Shown in pieces: positions 1 to 64,000 of a DNA stretch of 64,000 bases; positions within the stretch are counted from its first letter, which is position 1; the number at the start of each line of letters is the position of its first letter. The notes below the pieces were generated by a model. The model had not been told where the DNA came from. It did not search any database and saw nothing but the letters and a program-made list of their open reading frames with translations. The DNA lies in NCBI RefSeq assembly GCF_001536065.1, contig NZ_CZVW01000006.1, forward strand, positions 1-64,000. Reading direction: 5' to 3'. Origin of the DNA: Candidatus Chryseopegocella kryptomonas. GTDB lineage: Bacteria > Bacteroidota > Ignavibacteria > Kryptoniales > Kryptoniaceae. The position numbers and the translations under genes were made by a program.

Positions 1-47
1 ATTAACAATCTCGCCTGCGCCTCTTGTATTAATCTTAAAGTAAATCA

Positions 48-276
48 TAACACCTGTAATATACAAGGGATTGAAACATAATAAACCTCGCCTATTCAAC
101 CGACAATGTAAAATTGTGTGAATTGAACCTGTGAGGGATTGAAACGATATACACTTGCGATTGAATCCGCAGGTGCTAATGTGTGTGAATTGAACCTGTG
201 AGGGATTGAAACAATGAAACGGGAATTATTTTTAGTTCTCCGTTTAGTGTGAATTGAACCTGTGAGGGATTGAGAT
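48..276 (+). CRISPR. CRISPR array, right-hand (trailer) end
   Basis: Two identical 30-nt repeats lie at 116-145 and 183-212, ending in GAGGGATTGAAAC. A third copy at 247-276 matches for 25 nt and then degenerates (GAGAT instead of GAAAC), as terminal repeats usually do. A fourth unit ending at 77 keeps only the last 12 nt (AGGGATTGAAAC), though CCTGT also occurs just before it. Spacers are 38, 37 and 34 nt (78-115, 146-182, 213-246) and unrelated to each other. The ATTGAAAC 3' end is typical of type I/III crRNA handles, so transcription is probably rightward, with the leader and more units to the left of the window. No cas gene is visible. The stretch 277-470 holds nothing I can assign firmly. 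Confidence 0.88.
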
Positions 277-470
277 TTTATTAAACGATTTTAACTTCCA
301 CTACATTTCTCACGCTGAATTTTTCCTTTAATCTTAATTCCTGCCAATAAAATAAGATCGTTAGCAAAATCTCCCCACCAAACCAAATTGGAAATTCCTT
401 GCATATCAAACTTGAATTTTTTAAGTTTCAAAACAGAGCGCAAAAATAAAAACAAAATTCTTCAAAAGCC

Positions 471-2582
471 ATGGCGAAAAAACTTTTACTCCTAACTTTG
501 CTCTTCACTGCGTTAACACTTTCACAAAAATTAAATTACCCACCGACGAAAACAGTTGATGTAGTTGATGATTATCACGGCGTTAAAGTCGCCGACCCGT
601 ATCGCTGGCTTGAAGATTTTGAATCGGAAGAGGTGAAACAATGGGTTGATGCTCAAAATAAAATCACATTTGATTTCGTTCGCTCCGTCCCGTTTTATGA
701 AAAAATTAAATCAAGATTGACTGAACTGATGAATTATCCCAAATACTCCGTCCCTGTGAAAGCAGGAAGCAAATACTTTTTCTTCAAAAATGATGGATTG
801 CAGAATCAATCCGTTCTTTATGTGAGAGATGGTTTGAGGGGAAAAGATATGCTTGTGGTTGATCCGAATAAATTCAGTGAAGATGGAACAGTTGCTTTGA
901 TGAACATTTCATATAGTAAAGATGGGAGATTTATCGCTTATGGTGTTTCCGTAAGTGGTAGCGATTGGCAAGAAATTAAAATAAAAGATGTTGTGACGGG
1001 AAAAGATTATGACGAAGTTTTAAAATGGTGTAAATTTTCAAGCATTGCGTGGTTGCCGAATAATTCGGGCTTTTATTACAATCGTTTCCCCGAACCCGGA
1101 ACTGTTCCAAAAGGTGAGGAAAACAGCCACAATAAAGTTTATTTCCACAAACTTGGAACTCCACAATCAGAAGATAAACTCGTTTATGAAAGACCAGATG
1201 CAAAGGAGTTAAACTTTTATCCGAGAATTACAGAAGATGGGAAATATCTAATTTTAACTGTGACACACGGAACAAGTCCGAAAAATAGAATTTATTATCG
1301 TGAGTTAAACAGCGATGGCGATTTCATTCGTCTGCTTGATGAAGCGGATGCAAGTTATGATTTTGTCGGAAATAAAGGAAGCGTCTTTTACTTTGTTACA
1401 GATTTAAATGCCCCGAAATATAAAATCATTGCAATTGATGTTAAGAATCCGGATAGAAAGAACTGGAAAGATGTGATTGGTGAGGATAAAAAAGCAGTTA
1501 TCGCAGATGCAAGAATAATTAACAATCAATTTGTCATCGTTTACACCGAAGATGTCAAACATAAAATTAAAATTTATTCGCTTGATGGAAAGTTTATTAA
1601 GGAGATTAAATTGCCGGAGGCGGGCAGTGTTTCAGGTCTATCCGGGAGGCAGGATGATAAAGAAATGTTTTTTGGCTTCACATCTTTTTTGCATCCGATG
1701 AATGTTTATAGATATGATTTTGAGACGGGGAAACTTGAATTATTTTTTGAAACGAAGTTGAAAGGATTTGATCCGAAGGATTATGAAGTGAAACAAGTTT
1801 TTTATGAGTCAAAAGATGGAGTTAAAGTTCCGATGTATATTGTTCATAAGCGAGGGATAAAACTTGATGGAAATAATCCTGCGTTGCTTTATGGTTATGG
1901 TGGATTTAACATAAGTATAATGCCATCGTTTTCGGCGGTGAGATTGCTCTGGCTTGAAATAGGCGGTGTTTATGCAGTGGCGAATTTAAGAGGTGGAAGT
2001 GAATACGGAGAAGAATGGCATCAGGCAGGAATGCTTGATAAAAAACAAAATGTGTTCAATGATTTTATCTCTGCTGGTGAATGGTTGATTAAAAACGGTT
2101 ATACGAATTCAAAAAAACTTGTCATAAACGGGCGAAGTAACGGTGGATTGCTTGTTGCAGCGTGTATGGTTCAGAGACCAGATTTATACGGTGCGGTTGT
2201 TTGCGAAGTTCCGGTAATTGATATGTTAAGGTATCATAAATTTACAGTTGGGAGATATTGGATTCCGGAATATGGCAATGCGGAGGCAAATCCAGAACAT
2301 TTCAAATTCTTATACGCATATTCACCGCTTCACAATGTTAAAAAAGGCGTTGTTTATCCACCGACAATAATCACGACTGCGGATCACGACGATAGAGTTG
2401 TCCCACTTCACGCATATAAATTTACTGCAACTTTGCAATCTGCGAACGCAGGGGATACGCCGATACTTTTGAGGGTTGAAACGAAAGCAGGGCACGGTGC
2501 TGGAAAACCAACATCAAAAATAATTGAGGAACAATCGGATATTTACGCTTTCGTTTTTAAGGTTCTGGGGATTAATTATTGA
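471..2582 (+). CDS. Secreted prolyl oligopeptidase (S9A family)
   Basis: 703 aa. The first ~18 residues (MAKKLLLLTLLF...) form a signal peptide, so the enzyme probably acts in the periplasm or outside. The N-terminal half is the beta-propeller of the family and the C-terminal third the alpha/beta hydrolase. The triad is readable: Ser556 in GRSNGG, Asp640 in ADHDDRVVPLH and His675 in KAGHGAGKP. Spacing and length match classical prolyl oligopeptidase closely. The family cleaves short peptides after proline, so a role in peptide scavenging is likely. No strong ribosome site precedes the ATG. It stands alone between the CRISPR array and a hairpin at 2596-2622. Confidence 0.93.
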   Translation: MAKKLLLLTLLFTALTLSQKLNYPPTKTVDVVDDYHGVKVADPYRWLEDFESEEVKQWVDAQNKITFDFVRSVPFYEKIKSRLTELMNYPKYSVPVKAGSKYFFFKNDGLQNQSVLYVRDGLRGKDMLVVDPNKFSEDGTVALMNISYSKDGRFIAYGVSVSGSDWQEIKIKDVVTGKDYDEVLKWCKFSSIAWLPNNSGFYYNRFPEPGTVPKGEENSHNKVYFHKLGTPQSEDKLVYERPDAKELNFYPRITEDGKYLILTVTHGTSPKNRIYYRELNSDGDFIRLLDEADASYDFVGNKGSVFYFVTDLNAPKYKIIAIDVKNPDRKNWKDVIGEDKKAVIADARIINNQFVIVYTEDVKHKIKIYSLDGKFIKEIKLPEAGSVSGLSGRQDDKEMFFGFTSFLHPMNVYRYDFETGKLELFFETKLKGFDPKDYEVKQVFYESKDGVKVPMYIVHKRGIKLDGNNPALLYGYGGFNISIMPSFSAVRLLWLEIGGVYAVANLRGGSEYGEEWHQAGMLDKKQNVFNDFISAGEWLIKNGYTNSKKLVINGRSNGGLLVAACMVQRPDLYGAVVCEVPVIDMLRYHKFTVGRYWIPEYGNAEANPEHFKFLYAYSPLHNVKKGVVYPPTIITTADHDDRVVPLHAYKFTATLQSANAGDTPILLRVETKAGHGAGKPTSKIIEEQSDIYAFVFKVLGINY

Positions 2583-2595
2583 TTTTATTATTTTG

Positions 2596-2622
2596 CCCCT
2601 CTCTGCTTTTTGCAGGGAGGGG
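2596..2622 (+). terminator. Hairpin after the peptidase gene
   Basis: An 11-bp stem with one G-U pair (2596-2606 with 2612-2622) closes a 5-nt T loop, 14 nt after the peptidase stop. It lacks a downstream T run, so it may be a weak or factor-assisted terminator or a 3'-end stabiliser. Confidence 0.5.
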
Positions 2623-2711
2623 TCATCAAAGCGGAAATTAAACTTGTTTAATTTCAAAAGCGGGGTTATATTTATTTGGTTTTCGCTGAAAATTTAAAAT
2701 TCTTGTTTAAG

Positions 2712-4088
2712 ATGGCAAAGCAAAAAACACAATTCGTATGTCAAAACTGCGGTTATATCTCGCTAAAGTGGATGGGGAGATGCCCTGAATGCAATGAATG
2801 GAACACAATGGTTGAGGAAATAATAATGCCAGAGGATAAAATTCAGGAGCAGATTTCACTTTTAAAGCCACCTGCAATAGCAGTTGACCTTGAAAAAGTT
2901 GATCTAAAAGAAGAAGAAAGGATAAAAACGGGGATAAATGAGTTTGATCGTGTTCTTGGTGGAGGTATCGTGCCAGGTTCGGTTGTCTTAATTGCGGGAG
3001 ACCCAGGCGTTGGTAAATCAACTCTTATGACACAAATTGTTCCGGGGTTGAAAGGGAAAAAAGTTCTCTATGTTACTGGTGAAGAATCAGTAAAGCAATT
3101 GAAACTTAGAACGGAAAGATTAAATTTTCCAAAGTCATTCCAATCAAAAAATTTTCTCGTCCTTGCGGAGACAAATTTAAACCTTGTTATAAATGTGATT
3201 GAAGAGGTAAATCCTGATATAATCATAATTGATTCAATTCAAACGATGTACAGACCCGAGCTTGAAAGTGCTCCCGGAAGCGTGAGTCAGGTTCGTGAAT
3301 GTGCATCTGTTCTTATGCAACTTGCGAAAAATACGGGTAAATCTATTCTTCTTGTCGGGCATGTGACGAAAGACGGTTTGATCGCGGGTCCAAAGGTTCT
3401 TGAACATATGGTTGATACTGTTTTGCAATTTGAGGGCGAAAGGCATCAGGCATATAGAATTTTGCGAGCTGTGAAAAATAGATTTGGCTCAACGAATGAG
3501 ATTGGAATTTTTGAGATGACGACGGAAGGATTGAAAGAGGTAAAAAATCCATCTGAAATTTTTCTCTCTGAAAGAACTTTTGGAGTTTCGGGTTCATCGG
3601 TTGTTGCGTGTATTGAAGGGACAAGACCTCTTCTTGTTGAGGTTCAGGCGCTTGTTACCCCGGCAAGTTATGGAACTCCGCAGAGAACATCAATTGGTTT
3701 TGATTATCATCGCCTTTCTGTGCTTCTTGCTGTCCTTGAAAAGAAAGTTGGCGTTAGGTTAAGCGGAAATGATGTTTTTATAAAAATTGTGGGTGGATTG
3801 AGAATTGACGAACCTGCGATTGATCTTGGAGTTGTGACAGCAATAGTTTCAAGTTTGAAAGATATTCCTGTTGATTCTCAATCCGTAGTTGTTGGTGAAG
3901 TTGGTCTTGCGGGTGAAGTCAGATCGGTTACGCAAATAGAGAAAAGAATTCAAGAATCAGCAAAGCTTGGATTTAAAAAGATCATCATTCCGAAAAATAA
4001 CACGCGTGGTTTAAAAATTGACGCAGAAATTGAAATCGTTGGCGTAAGAAAAGTAAATCAAGCACTTGAAGAACTTTTGAACATTTAA
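2712..4088 (+). CDS. radA: DNA repair protein RadA
   Basis: 458 aa from the ATG at 2712; the frame is open upstream to 2676, but homologous RadA proteins begin just before the zinc finger. Domain order: a four-Cys zinc finger (C10, C13, C24, C27), a RecA-like ATPase with Walker A GDPGVGKST (residues 96-104), the diagnostic KNRFG motif (255-259), and a C-terminal Lon-protease-like domain. RadA is a branch-migration helicase that acts with RecA in recombinational repair. The next genes follow closely, so it may be cotranscribed with the small membrane protein and rdgB. Confidence 0.95.
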   Translation: MAKQKTQFVCQNCGYISLKWMGRCPECNEWNTMVEEIIMPEDKIQEQISLLKPPAIAVDLEKVDLKEEERIKTGINEFDRVLGGGIVPGSVVLIAGDPGVGKSTLMTQIVPGLKGKKVLYVTGEESVKQLKLRTERLNFPKSFQSKNFLVLAETNLNLVINVIEEVNPDIIIIDSIQTMYRPELESAPGSVSQVRECASVLMQLAKNTGKSILLVGHVTKDGLIAGPKVLEHMVDTVLQFEGERHQAYRILRAVKNRFGSTNEIGIFEMTTEGLKEVKNPSEIFLSERTFGVSGSSVVACIEGTRPLLVEVQALVTPASYGTPQRTSIGFDYHRLSVLLAVLEKKVGVRLSGNDVFIKIVGGLRIDEPAIDLGVVTAIVSSLKDIPVDSQSVVVGEVGLAGEVRSVTQIEKRIQESAKLGFKKIIIPKNNTRGLKIDAEIEIVGVRKVNQALEELLNI

Positions 4089-4105
4089 AACAAAAAAGGC
4101 AAACG

Positions 4106-4405
4106 ATGAAAGAAGCTCTTGGTTTAATTGGGCTTATCGCAATTGTAATATGCTGGATTCCTCAAACTTATGAGTCCATAAAACGTGGTTATACGAATAT
4201 GAACCTTTATTTCCTGCTAATATATTTCATTGGAAGTTTATCGCTGACAATTTATGCTATTGGAAATTTTGTTTTCTTCACGCTTAATTTTCTTGCATCA
4301 ATTGGAAGTTTGATAAATTTATACTTCAAATTTTTCCCTCGTGTAAAAATAAATCCAGCTGAAAATGAAAATAGTCCTTGCAACGAGAAACAGGCACAAG
4401 GTTGA
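4106..4405 (+). CDS. SemiSWEET / PQ-loop small membrane protein
   Basis: 99 aa with three hydrophobic segments and a Pro-Gln pair (P19-Q20 in CWIPQTYESIKRG) at the end of the first, the hallmark of PQ-loop proteins. One three-helix bundle is the size of bacterial SemiSWEETs, which dimerise to carry sugars by facilitated diffusion. The substrate cannot be told from sequence. It begins 17 nt after radA, and its hydrophilic tail overlaps the start of rdgB by 41 nt, which suggests translational coupling. Confidence 0.72.
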   Translation: MKEALGLIGLIAIVICWIPQTYESIKRGYTNMNLYFLLIYFIGSLSLTIYAIGNFVFFTLNFLASIGSLINLYFKFFPRVKINPAENENSPCNEKQAQG

Positions 4406-4985
4406 GGAGATAAAGCAAATTTTGAAAATTTATCTTCCGGATGAGATTTATTCAGGACTTGAAATTTTAAGCACTGCTGATTTCCCAGAAATTCCCGATA
4501 TATACGAGGACGGTAAAACATACTATGAGAATGCTTCAAAGAAAGCAAGGATAGTTCATAAATTTACAGGTCTTCCCTCCGTTGCTGATGATAGCGGGAT
4601 TGAGGTGGATTTTTTAAATGGGGAACCCGGCGTTATATCCGCAGTTTATGCCGGTGAAAATGCAACCGATGATGAAAACAACAGAAAACTTTTAAAACTT
4701 CTTGAAGGAGTTCCAATTGAAAATAGAACAGCTCGTTTTAGATGTGTGATTGTTTATGTTGATGGTGATGTTGAGAAAATTTTTGAAGGCGTGACCGAAG
4801 GTAAAGTTATATTTGAACCGCGCGGGGATGGTGGGTTTGGATATGATCCGCTCTTTGTTCCGGATGGATTTGATTTAACATTTGCGCAGATGCCAAAAGA
4901 TTTGAAAAATAGGATAAGTCATAGAGCGAAAGCAATTAAAAAATTTGCGGAATTCATTTCGGAAATTTTGCAAAAACAAAATTGA
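4365..4985 (+). CDS. rdgB: XTP/dITP diphosphatase (RdgB/HAM1)
   Basis: 206 aa. It removes non-canonical purine nucleoside triphosphates (XTP, dITP) by hydrolysis to the monophosphate. Family signatures are the N-terminal TRNRHKVEEI, the VADDSGIEVDFLNGEPGV segment, GFGYDPLF, and the C-terminal SHRAKA. Length is typical. The start overlaps the upstream small membrane gene, and the end overlaps possible upstream starts of hemL. No oddities seen. Confidence 0.95.
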   Translation: MKIVLATRNRHKVEEIKQILKIYLPDEIYSGLEILSTADFPEIPDIYEDGKTYYENASKKARIVHKFTGLPSVADDSGIEVDFLNGEPGVISAVYAGENATDDENNRKLLKLLEGVPIENRTARFRCVIVYVDGDVEKIFEGVTEGKVIFEPRGDGGFGYDPLFVPDGFDLTFAQMPKDLKNRISHRAKAIKKFAEFISEILQKQN

Positions 4986-4995
4986 GAAATTTTTG

Positions 4996-6291
4996 ATGAA
5001 GACGGGCAAAAGCAAAAATCTTTATTCAAAGGCGTTAAGTTTAATGCCCGGGGGTGTGAATTCACCAGTCAGGGCTTTCAAGGCGGTTAATTCAAATCCA
5101 TTGTTCATAGCAAAAGCGTCGGGTTCAAAGATATGGGATGTTGACGGGAATAAGTTTATTGACTATGTTATGTCTTGGGGTCCGCTTATACTTGGACATT
5201 CACATCCGGAGGTTATATCTGCTGTTAAAAATGCTTTGAAAAACGGAACAAGTTATGGCGCTCCAACGGAAATTGAAGTTAAAATGGCTGAATTGATCAA
5301 AAAGATGATTCCGTCAATTGAACTTGTTAGAATGGTTAACTCTGGGACGGAAGCGACGATGAGCGCAATTCGGCTTGCGAGAGCTTACACGGGAAAAAAG
5401 AAAATCATAAAATTTGAAGGTTGTTATCATGGTCATGCAGATAGTTTCCTTGTAAAAGCTGGTTCTGGCGCTACAACTCTTGGAATACCGAGCAGTCCCG
5501 GTGTCCCAAATGAACTCGCATCGCTTACTTTGAATGCAAAGTTTAATGATATTGAATCAGTTCAAAAACTTGTTGATGAAAATAAAAATGAAATTGCTTG
5601 CATAATTGTTGAGCCGGTTCCGGGGAATATGGGGGTTGTTTTGCCAAAAGATGATTTTTTGAAAAAGCTTCGTGAGATTTGTGATCGTGAAAATATAGTT
5701 TTGATTTTTGATGAAGTTATAACGGGATTTCGTCTTGCTCCCGGGGGTGCGCAAGAGTTATTTGGAGTTAAACCTGACTTGACAACGCTTGGGAAAATTA
5801 TAGGTGGTGGATTTCCTGTTGGAGCTTATGGCGGGAAAAAAGAAATTATGCAATTAGTTGCACCATCAGGACCTGTTTATCAGGCAGGGACGCTTTCAGG
5901 AAATCCAATCGCAATGACTGCTGGATATACAACTTTGAAAATTTTATACGAAAAAAGAAAAACGATTTATAAACAACTTGATTCAAAAGCGAAGTATCTT
6001 GCCGAAAGATTCAGAGAAATTGCAGATAAAAATGGTGTAAAGGTTCGGGTCAATCAAATTGGCTCAATGATGACTATTTTCTTTTCGGATGGCGAAGTTT
6101 ATGATTATGAGTCGGCTTTAAAATCGGACACAAAAAAATTTGCAAAATTTTTCAACCTTATGCTTAAAAATGGAGTTTATCTCCCGCCGTCGCAGTTTGA
6201 AGCGATGTTTTTGTCAACCGCACATACAGAGCAAGACATTGAAAAAACAATCAAAGCATTTGAGAAAGCGATCAAAGCTCTTTTAAGTTAA
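4996..6291 (+). CDS. hemL: Glutamate-1-semialdehyde 2,1-aminomutase
   Basis: 431 aa from the ATG at 4996; this start gives MKTGKSKNLYSKALSLMPGG, the usual N-terminus, whereas the open frame back to 4945 overlaps rdgB and is not needed. This PLP enzyme makes 5-aminolevulinate from glutamate-1-semialdehyde in the C5 route to haem. The PLP-binding Lys267 sits in TLGKIIGGGFPVGAYGG, and GVNSPVRAF near the start is family-specific. It fits the haem-protein content of the window (c-type cytochromes at 61-64 kb). Other haem-pathway genes are not in view. Confidence 0.95.
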   Translation: MKTGKSKNLYSKALSLMPGGVNSPVRAFKAVNSNPLFIAKASGSKIWDVDGNKFIDYVMSWGPLILGHSHPEVISAVKNALKNGTSYGAPTEIEVKMAELIKKMIPSIELVRMVNSGTEATMSAIRLARAYTGKKKIIKFEGCYHGHADSFLVKAGSGATTLGIPSSPGVPNELASLTLNAKFNDIESVQKLVDENKNEIACIIVEPVPGNMGVVLPKDDFLKKLREICDRENIVLIFDEVITGFRLAPGGAQELFGVKPDLTTLGKIIGGGFPVGAYGGKKEIMQLVAPSGPVYQAGTLSGNPIAMTAGYTTLKILYEKRKTIYKQLDSKAKYLAERFREIADKNGVKVRVNQIGSMMTIFFSDGEVYDYESALKSDTKKFAKFFNLMLKNGVYLPPSQFEAMFLSTAHTEQDIEKTIKAFEKAIKALLS

Positions 6292-6368
6292 TAGCCATTG
6301 GAACATTTCGCTTTCTTCATCTCGTCAAATTATTTTGAATTTATCACAAACAAAATCAAGGTGTTAAG

Positions 6369-9300
6369 ATGAGAGTAAAAAATTTACTGTTTTTGTTTGG
6401 GTTTATTCTTCTTTTTTCATTTGTTTCATCTTTTGCGCAGAAAAAAACTGAGCCAGTAAAAGCGCAACCATTTAAATACGACACGAGTTTATATCGTGCT
6501 ATGCAGTGGCGTGAGATTGGACCGTTTAGAGGTGGAAGGTCAATAGCAGTTGCAGGTCATCCTGAACAACCTTTGACTTATTATTTCGGTGCAACTGGCG
6601 GTGGTGTGTGGAAGACGGAAGATGGTGGCGCCACATGGGTAAATGTTTCAGATGGATTTTTAAAGTCAAGTTCTGTCGGTGCAATCGCAGTTGCTGAATC
6701 TGATCCAAATGTAATTTATATTGGAATGGGTGAGTCGTGTCTGAGAAACAATATAATCATTGGAGATGGGGTTTATAAATCCGAAGACGCTGGGAAGACA
6801 TGGAAACATCTTGGACTTGCTGAAACGAAAGTTATATCAAAGATTCGCATTCATCCGAAAGATGAAAACATTGTTTATGTAGCTGCGCTTGGTAATCCAT
6901 TTGCACCATCGCCAGAACGAGGTGTTTATAAATCAACAGATGGCGGTAAAACATGGAGAAAGGTTTTATACAAAGATGAAAAAACAGGAGCTGTTGATTT
7001 ATCAATTGATCCAACGAATCCGAGAGTTATTTACGCTTCAATGTGGGAAGTTTATAGAAACTTTTGGACGCTTTCAAGTGGTGGTCCAGGAAGTGGGCTC
7101 TGGAAATCAACAGACGGTGGGGAAACATGGTTTGAAATTTCAAATAATCCGGGCTTTCCAAAAGGGATAAAAGGCAAAATTGGGGTTTCGGCATCACCTG
7201 CAAAACCTGGACTTGTCTGGGCTCTTGTTGAAGCGGAAAATGGTGGACTTTTCAAATCGGAAGATGGTGGCGCAACATGGAGAAAAGTTAACGACGACAA
7301 AAGGTTATGGGAAAGACCTTTTTATTATATGCATGTTTTCTCTGACCCGAAAAATCCAGATGTCGTTTATGTTTTAAATGTTCAATTTTTAAAGTCAATT
7401 GACGGAGGGAGAACTTTTACAACTGTGAGAACCCCGCACAGCGACCATCACGATTTGTGGATAAATCCGAAGGATCCAAATATAATGATTCACGCAAGCG
7501 ATGGAGGAGCTTCTGTTACATTTAATGGGGGTTTAACATGGACCGAGCAAGATTATCCAACCGCACAATTTTACCATGTCACAATTGACAGTCAATTTCC
7601 ATATTACATTTACGGGGCTCAACAGGACAACACAACTGTTGGAATTGCAAGTAGAACAACGGGTTTCGGAATAGATAGAACAGATTGGTTTCCTGTTGGT
7701 GGAGGCGAAAGTGGTTATATTGCAGTTAGACCAGATGATCCGAATATAGTTTATGCGGGAAGTTATGGTGGACTTTTAACAAGATTTGATAAAAGAACTC
7801 GTGAAATTAAAAACATAAGCGTTTGGCCAGAGACACCAATTGGAGCCGGAGCGAAAGACATAAAATATCGTTTCCAGTGGACTTATCCAATTGTTATTTC
7901 ACCTCATGATCCAAATGTTTTATATGTTACGGGAAATCATGTTTTCCGAAGCACGGATGAGGGGATGACATGGGAAGTTATAAGCCCTGACTTAACAAGA
8001 AATGATACTTCAAAGATCGGTCCATCGGGTGGACCAATAACAAAAGACAACACGACGGCGGAGTATTATTGCACTATTTTTGCTTTCGCAGAATCTCCCG
8101 TCAAAAAGGGAGTTCTCTGGGCTGGCTCTGATGATGGGCTAATTCATGTTTCAACGGATAACGGGAAAACTTGGACAAATGTAACTCCGAAGGAATTACC
8201 AGAATGGAGTTTGATAAGCATAATTGAGCCATCGCCTTTTGACGCTGGGACAGCATATGTGGCTGCGACGAAATATAAACTTGGTGATTTTAAACCGTAT
8301 ATTTTCAAAACCACAGATTACGGGAAAACATGGAAAAAAATTGTGAATGGAATTCCAGATGGACACTTTACACGAGTTGTTCGCGCCGATCCGAATAGAA
8401 AGGGTTTGCTTTACGCTGGGACTGAATTCGGTATTTATGTATCTTTTGATGATGGCGAAAACTGGCAAACGCTTCAACTCAACCTTCCAATCACTCCAAT
8501 TTATGATATTGCGGTTCATCCAAGAGAGAAAGATCTTGTCGTTGCAACGCATGGGCGTTCGTTTTGGGTTCTTGATGATTTAACACCGCTTTATCAGATA
8601 AACGATGAAGTTGCAAAGTCAGATGTTTATCTTTTCAAGCCTCGCGATACATACAGGATGCGCGGAGGTGGTGGTTTTAGGGTTCCAGGTGCAACAGTTG
8701 GGCAAAATCCGCCGAATGGCGTTATTGTTTATTATTATTTCAAAGAAAAACCCAAAGACGAAGTCAAACTTGAATTTTATGACGAAAAAGGAAACTTGAT
8801 AAAATCATTTTCAAGCAAAGCCGAAAGACCGGAAGGAGAACAACCCCAACAGGAAGAATTCTTCATGTTTGGTGCAGGTCCTCGCGCTGAAAGAGTTCCC
8901 GTGGAAGCGGGGATGAACCGATTTGTCTGGGATATGCGCTATCCTGATGCTGAAAACTTAAAAGACATTCGTTTCTGGAGCTGGGGTGGGACGACAAGAG
9001 GACCTGTTGCAGTTCCCGGAAAATATCAAGTTAAACTCACAGTCGGTGGCAAAACATTAACACAATGGTTTGAAATTAAAAAAGACCCGAGGATAAAAAC
9101 AACGGATGAAGAATTTAAAGAGCAATTTGAACTTTTGATCAAAATCAGAGATAAACTCAGCGAGGCAAATAAAACAGTTAACACGATAAGAGACATAGTT
9201 AAGCAAATTGACGAATTAACACAGAGATTAAAAGGCACACAAAACGATGAAAAAGTTAGAAAACTTGCGAAACCTTTGAGAGATAAACTTACATCAATTG

Positions 9301-9572
9301 AAAGCGAAATAACACAAAATAAAGCAAGAAGCTCACAAGACATTTTGAATCATCCTGTTAAATTAAATGGAAAACTTGCTGCACTTGCAAGTGCAGTCGC
9401 AAGCGCCGATTCCAAACCAACCAAACAAATGTATGATGTCTTTGATGACCTATCAAAACGACTTGATGTCCAACTTAACAAGTTTAAGGAAGTGATGGAA
9501 AGGGATATACCTGAATTTAATCGTGCAATTAAAGAACTTGACATTCCAGCGTTAATAATTGAGAAGAAATAA
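6369..9572 (+). CDS. Secreted BNR-repeat (sortilin/VPS10-like) protein
   Basis: 1067 aa with a signal peptide (MRVKNLLFLFGFILLF...SFAQ). About ten Asp-box/BNR motifs of the type SxDGGxTW are spread from residue ~80 to ~700, e.g. KTEDGGATW, KSEDAGKTW, KSTDGGKTW, RSTDEGMTW and KTTDYGKTW, implying one or two beta-propellers. A beta-rich module and a helical, charged C-terminal region (about 910-1067) follow. The family is often labelled glycosyl hydrolase or sortilin-like, but catalytic activity is unproven. It is common in FCB genomes, often beside TonB receptors as here. A hairpin at 9578-9598 ends the unit. Confidence 0.85.
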   Translation: MRVKNLLFLFGFILLFSFVSSFAQKKTEPVKAQPFKYDTSLYRAMQWREIGPFRGGRSIAVAGHPEQPLTYYFGATGGGVWKTEDGGATWVNVSDGFLKSSSVGAIAVAESDPNVIYIGMGESCLRNNIIIGDGVYKSEDAGKTWKHLGLAETKVISKIRIHPKDENIVYVAALGNPFAPSPERGVYKSTDGGKTWRKVLYKDEKTGAVDLSIDPTNPRVIYASMWEVYRNFWTLSSGGPGSGLWKSTDGGETWFEISNNPGFPKGIKGKIGVSASPAKPGLVWALVEAENGGLFKSEDGGATWRKVNDDKRLWERPFYYMHVFSDPKNPDVVYVLNVQFLKSIDGGRTFTTVRTPHSDHHDLWINPKDPNIMIHASDGGASVTFNGGLTWTEQDYPTAQFYHVTIDSQFPYYIYGAQQDNTTVGIASRTTGFGIDRTDWFPVGGGESGYIAVRPDDPNIVYAGSYGGLLTRFDKRTREIKNISVWPETPIGAGAKDIKYRFQWTYPIVISPHDPNVLYVTGNHVFRSTDEGMTWEVISPDLTRNDTSKIGPSGGPITKDNTTAEYYCTIFAFAESPVKKGVLWAGSDDGLIHVSTDNGKTWTNVTPKELPEWSLISIIEPSPFDAGTAYVAATKYKLGDFKPYIFKTTDYGKTWKKIVNGIPDGHFTRVVRADPNRKGLLYAGTEFGIYVSFDDGENWQTLQLNLPITPIYDIAVHPREKDLVVATHGRSFWVLDDLTPLYQINDEVAKSDVYLFKPRDTYRMRGGGGFRVPGATVGQNPPNGVIVYYYFKEKPKDEVKLEFYDEKGNLIKSFSSKAERPEGEQPQQEEFFMFGAGPRAERVPVEAGMNRFVWDMRYPDAENLKDIRFWSWGGTTRGPVAVPGKYQVKLTVGGKTLTQWFEIKKDPRIKTTDEEFKEQFELLIKIRDKLSEANKTVNTIRDIVKQIDELTQRLKGTQNDEKVRKLAKPLRDKLTSIESEITQNKARSSQDILNHPVKLNGKLAALASAVASADSKPTKQMYDVFDDLSKRLDVQLNKFKEVMERDIPEFNRAIKELDIPALIIEKK

Positions 9573-9577
9573 AACAA

Positions 9578-9598
9578 CCGGGGGCTTATTGCCCCCGG
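9578..9598 (+). terminator. Hairpin after the BNR-repeat gene
   Basis: A perfect 8-bp GC-rich stem (9578-9585 with 9591-9598) with a TTATT loop starts 5 nt after the stop codon. The following bases are A-rich rather than T-rich, so it is not a textbook intrinsic terminator. Confidence 0.5.
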
Positions 9599-9626
9599 CT
9601 AAATAAAAATAAATCCAGGAGTGGGG

Positions 9627-11696
9627 ATGAGAAAACTGTCTCAAATTTTTTTGTTCTTTATTCTTTATCAATTTGTCCTCTCTCAACAAAACGACACAAT
9701 AAAAACTTATTATCTCGGCGAAGTTGAGGTTACGGCTTATCGTGCTGGTGGAGAAGTTTTAAATCTTCCGATGTCAGTAAGTTTGCTTGATTTTTCTGAT
9801 TTTGCTTTGAAAAGGAAGATGGATTTATCTGATGTGATGAATTTTGCTCCCGGCATTCTCGTTCAAAGCAGGTCGGGTGGAGGCGATGTAAGGTTGACAG
9901 TTCGTGGATTCGGCGCTCGTGGCTATGGAGATAAATCAAACGCAGGAACAATAAGAGGGATAAAACTTCTGGTTGATGGATTCCCGATAACAGAGCCAGA
10001 TGGAAGAACATCAATTGATTTTGTTGATTTGCTTTCAACAGAGAGAATAGAGATAATGAGAACCAATGCTTCAGCTTTATTTGGAAATGCTTCGGGTGGA
10101 ATTATAAATTTTGAAACTTTTGATGTGAGAAACTCATTTGCAGAAGCAATTGGTATGTATGGAAGTTTTGGACTTTGGCAAACTAATTTTAAAGTGGGTG
10201 TAAAGTTTGAAACAGGTGATGCAATTTTAACTGGGACAATTAAAAACTTTGACGGATGGCGTCAAAATAGCTCAAACCAGAAAAAACAAATATATTCAGT
10301 CATCAAGACAAGAATCGCAAAAGAAACACAACTTAAAATTATCACAGGCTTCGTTTCAAATCTTTTTTATATCCCTGGACCTTTGACCATTGAACAGTTT
10401 AATTCAAGCCCAGCACTTGCAAATCAAACTTACTTCAATCGCAAAGAGCGAAGATATAACAGAATTGGGAAAATTGGATTAAATTTGACATCACCGCTTG
10501 CAAAAAATCATATTTTTGATTTAAGGATTTTCTTTGAGCCGAAAGTTTTACAAAGATCAGAAAGGGGAACTTTCCGGGACTTCAATCGCTACTTTTTTGG
10601 TTCTGGATTTACCTATCAATTCTATGCTGATGAGATTCCGTTCAGACCTAAATTTATTTTAGGGTATGACGACTCTTATCAAGATGGAACGATTCTTTTT
10701 TACAATCTCAAAGATGGTGAAAGAGGTGATTCCTTGAGAACGAATAAAAGAGAAGGAGGTAGAACAGGTGGATTTGTCCTGAAACTTGAACTTAACCCTG
10801 TTAATAACTTTTCCATCTCTTTTGGAGGTAGATATGATTTCCACAATTACATAAGTGAGATTTACCCTGCGGGCATAAAACGAATCACGCAAAAAGATGT
10901 GTTAAGGATGAGCAAATTCACCCCGTATTTTTCTATGCTCTTTAAAGCTGGTGGAGATAATTCAGTTTACTTTACATTAAGCGGTGGAGTTGAAGCTCCT
11001 GCATTTAATGAGGTTGACCCACCACCGGAGTTAAAAGATGTTTCACTTAATCCGTTGCTCAAACCAATGTCGTCTCAAACATTTGAATTTGGCTGGAAAG
11101 GTGTCAAAGCATTCAAAAATTCTATTATGTCAAACTTGATTTATTCTGTCTCTTTTTTCAGAATTGATGTTAAAAATGAGATAGTCCCGTATAACAACGG
11201 AAGTTGGTTTTTCTCCGCTGGTGAATCAAGAAGATATGGAATTGAAATAAGTAATTCTGCTAAATTTTCAACATTTATTGATTTCACTTTTGTTTTGACT
11301 TATTTAAGCGCAAAATATCTTAGATATGAAAACGACCTTGGAAATCTTTCGGGTAAATTTGTCCCCGGCATTCCGCGACTTTGGGGAAGCGCAGGGTTGA
11401 AAATTAATTTAAAACCATTTGTAATAAATCCAGAGCTAATTTATGTCGGAAGATATTTTGCAGATGATTTAAACGAGCTTGAAATTTCACCTTATACACT
11501 TCTTAACATCTCGCTTGGTTCTGAATTTTCAATTTCAAGCATAAAAGCTTCCATAACTGCTGGGATTGAGAATTTGTTTAATAAAAAATATATTTCATCT
11601 GTTTTCATAAATCCCGAGAGGAAGCAACCATACGCTTATATTGAGCCGGGACTTCCAAGAAACTGGTTCATCAGTTTTTCATTTGTTTATTTTTGA
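9627..11696 (+). CDS. TonB-dependent outer-membrane receptor
   Basis: 689 aa from the ATG at 9627, which has an AGGAG site 5 nt upstream; a GTG at 9621 is in frame but overlaps that site. After a signal peptide there is a short TonB-box-like stretch (YYLGEVEVTAYRAGG), a plug domain with VRLTVRGFGARG and a NASGGIINF segment, then a 22-strand-type beta-barrel ending in Phe. No CarboxypepD_reg domain precedes the plug. The ligand is unknown; adjacency to the BNR protein is the only hint. Energised import by TonB-ExbBD is assumed from the family. Confidence 0.88.
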   Translation: MRKLSQIFLFFILYQFVLSQQNDTIKTYYLGEVEVTAYRAGGEVLNLPMSVSLLDFSDFALKRKMDLSDVMNFAPGILVQSRSGGGDVRLTVRGFGARGYGDKSNAGTIRGIKLLVDGFPITEPDGRTSIDFVDLLSTERIEIMRTNASALFGNASGGIINFETFDVRNSFAEAIGMYGSFGLWQTNFKVGVKFETGDAILTGTIKNFDGWRQNSSNQKKQIYSVIKTRIAKETQLKIITGFVSNLFYIPGPLTIEQFNSSPALANQTYFNRKERRYNRIGKIGLNLTSPLAKNHIFDLRIFFEPKVLQRSERGTFRDFNRYFFGSGFTYQFYADEIPFRPKFILGYDDSYQDGTILFYNLKDGERGDSLRTNKREGGRTGGFVLKLELNPVNNFSISFGGRYDFHNYISEIYPAGIKRITQKDVLRMSKFTPYFSMLFKAGGDNSVYFTLSGGVEAPAFNEVDPPPELKDVSLNPLLKPMSSQTFEFGWKGVKAFKNSIMSNLIYSVSFFRIDVKNEIVPYNNGSWFFSAGESRRYGIEISNSAKFSTFIDFTFVLTYLSAKYLRYENDLGNLSGKFVPGIPRLWGSAGLKINLKPFVINPELIYVGRYFADDLNELEISPYTLLNISLGSEFSISSIKASITAGIENLFNKKYISSVFINPERKQPYAYIEPGLPRNWFISFSFVYF

Positions 11697-11772
11697 TCGG
11701 GGAATTTGATTTTTTGTGTTGCTCGTGTTAGATTAAACTTGTAAATTTTGAGAAAAAATAAAAAATGCAAAG

Positions 11773-12783
11773 ATGAAGTTAATTGTAAAACTTTGTGGAT
11801 TGCTTCTGTTTTTAAATTTTGCTCTCTCACAGGAATATCTCATAAAAGTTGCGACAATTGCACCTGATGGAAGCACATGGATAAATGTTCTTAAAGAATA
11901 CGATGCACAAATAAGAAAAGAAAGCAAGGGACGAATCGGTTTCAAAATTTACGCCGGTGGTGTTGCTGGGGATGAAATTGATGTTTTGAAAAAAATTAGA
12001 ATCGGACAATATCACGCTGGTGGATTCACAGGCGTTGGCATAGGTGAAATTGCTCCAAATTTGCGAATCCTTGATTCCCCTTTTCTGTTCAAAAATTATG
12101 ATGAGGTTGATTACATATATCAAAAATTTAACGATGAATTTGAGAAGGAAATTGAAAAAGGTGGTTTCGTTTTGCTTGGATGGGCAGAAGTTGGATTCAT
12201 ATATACATTCACAAAAACACCAATTTATGGCGTTGATGATTTGAAGAAAATAAAAATGTGGGCGTGGCAGGGAGACCCAATCGCAGAAGCTGCTTACAAA
12301 GTCATCGGTGTAACCCCAGTTCCCCTTTCAATTACGGAAGTTTTAACATCCCTTCAAACCGGGATAATTGATGGAGTTTATGGTTCACCGCTTTCAATGC
12401 TTGCAACACAATGGTTCACAAGGGTTAAATACATGCACAATGTCCCGCTTTCCGATGCTTCCGGAGCGCTTCTTATTTCAAAAAGATATTTTGATTCGTT
12501 GCCAAAAGATTTACAGGAAATTTTATTGAGAAATGGCAGAAAATATATGCGTAAACTTGTTGAATTGAGCAGGGAGGAAAATAAAAAAGCGATAGAGGTG
12601 TTAAAGAAAAATGGCATCGTTATAACTGAGCCACCTTCAAAGAAATTACTTGATGAATATGATGAGATCGGAAAAAAGGCAAGGAGAATGCTCGTTGGAA
12701 AAGTTTTCAGTGAGGAGTGGTTGAATAAAATTGAAAAAGCACTTGAAGAATACCGTAAGACAAATCAAAAAGTGTCAAATTGA
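11773..12783 (+). CDS. dctP: TRAP transporter substrate-binding protein DctP
   Basis: 336 aa with a signal peptide ending near LNFALSQ. The mature part begins IKVATIAPDGSTWINVLKEY and holds the DctP-family core, including AWQGDPIAEAAYKVIGVTPVPLSITEVLTSLQTGIIDGVYG. It captures an organic acid, or another small carboxylate, in the periplasm. The substrate is not predictable here. The three TRAP genes are contiguous, and the stop overlaps the dctQ start by 1 nt (TGATG). Confidence 0.92.
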   Translation: MKLIVKLCGLLLFLNFALSQEYLIKVATIAPDGSTWINVLKEYDAQIRKESKGRIGFKIYAGGVAGDEIDVLKKIRIGQYHAGGFTGVGIGEIAPNLRILDSPFLFKNYDEVDYIYQKFNDEFEKEIEKGGFVLLGWAEVGFIYTFTKTPIYGVDDLKKIKMWAWQGDPIAEAAYKVIGVTPVPLSITEVLTSLQTGIIDGVYGSPLSMLATQWFTRVKYMHNVPLSDASGALLISKRYFDSLPKDLQEILLRNGRKYMRKLVELSREENKKAIEVLKKNGIVITEPPSKKLLDEYDEIGKKARRMLVGKVFSEEWLNKIEKALEEYRKTNQKVSN

Positions 12784-13268
12784 TGAAACTTTTTGATGTA
12801 ATTGACGAGGCGCTCGCAAAAATTGAAATGGTTTTGTTAACATTACTTCTTTCGTTGATGCTTTTGGTTGGATTTGTTCAGATTATCTTGAGAAATTTTT
12901 TTGAAACCGGTTTTTTATGGGCTGATCCATTTTTGAGATATACAGTGTTATGGCTTGCTTTTATAGGGGCTTCGCTTGCTACAAGAGAAGACAGACACAT
13001 AAACATTGATGTTTTGACAAGATTTCTAACACCAAAATTAAAGAAGTTAACTTCTATACTCACAAGATTTTTTGCCCTCGCTATTTGTGTTATACTTTTA
13101 AAAGCATCTGTTAATTTCATAAGAATGGAGATTGAATTCCCTCAAGATGTTTTTCTTGGGATAAAGAACTGGCAGGTTGAAATAATTATCCCAATTGGTT
13201 TTAGTTTGATGAGTTTTAGATTCTTTGTGCGAATTTTGAAGTTATTGCTTATCAAAAATATTTTCTAA
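12783..13268 (+). CDS. dctQ: TRAP transporter small permease DctQ
   Basis: 161 aa from the ATG at 12783; the TTG one codon earlier is less likely. Four hydrophobic segments match the four-helix DctQ subunit, and FLWADPFLRYTVLWLAFIGASLATREDRHINID is the conserved family region. It joins the large permease and the DctP protein in Na+- or H+-driven uptake. Translationally coupled to dctP. Confidence 0.92.
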   Translation: MKLFDVIDEALAKIEMVLLTLLLSLMLLVGFVQIILRNFFETGFLWADPFLRYTVLWLAFIGASLATREDRHINIDVLTRFLTPKLKKLTSILTRFFALAICVILLKASVNFIRMEIEFPQDVFLGIKNWQVEIIIPIGFSLMSFRFFVRILKLLLIKNIF

Positions 13269-13276
13269 ATTTTTAA

Positions 13277-14542
13277 ATGCTTAATTTTATTCTGATACTT
13301 TTGTTCGTTCTTTTTGCGTTGTTTAGGACACCTTTATTTGCGGTTATATCGGCGATTGCGATTTTAAGTTTTTTAACGGCGCAGACGGACCTTTCGGCGA
13401 TTATAATTGAAATGGTTCGGCTTGCGAATACCTCTACTTTAATTGCTATACCTCTTTTCACATTTGCTGGTTACATTCTTGCCGAAAGCAACACACCGAA
13501 GCGACTTGTTAATTTAACACAGGCGCTATTCGGCTGGATTCCGGGCGGACTTGCCATAGTTGTTCTCGTTTCATGCGCTGTTTTTACAGCTTTTACAGGT
13601 GCATCTGGAATCACAATCGTTGCTCTCGGTGGTCTTGTTTTTCCGGCGCTCATAAAAGGAAATTATTCGGAGAAATTCTCACTTGGGCTTGTGACAACAT
13701 CTGGAAGTTTGGGACTTCTTTTCCCCCCGAGTTTGCCTCTGATTTTATATGCTCTTGTGGCTCAAGTTGATGTTGATAAATTGTTCATCGCTGGAATTAT
13801 ACCCGGGACATTGCTTATAGTTCTTCTTTCAATTTATAGCATTGCAAGAAATTATAAATCAGGCATAAAGATACAAAAATTTTCATTTAGAAATCTCTGG
13901 CGCGCGACAATTGATGCAATCTGGGAAATTCCGCTTCCGTTCATAATTATCGGTGGAATTTATGCTGGACTTTTTACGGTGATTGAGGCATCTGTTATAA
14001 CTGCTGTTTATGTTTTGATAGTTGAGTTCTTCATTTATCGCGATTTGAATTTTAGAAAAGATTTGACAAGAATTATGAAGGAGAGTATGATTCTTGTCGG
14101 TGGAATTTTGATTATTCTTGCGTCTGCGCTTGGGTTGACAAGTTATCTCATTGACGCACAAGTTCCGATGAAAATTTTTGAATTCATTCAAAAGTATATT
14201 TCAAGCAAATATGCATTTTTACTTCTTTTAAACATTTTTCTTCTCGTTGTTGGTATGCTGATGGATATATTTTCAGCTATAATAGTTGTCGTCCCGATTA
14301 TAACTCCGATTGCAATGAAATTTGGTGTTGACCCGGTGCACCTCGGCATAATTTTTCTTACGAATCTTGAGATTGGTTATCTTACGCCACCCGTCGGTTT
14401 GAATCTTTTCATTTCAAGTTTTAGATTTGAAAAACCGATAATAAAAATTTACACTTCAACGCTTCCATTTATATTTATTCTTCTCATAGCCCTTCTTCTT
14501 ATAACCTATATCCCCGAAATTTCACTTTTTCTTGTTAAGTGA
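13277..14542 (+). CDS. dctM: TRAP transporter large permease DctM
   Basis: 421 aa, about twelve hydrophobic segments, normal for DctM. Recognisable family stretches are TLIAIPLFTFAGYILAES, FTAFTGASGITIVALGG and a C-terminal LTPPVGLNLF. It begins 8 nt after dctQ. Together the three genes form one complete TRAP system (Ser-tRNA gene follows, so the unit ends here). Confidence 0.93.
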   Translation: MLNFILILLFVLFALFRTPLFAVISAIAILSFLTAQTDLSAIIIEMVRLANTSTLIAIPLFTFAGYILAESNTPKRLVNLTQALFGWIPGGLAIVVLVSCAVFTAFTGASGITIVALGGLVFPALIKGNYSEKFSLGLVTTSGSLGLLFPPSLPLILYALVAQVDVDKLFIAGIIPGTLLIVLLSIYSIARNYKSGIKIQKFSFRNLWRATIDAIWEIPLPFIIIGGIYAGLFTVIEASVITAVYVLIVEFFIYRDLNFRKDLTRIMKESMILVGGILIILASALGLTSYLIDAQVPMKIFEFIQKYISSKYAFLLLLNIFLLVVGMLMDIFSAIIVVVPIITPIAMKFGVDPVHLGIIFLTNLEIGYLTPPVGLNLFISSFRFEKPIIKIYTSTLPFIFILLIALLLITYIPEISLFLVK

Positions 14543-14607
14543 GAAAATATCTTGTTTGGGAAACTCTGTATGTAAAACTTGATTTTATTTCCCCGTTTTT
14601 ATAAATT

Positions 14608-14613
14608 TATAAT
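14608..14613 (+). promoter_or_regulatory. Candidate -10 box of the tRNA-Ser gene
   Basis: A perfect TATAAT lies 9 nt before the first tRNA base, which would place the transcription start within a few bases of the mature 5' end. No good -35 element at 17-nt spacing is seen; TTGATT at 14579-14584 is 23 nt away. Confidence 0.4.
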
Positions 14614-14622
14614 CGGAAAATT

Positions 14623-14706
14623 GGAGGGTTAGCCTAATTGGTAAGGCGGCGGTCTTGAAAACCGCTGGGCTTCGCGCCCTTGGGGGTTCGAGTCCCTCAC
14701 CCTCCG
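14623..14706 (+). tRNA. tRNA-Ser (anticodon TGA)
   Basis: 84 nt. The acceptor stem pairs GGAGGGT (14623-14629) with ACCCTCC (14699-14705), with a G discriminator at 14706. The anticodon stem GCGGT/ACCGC encloses CTTGAAA, giving anticodon TGA (14656-14658) for UCA codons. The long variable arm (TGGGCTTCGCGCCC) is the class II mark of tRNA-Ser, and GGTTCGAGTCC forms the T arm. The CCA end is not encoded. Confidence 0.97.
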
Positions 14707-14750
14707 CTTCACTTCCTACCTTAAATTTCATACTTTAATGTCTGATTTTT

Positions 14751-14792
14751 TTGACTTAAATCAATTTTTTACACCCGCAAATTTTTTATAAT
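14751..14792 (+). promoter_or_regulatory. FNR/DNR-type box and -10 element before the NO-response genes
   Basis: TTGACTTAAATCAA at 14751-14764 is an almost perfect match to the TTGAT-N4-ATCAA operator of the CRP/FNR family, including NO sensors of the DNR/NnrR kind. A TATAAT lies at 14787-14792. If transcription starts about 7 nt after it, the palindrome centre is at about -41.5, the standard class II activator position. The genes downstream (hemerythrin, two NnrS) are classic targets of such regulators. The regulator itself is not in the window. Confidence 0.72.
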
Positions 14793-14816
14793 ACAGAAAA
14801 AAAATCAAGGTTAAAA

Positions 14817-15602
14817 ATGACAGCAACGCAGCAATTGAAAAAGGAACATCAAGCGATTCGCCTCGCTTTAATTTTTCTTGAAATGATAAGAATTCAAATT
14901 GAAAACAATAAAACAATTGATGTGGAAAAGATTGAGAAACTATTGGAATTTTTTAAAGTTTTTGTTGATAAATGTCATCATGGAAAAGAAGAAAACTTCC
15001 TTTTTCCAGAACTTGAGAAGGTAGGTATCCCAAAAGAGGAAGGACCAATTGGGGTGATGCTTACAGAACATCAATTTGGGCGGGATTATATCCGCATAAT
15101 TGAGGAAAACTTACGAAGTTATAAAATGAACCCCGATGAAAATACAATTAAAAAAATTTCTGAAGCGATAAAAGGATATGTTGAACTTCTTGAACAGCAC
15201 ATCTACAAAGAAAACAATGTTTTGTTTGCAATGGCGGATATACATTTTTCCGAAAAATTACAAGAAGAATTGTTTGAAAAGTTTGAAGAGTTTGAGTTGA
15301 AAGAAATCGGTCCTGGGAAACACAATGAATTTCATCACATGCTTGATGAAATGAGGGATAATTTGCTTGGAAAAACCAAAATTCTTGATGTTCGCGAGAT
15401 TCCGCCTGTTCAAAGGCATGGAATTATACTTAGCGAATTTGACAAATTAAACATCAACGAAAGTTTATTTCTGGTGAATGACCATGACCCAAAACCCCTT
15501 TATTATCAATTTCAAGCGGAAAAGGAAGGAAAATTTAACTGGGAATATCTGATTTCTGGACCGATAATGTGGGGTGTTAAGATAACAAAGACAAGTAATT
15601 AA
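14817..15602 (+). CDS. Hemerythrin HHE-domain protein with C-terminal DUF2249
   Basis: 261 aa, no signal peptide, so cytoplasmic. The four-helix HHE domain (about 1-150) keeps the di-iron ligand pattern H11, H55-x3-E59, H85, H128-x3-E132. The C-terminal ~70 residues, ending in LISGPIMWGVKI, look like a DUF2249 domain, a partner often found in NO/redox proteins. Such proteins bind O2 or NO or help repair iron-sulphur centres under nitrosative stress. It is the first gene after the FNR-type box, with two NnrS genes directly behind (11 and 20 nt gaps), so a three-gene NO-response operon is likely. Confidence 0.86.
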   Translation: MTATQQLKKEHQAIRLALIFLEMIRIQIENNKTIDVEKIEKLLEFFKVFVDKCHHGKEENFLFPELEKVGIPKEEGPIGVMLTEHQFGRDYIRIIEENLRSYKMNPDENTIKKISEAIKGYVELLEQHIYKENNVLFAMADIHFSEKLQEELFEKFEEFELKEIGPGKHNEFHHMLDEMRDNLLGKTKILDVREIPPVQRHGIILSEFDKLNINESLFLVNDHDPKPLYYQFQAEKEGKFNWEYLISGPIMWGVKITKTSN

Positions 15603-15613
15603 CAGGTGTTAAG

Positions 15614-16693
15614 ATGGAAAGGAATATACTGCGTGGGTCAATGTTAATTGGAATTTTATCGTTTGTTTTAGCAGTTGTGCTGGGCGTTTGGCGTATCGCA
15701 CTAACTCGGGGCTTTGAACTGCCTTCAATTCCAGATATATTTCCACCGCATGGAAATTTGATGGTTGGGGCTTTTCTTGGGACATTGATAATTTTTGAAA
15801 GAATGTTTGCTCTCCCCGTAAAATGGCTCCTCTGGGTTCCATATATTTGGGGATTATCTGCAATTGCAATTCATACAGATTTAATTTATTTCAAAGTTCT
15901 GAGCCTGCTTGCTCTTTTAGGTTGGGGAATTCACAGATTTATCGCATATAGAACATTTAAACATTTTGGAATTCCGCTTATTGAATTTTTATCGTATGTT
16001 GTTTTATCTGTTGCGTTGTTTAATCAAAATGGTCTTGCTGGAAGCGTTGAATCTGCGCTTGCTGGATTGTCATTTGCCATAGCTGTGATAGGTGTTGAGA
16101 GGATTGAGTTAACGCTAAGTTCGGAAAAGAAAAGTGCAAAAATTGTCTATGCTCTTTTGATAGTTTATCTTTTGGTTTTGGTTTTGAATTTATCTTTTTA
16201 CAATCTCCCAATTCAAATTTTTGGTTTTATGTTAATTTTTGTTGCTTTGGGAATGATTTACAATGACCCGGTTGTGATTTCTGCTTTTAGAAGAAGCAGA
16301 TTACCTCAAACACCTTTGCATAAATTTTCAAGAGAAACATTGTTTGTGGGATACTTTTGGCTTTTTCTTGGCGGATTGTTTTTGATTTTTTGGGATTTTA
16401 TGCCGATGCAAAAAGATGTCGTTTATCATTCAATTGGGCTTGGTTTTATATTCACAATGATTTTATCACATGCGCCTGTTGTTCTTGGTTCAACTCTTTC
16501 AAAGATGCCGAAGAAATCACCATCGCGTTTTTTGTTTTATGCGTTTCAAAGCATGACATTGATAAGAATTTTAGCGGATATATTCGTTTCAAATTTTGTT
16601 GAGCTGTGGATGTGGTCTGGCTGGATAACGGGGACTTTACATTTTGTAATTTTCATAGCTTACATTTTAACAGTTTTGAAAAGTTTTAGCTAA
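15614..16693 (+). CDS. NnrS-like membrane protein (short form)
   Basis: 359 aa with about ten hydrophobic segments. Conserved-looking histidines occur in PPHGNLMVGAFLGTLI near the start and in YHSIGLGFIFTMILSHAPVVLG near the end, the pattern of NnrS haem-copper proteins that relieve nitric oxide stress. It is shorter and more divergent than its neighbour. The two together may be paralogues with split tasks or subunits of one assembly; that is inference. It sits 11 nt after the hemerythrin gene. Confidence 0.7.
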   Translation: MERNILRGSMLIGILSFVLAVVLGVWRIALTRGFELPSIPDIFPPHGNLMVGAFLGTLIIFERMFALPVKWLLWVPYIWGLSAIAIHTDLIYFKVLSLLALLGWGIHRFIAYRTFKHFGIPLIEFLSYVVLSVALFNQNGLAGSVESALAGLSFAIAVIGVERIELTLSSEKKSAKIVYALLIVYLLVLVLNLSFYNLPIQIFGFMLIFVALGMIYNDPVVISAFRRSRLPQTPLHKFSRETLFVGYFWLFLGGLFLIFWDFMPMQKDVVYHSIGLGFIFTMILSHAPVVLGSTLSKMPKKSPSRFLFYAFQSMTLIRILADIFVSNFVELWMWSGWITGTLHFVIFIAYILTVLKSFS

Positions 16694-16713
16694 ATCAAGC
16701 AAATGGTTTTGTA

Positions 16714-18117
16714 ATGAAGCAGATACATCAGGAGTTTGAAAAGGGATTTATCTGGTGGGCAATTGGAATTGCGGTCTTTGGTGGTTTTATGCTCGGGGGG
16801 CATATTGCGATGCAGATTGGATTTGATATGGGACTTCCACAAGCACTTGATGTATGGATTCAGGTTCACGGTCATCTTCAACTTGTTGGTTGGGCTGGAT
16901 TGTTTATAATGGGAGTGAGTTTGCATTTCCTCCCAAGAATGGCAAGCGTTCCAGTTCAGAAGAGAAATACTTTGAAATTGATACTTTATCTTACTGTTTT
17001 GGGGCTTTTGCTCAGGGCAAATTTTGAGTTCTGGAAAGCGTATGTTGATGATGAAAATTTTGTAAAAGTTTTTGAATACGCTTCAAGGTTTGGAAACATC
17101 GTTGAGTTTGTTGGGATAATTTTTTATATCTTTGTTTTGTTGAAGACATTTCTAAAAGCGTCGGATTTTAAGAAGCGTGGCTTTGAAATTGTTAAACCAT
17201 TTTTCATTCTCTTTTTGCTCGGTTGGTTGATATATTCGCTTGTTCAAGCATCAGCAGTTTTATTTGAAAGATACGAATGGATCGTATGGAATAAATGGAG
17301 CATTTGGGTTTTTATGAACTTTACACTTTTCCCGATTTCATTTGCCTTTTCAATTTTAAATTTTCCGCTTTACATACATCTTAAACCGCCAGCAAAGTCA
17401 ATAAAGTATCTTGGATATGCTTATCTTATCTCTGTCTTAACACACGCATTTGCTTTGCTTCCAACTTGTGAAATAACGATGCCATTTGATTTTAATTTTA
17501 CTGCGTTGATTGTTGATTTGCTTATCATCGCTTTGCTTTTTAATTCTGGAATAATTCAAAGGATATTCTTGCCTGATCTTGAACTTTCAAAATCGCCTTT
17601 CTGGAGGAGGGATAGAATTGAAGAAAAAGGTTCAAACTTGGAAAGAAAGCCGAGAAGAGGTTATTCTGACTATGGGGAATTTGGAAGGTTTGAACTTTTA
17701 ATTTATTCTGCCTATGTGTGGCTTTTGATTGGTTTATTTCTTGACATTTTAGCACGGGTTTTTATGCTTGCTGGGCTTAACATTCATTACGGCGAAGATC
17801 CAGTGAGGCATTCTTTTTTTGCTGGATTTATAACTCTTTTAATTCTGGGAATGGCGCAAAGAATGTTGCCTGGATTTATGCACAAAAGTAAAATTGCAAA
17901 CACAAAAATTGTATTCTGGACATTTATCCTCGGGAATGTGTCGGTTTTCTCAAGAGTTGTTCCGATGCTTGTCCCTCTTTATCTTTCAGGTTCAATGTGG
18001 ATTTTTACAAAAATTATGCTTTATCTTTTCGGTGTATCTGGATTTATTGCGATTGCGTCAATAATTTTGCTTTATGTGAATCTGTGGAAAACTTTAAAAA
18101 TGGGGGAGAATGTTTGA
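16714..18117 (+). CDS. nnrS: NnrS family protein
   Basis: 467 aa, about twelve transmembrane segments. The family signature VHGHLQLVGWAGLFIMGVSLHFLPR lies near residues 50-75, and DPVRHSFFAGFITLLILGMAQRMLPGF near the C-terminus matches the second conserved histidine region. NnrS proteins are haem- and copper-containing inner-membrane proteins that protect cells against NO and its iron complexes. Last gene of the unit led by the hemerythrin protein; a 76-nt gap separates it from the TPR gene. Confidence 0.85.
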   Translation: MKQIHQEFEKGFIWWAIGIAVFGGFMLGGHIAMQIGFDMGLPQALDVWIQVHGHLQLVGWAGLFIMGVSLHFLPRMASVPVQKRNTLKLILYLTVLGLLLRANFEFWKAYVDDENFVKVFEYASRFGNIVEFVGIIFYIFVLLKTFLKASDFKKRGFEIVKPFFILFLLGWLIYSLVQASAVLFERYEWIVWNKWSIWVFMNFTLFPISFAFSILNFPLYIHLKPPAKSIKYLGYAYLISVLTHAFALLPTCEITMPFDFNFTALIVDLLIIALLFNSGIIQRIFLPDLELSKSPFWRRDRIEEKGSNLERKPRRGYSDYGEFGRFELLIYSAYVWLLIGLFLDILARVFMLAGLNIHYGEDPVRHSFFAGFITLLILGMAQRMLPGFMHKSKIANTKIVFWTFILGNVSVFSRVVPMLVPLYLSGSMWIFTKIMLYLFGVSGFIAIASIILLYVNLWKTLKMGENV

Positions 18118-18193
18118 TTGTCCTGCCTTTGAAATTGCTTAAAACTTGAATAAATGTTAAATTTTTTCAGAATCAAAACAAATCAAGATTGCT

Positions 18194-21100
18194 ATGCGCA
18201 GGATTTTAAGCGTTTGGCTTGTTTTATCTTTGATTTTTACTTTTCTCGCACATTCGCAGGATACAAAAGAAAATGCGGAATTTAAACTTGCGATAAATTT
18301 ATACAACGAGGGATTTTACGACCTTGCAATTTCACAGTTAAAAAAGTTTATTGACTCTTACCCAAATAGTCCACAAGTTGCGGAGGCACAATTTTATCTT
18401 GGCATGGCTTACTTTAAACTCCGAAAGTTTGAAGATGCGCAGATGGTGTTTCAAAATTTTGCTCTTTCAAAACCAACACATCCAAGGGCTGTTGAAGCGC
18501 TTTGGAAATCCGCAGAATGTTTCGTTGAAATGAAAAAATATAAAGACGCTGGCTCTGCCTTTGAAAGAGTTAAACTTTTTTACCCCAAAAATCAAATTGC
18601 TCCGAAGGCATTGATTGAATCAGCAAAATACTTTGAACTTGCTGACGATATTCAAAATGCGAAAAAAGTCCTTCTCTCATTGGTTCAAGAGTATCCTGAT
18701 AATGAATACTTTTACACTGCACGATTTAAACTTGCCGACATCCTTGTTAAAGAAGGAAATCTTGAAAAAGCGTTGATTGAATACAGAAAGATCGCAAGTG
18801 AAGTTGAGGATAAAAATTTAAAATTCAGAGCATATCTTAACATTGCAAAAACTAATCTTGCGCTTGGAAAAAGCGAAGAAGCGGAGAAAACACTTCTTGA
18901 AATCACTTCGCAATCTGGTTTAAATTCCGAAATAATCGCTGAATCTTATTTTGAACTTGGGAAACTTTCCGCTGAATTTGGCGAATATGAAAATGCAATA
19001 AATTACACGCTCAAGGCAAAATCTTTTATAACGCAAAGTGATACAAACGAGAATTTAAAAATTTTAAAACAGAAAATTTCGCTTCAACTTGCAAACTATT
19101 ACTTTAACACTGCGGATTATCAAAGTGCGATAAAACTTTACAATGAAATTTCAGATTCTATCTCCGAAACAAGTCCAGAGATATGGTTTAACACTGCGGT
19201 TGCATTTGACAAGATTTTGAATTATCGGAAGGCGAACGATCTTTATCAAAAAATCATTGATTCTGACACAAATTCATTGAGGCGTTCAAGGGCGATTTTA
19301 AATTTTGCCGAAAATTGCTCTCGCATTGGGGATTTTGGAAAGGCAGTTGATTTATACAAAATGTATCTTGCTTCTTATCCAACAAGTGAGTTAATTCCAG
19401 ATATTCTGTTTCGGCTTGGGATTTTATACGAAGAAAAAATTGGCGATTATAAAAATGCAGTTTTTTATTACACTGACCTGATAAACCGCTTTCCAAAAAG
19501 TAAATATGTTGATGAGGCAATTTATCACATTGGATTATGTTATGAGAAACTTGGCGATGTTGACGATGCTATTTCAAGTTTTGAGACGCTGACGAAAAAT
19601 TACAAATCTTCCGAACTATATGAAGATGCTCTTAACAAAATTGAAACATTGAAAAAATTTCACATTCAGCGAAAAGATGATTATGTTAATTCACTTATTG
19701 GTCTCGTTGCAGATATCCTTGTGGGTAAACCCAAAAATGAGTTAATTTTTAAACTTGCGGACATTTACAATTTCTATCTAAAAGATTATTCAAATGCGTT
19801 AAAATACTATGACCTTGCTTTGTCGCTTGGCGGGTTTGAGCCATCGGTGATTGCAAAAATTGGTTATGAAAAATCCGTTTGTGCTTATAATCTTTTTCTT
19901 GAAAATAAATTAAATTCTGACAGCGCAGTGAGCATAATCCGAGGTTTTGTGGATTTAAAAGATGGCGTTGAAGCAGATGAAATTGACAGCGCTGTTTTTT
20001 ATCTTTTTAAAATTCAAGTTTCTGGATTAAGTCAAGATGGAAGACGGAAGATTGCGGAAGAATTCAGGACAAAGTATCCAAGTTCAAAATTTTTCGGTCT
20101 CTTCACAATTGAAGTTTTAAATTACTATTTTTCAAACGAAAACTGGAACGAAGTTATAAAAGTCGCAAATGAAAATTTCAACAAATTTAATCAGGAGCAT
20201 ATACCCGAGGTTTTGTTTAAGCGTGCGTATGCTTATTACAAAATCGGGGATAAACAGAAAGCGCTTTCGGATTTAAATTTACTTTTTGGGAAATATGCTC
20301 CATCCCAGTATGATGCGAGGGCGATGGATTTGCAGGCGCAAATTTTCAAAGAGTTGAAAAGTTATGTTGAAGCGATAAAAGTTTTGCGTGAAATTGAGAA
20401 AAATTATTTTTATGTCGGGCTTGCTGAAAATGTTAAGTTGAAAATTGCGGATATTTACTTTGAATCAGGCGATTATATAAAAGCGATAGATGAATACAAG
20501 AACTATCTCTCGCAGGATGAGTTGGTTCGTTTTGAAAGAGAGCCCGAAGTTGTCTTTAAAATTGCATCTTCTTACCACAAGCTTGGTGACTTTTCAAATG
20601 CAAAGAGATACTACAAAATTTATCTTTCAACTCCGAAGCCAGCTCCAGGTTTGACGCTTCAAGCAATTTTGCCACGCATAGGCGAGGTTTATTATGCGCT
20701 TGGGAACATTTATAAGTCTGAAGGTGTAGGTGAGAAAGCGGTTTATTATTTTGAAAGAGCGGGAAAATTCAGCACAACGCTTGGTAAGAAAGTAATCTTT
20801 GAAACCGCACAAATGCTTTTTGATGCCGAAAGATATGATGAGGCGTTGAAAAAATACAACGAAGCTTTAAGATATGCTCAAAGTGATAGCGATCGTGCTT
20901 TAATTCAGTCAAAAATTATAACTTGTTATTTCAGAATGAACGACATAGACAACGCAAACAAAGGTGTTAATTCATTTCAAAAAGCATTTTCAAAACTTGA
21001 CATAAAAAATTATCTTGCGGAGTTTCAGATTGAGCTTGGGGGTTATTATTTCAGAGGTAGAAATTTTGAAAATGCGAGAAAAGTTTTCAATGAAGTGATA

Positions 21101-21853
21101 AAAAATTATCCCGATACAAAATTTTCCTACCTTGCTCAATACTGGCTTGCGAAGATTGAGGAGTATAACGGTAATGTTGAAACTGCTGTTAAGTTGCTTC
21201 TTGAACTTAACAAAAAACCGCTTGATAAAGACACAAGATTAAGAGTTAATCTCTCGCTTGGAAACATTTACTTCAAACTTGAAAAATATGACTCTGCGAC
21301 GATTTATTACAGATTTGTAGTTGAGACAGCAGATGAGCCAAAAATTCTTCAATCTGCTATGAGCAATCTTCTTGAGTGTTATGATGAACTTGGTTATTAT
21401 GAGCTTGCTATTGGGATTGCAAGAAGATACATTGAGAAGTTTCCAAACGCTGAAGATGTGATTGATAAAAAGATCAAAATTGGTGTGATGTATGAGATGC
21501 TTGGGAATTATGACCTTGCGCTTTCTTATTTTCAGAGTTTGCTTGAAGAAGCAGATAAAGACCTTGAAGCGGAGCTTCATTATTACATTGGCGAGGTTTT
21601 ATATTACAAAGGTGAATATGAACAGGCGATCCTTGAGTTTTTGAAAGTTCCTTATCTTGTTACGAAGAAGACGAGAATTGACTGGACTGCGAACGCTTTT
21701 TACATGGCTGGACAATCTTATGAGAAGATGAAAAAATATGATCAAGCGATAAATATGTATCAGCAGATAATTGACAGACCTGGGATTGATCCTATTTTCA
21801 AAGCAGGAGCACAAAAAGAGATTGAGCGAGTTAGAGCGATTTTAAAACAATAA
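18194..21853 (+). CDS. Very large secreted/periplasmic TPR protein
   Basis: 1219 aa with a signal peptide (MRRILSVWLVLSLIFTFLAHSQ). Almost the whole mature chain is tetratricopeptide repeats of the BamD/YbgF type, recognisable from recurring YYxxGxxY and P-D-S/T-x-F/Y elements (e.g. FIDSYPNSPQVAEAQFYLGMAYFKLRKFEDA cut across residues 45-75). More than twenty repeats fit the length. It is likely a scaffold for envelope protein complexes. The exact partner is unknown. Downstream genes start 17 nt later. Confidence 0.82.
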   Translation: MRRILSVWLVLSLIFTFLAHSQDTKENAEFKLAINLYNEGFYDLAISQLKKFIDSYPNSPQVAEAQFYLGMAYFKLRKFEDAQMVFQNFALSKPTHPRAVEALWKSAECFVEMKKYKDAGSAFERVKLFYPKNQIAPKALIESAKYFELADDIQNAKKVLLSLVQEYPDNEYFYTARFKLADILVKEGNLEKALIEYRKIASEVEDKNLKFRAYLNIAKTNLALGKSEEAEKTLLEITSQSGLNSEIIAESYFELGKLSAEFGEYENAINYTLKAKSFITQSDTNENLKILKQKISLQLANYYFNTADYQSAIKLYNEISDSISETSPEIWFNTAVAFDKILNYRKANDLYQKIIDSDTNSLRRSRAILNFAENCSRIGDFGKAVDLYKMYLASYPTSELIPDILFRLGILYEEKIGDYKNAVFYYTDLINRFPKSKYVDEAIYHIGLCYEKLGDVDDAISSFETLTKNYKSSELYEDALNKIETLKKFHIQRKDDYVNSLIGLVADILVGKPKNELIFKLADIYNFYLKDYSNALKYYDLALSLGGFEPSVIAKIGYEKSVCAYNLFLENKLNSDSAVSIIRGFVDLKDGVEADEIDSAVFYLFKIQVSGLSQDGRRKIAEEFRTKYPSSKFFGLFTIEVLNYYFSNENWNEVIKVANENFNKFNQEHIPEVLFKRAYAYYKIGDKQKALSDLNLLFGKYAPSQYDARAMDLQAQIFKELKSYVEAIKVLREIEKNYFYVGLAENVKLKIADIYFESGDYIKAIDEYKNYLSQDELVRFEREPEVVFKIASSYHKLGDFSNAKRYYKIYLSTPKPAPGLTLQAILPRIGEVYYALGNIYKSEGVGEKAVYYFERAGKFSTTLGKKVIFETAQMLFDAERYDEALKKYNEALRYAQSDSDRALIQSKIITCYFRMNDIDNANKGVNSFQKAFSKLDIKNYLAEFQIELGGYYFRGRNFENARKVFNEVIKNYPDTKFSYLAQYWLAKIEEYNGNVETAVKLLLELNKKPLDKDTRLRVNLSLGNIYFKLEKYDSATIYYRFVVETADEPKILQSAMSNLLECYDELGYYELAIGIARRYIEKFPNAEDVIDKKIKIGVMYEMLGNYDLALSYFQSLLEEADKDLEAELHYYIGEVLYYKGEYEQAILEFLKVPYLVTKKTRIDWTANAFYMAGQSYEKMKKYDQAINMYQQIIDRPGIDPIFKAGAQKEIERVRAILKQ

Positions 21854-21870
21854 AAAATCTGGATTAAAAA

Positions 21871-25178
<3,308 letters not shown>

Positions 25179-25179
25179 A

Positions 25180-27402
25180 TCAATTACGCCAGAGATATTG
25201 AACTTTTAAAAAGAACTCACGATTTGTCTGCCTCACGCCATAAGGTTCTTCGAAGTCAATCATATCAAGAGTTGAACCGATGTAAAAAATTGTGAATGGA
25301 TTAAGTTTAAAGCTTAACAATGGAAAAACCTGAACAGAACCGCTGAATGAATTATACTGCGTTATCAATCGCACGAACAGATTCGGATTAAACTGATAGA
25401 TTCCAACAAGCCCAGTTATATAGCCGTCGTAAAATTTTTCTTTCGTTTCAATATCTTTCAAATTCGCTTTTTGATACCAGATAGAAATTTCAATTTTATC
25501 TGTTGGTTTAAGTTTAAACCATGCGCCGAGTTCTGTCCCTAAACCAAGTTTTGGCTCATCCGTGCGATAAATATATTTCCCATATGAGCCGTTAAATTGC
25601 AAACTTAAAAATCCAGTTGGGGTAGAGTAAATGTTTGCAAAAATACGATGAATGTTTCTGAATCTATGATTTCTGAAAATTTCATCGTTTAATGGAAGAA
25701 ATCCAATGAATACATTTGTTTGAGTTTTTAATTGTCCGCCAATCCCAAGCATGAACCATTTTTCTTTCTGCGCCCCGAAATAATTAAATCTAATCCCGCC
25801 CTCGGCTGTTAAAAATGCAATGTCTATAAATGAATTTTTGGGATAAAGTGTAAATTGATTCTCAATAGTTAAAACTCTCCCGTTGTTTGATGTGACAAAA
25901 CCTAAATGTGGTTGAAATGTTGGTGAAAGGTCGCGGTAGGAAATGTCAAGTTCGTGATGTTTTGTGTTTCTTGTAAATCTCAAAATTACTCCTGTCCCAG
26001 AATATCTTTCACCGTTAAATGTTGCATCAAAGTTTGAATTTCCAAATTTTCTTGTGCTTGAAAATATGTCAGAGTTATTTATCTCTTTCGTCAAACTGTA
26101 AAGAATTTGCCCCCTGAAATAATAGCTCTTCCAGAAAAATAAACTCCAATCAACACCACCGACATAATTATACGCATCGTTTAAATTTCTCGTCGTCAAA
26201 AGAAAACCTGCATAAGATTGTTCGCCGAAGTCGTATCTAATTCGTCCGATGTTTGAGAGTGATTTTAAATTTGTTGAGATCGTTGAACTCTCTTCTTCAC
26301 CTGGAATAATAAATGTTGTATTTCTGTCAAGTGATGAAAGATAGGCAATGGTTATTTTATTTGACTTTTGTTTCAATTTCAAAGCAAAGAGTGGATTGTT
26401 TATCATTCTTGAATAAAATGCATTTATCGGCGTTCTAAAAATTTCCGCACCTTCAAGAAAGAAAGGTCTCTTTTCGGGATAGTAGAGCGCAAAAGTCGTA
26501 TTTACATTTATCTGATATGCGTCGCTTTCAACTTGGCTGAAATCCGGATTTAAAACGCCTTCAATTGTAAGTTCAGGATTTGGAGATATTTTTACGCCAC
26601 TTCCAAATCTTCCTTTTATCGGCTCGTTTTTAAATTCAAGTGAAGGATCATAATCTTTTAGAAAGCCAGATTGATAACCCATTGCATAAGGTAAAATTTC
26701 AATTAAGCTTGTTGAAGTAATTTCATCAAGTCCCGTTAATTTCCCGCCTTGACATAGAAGGCATGGATTGTTTTTATCAAAAGGTGTCCATGAGAAGATA
26801 AATCTACTTTTGCGAGGATAATTTCTTCCGATTAAAATGTTCCATTCGTGATTTTTCTTTTTCGGAAATCTCAAACTTTTAAATGGAATTGCAATTTCAA
26901 CAGTCCAGCCGGAGTCATTTACGAAGCCAGCCGAACGCCAGATAAAGTCAAAACTCATATCTTCTGAATTCCCAGCTCTTATGCCATCTCCTTGAATTCC
27001 GTATGGATTTACCGCAAGCTCGTATGCATTCTGATTGTCTCCGTATGTGTCAATTATTAAAATGATGAAGTCATCTTCCCAGATTTTATCTCTGTCTGTT
27101 AAGTGTGCTCTTATTTCTTTCGGGTTTGTGTCATAGCATATGAATCCGAAGTAAAAATTTTCATTGTCGTAAAGAACCATCGCTGTTGTTTTTTGAAGTG
27201 CGGGTTCGTTGTCGGTGATTTGAACTTCGTAGTTTAATTGAACTTTTTCTGCTATTTCCCAAGATTTTTCATCAAGTTTTCCGTCAATTTTAATTGGTTC
27301 GTTAGTTTTAAGGGCTTTGATTTTGTATTCGTTTTGTGAAATTGCAGGATTTAAGAAGGTGAGAAGAGAGATAAAGATGATTAGTTGTAGATGTTTTGAC
27401 AT
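25180..27402 (-). CDS. CBM9-like / DUF5916 outer-membrane protein
   Basis: 740 aa with a signal peptide (MSKHLQLIIFISLLTFLNPAISQ). Residues ~25-230 resemble a family 9 carbohydrate-binding module (KIDGKLDEKSWEIAEKV; VLYDNENFYFGFICYD; WTVEIAIPFKSLRF). The remainder is the DUF5916 beta-barrel, including NPDFSQVESDAYQINVNTTFALYYPEKRPFFLEGAE across ~300-340. Such proteins are abundant in Bacteroidetes and relatives; the ligand is unknown. The stop lies 1 nt from the end of the GHMP gene on the other strand. Confidence 0.88.
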   Translation of the reverse strand: MSKHLQLIIFISLLTFLNPAISQNEYKIKALKTNEPIKIDGKLDEKSWEIAEKVQLNYEVQITDNEPALQKTTAMVLYDNENFYFGFICYDTNPKEIRAHLTDRDKIWEDDFIILIIDTYGDNQNAYELAVNPYGIQGDGIRAGNSEDMSFDFIWRSAGFVNDSGWTVEIAIPFKSLRFPKKKNHEWNILIGRNYPRKSRFIFSWTPFDKNNPCLLCQGGKLTGLDEITSTSLIEILPYAMGYQSGFLKDYDPSLEFKNEPIKGRFGSGVKISPNPELTIEGVLNPDFSQVESDAYQINVNTTFALYYPEKRPFFLEGAEIFRTPINAFYSRMINNPLFALKLKQKSNKITIAYLSSLDRNTTFIIPGEEESSTISTNLKSLSNIGRIRYDFGEQSYAGFLLTTRNLNDAYNYVGGVDWSLFFWKSYYFRGQILYSLTKEINNSDIFSSTRKFGNSNFDATFNGERYSGTGVILRFTRNTKHHELDISYRDLSPTFQPHLGFVTSNNGRVLTIENQFTLYPKNSFIDIAFLTAEGGIRFNYFGAQKEKWFMLGIGGQLKTQTNVFIGFLPLNDEIFRNHRFRNIHRIFANIYSTPTGFLSLQFNGSYGKYIYRTDEPKLGLGTELGAWFKLKPTDKIEISIWYQKANLKDIETKEKFYDGYITGLVGIYQFNPNLFVRLITQYNSFSGSVQVFPLLSFKLNPFTIFYIGSTLDMIDFEEPYGVRQTNREFFLKVQYLWRN

Positions 27403-27488
27403 TTCACAAGGTTTCGTTTTGTTTGCGATTTTATTTCGGTATGTTTTTACGAAAGGCGGGATTTTAAAGTTACAGATGCTGAAAAATC

Positions 27489-27514
27489 AAAAAACCTCCC
27501 CAGATGGGGAGGTT
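27489..27514 (-). terminator. Intrinsic terminator of the ZnuD-like receptor gene
   Basis: On the minus strand a perfect 9-bp stem (AACCTCCCC with GGGGAGGTT, 27493-27514) with a 4-nt loop is followed by a T run, 15 nt after the receptor stop. It separates the receptor from the DUF5916 gene downstream. Confidence 0.8.
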
Positions 27515-27528
27515 TATGAATGAGTTAA

Positions 27529-29697
27529 TCAAAACAGAAGATGATAAATCAAGCTTACATTTCGCCCCGGCATTGGAGCAAAACTTTTTATCCTTGAAAG
27601 ATGATCGTAATATGTTTTATTTGTTAAGTTTTCAATGTTAAGATTTATCTCATGTGCAAGTCCGAAGGAAATCAATCTCAATCCAAAATGCAAATTTATA
27701 ATCCCATAGCCGGGCGTTCTCGTTTCATCCGGGGCGATTTTATTTTGCGATGAAACTAATTTAATTTCAGCTCCAAAATTATATTTGCTCGTTCTATATT
27801 CAATCCCAATAATACCTCTCAACGGTGGGATGAACGGGAGGTATTCGTCAACATCTCTTTTTTTACCTTCAACATAATCAACAAGAATTGATGTGTTAAG
27901 ATGTCTTATCGGCTCAAATTCAAATTTTGCTTCAAAACCACGCAAAACAGAGTTTGAAGATGTGTATCCATAAATTGGAAGCCCAGATACACTGTCAACC
28001 TCGCCAGTGTTATATGGATAGACGAAGTTATTGATGTAGTTCAGAAAAAGCGAAACATCAACATTTGATCTTTGCGTCAGCCATCTAAATGAGAGATCAA
28101 CCTCGTTTGATATTTCCGCTTTTAAATCAGGATTTCCAACTTCAAAACTTAAAGTCCCAAGGTGTGGTCCATAGGCAAATAGCTCTTGCAGTGATGGAAT
28201 TCTGAACCCTCGGGAGAAACTTAAAGTTAAATTCATCGGATCGGCGAGTTTATAAACAAATCCAGCAGATGTTGAGAAGACGCTGAAATTTTTAACTTGA
28301 GATGGCGCATTTTCAAATTCTTTTGACTTAATGCGAGCGAAATCGTATCTTACGCCAGTTTGAATTGTTAATCTGTTAAGTTCAAGTTCTTCGTAAAGTA
28401 TTAAAGAAGCAAGATAAAGGTTTGCATCCGCAAAAAATTTCTCTTCGCCTGTGGTGCTGTAATTTTGATACATAAAGCTTGAACCAAGCATCCCGGATAA
28501 ATTCCCAATTTTTGCATGTTTTAATTTCAAATCAGATGTTAGCGTCCTCGTTTTTATGTGCGTTGCAATTTCTCCATTTTCAAGTTCCCTGTGGTCGTAA
28601 TCAGTTTGATTAATTTGCAATTCAATACCTTGAATTTTTGAATTTTCAAATCCAAGCTCGGATTTAAAAGCAAATTTGTTTCTGTTTATCTTAAATCTTG
28701 GATGTTCTTCATCTTCAGTTGGGACACCGTAATTACCTTGATAATTTCTGAAAGCAAATCCAGTTGTTAAGTTTTTTGCGTGATAAGCTATCCCGATTGA
28801 AGATGTCAAGTTTTCAGATTCTGTGTTGTTGAGCGTTCCAATTGGAGTTTTCGTATCGCCGTTTTTTCTGTATCCAAATTCGCCTCTAAAACCAAAATTT
28901 TTAATTCCATAATCAAACGCACCTGAGCCAGATAAAGACGAATTGACACTTGAACCAATCAATCTCATAGAACCACGGAGTTTATCGTGAACTGTTTTCG
29001 GTATGTCTTCTGAGATTATGTTTATTGCACCGCCAACGGAATTAGTCCCGTAGAATAAACTTGCTGGACCGCGGATTACCTCAATTCTTTCAACTGATGT
29101 TGGTTCAAAAGAGATAGCGTGATCTGGCGATAAATCAGAAGCGTCTCCTATTCTCACGCCGTTTTCAAGTATTAAAATTCTTGTGCCCGTTAGCCCACGT
29201 ATCACAGGTCGTCCGACATTTGAGCCGTTAAATTCAAGATTTATCCCTGGTTCATATGAAAGCGTCTTTGCAATGTTATCGCTCAATCTTAAACCAAGTT
29301 TGTCTTCATCAAGCACTGCGATTGGTTGATGTATTTCAAATGCACTTCTTTCATACATCGTTCCTGTAACCACAACTCCGGGGAGTGAAATTGCAGTTTG
29401 CTCAAGCTCAATGTTTAATTCAACTGTTTCATCATCTTTTAAATTTATCTTCTTTTGTGTTTTTTTATAGCCGACATAGCTAACTTCAATCGTGTAATTT
29501 CCCGCTGGGACTTTGTTGATGATGAAAGTTCCATCGTTTTTAGTGATCGTTCCTCTTTTGAGTTCAATGAGATGAACATCGGCGAAAGGAAGCGGTTCTT
29601 TCGTGGTTTTGTCTATAACTTTGCCTTTAATTGTTCCCTGCGCAAATAAATTTATGTGAAAGAATATAATAAGCCCAAACAAGATTATTTTTCGCAT
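27529..29697 (-). CDS. TonB-dependent receptor, ZnuD-like (probable metal uptake)
   Basis: 722 aa from the ATG at 29697; the open frame extends 5 codons further, but MRKIILFGLIIFFHINLFAQ is the natural signal peptide. It has a CarboxypepD_reg-like domain (about 20-110; GKVIDKTTKEPLPFADVHL), a plug with RPVIRGLTGTRILILENGVR, then a barrel ending in Phe. The segment GDASDLSPDHAISFEP just before ERIEVIRGPASLFYG resembles ZnuD-type zinc receptors. A small His/Cys-rich protein lies 67 nt upstream, and an intrinsic terminator follows. Zinc or another metal is the best-supported ligand, by inference. Confidence 0.85.
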   Translation of the reverse strand: MRKIILFGLIIFFHINLFAQGTIKGKVIDKTTKEPLPFADVHLIELKRGTITKNDGTFIINKVPAGNYTIEVSYVGYKKTQKKINLKDDETVELNIELEQTAISLPGVVVTGTMYERSAFEIHQPIAVLDEDKLGLRLSDNIAKTLSYEPGINLEFNGSNVGRPVIRGLTGTRILILENGVRIGDASDLSPDHAISFEPTSVERIEVIRGPASLFYGTNSVGGAINIISEDIPKTVHDKLRGSMRLIGSSVNSSLSGSGAFDYGIKNFGFRGEFGYRKNGDTKTPIGTLNNTESENLTSSIGIAYHAKNLTTGFAFRNYQGNYGVPTEDEEHPRFKINRNKFAFKSELGFENSKIQGIELQINQTDYDHRELENGEIATHIKTRTLTSDLKLKHAKIGNLSGMLGSSFMYQNYSTTGEEKFFADANLYLASLILYEELELNRLTIQTGVRYDFARIKSKEFENAPSQVKNFSVFSTSAGFVYKLADPMNLTLSFSRGFRIPSLQELFAYGPHLGTLSFEVGNPDLKAEISNEVDLSFRWLTQRSNVDVSLFLNYINNFVYPYNTGEVDSVSGLPIYGYTSSNSVLRGFEAKFEFEPIRHLNTSILVDYVEGKKRDVDEYLPFIPPLRGIIGIEYRTSKYNFGAEIKLVSSQNKIAPDETRTPGYGIINLHFGLRLISFGLAHEINLNIENLTNKTYYDHLSRIKSFAPMPGRNVSLIYHLLF

Positions 29698-29764
29698 GGC
29701 TTTGAAAACCAAATTTTGTTTTTAAAAAATTTTTTTCAGAGAAATGAAAAAGTTTAAAGATGGA

Positions 29765-30091
29765 TTACAAAACTGGGGGAGCACGCTTTAGGATTGAAAG
29801 ATAGTTGAGAGGTTTTGGGAAAGGTAAAATCTCAGCAGTTGAAATGTTTTCTGTCTCAGCTGTAAAATCTAAAGTGTAAATTTTTGAAGAGAGATGGTTT
29901 AAATTAAGCGATGTTAAAACGCAGGCAAATTCGGAATTTAAACCGGGATGAAATTTGTGGTTTATGCAGTTGTGTTCGGTTATTTGCTTTGAATCGTGGC
30001 TTAAATGAAAATGAAAGTTAAGTCCGACATAAACAAGTCCAACAAGATAAATCGCAAGCGTAAGCAATATGTAAATTTTTCTTTGCTTCAA
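29765..30091 (-). CDS. Small His/Cys-rich membrane-anchored protein
   Basis: 108 aa. One N-terminal hydrophobic helix (about 7-26) is followed by a histidine-rich outside segment (HFHFHLSHD, EHNCINHKFH and a second Cys in EFACVL) and a C-terminus ending RAPPVL. Short proteins with this design occur upstream of metal-related TonB receptors and efflux genes in Bacteroidetes. No named family assigned with certainty. Same strand and direction as the ZnuD-like receptor, so the pair is probably one metal-handling unit. Confidence 0.62.
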   Translation of the reverse strand: MKQRKIYILLTLAIYLVGLVYVGLNFHFHLSHDSKQITEHNCINHKFHPGLNSEFACVLTSLNLNHLSSKIYTLDFTAETENISTAEILPFPKPLNYLSILKRAPPVL

Positions 30092-30154
30092 AGTCAGCCA
30101 AATTTGTTTTGTTATTCAAAATTTTTAAACACAGTTGCGAAAATTCTTGTTCCA

Positions 30155-31075
30155 TCAAATCTCAAGGATGCGTTTTAAATTTCCGGAAAGTATTTTTTGA
30201 ATTTCTTCATCTGTTAAACCAAGTTCGTTCATTATCTCAAGCTGTTGATTTAAGATGTCAATTCTATATCCACGAGGGAAAACACCGCTGTCCGTCCCAA
30301 AAATAATTCTATCAACCCCGAAAACATCAATCGTCTTTGCGAAGACATCTTTGAGATCAATTTTATAAGGTAAAACTTTTATCCAAGAATTTGAGCTTGA
30401 TGTATCAACATAGACATTTTTACATTGAGAGCCGAGCATTAAAACTTCGCGCAGGTATCCAGCGCCAAAGTGTGGTATTATGAAGTTAACATCCGGATAT
30501 CTTACTGCAACTCTGTGAAGGTCGGTTGGATTGCTGTATGTCCCATCAATTTGGTCGTTTAATCCAATTGCTTCGCGAATGGGTATTTTCAAAATTCCAA
30601 AATGTGTGAAGACGATGATTTTATATTCTTTTGCGATCAAATAGATTTTTTCAAGCAATTCATCATAAACGTGTATATGATAAAGTGCTGGAAAAAGAAT
30701 AATTCCCTTCATCCCCATATTTTCAACTGCGTGCTTTATATTAGATTCAACTTCCGATGAGAGTGGGTTTATTGTGATAAAGCCGATAAATTTATCCGGG
30801 AAAGCCGAAATTGCGGTTGCCACGGAAAGCGCATCTTCTGGAATGCTTGCAAATAGAACAAGTTTTGAAATTTTATATTTTTCCATTTCCTCAATCCATC
30901 GTCTTGCGAGTTGCACGGGACTAACTGGTGGGGTTTCTATTCCGTATTTTTCTTTAAGATTTGAAAATTCTTCGCTCAATGGTGTTTCTTTTGTCTTCAT
31001 TCTTATGAGAGTTTTGAAGAAGTTAAATGAGAAAAAGTGAACATGGGCATCCCAGATTTCAAATTTTTCCGTCAT
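30155..31075 (-). CDS. TIM-barrel amidohydrolase (Amidohydro_2, COG2159 type)
   Basis: 306 aa, no signal peptide. Metal-binding motifs are visible: WDAHVHFF at the start (HxH), IVFTHFG near residue 150, NFIIPHFGAG near 200 and IIFGTDSGVFPRGY near 265 (catalytic Asp). The family covers decarboxylases and hydrolases of aromatic or cyclic substrates; the substrate is not predictable. It lies downstream of the small-RNA candidate at 31151-31232; if the terminator there leaks, the RNA would be its 5' leader. Confidence 0.83.
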   Translation of the reverse strand: MTEKFEIWDAHVHFFSFNFFKTLIRMKTKETPLSEEFSNLKEKYGIETPPVSPVQLARRWIEEMEKYKISKLVLFASIPEDALSVATAISAFPDKFIGFITINPLSSEVESNIKHAVENMGMKGIILFPALYHIHVYDELLEKIYLIAKEYKIIVFTHFGILKIPIREAIGLNDQIDGTYSNPTDLHRVAVRYPDVNFIIPHFGAGYLREVLMLGSQCKNVYVDTSSSNSWIKVLPYKIDLKDVFAKTIDVFGVDRIIFGTDSGVFPRGYRIDILNQQLEIMNELGLTDEEIQKILSGNLKRILEI

Positions 31076-31150
31076 TTTAAACTCCAGAAATTTTTTCTTT
31101 TGTTCAGTTTTAAAATATCAAAATCAAAGGAAGTTTTCAAATGGTCGGTA

Positions 31151-31232
31151 AAAAAATAAAAAAAGACCGCTGGCGCTCGGGGACACACGCCAGCGATCCC
31201 GGCGGGAAAGGAAACGGGGATGATTATGCCTC
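31151..31232 (-). ncRNA. Candidate small RNA (or terminated leader), about 80 nt
   Basis: Read on the minus strand, a strong promoter (31267-31239) is followed by ~80 nt without an ATG. It ends in a perfect 8-bp GC stem (CGCTGGCG 31195-31188 with CGCCAGCG 31175-31168, 12-nt loop) and a run of seven T, A, then more T. A second, weaker stem (ATCCC/GGGAT) lies just 5' of it. This is a complete transcription unit inside a divergent intergenic region where neither flanking gene needs a terminator. I cannot match it to a known RNA family. It could instead attenuate the amidohydrolase gene 76 nt downstream. Confidence 0.62.
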
Positions 31233-31238
31233 GCTATA

Positions 31239-31267
31239 AATATAATAAATCAAAAATCTTTTGTCAA
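31239..31267 (-). promoter_or_regulatory. Near-consensus sigma-70 promoter
   Basis: Minus strand: TTGACA (31267-31262), exactly 17 nt, then TATATT (31244-31239). The -35 is perfect and the -10 differs by one base from TATAAT. It points at the small-RNA candidate. It is the best promoter match I noticed in the window. The remaining intergenic sequence (31076-31150, 31268-31437) shows only AT-rich DNA and a weak 7-bp hairpin at 31394-31416. Confidence 0.72.
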
Positions 31268-31437
31268 GGGTTTCGGGCTATTTTTTGAGGTCATTTTAAA
31301 ATTGGCTCTGCAAAGCCCTAATGAATGTGGATTTGAAATGATTTTTAAAAAGTCAAAATTTTCTGCCCAAAATCCTTGCTTTTTAAAGCATCGGCTTTTA
31401 TTTTTGAATTAAAAGCAAAAATTAATTTTCCCCGAAT

Positions 31438-31857
31438 ATGTTGAAAAACGCACTTTCTTCTTGGTCCCTAATTCTGGTGATTACTATTTTAATTTTTGGC
31501 TGTGATAAACCGAGAGATTTGATCACGCCGACGCATATCGGAAGAGTTCCAGATGTTAAGAATTTAAGTGTTACTGTTGGGAAAACGCCAACTGGAAAAT
31601 ATCTTGTTCTTTTAAACTGGAGTTATGATGACAATGGAAATTTGCGTGAGTGGGAAGTTTACAGATCTTTGCGGGATACAACAGGTGGAAATTACTCATT
31701 TCTCCAACCGCCTGTCAAAATCCCAAGTTACGCTGATTCAACAATTCCAAGCTTCGCTGAAGATAGTATATTTGTCTACTACAAAGTTATCCCGGTTGGA
31801 AATGATAGATTTCTTGGGAAACCCGGGATAGAGCGTGTAACTCTTTACAAAAAATAA
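31438..31857 (+). CDS. Lipoprotein with a fibronectin-III-like domain
   Basis: 139 aa. The N-terminus ends in a lipobox (LIFGC, Cys near residue 22), so it should be lipid-anchored. The rest resembles one FN3-type beta sandwich (LVLLNWSYDDNGNLREWEVYRS ... VYYKVIPVGNDR). It precedes the type-IX-secreted protein gene by 23 nt, and a partnership on the cell surface is plausible. A similar but longer FN3 lipoprotein lies at 46114-47088. Confidence 0.72.
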   Translation: MLKNALSSWSLILVITILIFGCDKPRDLITPTHIGRVPDVKNLSVTVGKTPTGKYLVLLNWSYDDNGNLREWEVYRSLRDTTGGNYSFLQPPVKIPSYADSTIPSFAEDSIFVYYKVIPVGNDRFLGKPGIERVTLYKK

Positions 31858-31880
31858 AAATCAAAAAGAGGTGAAAAATC

Positions 31881-34684
31881 ATGCGTAAAATTACGGGCTT
31901 AATTCTGGCTTTCCTGCTTTTATTTGAAGGAAAGGTCTTTTCCCAATTTGCACCACTTGATACATCAACACCACAAGTGGTTTACAGTTGATAATACACC
32001 AAATCTCGCTGGTGGACAAACAAATTGGGAGGTTGACCGTGATTCAACCGATGGATATTATGAGAAAGAGCCGAGCACAGTTGGAAGCGGTCAACCTGGA
32101 CCTGGATGGTTTACAAACACAGGTTCAGCAAATGTTGGACCCGACCACAGGAGAACCCCATACACAGCAGGAAGTCCATCTGGAGCTTGGGCAAAGTATA
32201 TTTTCAACATTCCAACACAAACACAGCAAAACATTCTTGACACGGATGATTATTACATTCTTTACTACTATCTTCAACAGAGTGGGAATGCATCTCCAAA
32301 TTGTTATATAACAGTTGAGAGATTTGGTGAGGGTGTTTATGCTGATTCTTTGAGACATAATCAGATGTTAAATGGTGCTGGACTTCCGACTTTACAACAA
32401 GCGGGTTTGTGGCGTCCAACGCAAAGTGGTGCAGATGGTTCATGGTATCCACTTACGATTTTGAGATTAAACGCTGGAGCTCCTGTTATTGTGACAATTG
32501 GTGCTGACACATTAACACCTGCATTTTTGAGGGTTGATGCTGTTAGAGTTTTAAGAAGCAATCTTCCAAGGGATCTTGAATTTGGTAGGCGAATGAAGGG
32601 TAATCCATGGCAGGTGACAAATCCTGATACGACGAGACCGAATATGGATCATTTCGCACTTTACAGAGTTGGAGAGGTTTTCCCTGAGGTTACAGCTGGA
32701 GAGACAGCTGAGAAAAAGGTGAGATTGTTTAACCTTGGGGATAGCGTTTTGACTATTTACAATGTTTATGGACACACTGGAAGATTCTACACGAATGATC
32801 CTATGCCAATAAGGATAAATCCGGGAAGTTATTATGATTTGACGATTGTGTTCAGACCTTATCAGGAGGAGTTTATTGTTGATTCACTTGCGATAGAAAG
32901 CGACGACCCAGAGGAACCAGTTGCATATCTTCATGTTGCTGGACAAGGTTTAAACTATAATTTCATAATGAATGCAAGCGATGGGAGTGAGCCACATTGG
33001 AGAGCTCCTGGTGGGGATCAAGTTCTTTATCAAGAGACACCTGCTGGATGGGTGAATTCAGTTGCAAGTCCTTATCCATTTCCAATCCCCGGAGGCAATA
33101 GAAACAGCAGGGTTTACACTGGGACGGGTCAGATACCTTATGCGATTTATCAGTTTGTGATTCCTGATACGCTTGGTGGTGATTACATACTTGAGTATTC
33201 AGGACCTGCTGGTTCACCAAACGCAGCGACAGCAGCACAGATTGATGTTGTCACGCCATTTTTTGCTGATACACAGAGGGTTACAGGTTTTAATCAGAGA
33301 CAGGTTACAACCGCTCTTGTTTGGGCGCAGATTGGTGGACCTGGTTTTACATTTAAGTTAAACCCTGGAGGACCGACGCAGGTTATATTCAGCAACCCTG
33401 GGCAGGCATCTGGTAATTTCCTTAGGACTGATCTTTTAAGAGTTAGAAAAGTCCCAACACATCCTCAGATAACTGTTGCTCAAAGAACGATCGCATTTGG
33501 TGAAGTTGCGGTTGATTTAATTGAGAGAGAATTGCAAGGTAATTACAGAAGAACAAATTACAATTGGAAGTAATGGTGAGAGATCGCTTTGGATTTATGA
33601 CATTCATTTTGCGGATACTTCCGGAATTTTCAGAATCATAAATATGCCAAATTTACCACTTGAGCTTCCTGCAATAAATGGAAAGTTTAACCTAATCGTT
33701 GAGTTTGCTCCGAAAGATTTAAGAACATATGTTGATACCCTTTACATTGTTTCAAACTCAAAGTATGACAGCGTTTTAACTTTAATTTTCACCGGCACAG
33801 GCAGAGGTACGCTTGTTTATGCTGATAACGATGTTGAAGGAGAATTTTATGCGCAACCAAGCATAGTTGATTATGTTTATCCGCCAGTTGATACAACTTA
33901 TAACAAATGGAACAGGATAACAGGAAGCGGAATAAATAATTCAAGATTGCTTGCTTATATCTATGGAGCTCCAAATGCGTTTGCAGAATGGTATCCGTTT
34001 ATACCAATGAGAGAAGGTGCTTCTGAGGTTGATAGTTTTGATGTTTATGCAAGAACCGGGCTTGCAGCAAGTAATTCAACCCCAAGAGCAAGATATTTGA
34101 TTTATCAACAGGGTGGCGCTCAACCCGAGACAGTAATTGTTAGTCAACTTGGCGTTGAGAGAATTTACCTCGGCAGATTTCAATTCAGACGAGGTGGACG
34201 CGACTTTACAATGGGCTCAAAACAAACAGCGATCTTTGGTTATATCCGGCTTGAAAACGATACAGCTCTTGTGAATGCATATTACGCTGATTCACTTTTA
34301 AATAGAGCAAAGCAAGATAGTTTTGTCATAAGAGCAGATGCAATTGAAATAAGAGAAGCTCCAAAACCAGTTACAAAAGTTCAAATTGCTGGCAATGAAA
34401 TTCCGAAAGAATTTTATCTTGCGCAAAATTATCCGAACCCATTCAACCCGACAACAGATATTGAATTCTCTATTCCAGTTGCTGTGAATGTTGAGATAAA
34501 AATTTATGACATACTCGGCAGAGAAGTTGCAGTTTTGATAAACGAATTCTTACAGCCCGGAAAATATAAAGTCAGATGGAATGGAACAGATAAAAATGGT
34601 GCAACAGTTTCGTCTGGTGTTTATTTCTATGTGATGAAGGCGGGTAAATTCGTTCAAACGAGGAAGATGATGTTGATTAAGTAA
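31881..34684 (+). pseudogene. Modular type IX-secreted protein, frame broken twice
   Basis: One gene read in three frames, about 934 codons. From the ATG at 31881 (RBS AGAGGTG) a signal peptide runs to a TGA at 31989. The frame 1 nt later continues with DNTPNLAGG and runs to 33573. A third frame, again +1, takes over between 33521 and 33548 and reaches 34684. Modules: three golvesin-like beta sandwiches (about 31985-32560, 32960-33460, 33810-34370) alternate with two HYDIN/ASPM-type domains. A type A T9SS C-terminal domain (LAQNYPNPFNPTT ... SSGVYFYVMKAG) closes the protein. Both breaks fit single extra bases, so either a true pseudogene or sequence errors. Confidence 0.8.
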
Positions 34685-34690
34685 AAATTA

Positions 34691-34723
34691 AAGCCCGGGT
34701 GTTAAGCCCGGGCTTTTTGTTTT
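34691..34723 (+). terminator. Intrinsic terminator after the T9SS gene
   Basis: A perfect 9-bp stem (34691-34699 with 34707-34715) with a 7-nt loop is followed by TTTTTGTTTT, starting 6 nt after the stop codon. Confidence 0.9.
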
Positions 34724-34734
34724 AAATTAACTTT

Positions 34735-34866
34735 TCATTCCTCGTCTTGATCGTTATCATATCTTGTTTTTGTTCTTAGAACTTTTGCGAAGCAGTAAAT
34801 TGTCAATGTTGCAACAATTCCCCACGCAAGTGTCATAAAGATAATTCCTTCCGTTGTTAATTTCAT
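34735..34866 (-). CDS. MetS-like small subunit of an NSS transporter (43 aa)
   Basis: 43 aa (MKLTTEGIIFMTLAWGIVAT...) with one transmembrane helix and a charged tail. It starts inside the stop of the NSS symporter gene (TAATG overlap), so it is translationally coupled. Size, the single helix with an N-terminal T-x-E-x-I pattern, and position match the MetS/'methionine-alanine importer small subunit' microproteins that accompany bacterial NSS transporters. Too short for standard ORF calling, so easily missed. Confidence 0.72.
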   Translation of the reverse strand: MKLTTEGIIFMTLAWGIVATLTIYCFAKVLRTKTRYDNDQDEE

Positions 34867-36423
34867 TATATTTCTCCAGCTTTTGTTTTTTCTCGTTTTG
34901 CCCAGGCGGTTTTAACCATTAAAATTATGATTAGGAAGATCAAAAACATCAAAGCTCTTGCGCCCCATCTATATGGTATATCTTCTGGCTTAACATCTTT
35001 CATTAAAAGCGTTGGTATTGCATCTTGAACGAGCCAGTTTACCATGATGAAAAGGAGATAAAGAGGAGTTATGTATTTGATGATGTAGTAAAAAATTCTC
35101 GGCACTTTAATATCAGCGCCTTTTGTTATTTCAGCCCAGCCTTTATCCATCCCAAATATCCAAGCGAAAATTATAATCTCAAACAAAGCAAAAAGAACAA
35201 GTCCAAAAGTTCCAGCCCAGTAATCCATTTCATCAAGGAAGCCATGTTTTAAGAAAAACACAACAAATTGTATTGCGATGAAAACAGAGAAACCGATCAA
35301 AGTTGTCGCTCTGGCGTGTGAAATTCCGAATTCTTCTTTTAGAAATGCTATCAAAGGTTGAGCCATTGCAACAGATGAAGTTATCCCTGCGAAGAAAAGG
35401 AGCAAAAACCAAAGAAAACCAAAAAATTCTCCAAATGGAAGTTTTTGAAAAATTATCGGCATTGATACAAAACCAAGGTTAAATGCACCGCCTTTGGCGA
35501 TTTCCTGTGTCGTTTCTATTCCAAAGAAAGCAGCTGCAACTGGAATCGCAATGCTTGCTCCAAGAATTACTTCAACGAATTCATTTGTTGAAGCTGTTGA
35601 AAGACCGCTTAAAGCGATGTCATCTGTTTCCCTTAAATAACTTGCATAAGCTTGCAATGTTCCCATTCCGACGCTCAATGTGAAGAAAATTTGACCTGCA
35701 GCAGCAAGCCAGATTTTTGCATCACCAAGTTTTGAAAAATCAGGATTCCATATAAAAGCAAAGCCACTTTCAACGCTCCAATCAGGATGATTGACTGGAT
35801 CAGGTGTCCCAAGCGTCACAACTCTTATGACGAGAACTATTGCAAACAGGAAAAGCATTGGCATTGCAATTTTAGCAAGCATTTCTATGCCCCGTGATAT
35901 TCCACGATAAAGAATGAAAAAGTTGAGAAACAGGGTTACACACATAAAAAGGTATGCGGGGAGAATGCTTTGGAAATAATTTTTCTCAATTCCTTGATAA
36001 CTTTGCAAGAAGCTTCGCATCGTGTCAAATGTTGTTTCGCCAAAATATGCTTTCGTTATTGAGAAGAAACTAAATGCAAGCGTCCACGATTCAATGTATG
36101 TGTAATAAACCATTATTACCGTTGATATAAAAAGCCCAAGTGCTCCAAGATACTTTGATATTGGAGCTTTCCACATAGCGTCAAACATTCCGGGTGCGCT
36201 TCCGTGACCGAATTTACCGCCGTATCTTCCGATAGCCCATTCAACCCACATCAATGGAATTCCAAGAAGTAGAAAGGCAACGAAATATGGAATCATAAAA
36301 GCCCCCCCCTCCGTTTTGTGCAGCTTGAACTGGGAATCTGAGAAAGTTCCCCAGTCCAACTGCATTTCCCGCCATTGCGAGAATTAATCCGATTCTTGTC
36401 CCCCAGCGTTCTCTTTTTGCCAT
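34866..36423 (-). pseudogene. NSS-family sodium:amino-acid symporter, frameshifted in a G8 tract
   Basis: The natural start is the ATG at 36423 with AAGGAGG at 36428-36434. It gives [31 protein letters not shown], the classic NSS first helix (Na+ and substrate site). The frame breaks at eight C on the plus strand (36302-36309, G8 in the gene). With seven G it would read [12 protein letters not shown] and run on to 34866 (about 518 aa, 12 helices), matching the family. As given, the two halves are in different frames. This is a sequencing error, a pseudogene or a slippage switch. The SWEAxxD-like external region and MetS partner are otherwise intact. Confidence 0.85.
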
Positions 36424-36620
36424 TACGCCTCCTTATTTGTTAGTTTTCGTTTCGTCCGGGTTTTGAAAATTTTTTGTTTCCAAATTTAAACAAATGATAA
36501 AAACTTTAAATCAAATTTTCAAGTAAAAGTGCATTACTTCGCCTGCCTATGTTAATTTTCCCGTTTGTTCTTTCTTACTTTTTTGTTAAATTTTAAAAAA
36601 AAGAAAAAGCAAATTGAGAA

Positions 36621-37487
36621 TTGAAAAAGATTGAACTTGACGAGCTTAAAAAAAGATTGAAGCAAGTTAAGCTCGTTGCCTGTGATATTGACGGCACATT
36701 GTTAAGTTCAGACAATCAAATAGGCGAGGGCACAATTCAACTGGTAAATGAATTAAAAAATTACGGAGTTAAATTTACTCTCATCACTGGGCGTGTTCAT
36801 TCCGCTTCTGTAAAATATGCGAAAATGCTTGGGGTTGATGATCCAATTGTCTCTCTAAATGGTGCGCTTGTGAAATTTCCTGAAGGAGAAACTATAAAAG
36901 CATTTTATCTTCCAGAGAAAAAAGTTTTAAAGGCGCTTGAACTTGCAGATAAATTTTTCGTGAATATACTTTTTTATTCCGAAGATAAAGTTATTTACAC
37001 TCCTGAAAATACAATTTTCCCATCTTACATCGGAAATCTTGAAGCGGAAACGATGGAAGTTGATTCATATTACGATTACACAGATAAAGTTTTGCGTGTC
37101 GTTTTAAGTTCAGACCGAAATTATATCCTTCACAAAATTGCACATAAACTTGAACCGCCTTTGTTCTCAAATATATCAACTTCAATTTATCCATCTCTTA
37201 AATACGACAGGTTAACATATCTTGAAGTAAAGCGACGAGGAATTTCAAAAGCGACGGGCTTAAAATATGTCAGAAAATTTTTTAAATTGAAGCGTAGTGA
37301 AGTTGCTGGCATAGGTGATTTTTATAATGACATTGAATTTTTAAAAAAGGTTGGAGTTGCGGTTGCTATGAAAAACGCAGTCGCAGAAGTTAGATTTAAC
37401 GCCGATTATGTCACAACGAAGACAAATGATGAAGATGGTGTAAGTGAATTTCTTGAAATTCTACTTGATGCAAAAAAATTGAAATAA
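36621..37487 (+). CDS. HAD-superfamily (Cof-type) phosphatase
   Basis: 288 aa starting from TTG; no ATG lies nearby upstream. Motif I is CDIDGTLLS (nucleophile Asp), motif II TLITGR, motif III the Lys of KRRGISKATGLKYV, and motif IV GIGDFYNDIEFLKKVGVAVAM. A Cof-type C2 cap lies between II and III. These enzymes dephosphorylate sugar phosphates, pyridoxal phosphate or FMN-like compounds; the substrate is unknown. The gene precedes the PgpH gene by 3 nt, suggesting cotranscription. Confidence 0.88.
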   Translation: MKKIELDELKKRLKQVKLVACDIDGTLLSSDNQIGEGTIQLVNELKNYGVKFTLITGRVHSASVKYAKMLGVDDPIVSLNGALVKFPEGETIKAFYLPEKKVLKALELADKFFVNILFYSEDKVIYTPENTIFPSYIGNLEAETMEVDSYYDYTDKVLRVVLSSDRNYILHKIAHKLEPPLFSNISTSIYPSLKYDRLTYLEVKRRGISKATGLKYVRKFFKLKRSEVAGIGDFYNDIEFLKKVGVAVAMKNAVAEVRFNADYVTTKTNDEDGVSEFLEILLDAKKLK

Positions 37488-37490
37488 CTT

Positions 37491-39824
37491 ATGAAAATTC
37501 CTTCGCTCAAAATATCATCTTTATTCCCGAAAGACCTTGCTCTTAAAGTTTTGATGTTTCTTGTTATCCCAATTTCTGTCGTGGTTCTTTTCCCAAGTCC
37601 TTACGCTTTTGAATATAAATATGAAGTTGGAAGTGTATGGCTTTATGATGATGTCGTTGCTCCTTTCTCATTCCCAGTTTATAAGGATGAAAAGCAATAT
37701 CAGGATGAAGTTAAATCCGTCTATTCAAAAGTTTATTTCATTTTTGATGTTGACACACAGGTTTATAGAAATCAAGTTAGAGAGTTTGAAGATTTTATAA
37801 CGAATTTGAAATCATACCTTGATTTGAAGAAAAGTTATCAGGTGAAAATAAATCGTGGTGTCAGCACAAGTTCATTGAAGCAGGATTCCATTGAGATTGA
37901 GCGATTGAAAAATTTATTGCTTGAAAAAGTAAATGTTTATGAACTTGAAAAAATTGAGTCGTTAAATAAAATTGGGTATTTTGAAATTGGCAAGTTTAAA
38001 GTTTTGGGACAAGCGTATCTTTCAATGATTTATCAGCCAGCGGGTGTGCTTTCCATACCGAGGGCAAATTTGAACAGAAATGAGATTGTTTTAAGAAAGG
38101 GTAAGTTTGAAGAAATTTACAAAGAGGGAAAATTTTACGATTTGAGCGAATGTTGGAATCTTGCCAAAGATTTTGTCAGGAAAAATTTTTCGGAGTTTGA
38201 AGAAGTTGACACTGCTGGATTTGATTTAGTTGCAAAAATTTATTATTCGTTTGTTAGACCAAATTTAATTTTTAATGAGAAAGAAACGAATGATTTGATT
38301 GAGCGAGAAAAAAGTAAAGTGTTGAAAACCGTTGGGGTTGTGCGTGAAAATGAAAAAATAATATCAAAACACGAGATAATAACGCCAGAGATATATCTTA
38401 AACTTGAATCTTTGAAAAAGGCACAAAAAGAGCGTGGAATTGGCACGGGCAAAATTCTCAAAGATTTGGGAAGATTTATCTTAACAGGATGTGTTTTCGC
38501 AATTTTCTGGATTTATCTGTATATGTATCGCAAAAGGATTTATTTTGACAACAAGTTGATCGCATTGATAACCGCATTGTTCTTGTTTGAAATTTTGCTT
38601 GCGTTTTTGGTGGGGAAAATAAAAGTTACAAGTAGCGATGTAAATTATCTTGTCCTTATTCCGACTTTTTCAATGTTGATGACGATAATTTTTGATTCAA
38701 GGGTTGCATTTTGGGCGACTTCTGTAATTTCGTTTATCACGGGGTTCGTTCTCGGATACAGTTATGATTTTGCGGTTTCGTCTTTTGTTGCTGGAACTGT
38801 TGCAATTTATTCTGTGAGAAGCATTGCAAATAGAATGCAAATTTTCAAAAGTTTTGTCTTCATATTTTTTGCTTATGTTTTCGTTGTGCTTGGTTTTTCG
38901 TTTCAAAAATATGAAAGTGTGAATTATTTGTTTGTTAAACTTGGTTTTGTCACAGCGAATTCTTTGCTTTCTCCAATTTTTACATACGGTCTTTTGATTT
39001 TCTTTGAGCGAATTTTTGGAATTATGACAGAGATTACGCTTCTTGAACTTTCAGATTTCAATCATCCGCTTTTGCGTGAATTACAAGCACGGGCTCCTGG
39101 GACATTCCATCATAGCATTGCTGTTGCAACACTTGCAGAATCCGCAGCTAAAGCCATAGGGGCAAATCCAATTCTGGCAAGAGTTGGAGCATATTACCAC
39201 GATGTTGGAAAAATTTTAAATCCTGAATTCTTCATTGAGAATCAAATGGAGTCGGATAAACTTCACGATTCAATAACCCCGGAGCAAAGCGTTCAAATAA
39301 TAATTTCGCATGTGGAGGAAGGACAAAAACTTGCGAAAAGATATAAGCTTCCATCCGAAATTATAAAGTTTATTCCTATGCATCACGGAACGACGCTTGT
39401 TGCGTATTTTTATGGCAAGGCATTAAAAAGGCGTGAGCTTAAAGATGTTGAAATAGAAGAAAGCAATTTCAGATACAAGGGACCAAAGCCGGATTCAAAG
39501 GAAACAGCAATTGTTATGCTTGCTGATTCAGTTGAGGCTGCTGTTCGTTCGCTTGATGATAAGACGCCGGAAAACATTGAAAAAATTGTTGAGGCTATAT
39601 TTGAAAACAGAATTGAAGATGGACAACTTGACGAGTCAAATTTAACATTCAAGGACATTGAAGAGATAAAGAAAACATTTATTCAAATGCTCGTTAATCT
39701 TTATCATCCACGTGTTAAGTATCCAGCGCAAGAGGAAATTTTGAAAGAGAAATCAGAGCGAACCCCGGAGCCGAAAGCGAAATCAAAAAAGAGAACGAGA
39801 AAAGTTAAAAATGGCGGGGATTGA
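37491..39824 (+). CDS. pgpH: PgpH-type membrane HD phosphodiesterase (7TMR-HD)
   Basis: 777 aa. One N-terminal helix, an extracytoplasmic 7TMR-HDED domain (about 50-300), seven transmembrane helices (about 325-525), then a cytoplasmic HD domain with HHSIAVATLAE, YYHDVGKI and MHHGT metal ligands. Homologues hydrolyse cyclic di-AMP to pApA. The C-terminal tail is very basic (KAKSKKRTRKVK). It overlaps the recombinase gene by 14 nt. The c-di-AMP role is inferred from the family, not shown here. Confidence 0.9.
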   Translation: MKIPSLKISSLFPKDLALKVLMFLVIPISVVVLFPSPYAFEYKYEVGSVWLYDDVVAPFSFPVYKDEKQYQDEVKSVYSKVYFIFDVDTQVYRNQVREFEDFITNLKSYLDLKKSYQVKINRGVSTSSLKQDSIEIERLKNLLLEKVNVYELEKIESLNKIGYFEIGKFKVLGQAYLSMIYQPAGVLSIPRANLNRNEIVLRKGKFEEIYKEGKFYDLSECWNLAKDFVRKNFSEFEEVDTAGFDLVAKIYYSFVRPNLIFNEKETNDLIEREKSKVLKTVGVVRENEKIISKHEIITPEIYLKLESLKKAQKERGIGTGKILKDLGRFILTGCVFAIFWIYLYMYRKRIYFDNKLIALITALFLFEILLAFLVGKIKVTSSDVNYLVLIPTFSMLMTIIFDSRVAFWATSVISFITGFVLGYSYDFAVSSFVAGTVAIYSVRSIANRMQIFKSFVFIFFAYVFVVLGFSFQKYESVNYLFVKLGFVTANSLLSPIFTYGLLIFFERIFGIMTEITLLELSDFNHPLLRELQARAPGTFHHSIAVATLAESAAKAIGANPILARVGAYYHDVGKILNPEFFIENQMESDKLHDSITPEQSVQIIISHVEEGQKLAKRYKLPSEIIKFIPMHHGTTLVAYFYGKALKRRELKDVEIEESNFRYKGPKPDSKETAIVMLADSVEAAVRSLDDKTPENIEKIVEAIFENRIEDGQLDESNLTFKDIEEIKKTFIQMLVNLYHPRVKYPAQEEILKEKSERTPEPKAKSKKRTRKVKNGGD

Positions 39825-40764
39825 GAGCAAATATATTGTAAGCGAAGCGCTGTTAAGAATTAAAAGCGAGGTCTGGAGAAAATTTTTGACTCATTTTTTG
39901 AAATCAATTGAAATAGAAAAGGGCTATTCAAAAAATACTGTTGATTCATATTCAATTGACTTGATTCGTTATGTGTTGTTCCTTGAATCAAACGGGATAA
40001 ATCATCCTGATGAAGTTGAAGAAGCAATCGTTAGAAATTATATTCGGGAACTTGGCTTAATTGGTTTGAGTCCGTCAAGCATTTCAAGAAATGTTGCGTC
40101 AATAAGAAGTTTCCATAAATTTTTACTCGTTGAGTCATATTCAAAAGTTTATCCTGTTGAGAACATTGAACATCCACGTGTTAAAAAGAAAATGCCGGAA
40201 GTTTTGACAGTTGATGAAGTTTTTCAACTCCTTGAACAACCAGACACATCAACACTTATGGGCATAAGAGACAGAGCAATTCTTGAGACGATGTATGCGA
40301 CGGGGGTTAGAGTTTCTGAACTTATAAATTTGAGACAAACGGATTTATTCTTTGATATGGAAATATTAAGAGTTATGGGAAAAGGTTCAAAGGAAAGATT
40401 AGTTCCGATCGGCAAAGTTGCAATTAAGTGGATTCGTGAATATCAGTTGAAAGTTAGACCGAAACTTGTTAAAATAGGTAGTGGAGATGTTCTTTTTTTA
40501 AGCAGATTAGGAAAAAAATTAACACGGATGAGCGTGTGGAAATTGGTAAGAAAATATGCTTTGATGGCTGGGATAAGAAAAAAAATTCATCCACACACAT
40601 TAAGACATTCTTTTGCAACGCATCTTCTTGAAGGAGGTTCTGATTTGAGATCGGTTCAGGAAATGCTTGGACACGCAAGCATAACAACGACGCAAATTTA
40701 CACACACATAAGCAATGAAATGTTAAAAGAAATTTATCGGCTTTATCATCCAAGGTCAAACTAA
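39811..40764 (+). CDS. xerD: Tyrosine recombinase XerC/XerD
   Basis: 317 aa. N-terminal SAM-like core-binding domain (FLKSIEIEKGYSKNTVDSYSIDL) and C-terminal catalytic domain with R167, H262, R265 (HTLRHSFATHLLEGG), H288 (LGHAS) and the nucleophile Tyr297. It resolves chromosome dimers at dif; XerD and XerC are hard to separate from sequence alone, so the symbol is tentative. No integrase-type flanking repeats are seen. It is a housekeeping gene coupled to pgpH, not part of a mobile element. Confidence 0.9.
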   Translation: MAGIESKYIVSEALLRIKSEVWRKFLTHFLKSIEIEKGYSKNTVDSYSIDLIRYVLFLESNGINHPDEVEEAIVRNYIRELGLIGLSPSSISRNVASIRSFHKFLLVESYSKVYPVENIEHPRVKKKMPEVLTVDEVFQLLEQPDTSTLMGIRDRAILETMYATGVRVSELINLRQTDLFFDMEILRVMGKGSKERLVPIGKVAIKWIREYQLKVRPKLVKIGSGDVLFLSRLGKKLTRMSVWKLVRKYALMAGIRKKIHPHTLRHSFATHLLEGGSDLRSVQEMLGHASITTTQIYTHISNEMLKEIYRLYHPRSN

Positions 40765-40785
40765 AAACAAAAATGGAGAGAAGAT

Positions 40786-42171
40786 ATGGCAGGGCAACTT
40801 CCAAACTGGGAAAACATAGTTGAAAAACTTAATAGTTATGTTGATGATGTCAGGAAAGAATTTGAGCAAATGCTTGGTGAAATTGTTGAAGTTCCAACAA
40901 TAAGTATGGATCCATCTTACAAAGGTGAGATTGAGAAGGGCGCTGATCTTGCGGTTGAATTTTTGAAGAAGTTTGGCTTTGAAGCAAAGAAATGTCAGAC
41001 CCCAGGAAATCCCGTCGTTTTAGGTTCTTACATCACAGATCCGAAGAATCCAACAGTTGCAATTTACAATCATCTTGATGTTCAGCCAGCTGGTGGTCCG
41101 GAATGGGTTCGTGAGCCGTTTAAATTTACAATTGAAGATGGAAAATACTATGGTCGTGGGACAACCGATGACAAAGGTCCAGCTCTTACAGCATTGTTCG
41201 CAGCTCGTTTTGCAGTTGAGAATGGAATCCCAATAAACATTAAGTTTATCTGGGAATTTGAAGAAGAAAATGGAAGCCCAAACTTTGAATATTTCATCAA
41301 GAATTATAAGTCGGATTTAAAAGTTAACTCTGTTCTTGTTTCCGATACTTTGTGGATTTCACCGCAGAAACCATCCATTCCTTATGGTTTGAGGGGTCTT
41401 CAAGGTGCACGGCTTGTGCTTGAAACAGGAACGAAAGATGTTCATTCTGGAACAACGGGCGGAGCTGCACGCAATCCAATCGGCGAACTTTGTCAATTGA
41501 TCTCACAGCTTTATGATGCTAAAACAGGCAAAGTGAAAATCCCGGGATTCTACAAGGATGTCAAAAAGCTCACCGACGCAGAGTTGAAGAACTTTCTCGC
41601 TTCAGGGTTTGATGTGAAAAGATGGATACAGGTTTACGGATTTAAGAGCATAAGGACGAAGAATAAAGCAGAGATTTTGAGGAGAATTTGGGCTGAACCT
41701 ACATTTGAAGTTCATGGAATTGTCGGTGGTTATACAGGACCTGGGATAAAGACAATTGTCCCGCCAAGAGCCGAAGCGAAGATAAGTATGCGACTTGTGC
41801 CAGATCAAAAACCTGATAAAGTGTTTAAGCTTTTAAAGGATTATGTTAAGAAGTTAAATCCGGATGTTCAAGTTATAAAAGAAAATTCGCTTGAGCCGTA
41901 TTATGGTGAATTCACCGGACCTTATGCGGAAGCAGCTGTGAAGGCACTTGAATTTGGTTTCGGTTTGAAGCCAGCGTTCATAAGAGAAGGCGGATCAATT
42001 GGTGCAGTTGTCACGATGAAAAAGCATTTGAAAGTTCCAATTGTCTTCATCGGTTTAAGCTTGCCTGAACATGGTTATCATGAGCCGAATGAGAATTTTG
42101 ACTGGAGACAGGCATCCGGTGGAATGAAGACATTTGTTAAGTATTTCTATGATATTTCACAGATAAAGTGA
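40786..42171 (+). CDS. M20 family dipeptidase (CNDP-like)
   Basis: 461 aa, no signal peptide. Zinc ligands and catalytic residues occur in YNHLDVQPAGG (His/Asp), GRGTTDDKGP (bridging Asp), EFEEENGS (catalytic Glu and ligand), and the C-terminal GYHEPNE His. The dimerisation domain lies about 200-370, with HSGTTGGAARNP near its start. It hydrolyses dipeptides in the cytosol. Followed by an intrinsic terminator at 42184-42211. Confidence 0.92.
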   Translation: MAGQLPNWENIVEKLNSYVDDVRKEFEQMLGEIVEVPTISMDPSYKGEIEKGADLAVEFLKKFGFEAKKCQTPGNPVVLGSYITDPKNPTVAIYNHLDVQPAGGPEWVREPFKFTIEDGKYYGRGTTDDKGPALTALFAARFAVENGIPINIKFIWEFEEENGSPNFEYFIKNYKSDLKVNSVLVSDTLWISPQKPSIPYGLRGLQGARLVLETGTKDVHSGTTGGAARNPIGELCQLISQLYDAKTGKVKIPGFYKDVKKLTDAELKNFLASGFDVKRWIQVYGFKSIRTKNKAEILRRIWAEPTFEVHGIVGGYTGPGIKTIVPPRAEAKISMRLVPDQKPDKVFKLLKDYVKKLNPDVQVIKENSLEPYYGEFTGPYAEAAVKALEFGFGLKPAFIREGGSIGAVVTMKKHLKVPIVFIGLSLPEHGYHEPNENFDWRQASGGMKTFVKYFYDISQIK

Positions 42172-42183
42172 AAACTTTAGCAG

Positions 42184-42211
42184 AGGGGCTTTCGTATGAA
42201 AGCCCCTTTTT
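42184..42211 (+). terminator. Intrinsic terminator after the dipeptidase gene
   Basis: A 10-bp stem (42184-42193 with 42198-42207) with loop GTAT is followed directly by a T run, 13 nt after the stop. Confidence 0.9.
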
Positions 42212-42302
42212 CGTTTCAAAACTTGAAACTTAACAAAAAATTTATTATTTATTATTGTGTTTTTTAGAATTGTCAAACTCTAAAAAACAGGAGGAGGTGA
42301 AA

Positions 42303-42710
42303 TTGAAAGCGTTAGGCAGGCATCTTTTGATTGAACTTTTCAACTGCGACAGAAAACTTTTAAACGATGTCGCTTTTGTTGAAAAGACGCTCACCAAATC
42401 TGCTGAACTTGCGGGAGCAACGATCGTAAAAACTTTTTTTCACACTTTTAATCCACACGGAGTAAGTGGGGTTGTTGTAATCGCAGAATCGCATCTTACA
42501 ATTCACACCTGGCCAGAATATGGATATGCAGCGGTTGATGTCTTTACATGTGGTGATGATGTTGACCCGTATGTTAGTTATCAGTATTTGAAGGAGAAAT
42601 TCAAAGCCAAAAGTGCCTATCTTATGGAGGTAAAACGCGGGCTTGCTGACAACATTAACAACACGATTACAAAGAAAATAACAACAGGAGTTCTTGCAGG
42701 AGAAAAGTGA
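42303..42710 (+). CDS. speD: S-adenosylmethionine decarboxylase proenzyme (TTG start)
   Basis: 135 aa from a TTG at 42303 with an AGGAGGAGG/GGTG site just before it. With this start the self-cleaving pair is Glu62-Ser63 and the active residues are His68 and Cys83, the same numbers as in the Thermotoga maritima enzyme, which supports the start strongly. The protein cleaves itself at Glu-Ser to create the pyruvoyl group and supplies decarboxylated SAM for polyamine synthesis. It overlaps the spermidine synthase gene by 17 nt. Confidence 0.93.
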
Positions 42711-43581
42711 AGTAAATACTGATATTCCAAATAGTAGTAGGAAACAGGACTACTGGTTTACTGAATATGGTCCGACGAATACCGCTATATCTTTAAGGGT
42801 GAAGTACAAACTTTTTGAAAAAACAACTCCATATCAAAAAATTGAAATTTTTGAGTCATACGATCACGGCAGAGTTATGGCTCTTGATGGATTTATTATG
42901 CTTACTGAAAAGGATGAGTTTATTTATCACGAGATGATAGCACATGTTCCACTTTTCACACATCCCGAGCCAACTTATGTTCTTGTCATCGGCGGAGGAG
43001 ATGGCGGTGCTGTAAGAGAAATTTTAAAACACGAAACAATTAAAAAAGTTGAACTCGTTGAAATTGATGAGGAAGTTGTCAACGCAGCAAAAATTTATTT
43101 CCCTCAGGTGGCATCACATCTTGATGATGATAGAGTTGAAATAAGTTTTCAAGATGGAATTGAATTCGTCAAAGGTAAAAAGGGAGTTTATGATGTAATT
43201 TTGATAGATTCTCCCGATCCAATAGGTCCAGCGGTTGGACTTTTTGAGGAGAGTTTTTACAAAGATGCTTTCTCTGCTTTGAACGATTCAGGTATAATCG
43301 TTGCGCAGGCGGAATCACCTTTTGTTTTTCCAGATCTGATAAAGCAAATAAATTCAATTTTCAAAAAGTATTTCCCAATAGTTCGCTTTTATCTTGCAAA
43401 TGTTCCAACCTATGCAAGCGGGGTTATAAGTTTTGTCCTTGGCTCAAAAAAATTTGACCCCATAAAAGATTTCAATCCGAATAGAGTCAAGAAAATTGTT
43501 CAAAGTTTAAGGTATTACAACGATAAAATTCACATCGCTTCATTTGCTCTTCCGAACTTCTTTGAGAATTTGCTTAAATAA
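42694..43581 (+). CDS. speE: Spermidine synthase
   Basis: 295 aa, beginning at a TTG (AGGAG 4 nt upstream) inside speD. The aminopropyltransferase core shows [19 protein letters not shown], the SAM-type loop [25 protein letters not shown] and [15 protein letters not shown] with the catalytic Asp. It transfers the aminopropyl group of decarboxylated SAM to putrescine or a longer amine. The partner speD is coupled to it. Thermophiles use the same genes for longer polyamines, which cannot be judged here. Confidence 0.94.
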
Positions 43582-43596
43582 AGATTCACGCAACGG

Positions 43597-43917
43597 GTGG
43601 ATTTCAAAGTTGCATACATAATTTTGATTTTGACACTTTTTTTATCTTGTAACGCTGAGAAAGGAAAGGGCACTGATAAAAAAATTGTTCAAACATACGC
43701 AGAAATTTTATTCTTGACCGAAAAGTTTAGAAATGATTCAATCAAACTTAAACAGGAAATAGATTCGCTTTTGAAGTCAAATAACTTGACAATGAGCCAG
43801 GTTGATTCTATCACCGCTGAATATAGCAAAGATCCGAAGAGATGGGCGGAATTTTTTGATGAAGTTAAAAAACATCTTGACGAGAAAAGTTTAAATGCGC
43901 AGAAAAAATATAGATGA
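43597..43917 (+). CDS. Small lipoprotein, unknown (DUF4296-like)
   Basis: 106 aa from GTG at 43597. The lipobox is LFLSCNA (Cys near residue 18). The mature part is helical and charged and includes YAEILFLTEKFRNDSIKLKQEIDSLLKSNN and a YSKDPKRWAEFFDEVKKHL segment, reminiscent of DUF4296 proteins of Bacteroidetes, but I am not certain. It overlaps the DUF2851 gene by 23 nt. Confidence 0.62.
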   Translation: MDFKVAYIILILTLFLSCNAEKGKGTDKKIVQTYAEILFLTEKFRNDSIKLKQEIDSLLKSNNLTMSQVDSITAEYSKDPKRWAEFFDEVKKHLDEKSLNAQKKYR

Positions 43918-45343
43918 AATATCTCTTTACTCAATCTGGCTTTCCCACGCTGGGAAATTAAAACTCAAAACAAAAAACTCCGATGAGATAGAAATCCTTG
44001 ATACGGGAGAAGTTAACACAACAGATGGAGCTGATTTTACTGACGCAAAAGTAAAAATTAATGGAAAAATTTATCGTGGTGATGTTGAGATTCACATAAA
44101 AGCATCGGACTGGAAAAACCATAAACATCATCTTGATGAAAGATATAACACGGTCATCCTTCATGTTGTTCTTCACGATGACACAGGAGATGGCTTTGTT
44201 CAGACGGTTTCGGGTAGAAAAGTTTTAACTGCAGAGATTGAAAGTGATGAAATTTTACATGGGAGAATCACGAAAAATGACAAGATAAAGTGCTATGGCG
44301 TCAATAAAATTGTTTCGGTTGAGGAGAAATTAAAATGGATTAAAAATCTTGGGCTTACGCGTTTGTTTTTTAAAGCGAGAAATTTAAGCGAAAGATTGAG
44401 CGAGATAATTGATGAAAATTTCTTTTTAATTTCCGACTCCCCGAAAGATTATTTTCCAACCTATCAAAGTTATTCGCTTTATCAACTTTCACACAGATTT
44501 GTCTGGGATCAGCTTTTATATGAGAAGGTTATGGAGGCACTGGGCTATTCAAAAAATAAATTGCCCTTTCAGAAACTTGCACAAAATTTAACATTAAAAT
44601 TTATCTCCGAACATTCGTTTGCACATTCGTATGAGAAACAAATTTTAAGAATTCAAGCACTTCTCTTCGGTGTGGCTGGATTTATTGATCATTACTCCGG
44701 GAAAAAACTTGATGCGGAGACAAAACTTTTCATTGACGAACTTAAAAAAGAATGGATGAACGTGCGTGGTTATTATCATCGTGAGGTTTTACATCATTCG
44801 GAATGGCATTTTTCATCTGTCAGACCAGCAAATTCTCCAGCATTTAAACTTGGTGGCGCTTCGGTTTTAATCTGGCGGATGATACACGAAGATTTTTACG
44901 CTCAGTTAAACGAAATTATTATTTCAAATTTGGATGTTTTTGAAAAAGTTAAGCGACTTGAAAATCTTTTCCGCGTTAAGTCGGAAGGATACTGGGAAAC
45001 ACATTATAACTTCGGCAAATCTCGTGGGGTTAAAACTGATTATATGGTTGGAATTTCAAAAGCGCGTGAGATAGTTGTCAATGCGGTTTTGCCAGTAATG
45101 ATGACATTTTCAAGAATTTTCAAAAACAGGGAACTTGAAAAGAAAGTAATTGAGATTTACAAAAATTTTCCGAACCTTTCAGCAAACTGGATCACCGCAA
45201 AACTTGAAGATGAGCTTTTCTTCGGGAGAGTTAAACTTTCTTCTTCAGGTTTGACACATCAAGGCGGGATACATCTTTTCAAATTTTACTGCTCAAACTC
45301 ACTCTGCAATGCCTGCGCCATCGGTAATAAACTCTTTTTGTAA
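43895..45343 (+). CDS. DUF2851 family protein
   Basis: 482 aa, cytoplasmic. The conserved DUF2851 opening is clear: residues ~10-95 read SLYSIWLSHAGKLKL, then VNTTDGADFTDAKVKINGKIYRGDVEIHIKASDW and YNTVILHVVLHDD. The C-terminal end carries a CxxCxxC-like cluster (YCSNSLCNACAIG). The family is FCB-specific and of unknown function. The stop lies 12 nt from that of the convergent ABC gene. Confidence 0.85.
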   Translation: MRRKNIDEISLYSIWLSHAGKLKLKTKNSDEIEILDTGEVNTTDGADFTDAKVKINGKIYRGDVEIHIKASDWKNHKHHLDERYNTVILHVVLHDDTGDGFVQTVSGRKVLTAEIESDEILHGRITKNDKIKCYGVNKIVSVEEKLKWIKNLGLTRLFFKARNLSERLSEIIDENFFLISDSPKDYFPTYQSYSLYQLSHRFVWDQLLYEKVMEALGYSKNKLPFQKLAQNLTLKFISEHSFAHSYEKQILRIQALLFGVAGFIDHYSGKKLDAETKLFIDELKKEWMNVRGYYHREVLHHSEWHFSSVRPANSPAFKLGGASVLIWRMIHEDFYAQLNEIIISNLDVFEKVKRLENLFRVKSEGYWETHYNFGKSRGVKTDYMVGISKAREIVVNAVLPVMMTFSRIFKNRELEKKVIEIYKNFPNLSANWITAKLEDELFFGRVKLSSSGLTHQGGIHLFKFYCSNSLCNACAIGNKLFL

Positions 45344-45355
45344 TTTTGAGTGAAT

Positions 45356-46117
45356 TTATTTTGTTCGGTTTATGAAATTTTGAATTTTTTCAACTTGCTC
45401 CACGCTTTCTGTCAATTTTGAAAACGCATCGCTTAAATTCTGGGCATTTGAAATTTTCAATATCTCTTCAATCGTTCCGCTTGCAACAATTTTACCGCGA
45501 TTTATTATGATCAATTTATCGCAAATTTTTTCAATCACATCAAGAAGATGAGATGAGTAAAAAACAGTTCGTCCGTTTTGAGCAAGTTTTTTAATGAACT
45601 CTTTGAAGATTTTAATTGCATTTGCGTCAAGACCGTTTAACGGCTCATCAAGAAATAAAACTTTTGGATTATGCATCAATGCGGAGATTAAAAATATCTT
45701 TTGCTTCATTCCCTTTGAAAAACTTAACATCGGCTCATTTTTGAATTCATAAATTTCAAAAAGTTCCATAAGTTCAAATATGTTCCTTGTGATTTCAGAT
45801 TCACTCATTCTGTAAATTTTACCCACAAATGTGAGAAATTCAACTGGCGTTAAAGTTTCAAATATCGCACCTGACTCGGGAACATAGCCAATGATTTTTT
45901 TTACATCGTCTGGATTTTCTTTGACATTTATTCCATCAATATATGCTGTTCCGCTTGTTGGTTTAATTATCCCTGTTAAAATTTTTATCGTTGTTGTTTT
46001 TCCTGCTCCGTTTGGTCCAATGTAACCGCAAATTTCTCCTTTACGCACACTAAAACTTATATTGTCCAGAACAAGTTTTTTGTCAAAGTATTTTATTAAA
46101 TTTATTGCCTCAATCAT
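45356..46117 (-). CDS. Orphan ABC transporter ATPase
   Basis: 253 aa. Walker [11 protein letters not shown] (about 34-43), signature SFSKGMKQK, Walker B VLFLDEPLNGLD and the His switch SSHLL are all intact, so it should hydrolyse ATP. It resembles CcmA/NatA-type export ATPases. No permease gene is adjacent; upstream are an FN3 lipoprotein and a metallophosphoesterase, each coupled by 4-nt ATGA overlaps. The partner must be encoded elsewhere, or the ATPase serves another role. Confidence 0.88.
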   Translation of the reverse strand: MIEAINLIKYFDKKLVLDNISFSVRKGEICGYIGPNGAGKTTTIKILTGIIKPTSGTAYIDGINVKENPDDVKKIIGYVPESGAIFETLTPVEFLTFVGKIYRMSESEITRNIFELMELFEIYEFKNEPMLSFSKGMKQKIFLISALMHNPKVLFLDEPLNGLDANAIKIFKEFIKKLAQNGRTVFYSSHLLDVIEKICDKLIIINRGKIVASGTIEEILKISNAQNLSDAFSKLTESVEQVEKIQNFINRTK

Positions 46118-47088
46118 CTTACGCTGACGGTGAAATTTCTTATCTCGCTTATTGAATTTATTATGTTTTCGCTTTTTGAAAAAGTTGCAATCTTCCAGAA
46201 GTAGGTTCGTCCGTTGTAGAGTGAAGGACCTGTGTAATTTACAGAAATTGTGTCAGATTGATTTTGTCCGTAAATGATTTTCTTCCAAATTTCATTTCCA
46301 TATTTTGATGTTGAAAGAAAAATTATGTATCCGTTTGCATTTTCAACTTTTTTGAATTTGAATGTTGGGTCGTATCCAGTTATTGAATTATCGTTAGGTT
46401 CAATTAGCTCTGGTGTTTTTAAAATTATGTCGTCGTCTTCAAAGCTTGGTTTGCTTTCAAGTCCGCCTTTATCAACTGCAACTATTTTGTAGTAATATCT
46501 TTGATTCATTGAAAGATTTAATGTGTCGCGGAAAAAATTTGTTTCAGAAGTTGCGATTAAATTTGAATCGCCGGGTGTAAAGTTGGGTTTGTTTGCTCTG
46601 AAAATTTTGTAAAGTTTTATGTCTCCATCGGGGTTTTTATACCAGTTCAGATTAAAGTATATTCCATCTGGATCATTGTGGGCGAACACAGCAAGTCCAA
46701 ATGGTTGAGTGGGGGGATAGATGTTAACTGGTTTTGCGCTGACAATTGAACTTGGTTCACTTTCGTTTCCGGAGTTATCAACAGCAGTTATGTAGTAAAA
46801 GTAAGTTGTGTCATAATCAAGCTCTTTGTCTGTGAAGATATTTTCTGTTGATTTACCGACCAAGTGAAACCTTATGCTATCGGTTCCGCGATAAACTTTG
46901 TAAAATGACAGGTCTGGTTCTCTATTATTTTGCCAGATGAGTATGACCATACCATCGCCTGCAAAATAAACATAAAGACCTTGTGGTGGTGAAGGTGGGG
47001 TTTTATCAGGTCCTGTGATCTCATCCATTTGTCTTGAACAACCGGAGATTAAAATGATTAAACCAAGAACGAAAATGAAGTTTCTCAT
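46114..47088 (-). CDS. Lipoprotein with two fibronectin-III-like domains
   Basis: 324 aa. Lipobox LISGC (Cys at residue 17). Two FN3 repeats are seen (PSPPQGLYVYFAGDGMVILIWQNN ... TTYFYYITAVDNSGNESEPS; and PTQPFGLAVFAHNDPDGIYFNLNW ... RYYYKIVAVDKGGLESKPS), followed by a third beta-rich domain. Similar to the lipoprotein at 31438. Overlaps both neighbours by 4 nt; likely surface or periplasmic. Confidence 0.8.
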   Translation of the reverse strand: MRNFIFVLGLIILISGCSRQMDEITGPDKTPPSPPQGLYVYFAGDGMVILIWQNNREPDLSFYKVYRGTDSIRFHLVGKSTENIFTDKELDYDTTYFYYITAVDNSGNESEPSSIVSAKPVNIYPPTQPFGLAVFAHNDPDGIYFNLNWYKNPDGDIKLYKIFRANKPNFTPGDSNLIATSETNFFRDTLNLSMNQRYYYKIVAVDKGGLESKPSFEDDDIILKTPELIEPNDNSITGYDPTFKFKKVENANGYIIFLSTSKYGNEIWKKIIYGQNQSDTISVNYTGPSLYNGRTYFWKIATFSKSENIINSISEIRNFTVSVR

Positions 47089-48281
47089 TTAACTTTTGAA
47101 CGAAGTTTTATTATCGTTACCTCAGCTGGGGCATTAAGTCTAATTGGAGCAAGTGTAAAGCCAAGCCCATTGTTTACATTTATCAACATTGAATTAAAGC
47201 GATAATCACCCGAGACATATTTTGTTTCAACTCTTGAAGGGACTATTTTAAAACCGAAAATTGAAAAGGTCACCTGTCCTCCGTGCGTGTGTCCAGCAAG
47301 AAAAATTTTATAACCATTTTCATGTGCAAGTTCAACAAGATTTTCAGAAGGTTGATGTGTGATTAAAATTTTAAGGTCCGCATTATTTTCGCTCAGTAAA
47401 GAATTTAATGTCTCAAAATTGGGTCTTTCGCTGTAAATGTTTGTGATGAATGTAAGCGTAAGGTTTGCGTTGTTTATTTTTAGTCTCAAATTTTCGTTTG
47501 AATAAAGTTTTAATCCATATTTTTGCATTTCGCTTTTTATGTTCTCAATTCCAGCCCAGTAATCGTGATCACCTATGCAAGCGTAAAATCCAGATTTTGA
47601 TTTTATCTTTGATAACATCTCAACAGCGATGGGGATGTGTTCAGTCCCGTATGTGACCATATCACCTGTGAAGATTACAATATCAGGGTTAGTGGAATTG
47701 ACGATGTCAATATATTTTTGAATTTTTTCTCTTTTGGTTCTTGCGTCCGCCTGTATGTCGCTTATGTGAACGATTTTAAAATTGTTAAGTGAAGGATGGA
47801 GATTTTCAATTTCAAAATCAATTGTTTTCTGTTTTATAGCATTTGTGTCAATGTAAATTTTAATTCCGGAGTATATCGCACTTGTGAGAGCAATTAACAA
47901 AGTTAACCTCGGCAAGATGGAATTTATCTTAGCTTGCAGATTTGATGTCGCAATTAATGATGAGATGATCTTTACTATGTCAATTGCAAGGAGTGGGAAG
48001 AATGTTTGGACTGCGAACACAAGCCCGAACCAAAATGGATAGGTAAATAAAACATCAAAAATTTTGTTTCCAAATCTAAATGATGAGATCAAACTTTGCA
48101 ACCCGAGAAAAAATCCAATCAAGCCAACCAAGGGATATGAGACAAGATATAACGGAATGAAGATCGTGAAAAATTTTAAAATGCTCTGATTCGGATTTAT
48201 TGTTTGTTTAACTGCGGTTGAGATTTTAAGTGTCAAGTAAGAATAGATCAAAATCAACAACCCAAGCAGAAGCAATGTCAT
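47085..48281 (-). CDS. Membrane-bound metallophosphoesterase (YkuE-like)
   Basis: 398 aa from the ATG at 48281; a TTG at 48299 is also in frame. Four to five N-terminal membrane helices (residues 1-140) precede the catalytic domain. Metal-site motifs are HISDIQAD, FTGDMVTYG, CIGDHDYW (the usual GNHD has Asp for Asn), ILITHQP and LAGHTHGGQ. Family members act on lipid or nucleotide phosphoesters. First gene of a three-gene coupled minus-strand unit. Confidence 0.88.
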   Translation of the reverse strand: MTLLLLGLLILIYSYLTLKISTAVKQTINPNQSILKFFTIFIPLYLVSYPLVGLIGFFLGLQSLISSFRFGNKIFDVLFTYPFWFGLVFAVQTFFPLLAIDIVKIISSLIATSNLQAKINSILPRLTLLIALTSAIYSGIKIYIDTNAIKQKTIDFEIENLHPSLNNFKIVHISDIQADARTKREKIQKYIDIVNSTNPDIVIFTGDMVTYGTEHIPIAVEMLSKIKSKSGFYACIGDHDYWAGIENIKSEMQKYGLKLYSNENLRLKINNANLTLTFITNIYSERPNFETLNSLLSENNADLKILITHQPSENLVELAHENGYKIFLAGHTHGGQVTFSIFGFKIVPSRVETKYVSGDYRFNSMLINVNNGLGFTLAPIRLNAPAEVTIIKLRSKVK

Positions 48282-48419
48282 TCTCAATACCCAGGGCAAG
48301 TTCAGTGTGATAAATTTGTTTTTGTTTCCTTAAAATTTTAAAAATTTGTGCAGATAAAAACAAATTTCGTTTTTTATTTTGAGTTTTTTTGATAATTTCT
48401 CACAAAAAAACAAGTTAAG

Positions 48420-49259
48420 GTGAGTTATCAAAGCGAGCTTGAAATAGCAATTGCGTCGGCAATTGAAGCTGGAAAAATTTTGAAAAATCATTTTGAAAAT
48501 AGAGATAAACTTCAAACGCAGTATAAGAGTAAATCGGGGCGTGGAAGCCCAGTGACAAATGCAGATTTTGAATCAAATGAACTTTTGAAAGGAAAAATCA
48601 CCTCAAATTTTCCGGATGACGGTTGGCTTTCGGAGGAGACAACCGACGATGAAACAAGATTAAGCAAACGCAGAGTTTGGATCGTTGATCCGCTTGATGG
48701 AACGAATGATTTTTTAAATGGAATTCCAGAGTTTTCCATTTCAATTGCACTTGTTGAGGATAAAATTCCAGTGCTTGGAGTTGTATATAATCCAGTAAGT
48801 GGGGAGCTTTATTTTGGCGTTAAAAATGAAGGAGCATTTTTATTGAAAGCAAAAGATGAAAAATCTTTCAGAAACTCAACCGCTCAAAGGCTTAAACTTA
48901 ACAATGTGCGAAAAACTACCGCCGAAGCGTCGGTTATTGTCAGTAGGAAAGAAATTAACAAAGTTGAAAAGGTTAAACTTCTTGCTTCAAAATTTGGTCA
49001 AGTTAAATTTAGAGAGAGCATAGCTTATAAAATTGTGAGTGTCGCAAGTGGTTGGGCGGATGCTGTTGTGAGCATTTTTGATAAAAGCGAATGGGATTTA
49101 GCAGGCGCTCACATCATAGCTGAAGAAGCAGGTCTTAAAGTCACAGATTCTCACGGTGGTAAAATTTTTTATAACGAAAAAAATGTCCGAAAACCCGGTG
49201 TAATCATCGCAAATGAATTCTTGCATGATGAGATTTTGAGAATTTTAAAATCCGAATGA
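48420..49259 (+). CDS. Inositol monophosphatase family (CysQ/SuhB-like)
   Basis: 279 aa from GTG at 48420 (AAGG 2-3 nt before). Motifs of the Mg2+-dependent family: PVTNADFESNELL, WLSEETTDD, the core WIVDPLDGTNDF, and WDLAGAHIIAEEAG. It may cleave inositol-1-phosphate, fructose-1,6-bisphosphate or 3'-phosphoadenosine compounds; the PDxDG loop alone does not decide. Stands divergent to the metallophosphoesterase unit; its stop is 5 nt from that of the next, convergent gene. Confidence 0.88.
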   Translation: MSYQSELEIAIASAIEAGKILKNHFENRDKLQTQYKSKSGRGSPVTNADFESNELLKGKITSNFPDDGWLSEETTDDETRLSKRRVWIVDPLDGTNDFLNGIPEFSISIALVEDKIPVLGVVYNPVSGELYFGVKNEGAFLLKAKDEKSFRNSTAQRLKLNNVRKTTAEASVIVSRKEINKVEKVKLLASKFGQVKFRESIAYKIVSVASGWADAVVSIFDKSEWDLAGAHIIAEEAGLKVTDSHGGKIFYNEKNVRKPGVIIANEFLHDEILRILKSE

Positions 49260-49264
49260 AATCA

Positions 49265-52200
49265 TCAAAAATATACTCTCACCTCCGCTTGTGCTATGTG
49301 GACAATTCCGCTTGATGTAAAGCGACCGTTATAATTTCCTCCAATTTGAATGTAATCCCCAACGCTATATGAAACATTCAATCTCATGAAAACATTTTTG
49401 CCAGTATAATTTCCCTCAACAAGTTCGTATCCCGGCGTCCCGATGATGTTTTGTGTTGTGACCTCATTTCTTTCAACTTCAAAATCAATTCTTCCCTTAT
49501 TCATCAAAAGCCAACTTATCTTAACACTTTGGCGATTTAAGTTCGCGCTTTTCCCGCTTATATCTTTGTTTCTTCCAGTGCCAGTTTTAAAACTTAATTC
49601 AATGTAATTAAATGGCTTATAAAAAATTTCAAGGTTCAAACTCTGCCCGCTTATGTCAAATGATTCATCTTCCCTGAATCCGCCGATTGATTTTTTGCTT
49701 TTTATCAATCCCTCCATCTGAAACCCAAGATCATACTCGGGATACCATCTCACTCTCAAAGAATTTTCAACGCCAGATGTTTTTTTCTTCGCTATGCTGT
49801 AACTGTACATTGCACCTGATTTTAAAAATCTGTATCTCACAGAAAATTTTCGGTTGTTTTCAAAAAGATATACATCCTGTCTGAATGTCATTGAACCGCT
49901 GATTGTCTTGTCCTCGCGTTGAAAATATCTCAAATTCAAAAGATAAATTTTTTCCCAATTTTCCAAACTATTTTCAGAAACTTGGAAGTATGTATCTGCT
50001 GAGATAGATGAAAGAATTTTTGAAATTGTGGTTTTAATCGTGAATAATCTTTCGGGATAGAGTCTTAAATTAAAGCTTGCGTCAACATTTGCACTTGGTA
50101 TCATCTTATCGCCCGGAAGCGTGAGCAGAACATAGTCGCCGTCAAATTTTGTCCTTTCAAATTCGTTTGGGTCTTGAATTCCATTGTTGTTTAAATCTCC
50201 GATGTATCTGTAATTTCCAGTTCCACGTTGAACTTTTATAAATACTGGCTCAAGTTGTGAGATCATCTTTGTCATTGCGCGATAGATGAAACTCGTTCTA
50301 AATGCTCTGTTTAGAAACTCAGCTTTTCCCTGAAACCTTGCGAGAACATTGTTGACGCTTTTGCTTGATGAATCTGGGTTCACATAGATTTTTTTGTTAA
50401 GTGTTAAGTCAGCGTTTATGCTTAACTCTTTGCTTTCAAAGTTTGCTCTGTAATTTTGATTTCTCATTATGCTTGAGCGGGCGTAATTTCCATTTCTTAC
50501 GACATCGTCAAATCTTAGCTCATAGGAAAATCCAGTTTTAAATTTTTTTAACGAAAATTCAACGCCGGGCACAAGCCGTAAAAACCTGAAACTTGCTGGA
50601 TTTAATTCGCCATTGTTTAAAATTTCTCGCAATTCCATTTCATAATTCACAAATGGGATCACAAAACCAAATTTGTAATTTGCAAGACCTTTATTTCTGA
50701 GCCATTTTGAGTTTGTTTCAGTTGATTTTGAGATTAAAATTTCTGCGGTGTTATCAATTTTTGGTGCGTTATCTTCACCAAGTTTTAATTCAATCACGCC
50801 TCTGTCTGTTTTGAATTCGTTTTCGTTTCTCAACTGTCCATATCCAAAGTTTATTTGACTTTTCTTGAAAATTTCAAAGCGAAGAGAAGATTCAATTATT
50901 GATTCGTTGAGTTGTCTGATTTCGTCTATGTTCCATTTTCTGTTGAATTCAACGACATCAAATCTATCAATTCCGATGAAATTTTTATTTTTTTGTCTTT
51001 GAAAGATGTTAAACTCAATCTTTCTTAATCCTTTTTCCGAAATTTCACCTGTTGAATATTCAAGCCCGTATTTGAAAGCAATCCCTTTGTTGTTTGCGTC
51101 ATCAATTGCGGAGAATTGATTTTGGTCAAAATTGCTGAGTGCGGTTTCAAAAAATAGATTAAAATTTCCGGCTTTGTATTTTCCTTTTAAATCAAAAAGT
51201 TGTAAAGATTGTGGCATTGGCAAAAAAATAAGCGGAAGATAATCACCTTTACCTCGTCCGACGAATTCATATTTTCCAATTCCTTTTCGTATATAATCAC
51301 CTTTTCCAAAGCCAACATAGGAAAAACTAACGGAGTAAAGCGCCTGCTTATCCCCGGGCGAATAGACGAAAATTTCATATTTTGTTGAGTCAATTATCGT
51401 ATCTTTTTTCACATATTGACCTTTCCCAATTCCCTTTGCTGAATCAAATCCGACGAAATTAACTCCGCTTTTTACTGCTTTTAAATTGTCATCTCCGCTT
51501 GAACTTAAAATTTCAATGTCCGACGGTGAGAGCACAAAGTCAATCGGTGCATTTTTGTTATCGGAGTCGTAAAAATATGAAAAGGATAAATTCAATTTAT
51601 CTTCAAGGATCAGGTTATCGGATGTAAAAGCGAAAAAATTGCGAGCGTATTTTCTGTCAGTGTATTGGAAATCAACTGTTATTCTTGAAGCCGATGTTAT
51701 CAAACGATTTGGAGTGAAAGTTATCTCTGCTGTTGAATAGTCAATTATGTAATCGTTGCTTTCACCTCGCGTCATTAGTTGCCCATCAATATAAACTTTT
51801 TCAGTTCCAGCTATGACAATTATATCTTTTTCACCATTTTGACCTGTCAATCTGTATGGACCTTGAACCCCATCAATGCCGTTGAAATAATTTGTTGCAA
51901 ATTTTCCGCGTGAAGATGCGATTGCAATTGTGTTTTTGGTTTTGAAATTTTCAAACTCATAATTTGATTGAAATTTTCCGCCTTGCAATCTTCTTCTCAC
52001 GCCTGCAAACTCCGGCGTCTCTGAAAAGTACAAACTTTGTTCATCGCTTATCCCATATCCAATGTCATAATCTCCGAAGATAGCAAATAAATTTTTTGAT
52101 CTAACCTGAATAAAAATTTTGTCAATTTCCTGCAAAGTTTGCGTGTTCCCTTCCGGCTGAATTGGAATGTTTTCATCTGTAAGTGATGCAACAACCTCAA

Positions 52201-52702
52201 TATCTTTTGTCAGATTTCCCGAAAGTTGAAGGTTAAATCCAGATTGAAGCGTAAGATCACGATTGCTCCCCAATGTAAAACCCCGAACTATGCTTCCATT
52301 TTTTCGGATGTTTCCGATTAATGCTGGATTTTCGTTTTTTTCACTTTTGAAATTTTCTCCGCTGGCTCTGGTGCTGTCTTTTATTTCTGTCTTCGTGTAT
52401 TTGTAAAATGTTTTCCCAATTGGAATTGTTTTGTAAAATGCTTTGAGTTTGATTTTTGATGAATCAAGATTTGACCTTATTGATTTAAGTAGAAAAATTT
52501 TACCGCTGTTGTAGTCAATCAGATAATGAATCCCGCGGACGAGTTCTGTTGTGTCAATTTTCAAAATCTCACTTTTTGGAATGATAAAGCCATTCGGCAG
52601 ATTTACAATGGAGTCGTTTTTTGAAATCTCAATTTCAAAATTTCTAAGCTGAGCATAACACAAATTTAACGAGAGAATAAAAATGCAAAACGCAACGCGC
52701 AT
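49265..52702 (-). CDS. Giant outer-membrane beta-barrel protein, unknown function
   Basis: 1145 aa with a signal peptide (MRVAFCIFILSLNLCYAQ). The whole chain alternates hydrophobic and polar residues like a large barrel, and the last residue is Phe in YF. An N-terminal soluble region includes a GQNGEKDIIVIAGTEKVYIDG stretch and YIIDYSTAEITFTPNRLITS, also found in SprA-like and other large FCB surface proteins. Around residues 430-500 a GKG-x-Y motif recurs (GIGKGQY, GFGKGDY, GRGKGDY). I do not recognise a named family. Possibly linked to T9SS or surface assembly. Confidence 0.75.
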   Translation of the reverse strand: MRVAFCIFILSLNLCYAQLRNFEIEISKNDSIVNLPNGFIIPKSEILKIDTTELVRGIHYLIDYNSGKIFLLKSIRSNLDSSKIKLKAFYKTIPIGKTFYKYTKTEIKDSTRASGENFKSEKNENPALIGNIRKNGSIVRGFTLGSNRDLTLQSGFNLQLSGNLTKDIEVVASLTDENIPIQPEGNTQTLQEIDKIFIQVRSKNLFAIFGDYDIGYGISDEQSLYFSETPEFAGVRRRLQGGKFQSNYEFENFKTKNTIAIASSRGKFATNYFNGIDGVQGPYRLTGQNGEKDIIVIAGTEKVYIDGQLMTRGESNDYIIDYSTAEITFTPNRLITSASRITVDFQYTDRKYARNFFAFTSDNLILEDKLNLSFSYFYDSDNKNAPIDFVLSPSDIEILSSSGDDNLKAVKSGVNFVGFDSAKGIGKGQYVKKDTIIDSTKYEIFVYSPGDKQALYSVSFSYVGFGKGDYIRKGIGKYEFVGRGKGDYLPLIFLPMPQSLQLFDLKGKYKAGNFNLFFETALSNFDQNQFSAIDDANNKGIAFKYGLEYSTGEISEKGLRKIEFNIFQRQKNKNFIGIDRFDVVEFNRKWNIDEIRQLNESIIESSLRFEIFKKSQINFGYGQLRNENEFKTDRGVIELKLGEDNAPKIDNTAEILISKSTETNSKWLRNKGLANYKFGFVIPFVNYEMELREILNNGELNPASFRFLRLVPGVEFSLKKFKTGFSYELRFDDVVRNGNYARSSIMRNQNYRANFESKELSINADLTLNKKIYVNPDSSSKSVNNVLARFQGKAEFLNRAFRTSFIYRAMTKMISQLEPVFIKVQRGTGNYRYIGDLNNNGIQDPNEFERTKFDGDYVLLTLPGDKMIPSANVDASFNLRLYPERLFTIKTTISKILSSISADTYFQVSENSLENWEKIYLLNLRYFQREDKTISGSMTFRQDVYLFENNRKFSVRYRFLKSGAMYSYSIAKKKTSGVENSLRVRWYPEYDLGFQMEGLIKSKKSIGGFREDESFDISGQSLNLEIFYKPFNYIELSFKTGTGRNKDISGKSANLNRQSVKISWLLMNKGRIDFEVERNEVTTQNIIGTPGYELVEGNYTGKNVFMRLNVSYSVGDYIQIGGNYNGRFTSSGIVHIAQAEVRVYF

Positions 52703-52807
52703 AACGGGAGTAAATTGAAGATTGATTTTTTGAACGCATTTTCATAGATTTAATATGATTTGAGCTTTTCACAAGTCAAAAATCAAATTAAGAAGGGATT
52801 TTTTTAA

Positions 52808-53830
52808 ATGCAAAGCATACTTATAACCGGTGGCGCTGGATTTATAGGCAGTAATTTTGTAAAGTATATCCTTCAAAATTATCCCGATGTCAGGGTTGTA
52901 AACCTTGACAAACTCACATACGCTGGGAATCTGGAAAATTTGAGAGATGTTGAAGATAACCCGAATTATCATTTTGTCAGGGGTGATATTTGCAATCAAG
53001 AGCTTGTTGAGTATGTAGTTCAAAAATTTGAGGTTGATACAATCGTGAATTTTGCAGCAGAATCGCATGTTGATAGAAGCATCCTTGGACCTGAAATTTT
53101 TATCAAGACAAATGTTTTAGGGACGCAGGTTCTTCTTGAAGTTGTGAAAAAATTTGGTGTTAAGAAATTTATTCAAATTTCAACTGATGAAGTTTATGGC
53201 TCGCTTGGACCTACGGGTAAATTTACCGAAGATATGCCACTTTCACCAAATTCACCTTATGCAGCAAGTAAAGCAAGCGCTGACCTTCTGTGCAGAGCTT
53301 ATTACAAAACATTTGGTGTTCCAGTGATCATAACAAGATGCTCAAATAACTTTGGACCTTATCAATTTCCCGAGAAACTTATTCCACTTATGATTATAAA
53401 TGCATTGAACGATAAACCTTTGCCAGTTTATGGCGATGGGAGAAATGTTCGGGACTGGATTTATGTCATTGATCATTGTAGAGCTATTGATTTTGTAATT
53501 CAAAAGGGAAAAGTTGGCGAAATTTACAACATCGGGGCAAGCAATGAATGGCAGAACATTGACATTGTTAAATTGATTTTGAAAAAGCTTGGGAAACCTG
53601 AATCTTTGATCAAATTTGTCAAAGATAGACCCGGGCACGATAGAAGGTATGCGATGGACTGGAGTAAGATAAAGCGAGAGCTTGGATGGGAGCCAGTTTA
53701 TAGTTTTGAAGACGCGATCACTGAAACAATCAACTGGTATATTCAGAATGAAAGCTGGTGGCAAAGGGTGATTTCAGGTGAGTATCAGAATTATTACCAG
53801 CTCTGGTATGGCGAGAGATTGAAAAATTAA
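52808..53830 (+). CDS. rfbB: dTDP-glucose 4,6-dehydratase
   Basis: 340 aa. NAD-binding GGAGFIGSNF at the start; catalytic region STDEVYGSLG; Tyr151 and Lys155 in PYAASKASAD; and RCSNNFGPYQFPEKLIP, typical of RfbB. It converts dTDP-glucose to the 4-keto-6-deoxy sugar for rhamnose or related surface sugars. RmlA/C/D are not in the window. It opens a small surface-polysaccharide set with the next two genes. Confidence 0.95.
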   Translation: MQSILITGGAGFIGSNFVKYILQNYPDVRVVNLDKLTYAGNLENLRDVEDNPNYHFVRGDICNQELVEYVVQKFEVDTIVNFAAESHVDRSILGPEIFIKTNVLGTQVLLEVVKKFGVKKFIQISTDEVYGSLGPTGKFTEDMPLSPNSPYAASKASADLLCRAYYKTFGVPVIITRCSNNFGPYQFPEKLIPLMIINALNDKPLPVYGDGRNVRDWIYVIDHCRAIDFVIQKGKVGEIYNIGASNEWQNIDIVKLILKKLGKPESLIKFVKDRPGHDRRYAMDWSKIKRELGWEPVYSFEDAITETINWYIQNESWWQRVISGEYQNYYQLWYGERLKN

Positions 53831-53839
53831 ATCATCTGT

Positions 53840-55204
53840 GTGAGTGTGGATTTAAAAGAGAAGATAATCAAGAGGAAAGCAAGAATAGGTGTTGTCGGGG
53901 TCGGATATGTTGGACTTCCACTTGCAGTTGAGTATGCTTCAAAAGGTTTTACGACTGTTGGAATTGATATTGACAAAATGAAAGTGGAAAAGTTAAACAA
54001 GGGGGAAAGTTATATTCTTGATGTTGATTCAGAAAGATTGAAAAAACTTGTCCGTAGCGGAAAACTTTCCGCTGTTGATAATTATTCCTGCATTGATACG
54101 CTTGATGTGATTTTCATATGTGTTCCGACGCCGTTTAAAGAAAATAAAGAACCGGACATTTCGCACATTTTAAACTCTGCCGAAGAGATTTCAAAAAAGT
54201 TAAAGCAGGGACAACTTATAATTTTAAAAAGCACGACATTTCCGACGACAACTGAAAAATATGTCTTACCGGTTCTTGAAAAAAGCGGTTTGAAAGTTGG
54301 AAAAGATTTTTTCCTTGCGTTTTCTCCTGAAAGAATTGATCCGGGGAATAAAAAATGGACTCTTGTGAATACCCCAGTAATCGTTGGTGGAGTTACACAG
54401 AAATGCACCGAGCTTGCAGAACTTGTTATAAAACAGGTTTCAAAAAATGTCCATTGTGTTTCTTCACCGCGAGTTGCGGAGATGGCCAAATTGCTTGAAA
54501 ACATTTTCAGAAGTGTTAATATCGCTCTTGTGAATGAACTTGCACAATTGTGCGATAGAATGGCTCAAAAGGGGAATGGCGAGATTGATATATGGGAAGT
54601 GATTGAAGCTGCTTCAACGAAGCCATTTGGTTTTATGCCGTTTTATCCAGGTCCTGGAATTGGCGGACATTGTATACTCGTTGATCCGTATTATCTTTCG
54701 TGGCTTGCGCGTGCATATGATTTTCACACAAATTTCATTGAACTTGCAGCTGAGACAAATGAATCAATGCCGTTTTATGTTGCGAATTTGATCTTGAAGG
54801 AGTTAAGCAAAATTCCCAAAACATTGAAAGATGCGAAAATACTTTTTCTTGGCGTTGCTTTTAAGAAAAATGTTGATGATACGCGTCTTTCACCGGCTTT
54901 GAAAATTATGGAGATACTTTTAAATGAGGGTGCGAAAAATTTATTTTATAACGACCCGTTTGTTCCAGAAGTTGAAGTAAATGGATTTGAATTCAAATCA
55001 ATTGAACTTAGCAAAGAAACATTGCGTGATTTTGACATCATTGTGATAACGACAGATCATAGCGTTTATGATTTTGAATTTATTGTGGGAAATTCAAAAG
55101 TTATAATTGACACAAGAAACGCAACTGGCAAAGTTAAAAATTGCAATGCGAAAATAGTTAAACTTGGTGCTGGTGTGAAAAATTTAAATGAAAACAAATT
55201 CTAA
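53840..55204 (+). CDS. UDP-N-acetyl sugar 6-dehydrogenase (WbpA/WecC type)
   Basis: 454 aa from GTG at 53840. Rossmann motif GVGYVGLPLAVEYASKG, then SPERIDPGN, the central domain and the catalytic Cys278 in GGHCILVDPYYLSW, then AFKKNVDDTRLSPAL at the C-terminal domain. It makes a UDP-N-acetyl-hexosaminuronate for surface glycans. The GGHC-DPYYL form is that of WbpA-like enzymes rather than of UDP-glucose dehydrogenase. Ten bp after rfbB. Confidence 0.92.
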   Translation: MSVDLKEKIIKRKARIGVVGVGYVGLPLAVEYASKGFTTVGIDIDKMKVEKLNKGESYILDVDSERLKKLVRSGKLSAVDNYSCIDTLDVIFICVPTPFKENKEPDISHILNSAEEISKKLKQGQLIILKSTTFPTTTEKYVLPVLEKSGLKVGKDFFLAFSPERIDPGNKKWTLVNTPVIVGGVTQKCTELAELVIKQVSKNVHCVSSPRVAEMAKLLENIFRSVNIALVNELAQLCDRMAQKGNGEIDIWEVIEAASTKPFGFMPFYPGPGIGGHCILVDPYYLSWLARAYDFHTNFIELAAETNESMPFYVANLILKELSKIPKTLKDAKILFLGVAFKKNVDDTRLSPALKIMEILLNEGAKNLFYNDPFVPEVEVNGFEFKSIELSKETLRDFDIIVITTDHSVYDFEFIVGNSKVIIDTRNATGKVKNCNAKIVKLGAGVKNLNENKF

Positions 55205-55210
55205 ATCGTC

Positions 55211-56884
55211 ATGCGAAAGTTTATCTTTGTGATTTTTCTTCTGAACATTAATTTTCTTTTCTCTCAAATTCCCGAGTTAAAACCGGAGGCAACTTCAAAA
55301 CTTGGGATAAAGTTTGATGACCTGACGAAACAATTTCAAACATTGCAATATCCAGTTCTTGACCCGAACATTTTCTCACTTGAAAAGCCGATTGATCCCG
55401 AAACTTACATTGTTGGACCTGGGGATATTTTAAGTGTTAATATATGGACTTCGCCTCCATTGAGTTTTACAATTCAGGTCACGCTTGAAGGAACTGTTAT
55501 AATTCCGACGGTTGGCGAAGTTCCCGTTGCAGGGCGGACGCTATCAGAAGCGAAGAAAAGCATAATTCAAAAAGTTAAATCAAAATACATCGCAAGCGAG
55601 ATAACAACCACATTGATAGCACCGCGTTCTTTTAATGTAACTGTTACAGGCTATGTTTTAAACGAGGGCAAGTATAAAGTTCGCTCAATAGATAGAGTTT
55701 CAAATGCTGTTATACTTGCTTTTATGCCAGTTGATTCACTGCAAATGCTGAGACGTTCAACTGCAATTGATAGTGTTAACCTAAGAAAAATTACGCTCAA
55801 AAGGAGCGGAGATCAAATCAATGTTGATTTAAGAAAATACTTTGCAACGGGTGATGATAAATATAATCCTTATCTTCTTGAAGGTGATTGGATAATTGTC
55901 CAAAGGCGCGATCCGAATTCATTTATTGCAATTTATGGCGCTGTGAATAAGCCCGGGGTTTATGAGTTTGTTGAAGGTGATAAATTATCTGACATAGTTA
56001 AAATTGCAGGTGGAACAATTGAAAGCGCAGATTTGGAAAATGTTCAAATTTTGCGACTTGATGAAGAAGGAAAGTTGCGTGAGAAAATAAATGTAAATTT
56101 GAAAAAAATTTTAAACGAAGAAGCCCCGGATGTTAATCTTGAAGTTGGAGATAGAATTTTTATCCCCGAGAAAAGGACATTAAAACAAAATTATAAAGTT
56201 ACAATTCTTGGCGAGGTATCAAATCCAGGAACTTATCCAATTTCAAGAAATGGAACAAGGTTAAGCGAGATTTTAAACGATGCTAAACCGACGAGATATT
56301 CAGACTTAAAAAATGCTATTGTGATTAAAGAAGCAGTTAACAGTCCTGTTGCTGAGAAAGTTGACTCTTTATTTCCGTTGTTGTTTTTGAAAAATTTTGG
56401 TTTTCCGGGCTCTGATTCAATTTACTTCGTTTATGAAGTTAATGCCATCAAAGATTTGAAATTTAGGTCTATTGACCTTTCCAAAGTTGTTTCGGGCGAG
56501 GAAGATTATGAATTGCAGGATGGTGATTTAATTTACATTCCCCCAAAGTATGACCTTGTTTATGTTTTCGGACAGGTTAATAATCCCGGGTTTGTGCCTT
56601 ATGAGGAAGGCAAAAGTTATAGGGATTATATTTTGAAAGCTGGTGGATTTTCGCAACTTGCAAGAAAAGGTGATGTCAAAATCATAAAGCGAAAAACTTA
56701 CATTTGGTATGATGCGGATAAGACAAAGATTGAGCCGGGAGATTTTATTTTCGTTCCGAAAAAAATTGTGCGTGAGCCAATTTATTACTGGAATCTTGCG
56801 AAGGATATAATTTTAACGGTCGGTGCAATTGCTTCAACAGTTGCGACAGTAATTTTGATTTATAACCAAATCAAAACGAAATGA
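55211..56884 (+). CDS. Polysaccharide export protein (Wza-like, SLBB domains)
   Basis: 557 aa with a signal peptide (MRKFIFVIFLLNINFLFSQ). A Poly_export domain (YIVGPGDILSVNIWTSPPLSF ... IPTVGEVPVAGRTLSEA) is followed by several SLBB repeats (e.g. FIAIYGAVNKPGVYEFVEGDKLSDIVKIAGG, VTILGEVSNPGTYPI, VYVFGQVNNPGFVPYEEG). A C-terminal helix (NLAKDIILTVGAIASTVATVILIYN) closes it. It would line the outer-membrane exit of a capsule or exopolysaccharide, 6 nt after the dehydrogenase gene. No lipobox Cys as in Wza. Confidence 0.9.
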   Translation: MRKFIFVIFLLNINFLFSQIPELKPEATSKLGIKFDDLTKQFQTLQYPVLDPNIFSLEKPIDPETYIVGPGDILSVNIWTSPPLSFTIQVTLEGTVIIPTVGEVPVAGRTLSEAKKSIIQKVKSKYIASEITTTLIAPRSFNVTVTGYVLNEGKYKVRSIDRVSNAVILAFMPVDSLQMLRRSTAIDSVNLRKITLKRSGDQINVDLRKYFATGDDKYNPYLLEGDWIIVQRRDPNSFIAIYGAVNKPGVYEFVEGDKLSDIVKIAGGTIESADLENVQILRLDEEGKLREKINVNLKKILNEEAPDVNLEVGDRIFIPEKRTLKQNYKVTILGEVSNPGTYPISRNGTRLSEILNDAKPTRYSDLKNAIVIKEAVNSPVAEKVDSLFPLLFLKNFGFPGSDSIYFVYEVNAIKDLKFRSIDLSKVVSGEEDYELQDGDLIYIPPKYDLVYVFGQVNNPGFVPYEEGKSYRDYILKAGGFSQLARKGDVKIIKRKTYIWYDADKTKIEPGDFIFVPKKIVREPIYYWNLAKDIILTVGAIASTVATVILIYNQIKTK

Positions 56885-56901
56885 ATAGATTTTTGGAATA
56901 G

Positions 56902-57829
56902 ATGAAACAGCAATACAGAGCCGAACTTCTTCTGCTTTTAATCACATTTATCTGGGGCGGGACATTCAGCATAGTTAAAACTGCGCTTGAAAATGCCTCG
57001 CCTTTAATTTTTTCTCGGGATAAGATTTGGAATTTCAACGATTTTGTATTTTTTCTTTTTTCCTTATTCAGTTAAGGATTTTGATCGTCAAACTTTGAAG
57101 CATGGTTTTGTGATTGCTTTTTTTCTCTTTGCTGGATTTGCTTTTCAGACAGTTGGATTGAAATATACCACCGCTTCAAAGTCCGGTTTTATAACAGGTA
57201 TGCTTGTCATCTTTACTCCACTTGCGCAAGTGTTAATTGAGAAGAAACCACCGAAACCGGGCAATTTAGTCGGCATTGTGCTTGTGACATTTGGGCTTTT
57301 GCTTCTTACATCAAAAGAGAGTTCAATTGAAAATTTTGTTTATTCGCTCGGGCGTGATTTTACGATAGGAGATTTTCTGACGCTTCTGTGTGCGATTATG
57401 TTTGCTCTTTACATTGTTTATCTTGACATTTATTCAAGACAACATCAAACAAGCAAACTTGTCTTTATTCAGCTTGCGGTTACATCAATTTTTTCGTTTT
57501 TGATTTCGCCAATTTTTGACGATGTGAAATTAAAATTTGATCTTCAACTTGGGATCGCTCTTTTATACACTTCCATTCTTGCGACGATATTTGCAACTTA
57601 CATTCAGACCGAGTATCAGAAATTCACGACCCCGACGAGGGCAGCAATAATTTTCACAATGGAGCCAGTTTTTGCGGGGATTATAGCCAGGATATTTTTA
57701 GGTGAAAAATTTGCTCCGCTTGCGGTTCTGGGGTCAGCTTTGATGGTTTCAGGACTTTTGATTTCGGAGCTTTCGGATGTGATCTTTGGGAATGGGAAAT
57801 TTTTCAGAAATTTTTTGAGAAGAAATTAA
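56902..57829 (+). pseudogene. EamA/DMT-family transporter, one frame break
   Basis: The ATG at 56902 gives MKQQYRAELLLLLITFIWGGTFSIVKTAL, the usual first DMT helix. Soon after it the frame must move +1 to read FGISTILYFFFFPYSVK, which then runs to 57829 (about 309 codons in all, ten helices). One extra base in T6 at 57008-57013 explains it best (removing one T gives SPLIFLGIRFG); an extra G at 57017-57019 also would. Without correction only the part from 57044 is read. Function: drug/metabolite or amino-acid export; substrate unknown. The GG/EamA pattern is otherwise intact. Confidence 0.82.
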
Positions 57830-57874
57830 GTTTTATTTTAAGAAATGAAACCGAAAACAAAATTTTTTAAATAG

Positions 57875-58981
57875 ATGCGAAATCCAAAGGACATAACCGT
57901 TGTAGTTGCAATGAGCGGTGGAGTTGATTCGTCGGTTGCTGCTGCAATTTTAAAAGAGCAAGGATACAATTTGATAGGGATAACGATTAAAACATATAAC
58001 TACGAGGACATTGGAGTTCAAAACGAACATAGTTGTTGTTCTCTTGAAGGAATTAACGACGCAAGGATGGTTGCGACAAAACTTGGCTTTCCACATTATG
58101 TGGTTGATTTGACAAAGGAATTTCATCGTGAAGTCATAGATTACTTCATTAAAGATTATCTTGCTGGTAGAACTCCAAATCCGTGTGTTATCTGCAATAG
58201 GAAGATAAAGTGGGAAGCGTTGATAAAGAAGGCGCTTTCATTGGGAGCTGATTACATAGCGACGGGACATTATGCGAGAATTAAGTTTGATGAAACGAAA
58301 GGAAGGTATATCCTAATGCGTGGGGTTGATTCAAGCAAGGATCAGTCATACGCTCTCTGGGGATTAACGCAGGAAAGTTTGAGCCGGACAATTTTTCCGC
58401 TTGGTGAACTTACAAAGCAGGAGGTTAGAGAACTTGCGAGAAAATATGGCTTGAAGATTGCAAACAAGCCAGAAAGTTTTGAGATTTGTTTTGTTCCGGA
58501 TAATGATTATACGAAGTTTCTTGAGAAAAATGTTGATGGTCTTGCTGAAAAAGTCAAGGGTGGTGATATTGTTATGGATGGGAAAGTCATAGGCAAGCAT
58601 CGTGGTTATCCATTTTATACCATTGGACAGCGTAAGGGACTTGGTGTTGCTCTTGGTTATCCGGTTTATGTCATAGGAATTGATCCTGTGGCAAATGTTG
58701 TTGAAGTTGGCACTGAAGATAAACTTTATCATAATGCTTTAATTGCTGGAAATGTTAATTTGATTTCGGTTGATAAAATTGAAGATGGGATGAAGGTTCT
58801 TGCAAAGATAAGATATTCAGACGAAGGGACATTGGCAATGCTCAAAAATTACGGAGATGATAAAATTCTCGTTGAGTTTGAGAAGCCAAAGCGTGCAATT
58901 ACACCGGGACAGTCGGTTGTGTTCTATGATGGCGATGTTGTCGTCGGAGGCGGTATAATTGAGAAGGCAATTGATGTTTAA
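57875..58981 (+). CDS. mnmA: tRNA-specific 2-thiouridylase MnmA
   Basis: 368 aa. PP-loop [14 protein letters not shown] for ATP; catalytic Cys pair Cys107 ([12 protein letters not shown]) and Cys205 ([13 protein letters not shown]); DQSYALWGL and [16 protein letters not shown] are family-specific. It inserts sulphur at U34 of Lys/Glu/Gln tRNAs. Its last four bases overlap the end of the convergent LptB gene. Confidence 0.95.
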
Positions 58982-59772
58982 TATCTATCAAGTTTGAATT
59001 TTTCCCCAAGATATAACTTTCTTGCTTCGGGGTCGTTTGCTAAAAATTCCGCTGTTCCTTCTTTTAAAATTTGTCCTTCAAATAGAAGATATGCTCTGTC
59101 TGTGATTGAAAGCGTTTCGTGGACATTGTGGTCGGTGATCAAAACACCAATGTTTCTGTTTTTTAGATTTGCAACTATGTTCATTAAATCTTCAACAGCG
59201 ATCGGATCAATTCCAGCAAATGGTTCATCAAGCAAAATAAATTTCGGATCTGTTGCAAGCGCACGTGCTATCTCTGTCCTTCTTCTTTCTCCACCGCTTA
59301 ACATATAACCTTTGCTTTTCCTTATGTGAGCGATTCCGAAATCTTCAAGCAATTTTTCAAGTTTCTCTTTTCTTTGTTCTGGTGTTAAATCCATAACTTG
59401 CAAAACTGCCATTATATTTTCTTCAACTGTTAACTTTCTGAATATGCTTGCTTCCTGCGGTAGATAACTTATCCCCAATCTTGCTCTTTTATACATTGGC
59501 ATTCGTGTTATTTCAATGTCGTCAATGAAAACTTTTCCAGCGTTTGGCTTTATCATTCCGACGATCATATAAAAAGTTGTTGTTTTCCCTGCGCCGTTTG
59601 GTCCAAGAAGTCCAACAACTTCGCCTTGTTTTACTTCTATGCTGACATTTCTTACAACATATCTTTTTTTGTATCTTTTGTAAAGTGATTCTGCTCTTAA
59701 AACGCTGTTGTTTGATGTTTTACCCGCATCTTCTCTTTTTTCATTTGACCCAAACGATTTCAAGTTTAGCAT
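58978..59772 (-). CDS. lptB: LPS export ABC ATPase LptB
   Basis: 264 aa from the ATG at 59772. The frame is open further to 59868, but that part lies within the LptA gene and is not needed. Walker [11 protein letters not shown], LptB-type [15 protein letters not shown], signature [15 protein letters not shown] and [18 protein letters not shown] with DHNVHETL are all seen. A ~25-residue Ser/Asn/Lys-rich extension precedes the ATPase. It drives lipopolysaccharide transport with LptFG/C. The start overlaps the lptA end by 32 nt. Confidence 0.93.
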
Positions 59773-61018
59773 TTTTCTCTGGTTTTCTTTTGATGTAGTT
59801 AAATCCTTCAAGATTAAAGTTTGATTCTTTCCCTTGGACAAGTTCTTCGGGGTAATAAACTCCTTCAATCCCGCCTATGATTTTTATCCTGTGCATTTTT
59901 CCGTCTTTGAACTTAATCCAGACGCTGTCGCCACTCACATAATTTACGCCGTTTGGTTTTCTTTCGTTTGTTTCATCGGTTTCAAAAATATAATACAAAC
60001 TCATTGCGTTTTTTTCAACATAAACTTCGTCAATTTTGTTTTCTTTAAATTTAATTCGCATCGTTTTTCCTTTCAATTGATTGAATCTTTCTGGGTAAGA
60101 TGAATCTGCGGGGTCAATTGCAAACGCCGAGCCATAGACATAAACTTCGTCAATTCTTCTATCTTTCAACTTAACAACTATTGAATCGCCCGAGATTTGG
60201 CTGTTTTCATACCATACAACTGGATTTCTCCACAGGATTATCAGTTCTTTTTTATCGTAGTAGAAAACATCACCGCAAACTGCGGAAAGATTTCCACGCA
60301 CGATTATAACGCTATCAGTTGCTGAAAACATGCTTATGTTTGTATCACGAAATGCCTCCATAAACTTGCCGATCACGATCAAAGTGTCAATTTCTCCACT
60401 TGATGAAGTATCAATTTGAACAAGTTTCGGGTTATTTTTTATAACGCTGTATTTTGTGCTATCGTAGTTTTCAAAATATCCGCCGTAGATTGTGATGTTG
60501 TTTTCAAGATTTGTGATTGCTACATTGCCAACCGCAATTGATTTTTTCTCTGTGCGATAATAAAAGAGTTGTTCTGCGGTTATGATCGTTGTTGAGTCAA
60601 CAAGTTTAACATTTGATTTGAAGTTTGCGATTTTTTTCTGTGCGTCGTAGTTTCCGTAGTTTGCTTCAAGCGTTGTTCTTCCATCTGTGAGTTTAACATT
60701 GCCTTCGCATAATGCAATTTTTTTATCCCCAAGATAAACTCCCTGATTTGCTTCAAGGATCAGTGTATCCTGTTTTACCTTCAAATTTCCGTATGCTTCA
60801 ATTCTATTTTCATCAACATACTGGATTGCTCTATCACACCAGACATAGATATTTTCGTGTTTTAGATGGACATTCCCGATGAGTTCTCTTACAGTTTTTG
60901 AGTCAAATTTTTTGCCGACTAAACTATCAGCGTGGATTAGTTCAACGAGTTTCTTTTGCTGTGAAAAAAGTTGAAGCGTTGCAAACAGACAAACAGCGAT
61001 GTATTTAAGACATCTCAA
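59741..61018 (-). CDS. lptA: OstA/LptA-like periplasmic LPS transport protein (long form)
   Basis: 425 aa with a signal peptide ([20 protein letters not shown]). The beta-jellyroll repeats of the OstA family are clear ([78 protein letters not shown]). It is about twice the length of E. coli LptA, as usual for the OstA-like form in FCB bacteria. It bridges LPS across the periplasm and is cotranscribed with lptB. Confidence 0.88.
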
Positions 61019-61046
61019 GGCGATGAAAAATTTTGCTTTTTGTTTT

Positions 61047-61052
61047 TATAAT
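61047..61052 (+). promoter_or_regulatory. Candidate -10 box upstream of the peroxidase gene
   Basis: TATAAT at 61047-61052 in the 132-bp divergent region between lptA and the cytochrome cluster, about 100 nt before the peroxidase start. No matching -35 element found. Confidence 0.3.
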
Positions 61053-61150
61053 TTGGTCAAAATTTTCTCAAATAGCAAAAAGAATCTTGCTTTGTTGGGG
61101 GTGATGAAGATGGAATAAACGGACTGGGTTATTTGTCTTATAAAGTGAAG

Positions 61151-62332
61151 ATGAAAAATAAAATTCAAGCGACGACCATGCAAAGGTTGAGAAAATTTTA
61201 CCAATTGGTTTTGCTTTTCGTCGTTTTCATTCTTTCATTTACCTTTTTCACAGAAAGACAGGCAAAGTCAAGTGCAAAAGTAAGTTATGAAGTTAAAATT
61301 CCACTTGGCATTCCGAAAGATTTGTGGGAAATTTTTGTCCCGCCAGATAATCCGATAACCCCTGAAAAAGTTGAACTCGGGAGGAAATTGTATTTTGACA
61401 AGCGACTTTCGGTTGATAACACAGTTTCCTGCGCAACCTGTCATGATCCGAAATTTGCTTTCACAGATGGGAAGAAAGTAAGTGAAGGTGTGAGGGGTCA
61501 AAAGGGGGCAAGAAATGCTCCGACGGTTTTGAATGCTATGTTTTTTGAGCAACAATTCTGGGATGGTAGAGCCCCAACGCTTGAGGAACAGGCGAAACAA
61601 CCGATAATCAATCCAGTTGAAATGGGGATGCCAGATCATGATGCGGTTGTTAAGAAATTAAAAGGAATTCCAGAGTATGTGGATGCGTTTAAAAAAGTTT
61701 TCGGTGGTGAGATAACAATTGACAGAGTTGCACAGGCGATCGCCGCTTTTGAGAGAACTCTTTTGACTGGAAATTCACCGTTTGACAGATTTATTGCTGG
61801 TGATCAAAATGCAATAAGTGAATCAGCAAAGCGTGGGTGGCAACTTTTCCAAGGTAAAGCAAGATGTATAACCTGCCACGAATTTAACCGTTCAAATCCT
61901 TTCTTCACGGACAACAAATATCACAACATTGGCGTTGCGATGAATAAAGAGGGATTTGCTGAACTTGCCAGAAAAGCCGAGCAACTTGCCAAGCAGGGAC
62001 AACTTGATAAGAGAAAACTTGACGAACTTGCGCTTGATCCAGCATATTCAGAGCTTGGGAGATTTCTCGTGACATTTAACCCCAAAGATATTGGTGCTTT
62101 TAAAACCCCAACTTTGAGAAATGTTGAACTTACAGCTCCATACATGCACGATGGTAGCGAAGCAACTCTTCTTGATGTAATTAAATTTTATAATCGTGGT
62201 GGAAATGAAAATCCAAATCTTTCTGGCGAGATGAGACCGCTGAACTTGACAGATGAAGAGATGAACGATCTTGTGGAATTTTTGAAGACGCTTACAGGTG
62301 AATTTCCAAAAGATTTTCCAGAAAACAAATAA
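61151..62332 (+). CDS. Di-haem cytochrome c peroxidase (CcpA/MauG family)
   Basis: 393 aa from the ATG at 61151; another ATG at 61178 is possible, and TTG at 61133 is less likely. An N-terminal hydrophobic segment (FYQLVLLFVVFILSFTFF) exports or anchors it. Two haem sites are seen: CATCH (VSCATCHDPKFAF) and CITCH (ARCITCHEFNRSN). FKTPTLRNVELTAPYMHDGS and LTDEEMNDLVEFLKTL close the second domain. It reduces H2O2 (or carries out MauG-type oxidation) in the periplasm. First gene of a redox cluster with a Tat metallophosphoesterase and a c-type cytochrome. Confidence 0.9.
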   Translation: MKNKIQATTMQRLRKFYQLVLLFVVFILSFTFFTERQAKSSAKVSYEVKIPLGIPKDLWEIFVPPDNPITPEKVELGRKLYFDKRLSVDNTVSCATCHDPKFAFTDGKKVSEGVRGQKGARNAPTVLNAMFFEQQFWDGRAPTLEEQAKQPIINPVEMGMPDHDAVVKKLKGIPEYVDAFKKVFGGEITIDRVAQAIAAFERTLLTGNSPFDRFIAGDQNAISESAKRGWQLFQGKARCITCHEFNRSNPFFTDNKYHNIGVAMNKEGFAELARKAEQLAKQGQLDKRKLDELALDPAYSELGRFLVTFNPKDIGAFKTPTLRNVELTAPYMHDGSEATLLDVIKFYNRGGNENPNLSGEMRPLNLTDEEMNDLVEFLKTLTGEFPKDFPENK

Positions 62333-62356
62333 CAAACAAAAGGAGGTGCAATCATT

Positions 62357-63508
62357 ATGCCGAAAATGCCAAGCGAGAGAAAAGAAGAGCAGTATTTGAA
62401 GGAAAGAGAGGAATTTTTCAAGATGTTGCCGAAGTTGAACCGAAGGCAATTTCTTAAAGTTGCGATGGCATCTGCTGCGGTTGCGCTTGCAAAAAATCAG
62501 TTCCCACCGCATTCCTTCCAAATTGTTGAAGCAGTTGAAGCAAAACAGGGCGGTGGAACGGAGGTCAAATTTAGATTTGCTTATATTTCGGACACGCATC
62601 TTTATGAGCGAAAATTGAACGAAAGATTTGTGAGAGCAGCTTTAAAAGCAGTTCAAGATGTAAATGCCCTTGACCCACAGCCAGATTTTGTTCTCTTCGG
62701 TGGGGATCTTGCACAACTTGGTCAACCAGAGGAGTTAAAGCTTGGAAAGGAAATTTTAAGCGAACTCAAACCGAAACTTTATATGATGGTTGGAGAACAC
62801 GATTGGTATCTTGATCTTGGAGAAAAATGGATTGAGCTTTTCGGTCAACCGTATTATTCATTTGATCATAAGGGAGTGCATTTTATTGTGTTAAATTCTG
62901 TGCTTGTTGATGATTACTGGACTGAGTCAAAGATGACGCCGATGGAAAGAATGAAGTTTATGGCTCAACTTGACAATCCGAAAGGAAGACCGTTTACGGT
63001 TGGAAGAGGTTATGGTGATGTTGGTAAAAAGCAATTTGAATGGTTAAAACAGGATTTAGCGAAAGTTTCAAAGGATACACCGATAGTTGTGTTTTCGCAT
63101 TCACCACTTTACAAGTATTACAAGCCGTGGAACTTCTGGACAGATGATGCCGAAGAGGTTCAAGCATTGCTTAGACCATTTAAGAATGTCACCGTTATCC
63201 ACGGTCATACGCATCAACCAGTTTTCAACAAGATCGGAAACATAAACTTTTATGGGATGCTTTCAACCGCCTGGCCTTGGCCATATGCTCCAACGGGACT
63301 TCCAAAACTGACAATTAAAATGAACAGGGCAGATCCATTTGATCAATTTGATGGTTGCGGTGATGGAACTGTTGAGGTTCTCGCAAATGGAAAAGCAAAT
63401 AAAATTTATAACCTTTGGAGCAGAGAACCGATGAAAGTCACCGCAAGATATCTTGAATCAGGTGGAAAGGAGGAAGTTCCACCAGTTCCAGCTGATCCAT
63501 CGTTTTAA
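62357..63508 (+). CDS. Tat-exported metallophosphoesterase
   Basis: 383 aa with an AAGGAGGTG site before the ATG. The Tat signal is NRRQFLKVAMASAAVALA (residues 28-45), preceded by a long charged n-region. The calcineurin-like domain shows YISDTHLYE, FGGDLAQLG, VGEHDWYLD (Glu replaces the usual Asn), VFSHSPL and IHGHTHQP. Tat export implies folding, with its metals, in the cytoplasm. Sandwiched between a di-haem peroxidase and a c-type cytochrome, an unusual context that hints at a periplasmic redox or phosphoester task. Confidence 0.88.
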   Translation: MPKMPSERKEEQYLKEREEFFKMLPKLNRRQFLKVAMASAAVALAKNQFPPHSFQIVEAVEAKQGGGTEVKFRFAYISDTHLYERKLNERFVRAALKAVQDVNALDPQPDFVLFGGDLAQLGQPEELKLGKEILSELKPKLYMMVGEHDWYLDLGEKWIELFGQPYYSFDHKGVHFIVLNSVLVDDYWTESKMTPMERMKFMAQLDNPKGRPFTVGRGYGDVGKKQFEWLKQDLAKVSKDTPIVVFSHSPLYKYYKPWNFWTDDAEEVQALLRPFKNVTVIHGHTHQPVFNKIGNINFYGMLSTAWPWPYAPTGLPKLTIKMNRADPFDQFDGCGDGTVEVLANGKANKIYNLWSREPMKVTARYLESGGKEEVPPVPADPSF

Positions 63509-63535
63509 AAATAAAATTTTAAGGAGGAATTTGTT

Positions 63536-64000
63536 ATGCTGAAAAAATTTTTCACCCTGTTTCTTCTTGTTGTGGTTGCAATTTTCTTGACTGGCGAAAA
63601 TGATTTAACCGCAATTGAAGGTGGCAAAGATGGGAAAAAATCAGATAAGAAGGTAATAACTGCGTGTGATGGTAAAACACAGGTCGTTTTAAATGATGTA
63701 AGCAAAAATGAAGTTATGCCAAAAGAAAAAGCGCAAGAAGTAGCAAGTATGCTTCTTGCTACTTATCAACAGCAGAAGAAATATCAATCAACCAAATTCA
63801 CACGCAGAGATTCATTGATATGGGAAAGGGAACTTAAAGCTATGATTGAGGAAGGTTACAAATGGTTTCATGATCCATCGCTTGGGACAAATGGAATTTC
63901 CTGTGATATGTGCCATCCCGATGCAACTGATACACATCCTGAGACATACCCGAAGTTTCAGATTCAGCTTAAAAAAGTTGCTTTGCTTCGTGATATGATC
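63536..64000 (+). CDS. c-type cytochrome, cut by the window edge
   Basis: 155 codons visible, open at the right edge. AAGGAGGA lies 7 nt before the ATG. The N-terminal signal segment is MLKKFFTLFLLVVVAIFLTG. A helical Lys-rich part follows, then RELKAMIEEGYKWFHDPSLG and one CDMCH haem site followed by HPDATDTHPETYPKF, which resembles SoxA/monohaem c-type cytochromes. Third gene of the peroxidase cluster. Confidence 0.85.
   Translation, partial: MLKKFFTLFLLVVVAIFLTGENDLTAIEGGKDGKKSDKKVITACDGKTQVVLNDVSKNEVMPKEKAQEVASMLLATYQQQKKYQSTKFTRRDSLIWERELKAMIEEGYKWFHDPSLGTNGISCDMCHPDATDTHPETYPKFQIQLKKVALLRDMI

Follow-up and report, generated by a model that had tools for sequence, protein, structure and literature searches.

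A predicted small RNA gene with repeated UCCC motifs, conserved in the Kryptonia lineage

The window analyzed here is a stretch of 64,000 nt at the start of contig NZ_CZVW01000006.1 of Candidatus Chryseopegocella kryptomonas, a member of a 'Candidatus Kryptonia' genus. Two of its genes, an amidohydrolase gene starting at 31075 on the minus strand and an ORF starting at 31438 on the plus strand, both run away from the gap which separates them, as the first-pass annotation of this DNA had stated. The gap hosts a promoter, a predicted small RNA (sRNA) and an intrinsic terminator, all on the minus strand. The components of this block, and two neighboring features which lie outside the sRNA gene, are the following:

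31267-31150, minus strand: putative sRNA gene (block of promoter, RNA and terminator)
31262-31267, minus strand: -35 element TTGACA of the sRNA gene; CTTGAC is invariant in five genomes
31239-31244, minus strand: -10 element TATATT of the sRNA gene, after a spacer of 17 nt; TTATTATATT is invariant in five genomes
31158-31229, minus strand: predicted sRNA of about 72 nt, placed by the onset of conservation and the distance from the -10 element; it includes the stretch GUUUCCUUUCCCGCC
31199-31229, minus strand: 5' pyrimidine-rich segment of 31 nt, mostly unpaired as predicted by the consensus fold
31215-31220, minus strand: UCCCCG motif, copy 1, predicted single strand; conserved, with one extra C in G004
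31204-31209, minus strand: UUUCCC motif, predicted single strand; conserved
31178-31183, minus strand: UCCCCG motif, copy 2, in the terminator loop; conserved
31165-31198, minus strand: terminator hairpin GATCGCTGGCG / CGCCAGCGGTC, from folding and consensus fold
31150-31164, minus strand: T7-A-T7 tract; at least T6 in 5/5 genomes
31112-31140, minus strand: promoter of the amidohydrolase gene, TTGAAA-17-TATTTT, outside the sRNA gene; conserved
30155-31075, minus strand: gene for an Amidohydro_2 (PF04909) protein, the downstream neighbor, outside the sRNA gene

The promoter TTGACA-17-TATATT, which the first-pass annotation had placed on the minus strand, was borne out (31267-31239). The 5' end of the sRNA was set by combining the onset of conservation with the distance from the -10 element, which spans 6-11 nt in the five genomes, and is accurate to about 4 nt on either side. 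On the minus strand, the RNA letters GCAUAAUCAUCCCCGUUUCCUUUCCCGCCGGGAUCGCUGGCGUGUGUCCCCGAGCGCCAGCGGUC set in about 9 nt past the -10 element, and are followed by T7-A-T7. The consensus fold features one strong hairpin only, the terminator, made up by an 11-bp G+C-rich stem (31198-31188 with 31175-31165) and a 12-nt loop, UGUGUCCCCGAG. The perfect 8-bp stem reported earlier (CGCTGGCG/CGCCAGCG) stands as part of these 11 pairs, while the adjoining tract, read at the time as T7-A-T6, has one T more. Three copies of UCCC are predicted to be exposed, in AUCAUCCCCG and UUUCCCG, both in single strand, and in GUGUCCCCGAG, in the terminator loop. The remark that no ATG lies between promoter and terminator holds true throughout, none being found in the RNA in any of the five genomes.

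The sRNA promoter is an 11/12 match, the best among the 40 promoter-like sites found in 24000-38000. Since 40.2 such sites are expected from shuffles of the same region, promoter-like sites are no commoner than in shuffled DNA, and the promoter by itself proves nothing. The combination of elements was monitored by searching for promoters which match at 9/12 positions or more and have, no further than 150 nt downstream, a perfect stem (8 pairs or longer) and T6. This arrangement occurs once in the 64-kb window, at the sRNA locus, and in none of 100 simulated sequences of the same length (first-order Markov). The folding energy of the locus, taken alone, is mildly unusual (z -1.69). The decisive evidence for the predicted element is its conservation.

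A DNA search identified the block, in single copy each, in five of the seven genomes of the genus (G000, G002, G003, G004 and G006). In the sense-direction alignment of the five genomes the conserved stretch runs from the -35 box through TTATTATATT to the T tract; the flanking DNA could be aligned neither above the -35 box, nor below the T tract before the amidohydrolase promoter is reached. Over a core of 71 nt, genomes differ from each other at 1 to 3 positions (96-99% identity, a count which leaves out the single extra C of G004), compared with the 79-86% identity of the neighboring gene product, 75-79% of its DNA, and 35-50% of its fourfold-degenerate sites. Neutral sites are thus near saturation, whereas the RNA is barely altered. 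The comparison shows the predicted sRNA to be under strong purifying selection.

Conservation of the stems in relatives had been proposed as a check on the element. Stems are kept, a result which favors an RNA, in a sequence too invariant for covariation to be judged. Variation affects 2 of the 16 consensus pairs, each on a single side and with pairing retained (G-U/A-U and U-A/U-G); no pair carries a compensatory base change in the five genomes. One-sided changes of this kind are compatible with the predicted stem, and are not evidence of covariation.

The genes found above the RNA differ in all five genomes, being a plus strand ORF in G000, a divergent gamma-glutamyltransferase-like gene in G002, a greA-like gene in G003, a dnaJ-like gene in G004, and a gene for a TonB-type receptor in G006 (names of neighbors, the amidohydrolase excepted, are a reading of the translations). 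The block formed by promoter, RNA and terminator is the sole constant among the five loci. It is improbable that this block is mainly structural, serving as a terminator or 3'-end element for any upstream gene, with an incidental promoter. A same-strand gene does end shortly before the block in G003, G004 and G006, but the upstream gene points the opposite way in G000 and G002, the promoter is conserved along with the RNA though upstream genes differ in every genome, and a terminator alone needs no invariant leader of 31 nt. We give hardly any credit to the notion that the RNA is antisense to a small toxin-like gene of the plus strand, as in type I toxin-antitoxin systems. An ATG preceded by a ribosome-site-like GGAAAGGA is found on the plus strand of G000, opposite the 5' segment, and opens an ORF of 22 codons; yet the ORF measures 22, 19, 26, 5 and 5 codons in the five genomes, which share nothing beyond the overlap with the RNA.

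The stretch from the -35 to the -10 element recurs at three other sites (G001:C5:95339-95364, G000:C8:35798-35821 and G000:C23:4513-4533), with 93-100% identity over 21-28 nt, one of them directly preceding a tRNA-like sequence. The recurrence of these sequences elsewhere in G001 and G000 suggests that the sRNA promoter is of a housekeeping type of the genus.

The RNA precedes the amidohydrolase gene in G000, G002, G003 and G004. The first-pass annotation had proposed either a self-contained small RNA or a leader attenuating this gene, and co-orientation and adjacency in four of the five genomes are what the latter would predict. Cis-acting attenuators and riboswitch leaders resemble the locus in that a promoter and an intrinsic terminator are located ahead of a gene of the same strand. 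Here, in contrast, the gene has a promoter of its own, TTGAAA-17-TAT[T/C]TT, in 5/5 genomes, G006 included, which is found downstream of the RNA terminator wherever the RNA adjoins the gene. Moreover, RNA and gene are set apart in G006, where the RNA resides on contig 1, between the gene for the TonB-type receptor and a lipoprotein-like gene, and the amidohydrolase gene on contig 9, with no RNA ahead of it. No alternative antiterminator pairing is found in the consensus fold. Attenuation of the amidohydrolase gene is therefore contradicted by the available sequences, and we consider a leader very improbable. The same comparison shows the candidate sRNA gene to be independent of the neighboring gene. 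The self-contained small RNA is in turn well supported, the block being kept in five genomes amid unrelated flanks, and at a second location in G006. As judged from these data, the block is very likely to be an independent sRNA gene.

In the window, the amidohydrolase gene is the first of three arranged in a row on the minus strand (27529-31075), the others encoding a 108-aa protein and a TonB-dependent receptor. The 108-aa protein contains histidines, is membrane-anchored, and has no Pfam match. Amidohydrolase and 108-aa protein genes are found together in 5/5 genomes, and the receptor gene comes next in G000, G002 and G003, where the stretch reaches that far. The row is possibly an uptake locus.

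No Rfam 15 family matched the sRNA at gathering threshold, the only match in the window being a tRNA at 14623-14706. Below threshold, the highest-scoring match close to the locus (24.4 bits vs. a cut-off of 60) falls almost wholly outside the RNA. The earlier statement that the element resembles no RNA family was thereby confirmed. The Kryptonia lineage has been described from pH-neutral geothermal springs, and its description makes no mention of small RNA (PMC4737851); a search of the literature on small RNAs mapped by dRNA-seq, with Chlorobi as a search term, returned nothing relevant. On these three grounds (Rfam, description of the lineage, literature) the sRNA very probably represents a new family of a known type of RNA. 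It opens no new class of biology. Confirmation would make it the first sRNA family described for the Kryptonia lineage, to the extent that earlier work could be traced.

A covariance model of the sRNA scored 100-107 bits in the five RNA-bearing genomes, the next best score among 391 genomes of the class being 24.7 bits. Outside the genus, 19 genomes gave matches at E<=0.05 per genome. Chance alone predicts about as many, and none of the remaining 384 genomes of the class yielded anything above it. BLAST and covariance matches outside the genus (G014, G026, G030, G360 and others) were discarded, those inspected either lacking promoter or seed, or lying in apparent coding DNA; the L073 match in G004 proved to be another terminator hairpin. 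No copy of the block was found in viral contigs or plasmids. The model may be used to detect the sRNA in hot-spring metatranscriptomes.

The RNA was not found in two genomes of the genus, G001 and G005. RpoC sequences pair G001 with G002 (96.5%) and G005 with G006 (98.7%), G000 not being placed for lack of RpoC, and both sides of the genus tree, as sampled, consequently include RNA-bearing genomes. One contig of G001 stops (at 393954 of 393956) inside the gamma-glutamyltransferase-like gene which borders the RNA in G002, and the G005 assembly is 71% complete; the absences are thus probably assembly gaps, and uninformative. The amidohydrolase gene, which resides beside the RNA in G002, is missing from both assemblies as well. 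The two absences had looked like restriction of the RNA to one lineage, a reading which the RpoC grouping and the broken or incomplete assemblies do not bear out.

Hfq (PF17209) was not found in any of the seven genomes of the genus, whereas the same search, run on 14 named genomes as a control, detected it in five, among them E. coli and B. subtilis. As a consequence, any base-pairing sRNAs of this genus must act without Hfq. C-rich sRNAs of Firmicutes commonly need no Hfq (PMC5419742, PMC4132741, PMC9410917). In Listeria LhrC, UCCC motifs reside in a loop, in a single strand and in the terminator loop; every one of them binds to one and the same G-rich site, upstream of the start codon of the target, and Hfq is dispensable (PMC4132741). 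C-rich regions are used in a similar way by RoxS (PMC5419742) and IsrR (PMC9410917). RsaE/RoxS, LhrC, IsrR and FsrA are all short, and expose repeated UCCC or C-rich motifs in loops and unpaired stretches, as is predicted for the Kryptonia sRNA; LhrC also carries a motif in the terminator loop, as predicted here. The likeness is one of mode, and not of sequence: there is no sequence or covariance match, the phylum is different, and the Kryptonia sRNA has a layout of its own, with a single-stranded UUUCCUUUCCC stretch and a lone hairpin. Since neither family is among the Rfam matches, the sRNA is not a member of RsaE/RoxS or LhrC, but may work alike. Trans-encoded sRNAs are found also in the wider Bacteroidota group, where GibS, FopS, MasB and BatR of Bacteroides are reported to pair close to target start codons (PMC11697453). 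The Kryptonia sRNA differs from these in matching no Rfam family, and in being single copy, vs. the 14 paralogues of the FopS family.

The layout of the UCCC motifs, as found in LhrC, RoxS and IsrR, and the lack of Hfq point to a trans-acting, Hfq-independent pairing sRNA. The RNA of about 72 nt would be transcribed from a promoter of the housekeeping type and ended by its own intrinsic terminator. Its 31-nt pyrimidine-rich 5' strand and its terminator loop would expose the UCCC and UCCCC motifs, and these may bind stretches rich in G, typically those of translation initiation regions, pairing in trans and without Hfq.

Complementary sites associated with start codons were sought in three ways, none of which returned a convincing candidate. 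Sites nearly complementary to the RNA (17-mer, up to 3 mismatches) are no commoner than in the reversed control. GGAAAGGA-N-ATG sites are commoner than in the reversed control, but to the same extent in G001 and G005, which yielded no RNA; among 75 stretches taken from four genomes with the RNA, hardly any has its ATG where a gene could plausibly start. Duplex energies of the sRNA with nearby genes revealed nothing convincing. The start region of the amidohydrolase gene exhibits a weak excess of pairing energy in 5/5 genomes (p 0.03-0.22 vs. mononucleotide shuffles), but orthologues are not independent, and this excess is not counted as evidence.

The main rival to a pairing mode is the binding of a protein (a global RNA-binding protein, a polymerase or a nuclease), which the sRNA would titrate or guide rather than pairing with mRNAs. 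The RNA is near-invariant as a whole, stem sequence included and not the seed alone, and targets are not enriched, as might be expected of a protein ligand. The pyrimidine tract, conserved and unpaired, resembles a pairing seed, however, as do the repeats of UCCC, and neither a repeated protein-binding motif of known kind, nor an Rfam match to RNAs of that sort was found. Protein binding is accordingly held to be rather unlikely. By analogy with the Firmicutes sRNAs, base pairing is a fairly likely mode of action of the sRNA. The explanation which we favor with some confidence is an independent sRNA gene of about 72 nt, its product most likely pairing in trans without Hfq. Hfq appears to be missing in Kryptonia, and this is the setting in which the candidate sRNA is found. 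More tentatively, the sRNA might be a genus-wide riboregulator with which an uncultured thermophilic lineage of the Bacteroidota group independently arrived at the design of Firmicutes sRNAs, Hfq-free and with multiple UCCC, its seed lying in a terminator loop able to withstand the temperatures of hot springs.

Two further features of the window are located on the other side of the gap. A gene for a secreted protein, with a C-terminal sorting-type end (FNPTTDIEFSIP...), spans 31881-34684 on the plus strand, and seems to be broken by two frameshifts. At the first, near 31985, the signal peptide lies in one frame and the start of the mature protein in the next; the second, near 33530, separates the ORFs 31924-33573 and 33521-34684. 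The frameshifts would reflect either decay of the gene or an assembly error. At 34690-34716 a symmetrical stem, AAAGCCCGGG...CCCGGGCTTT, is followed by a T-rich tail on either strand. It lies between convergent genes which end at 34684 (plus strand) and 34866 (minus strand), and is probably a bidirectional terminator.
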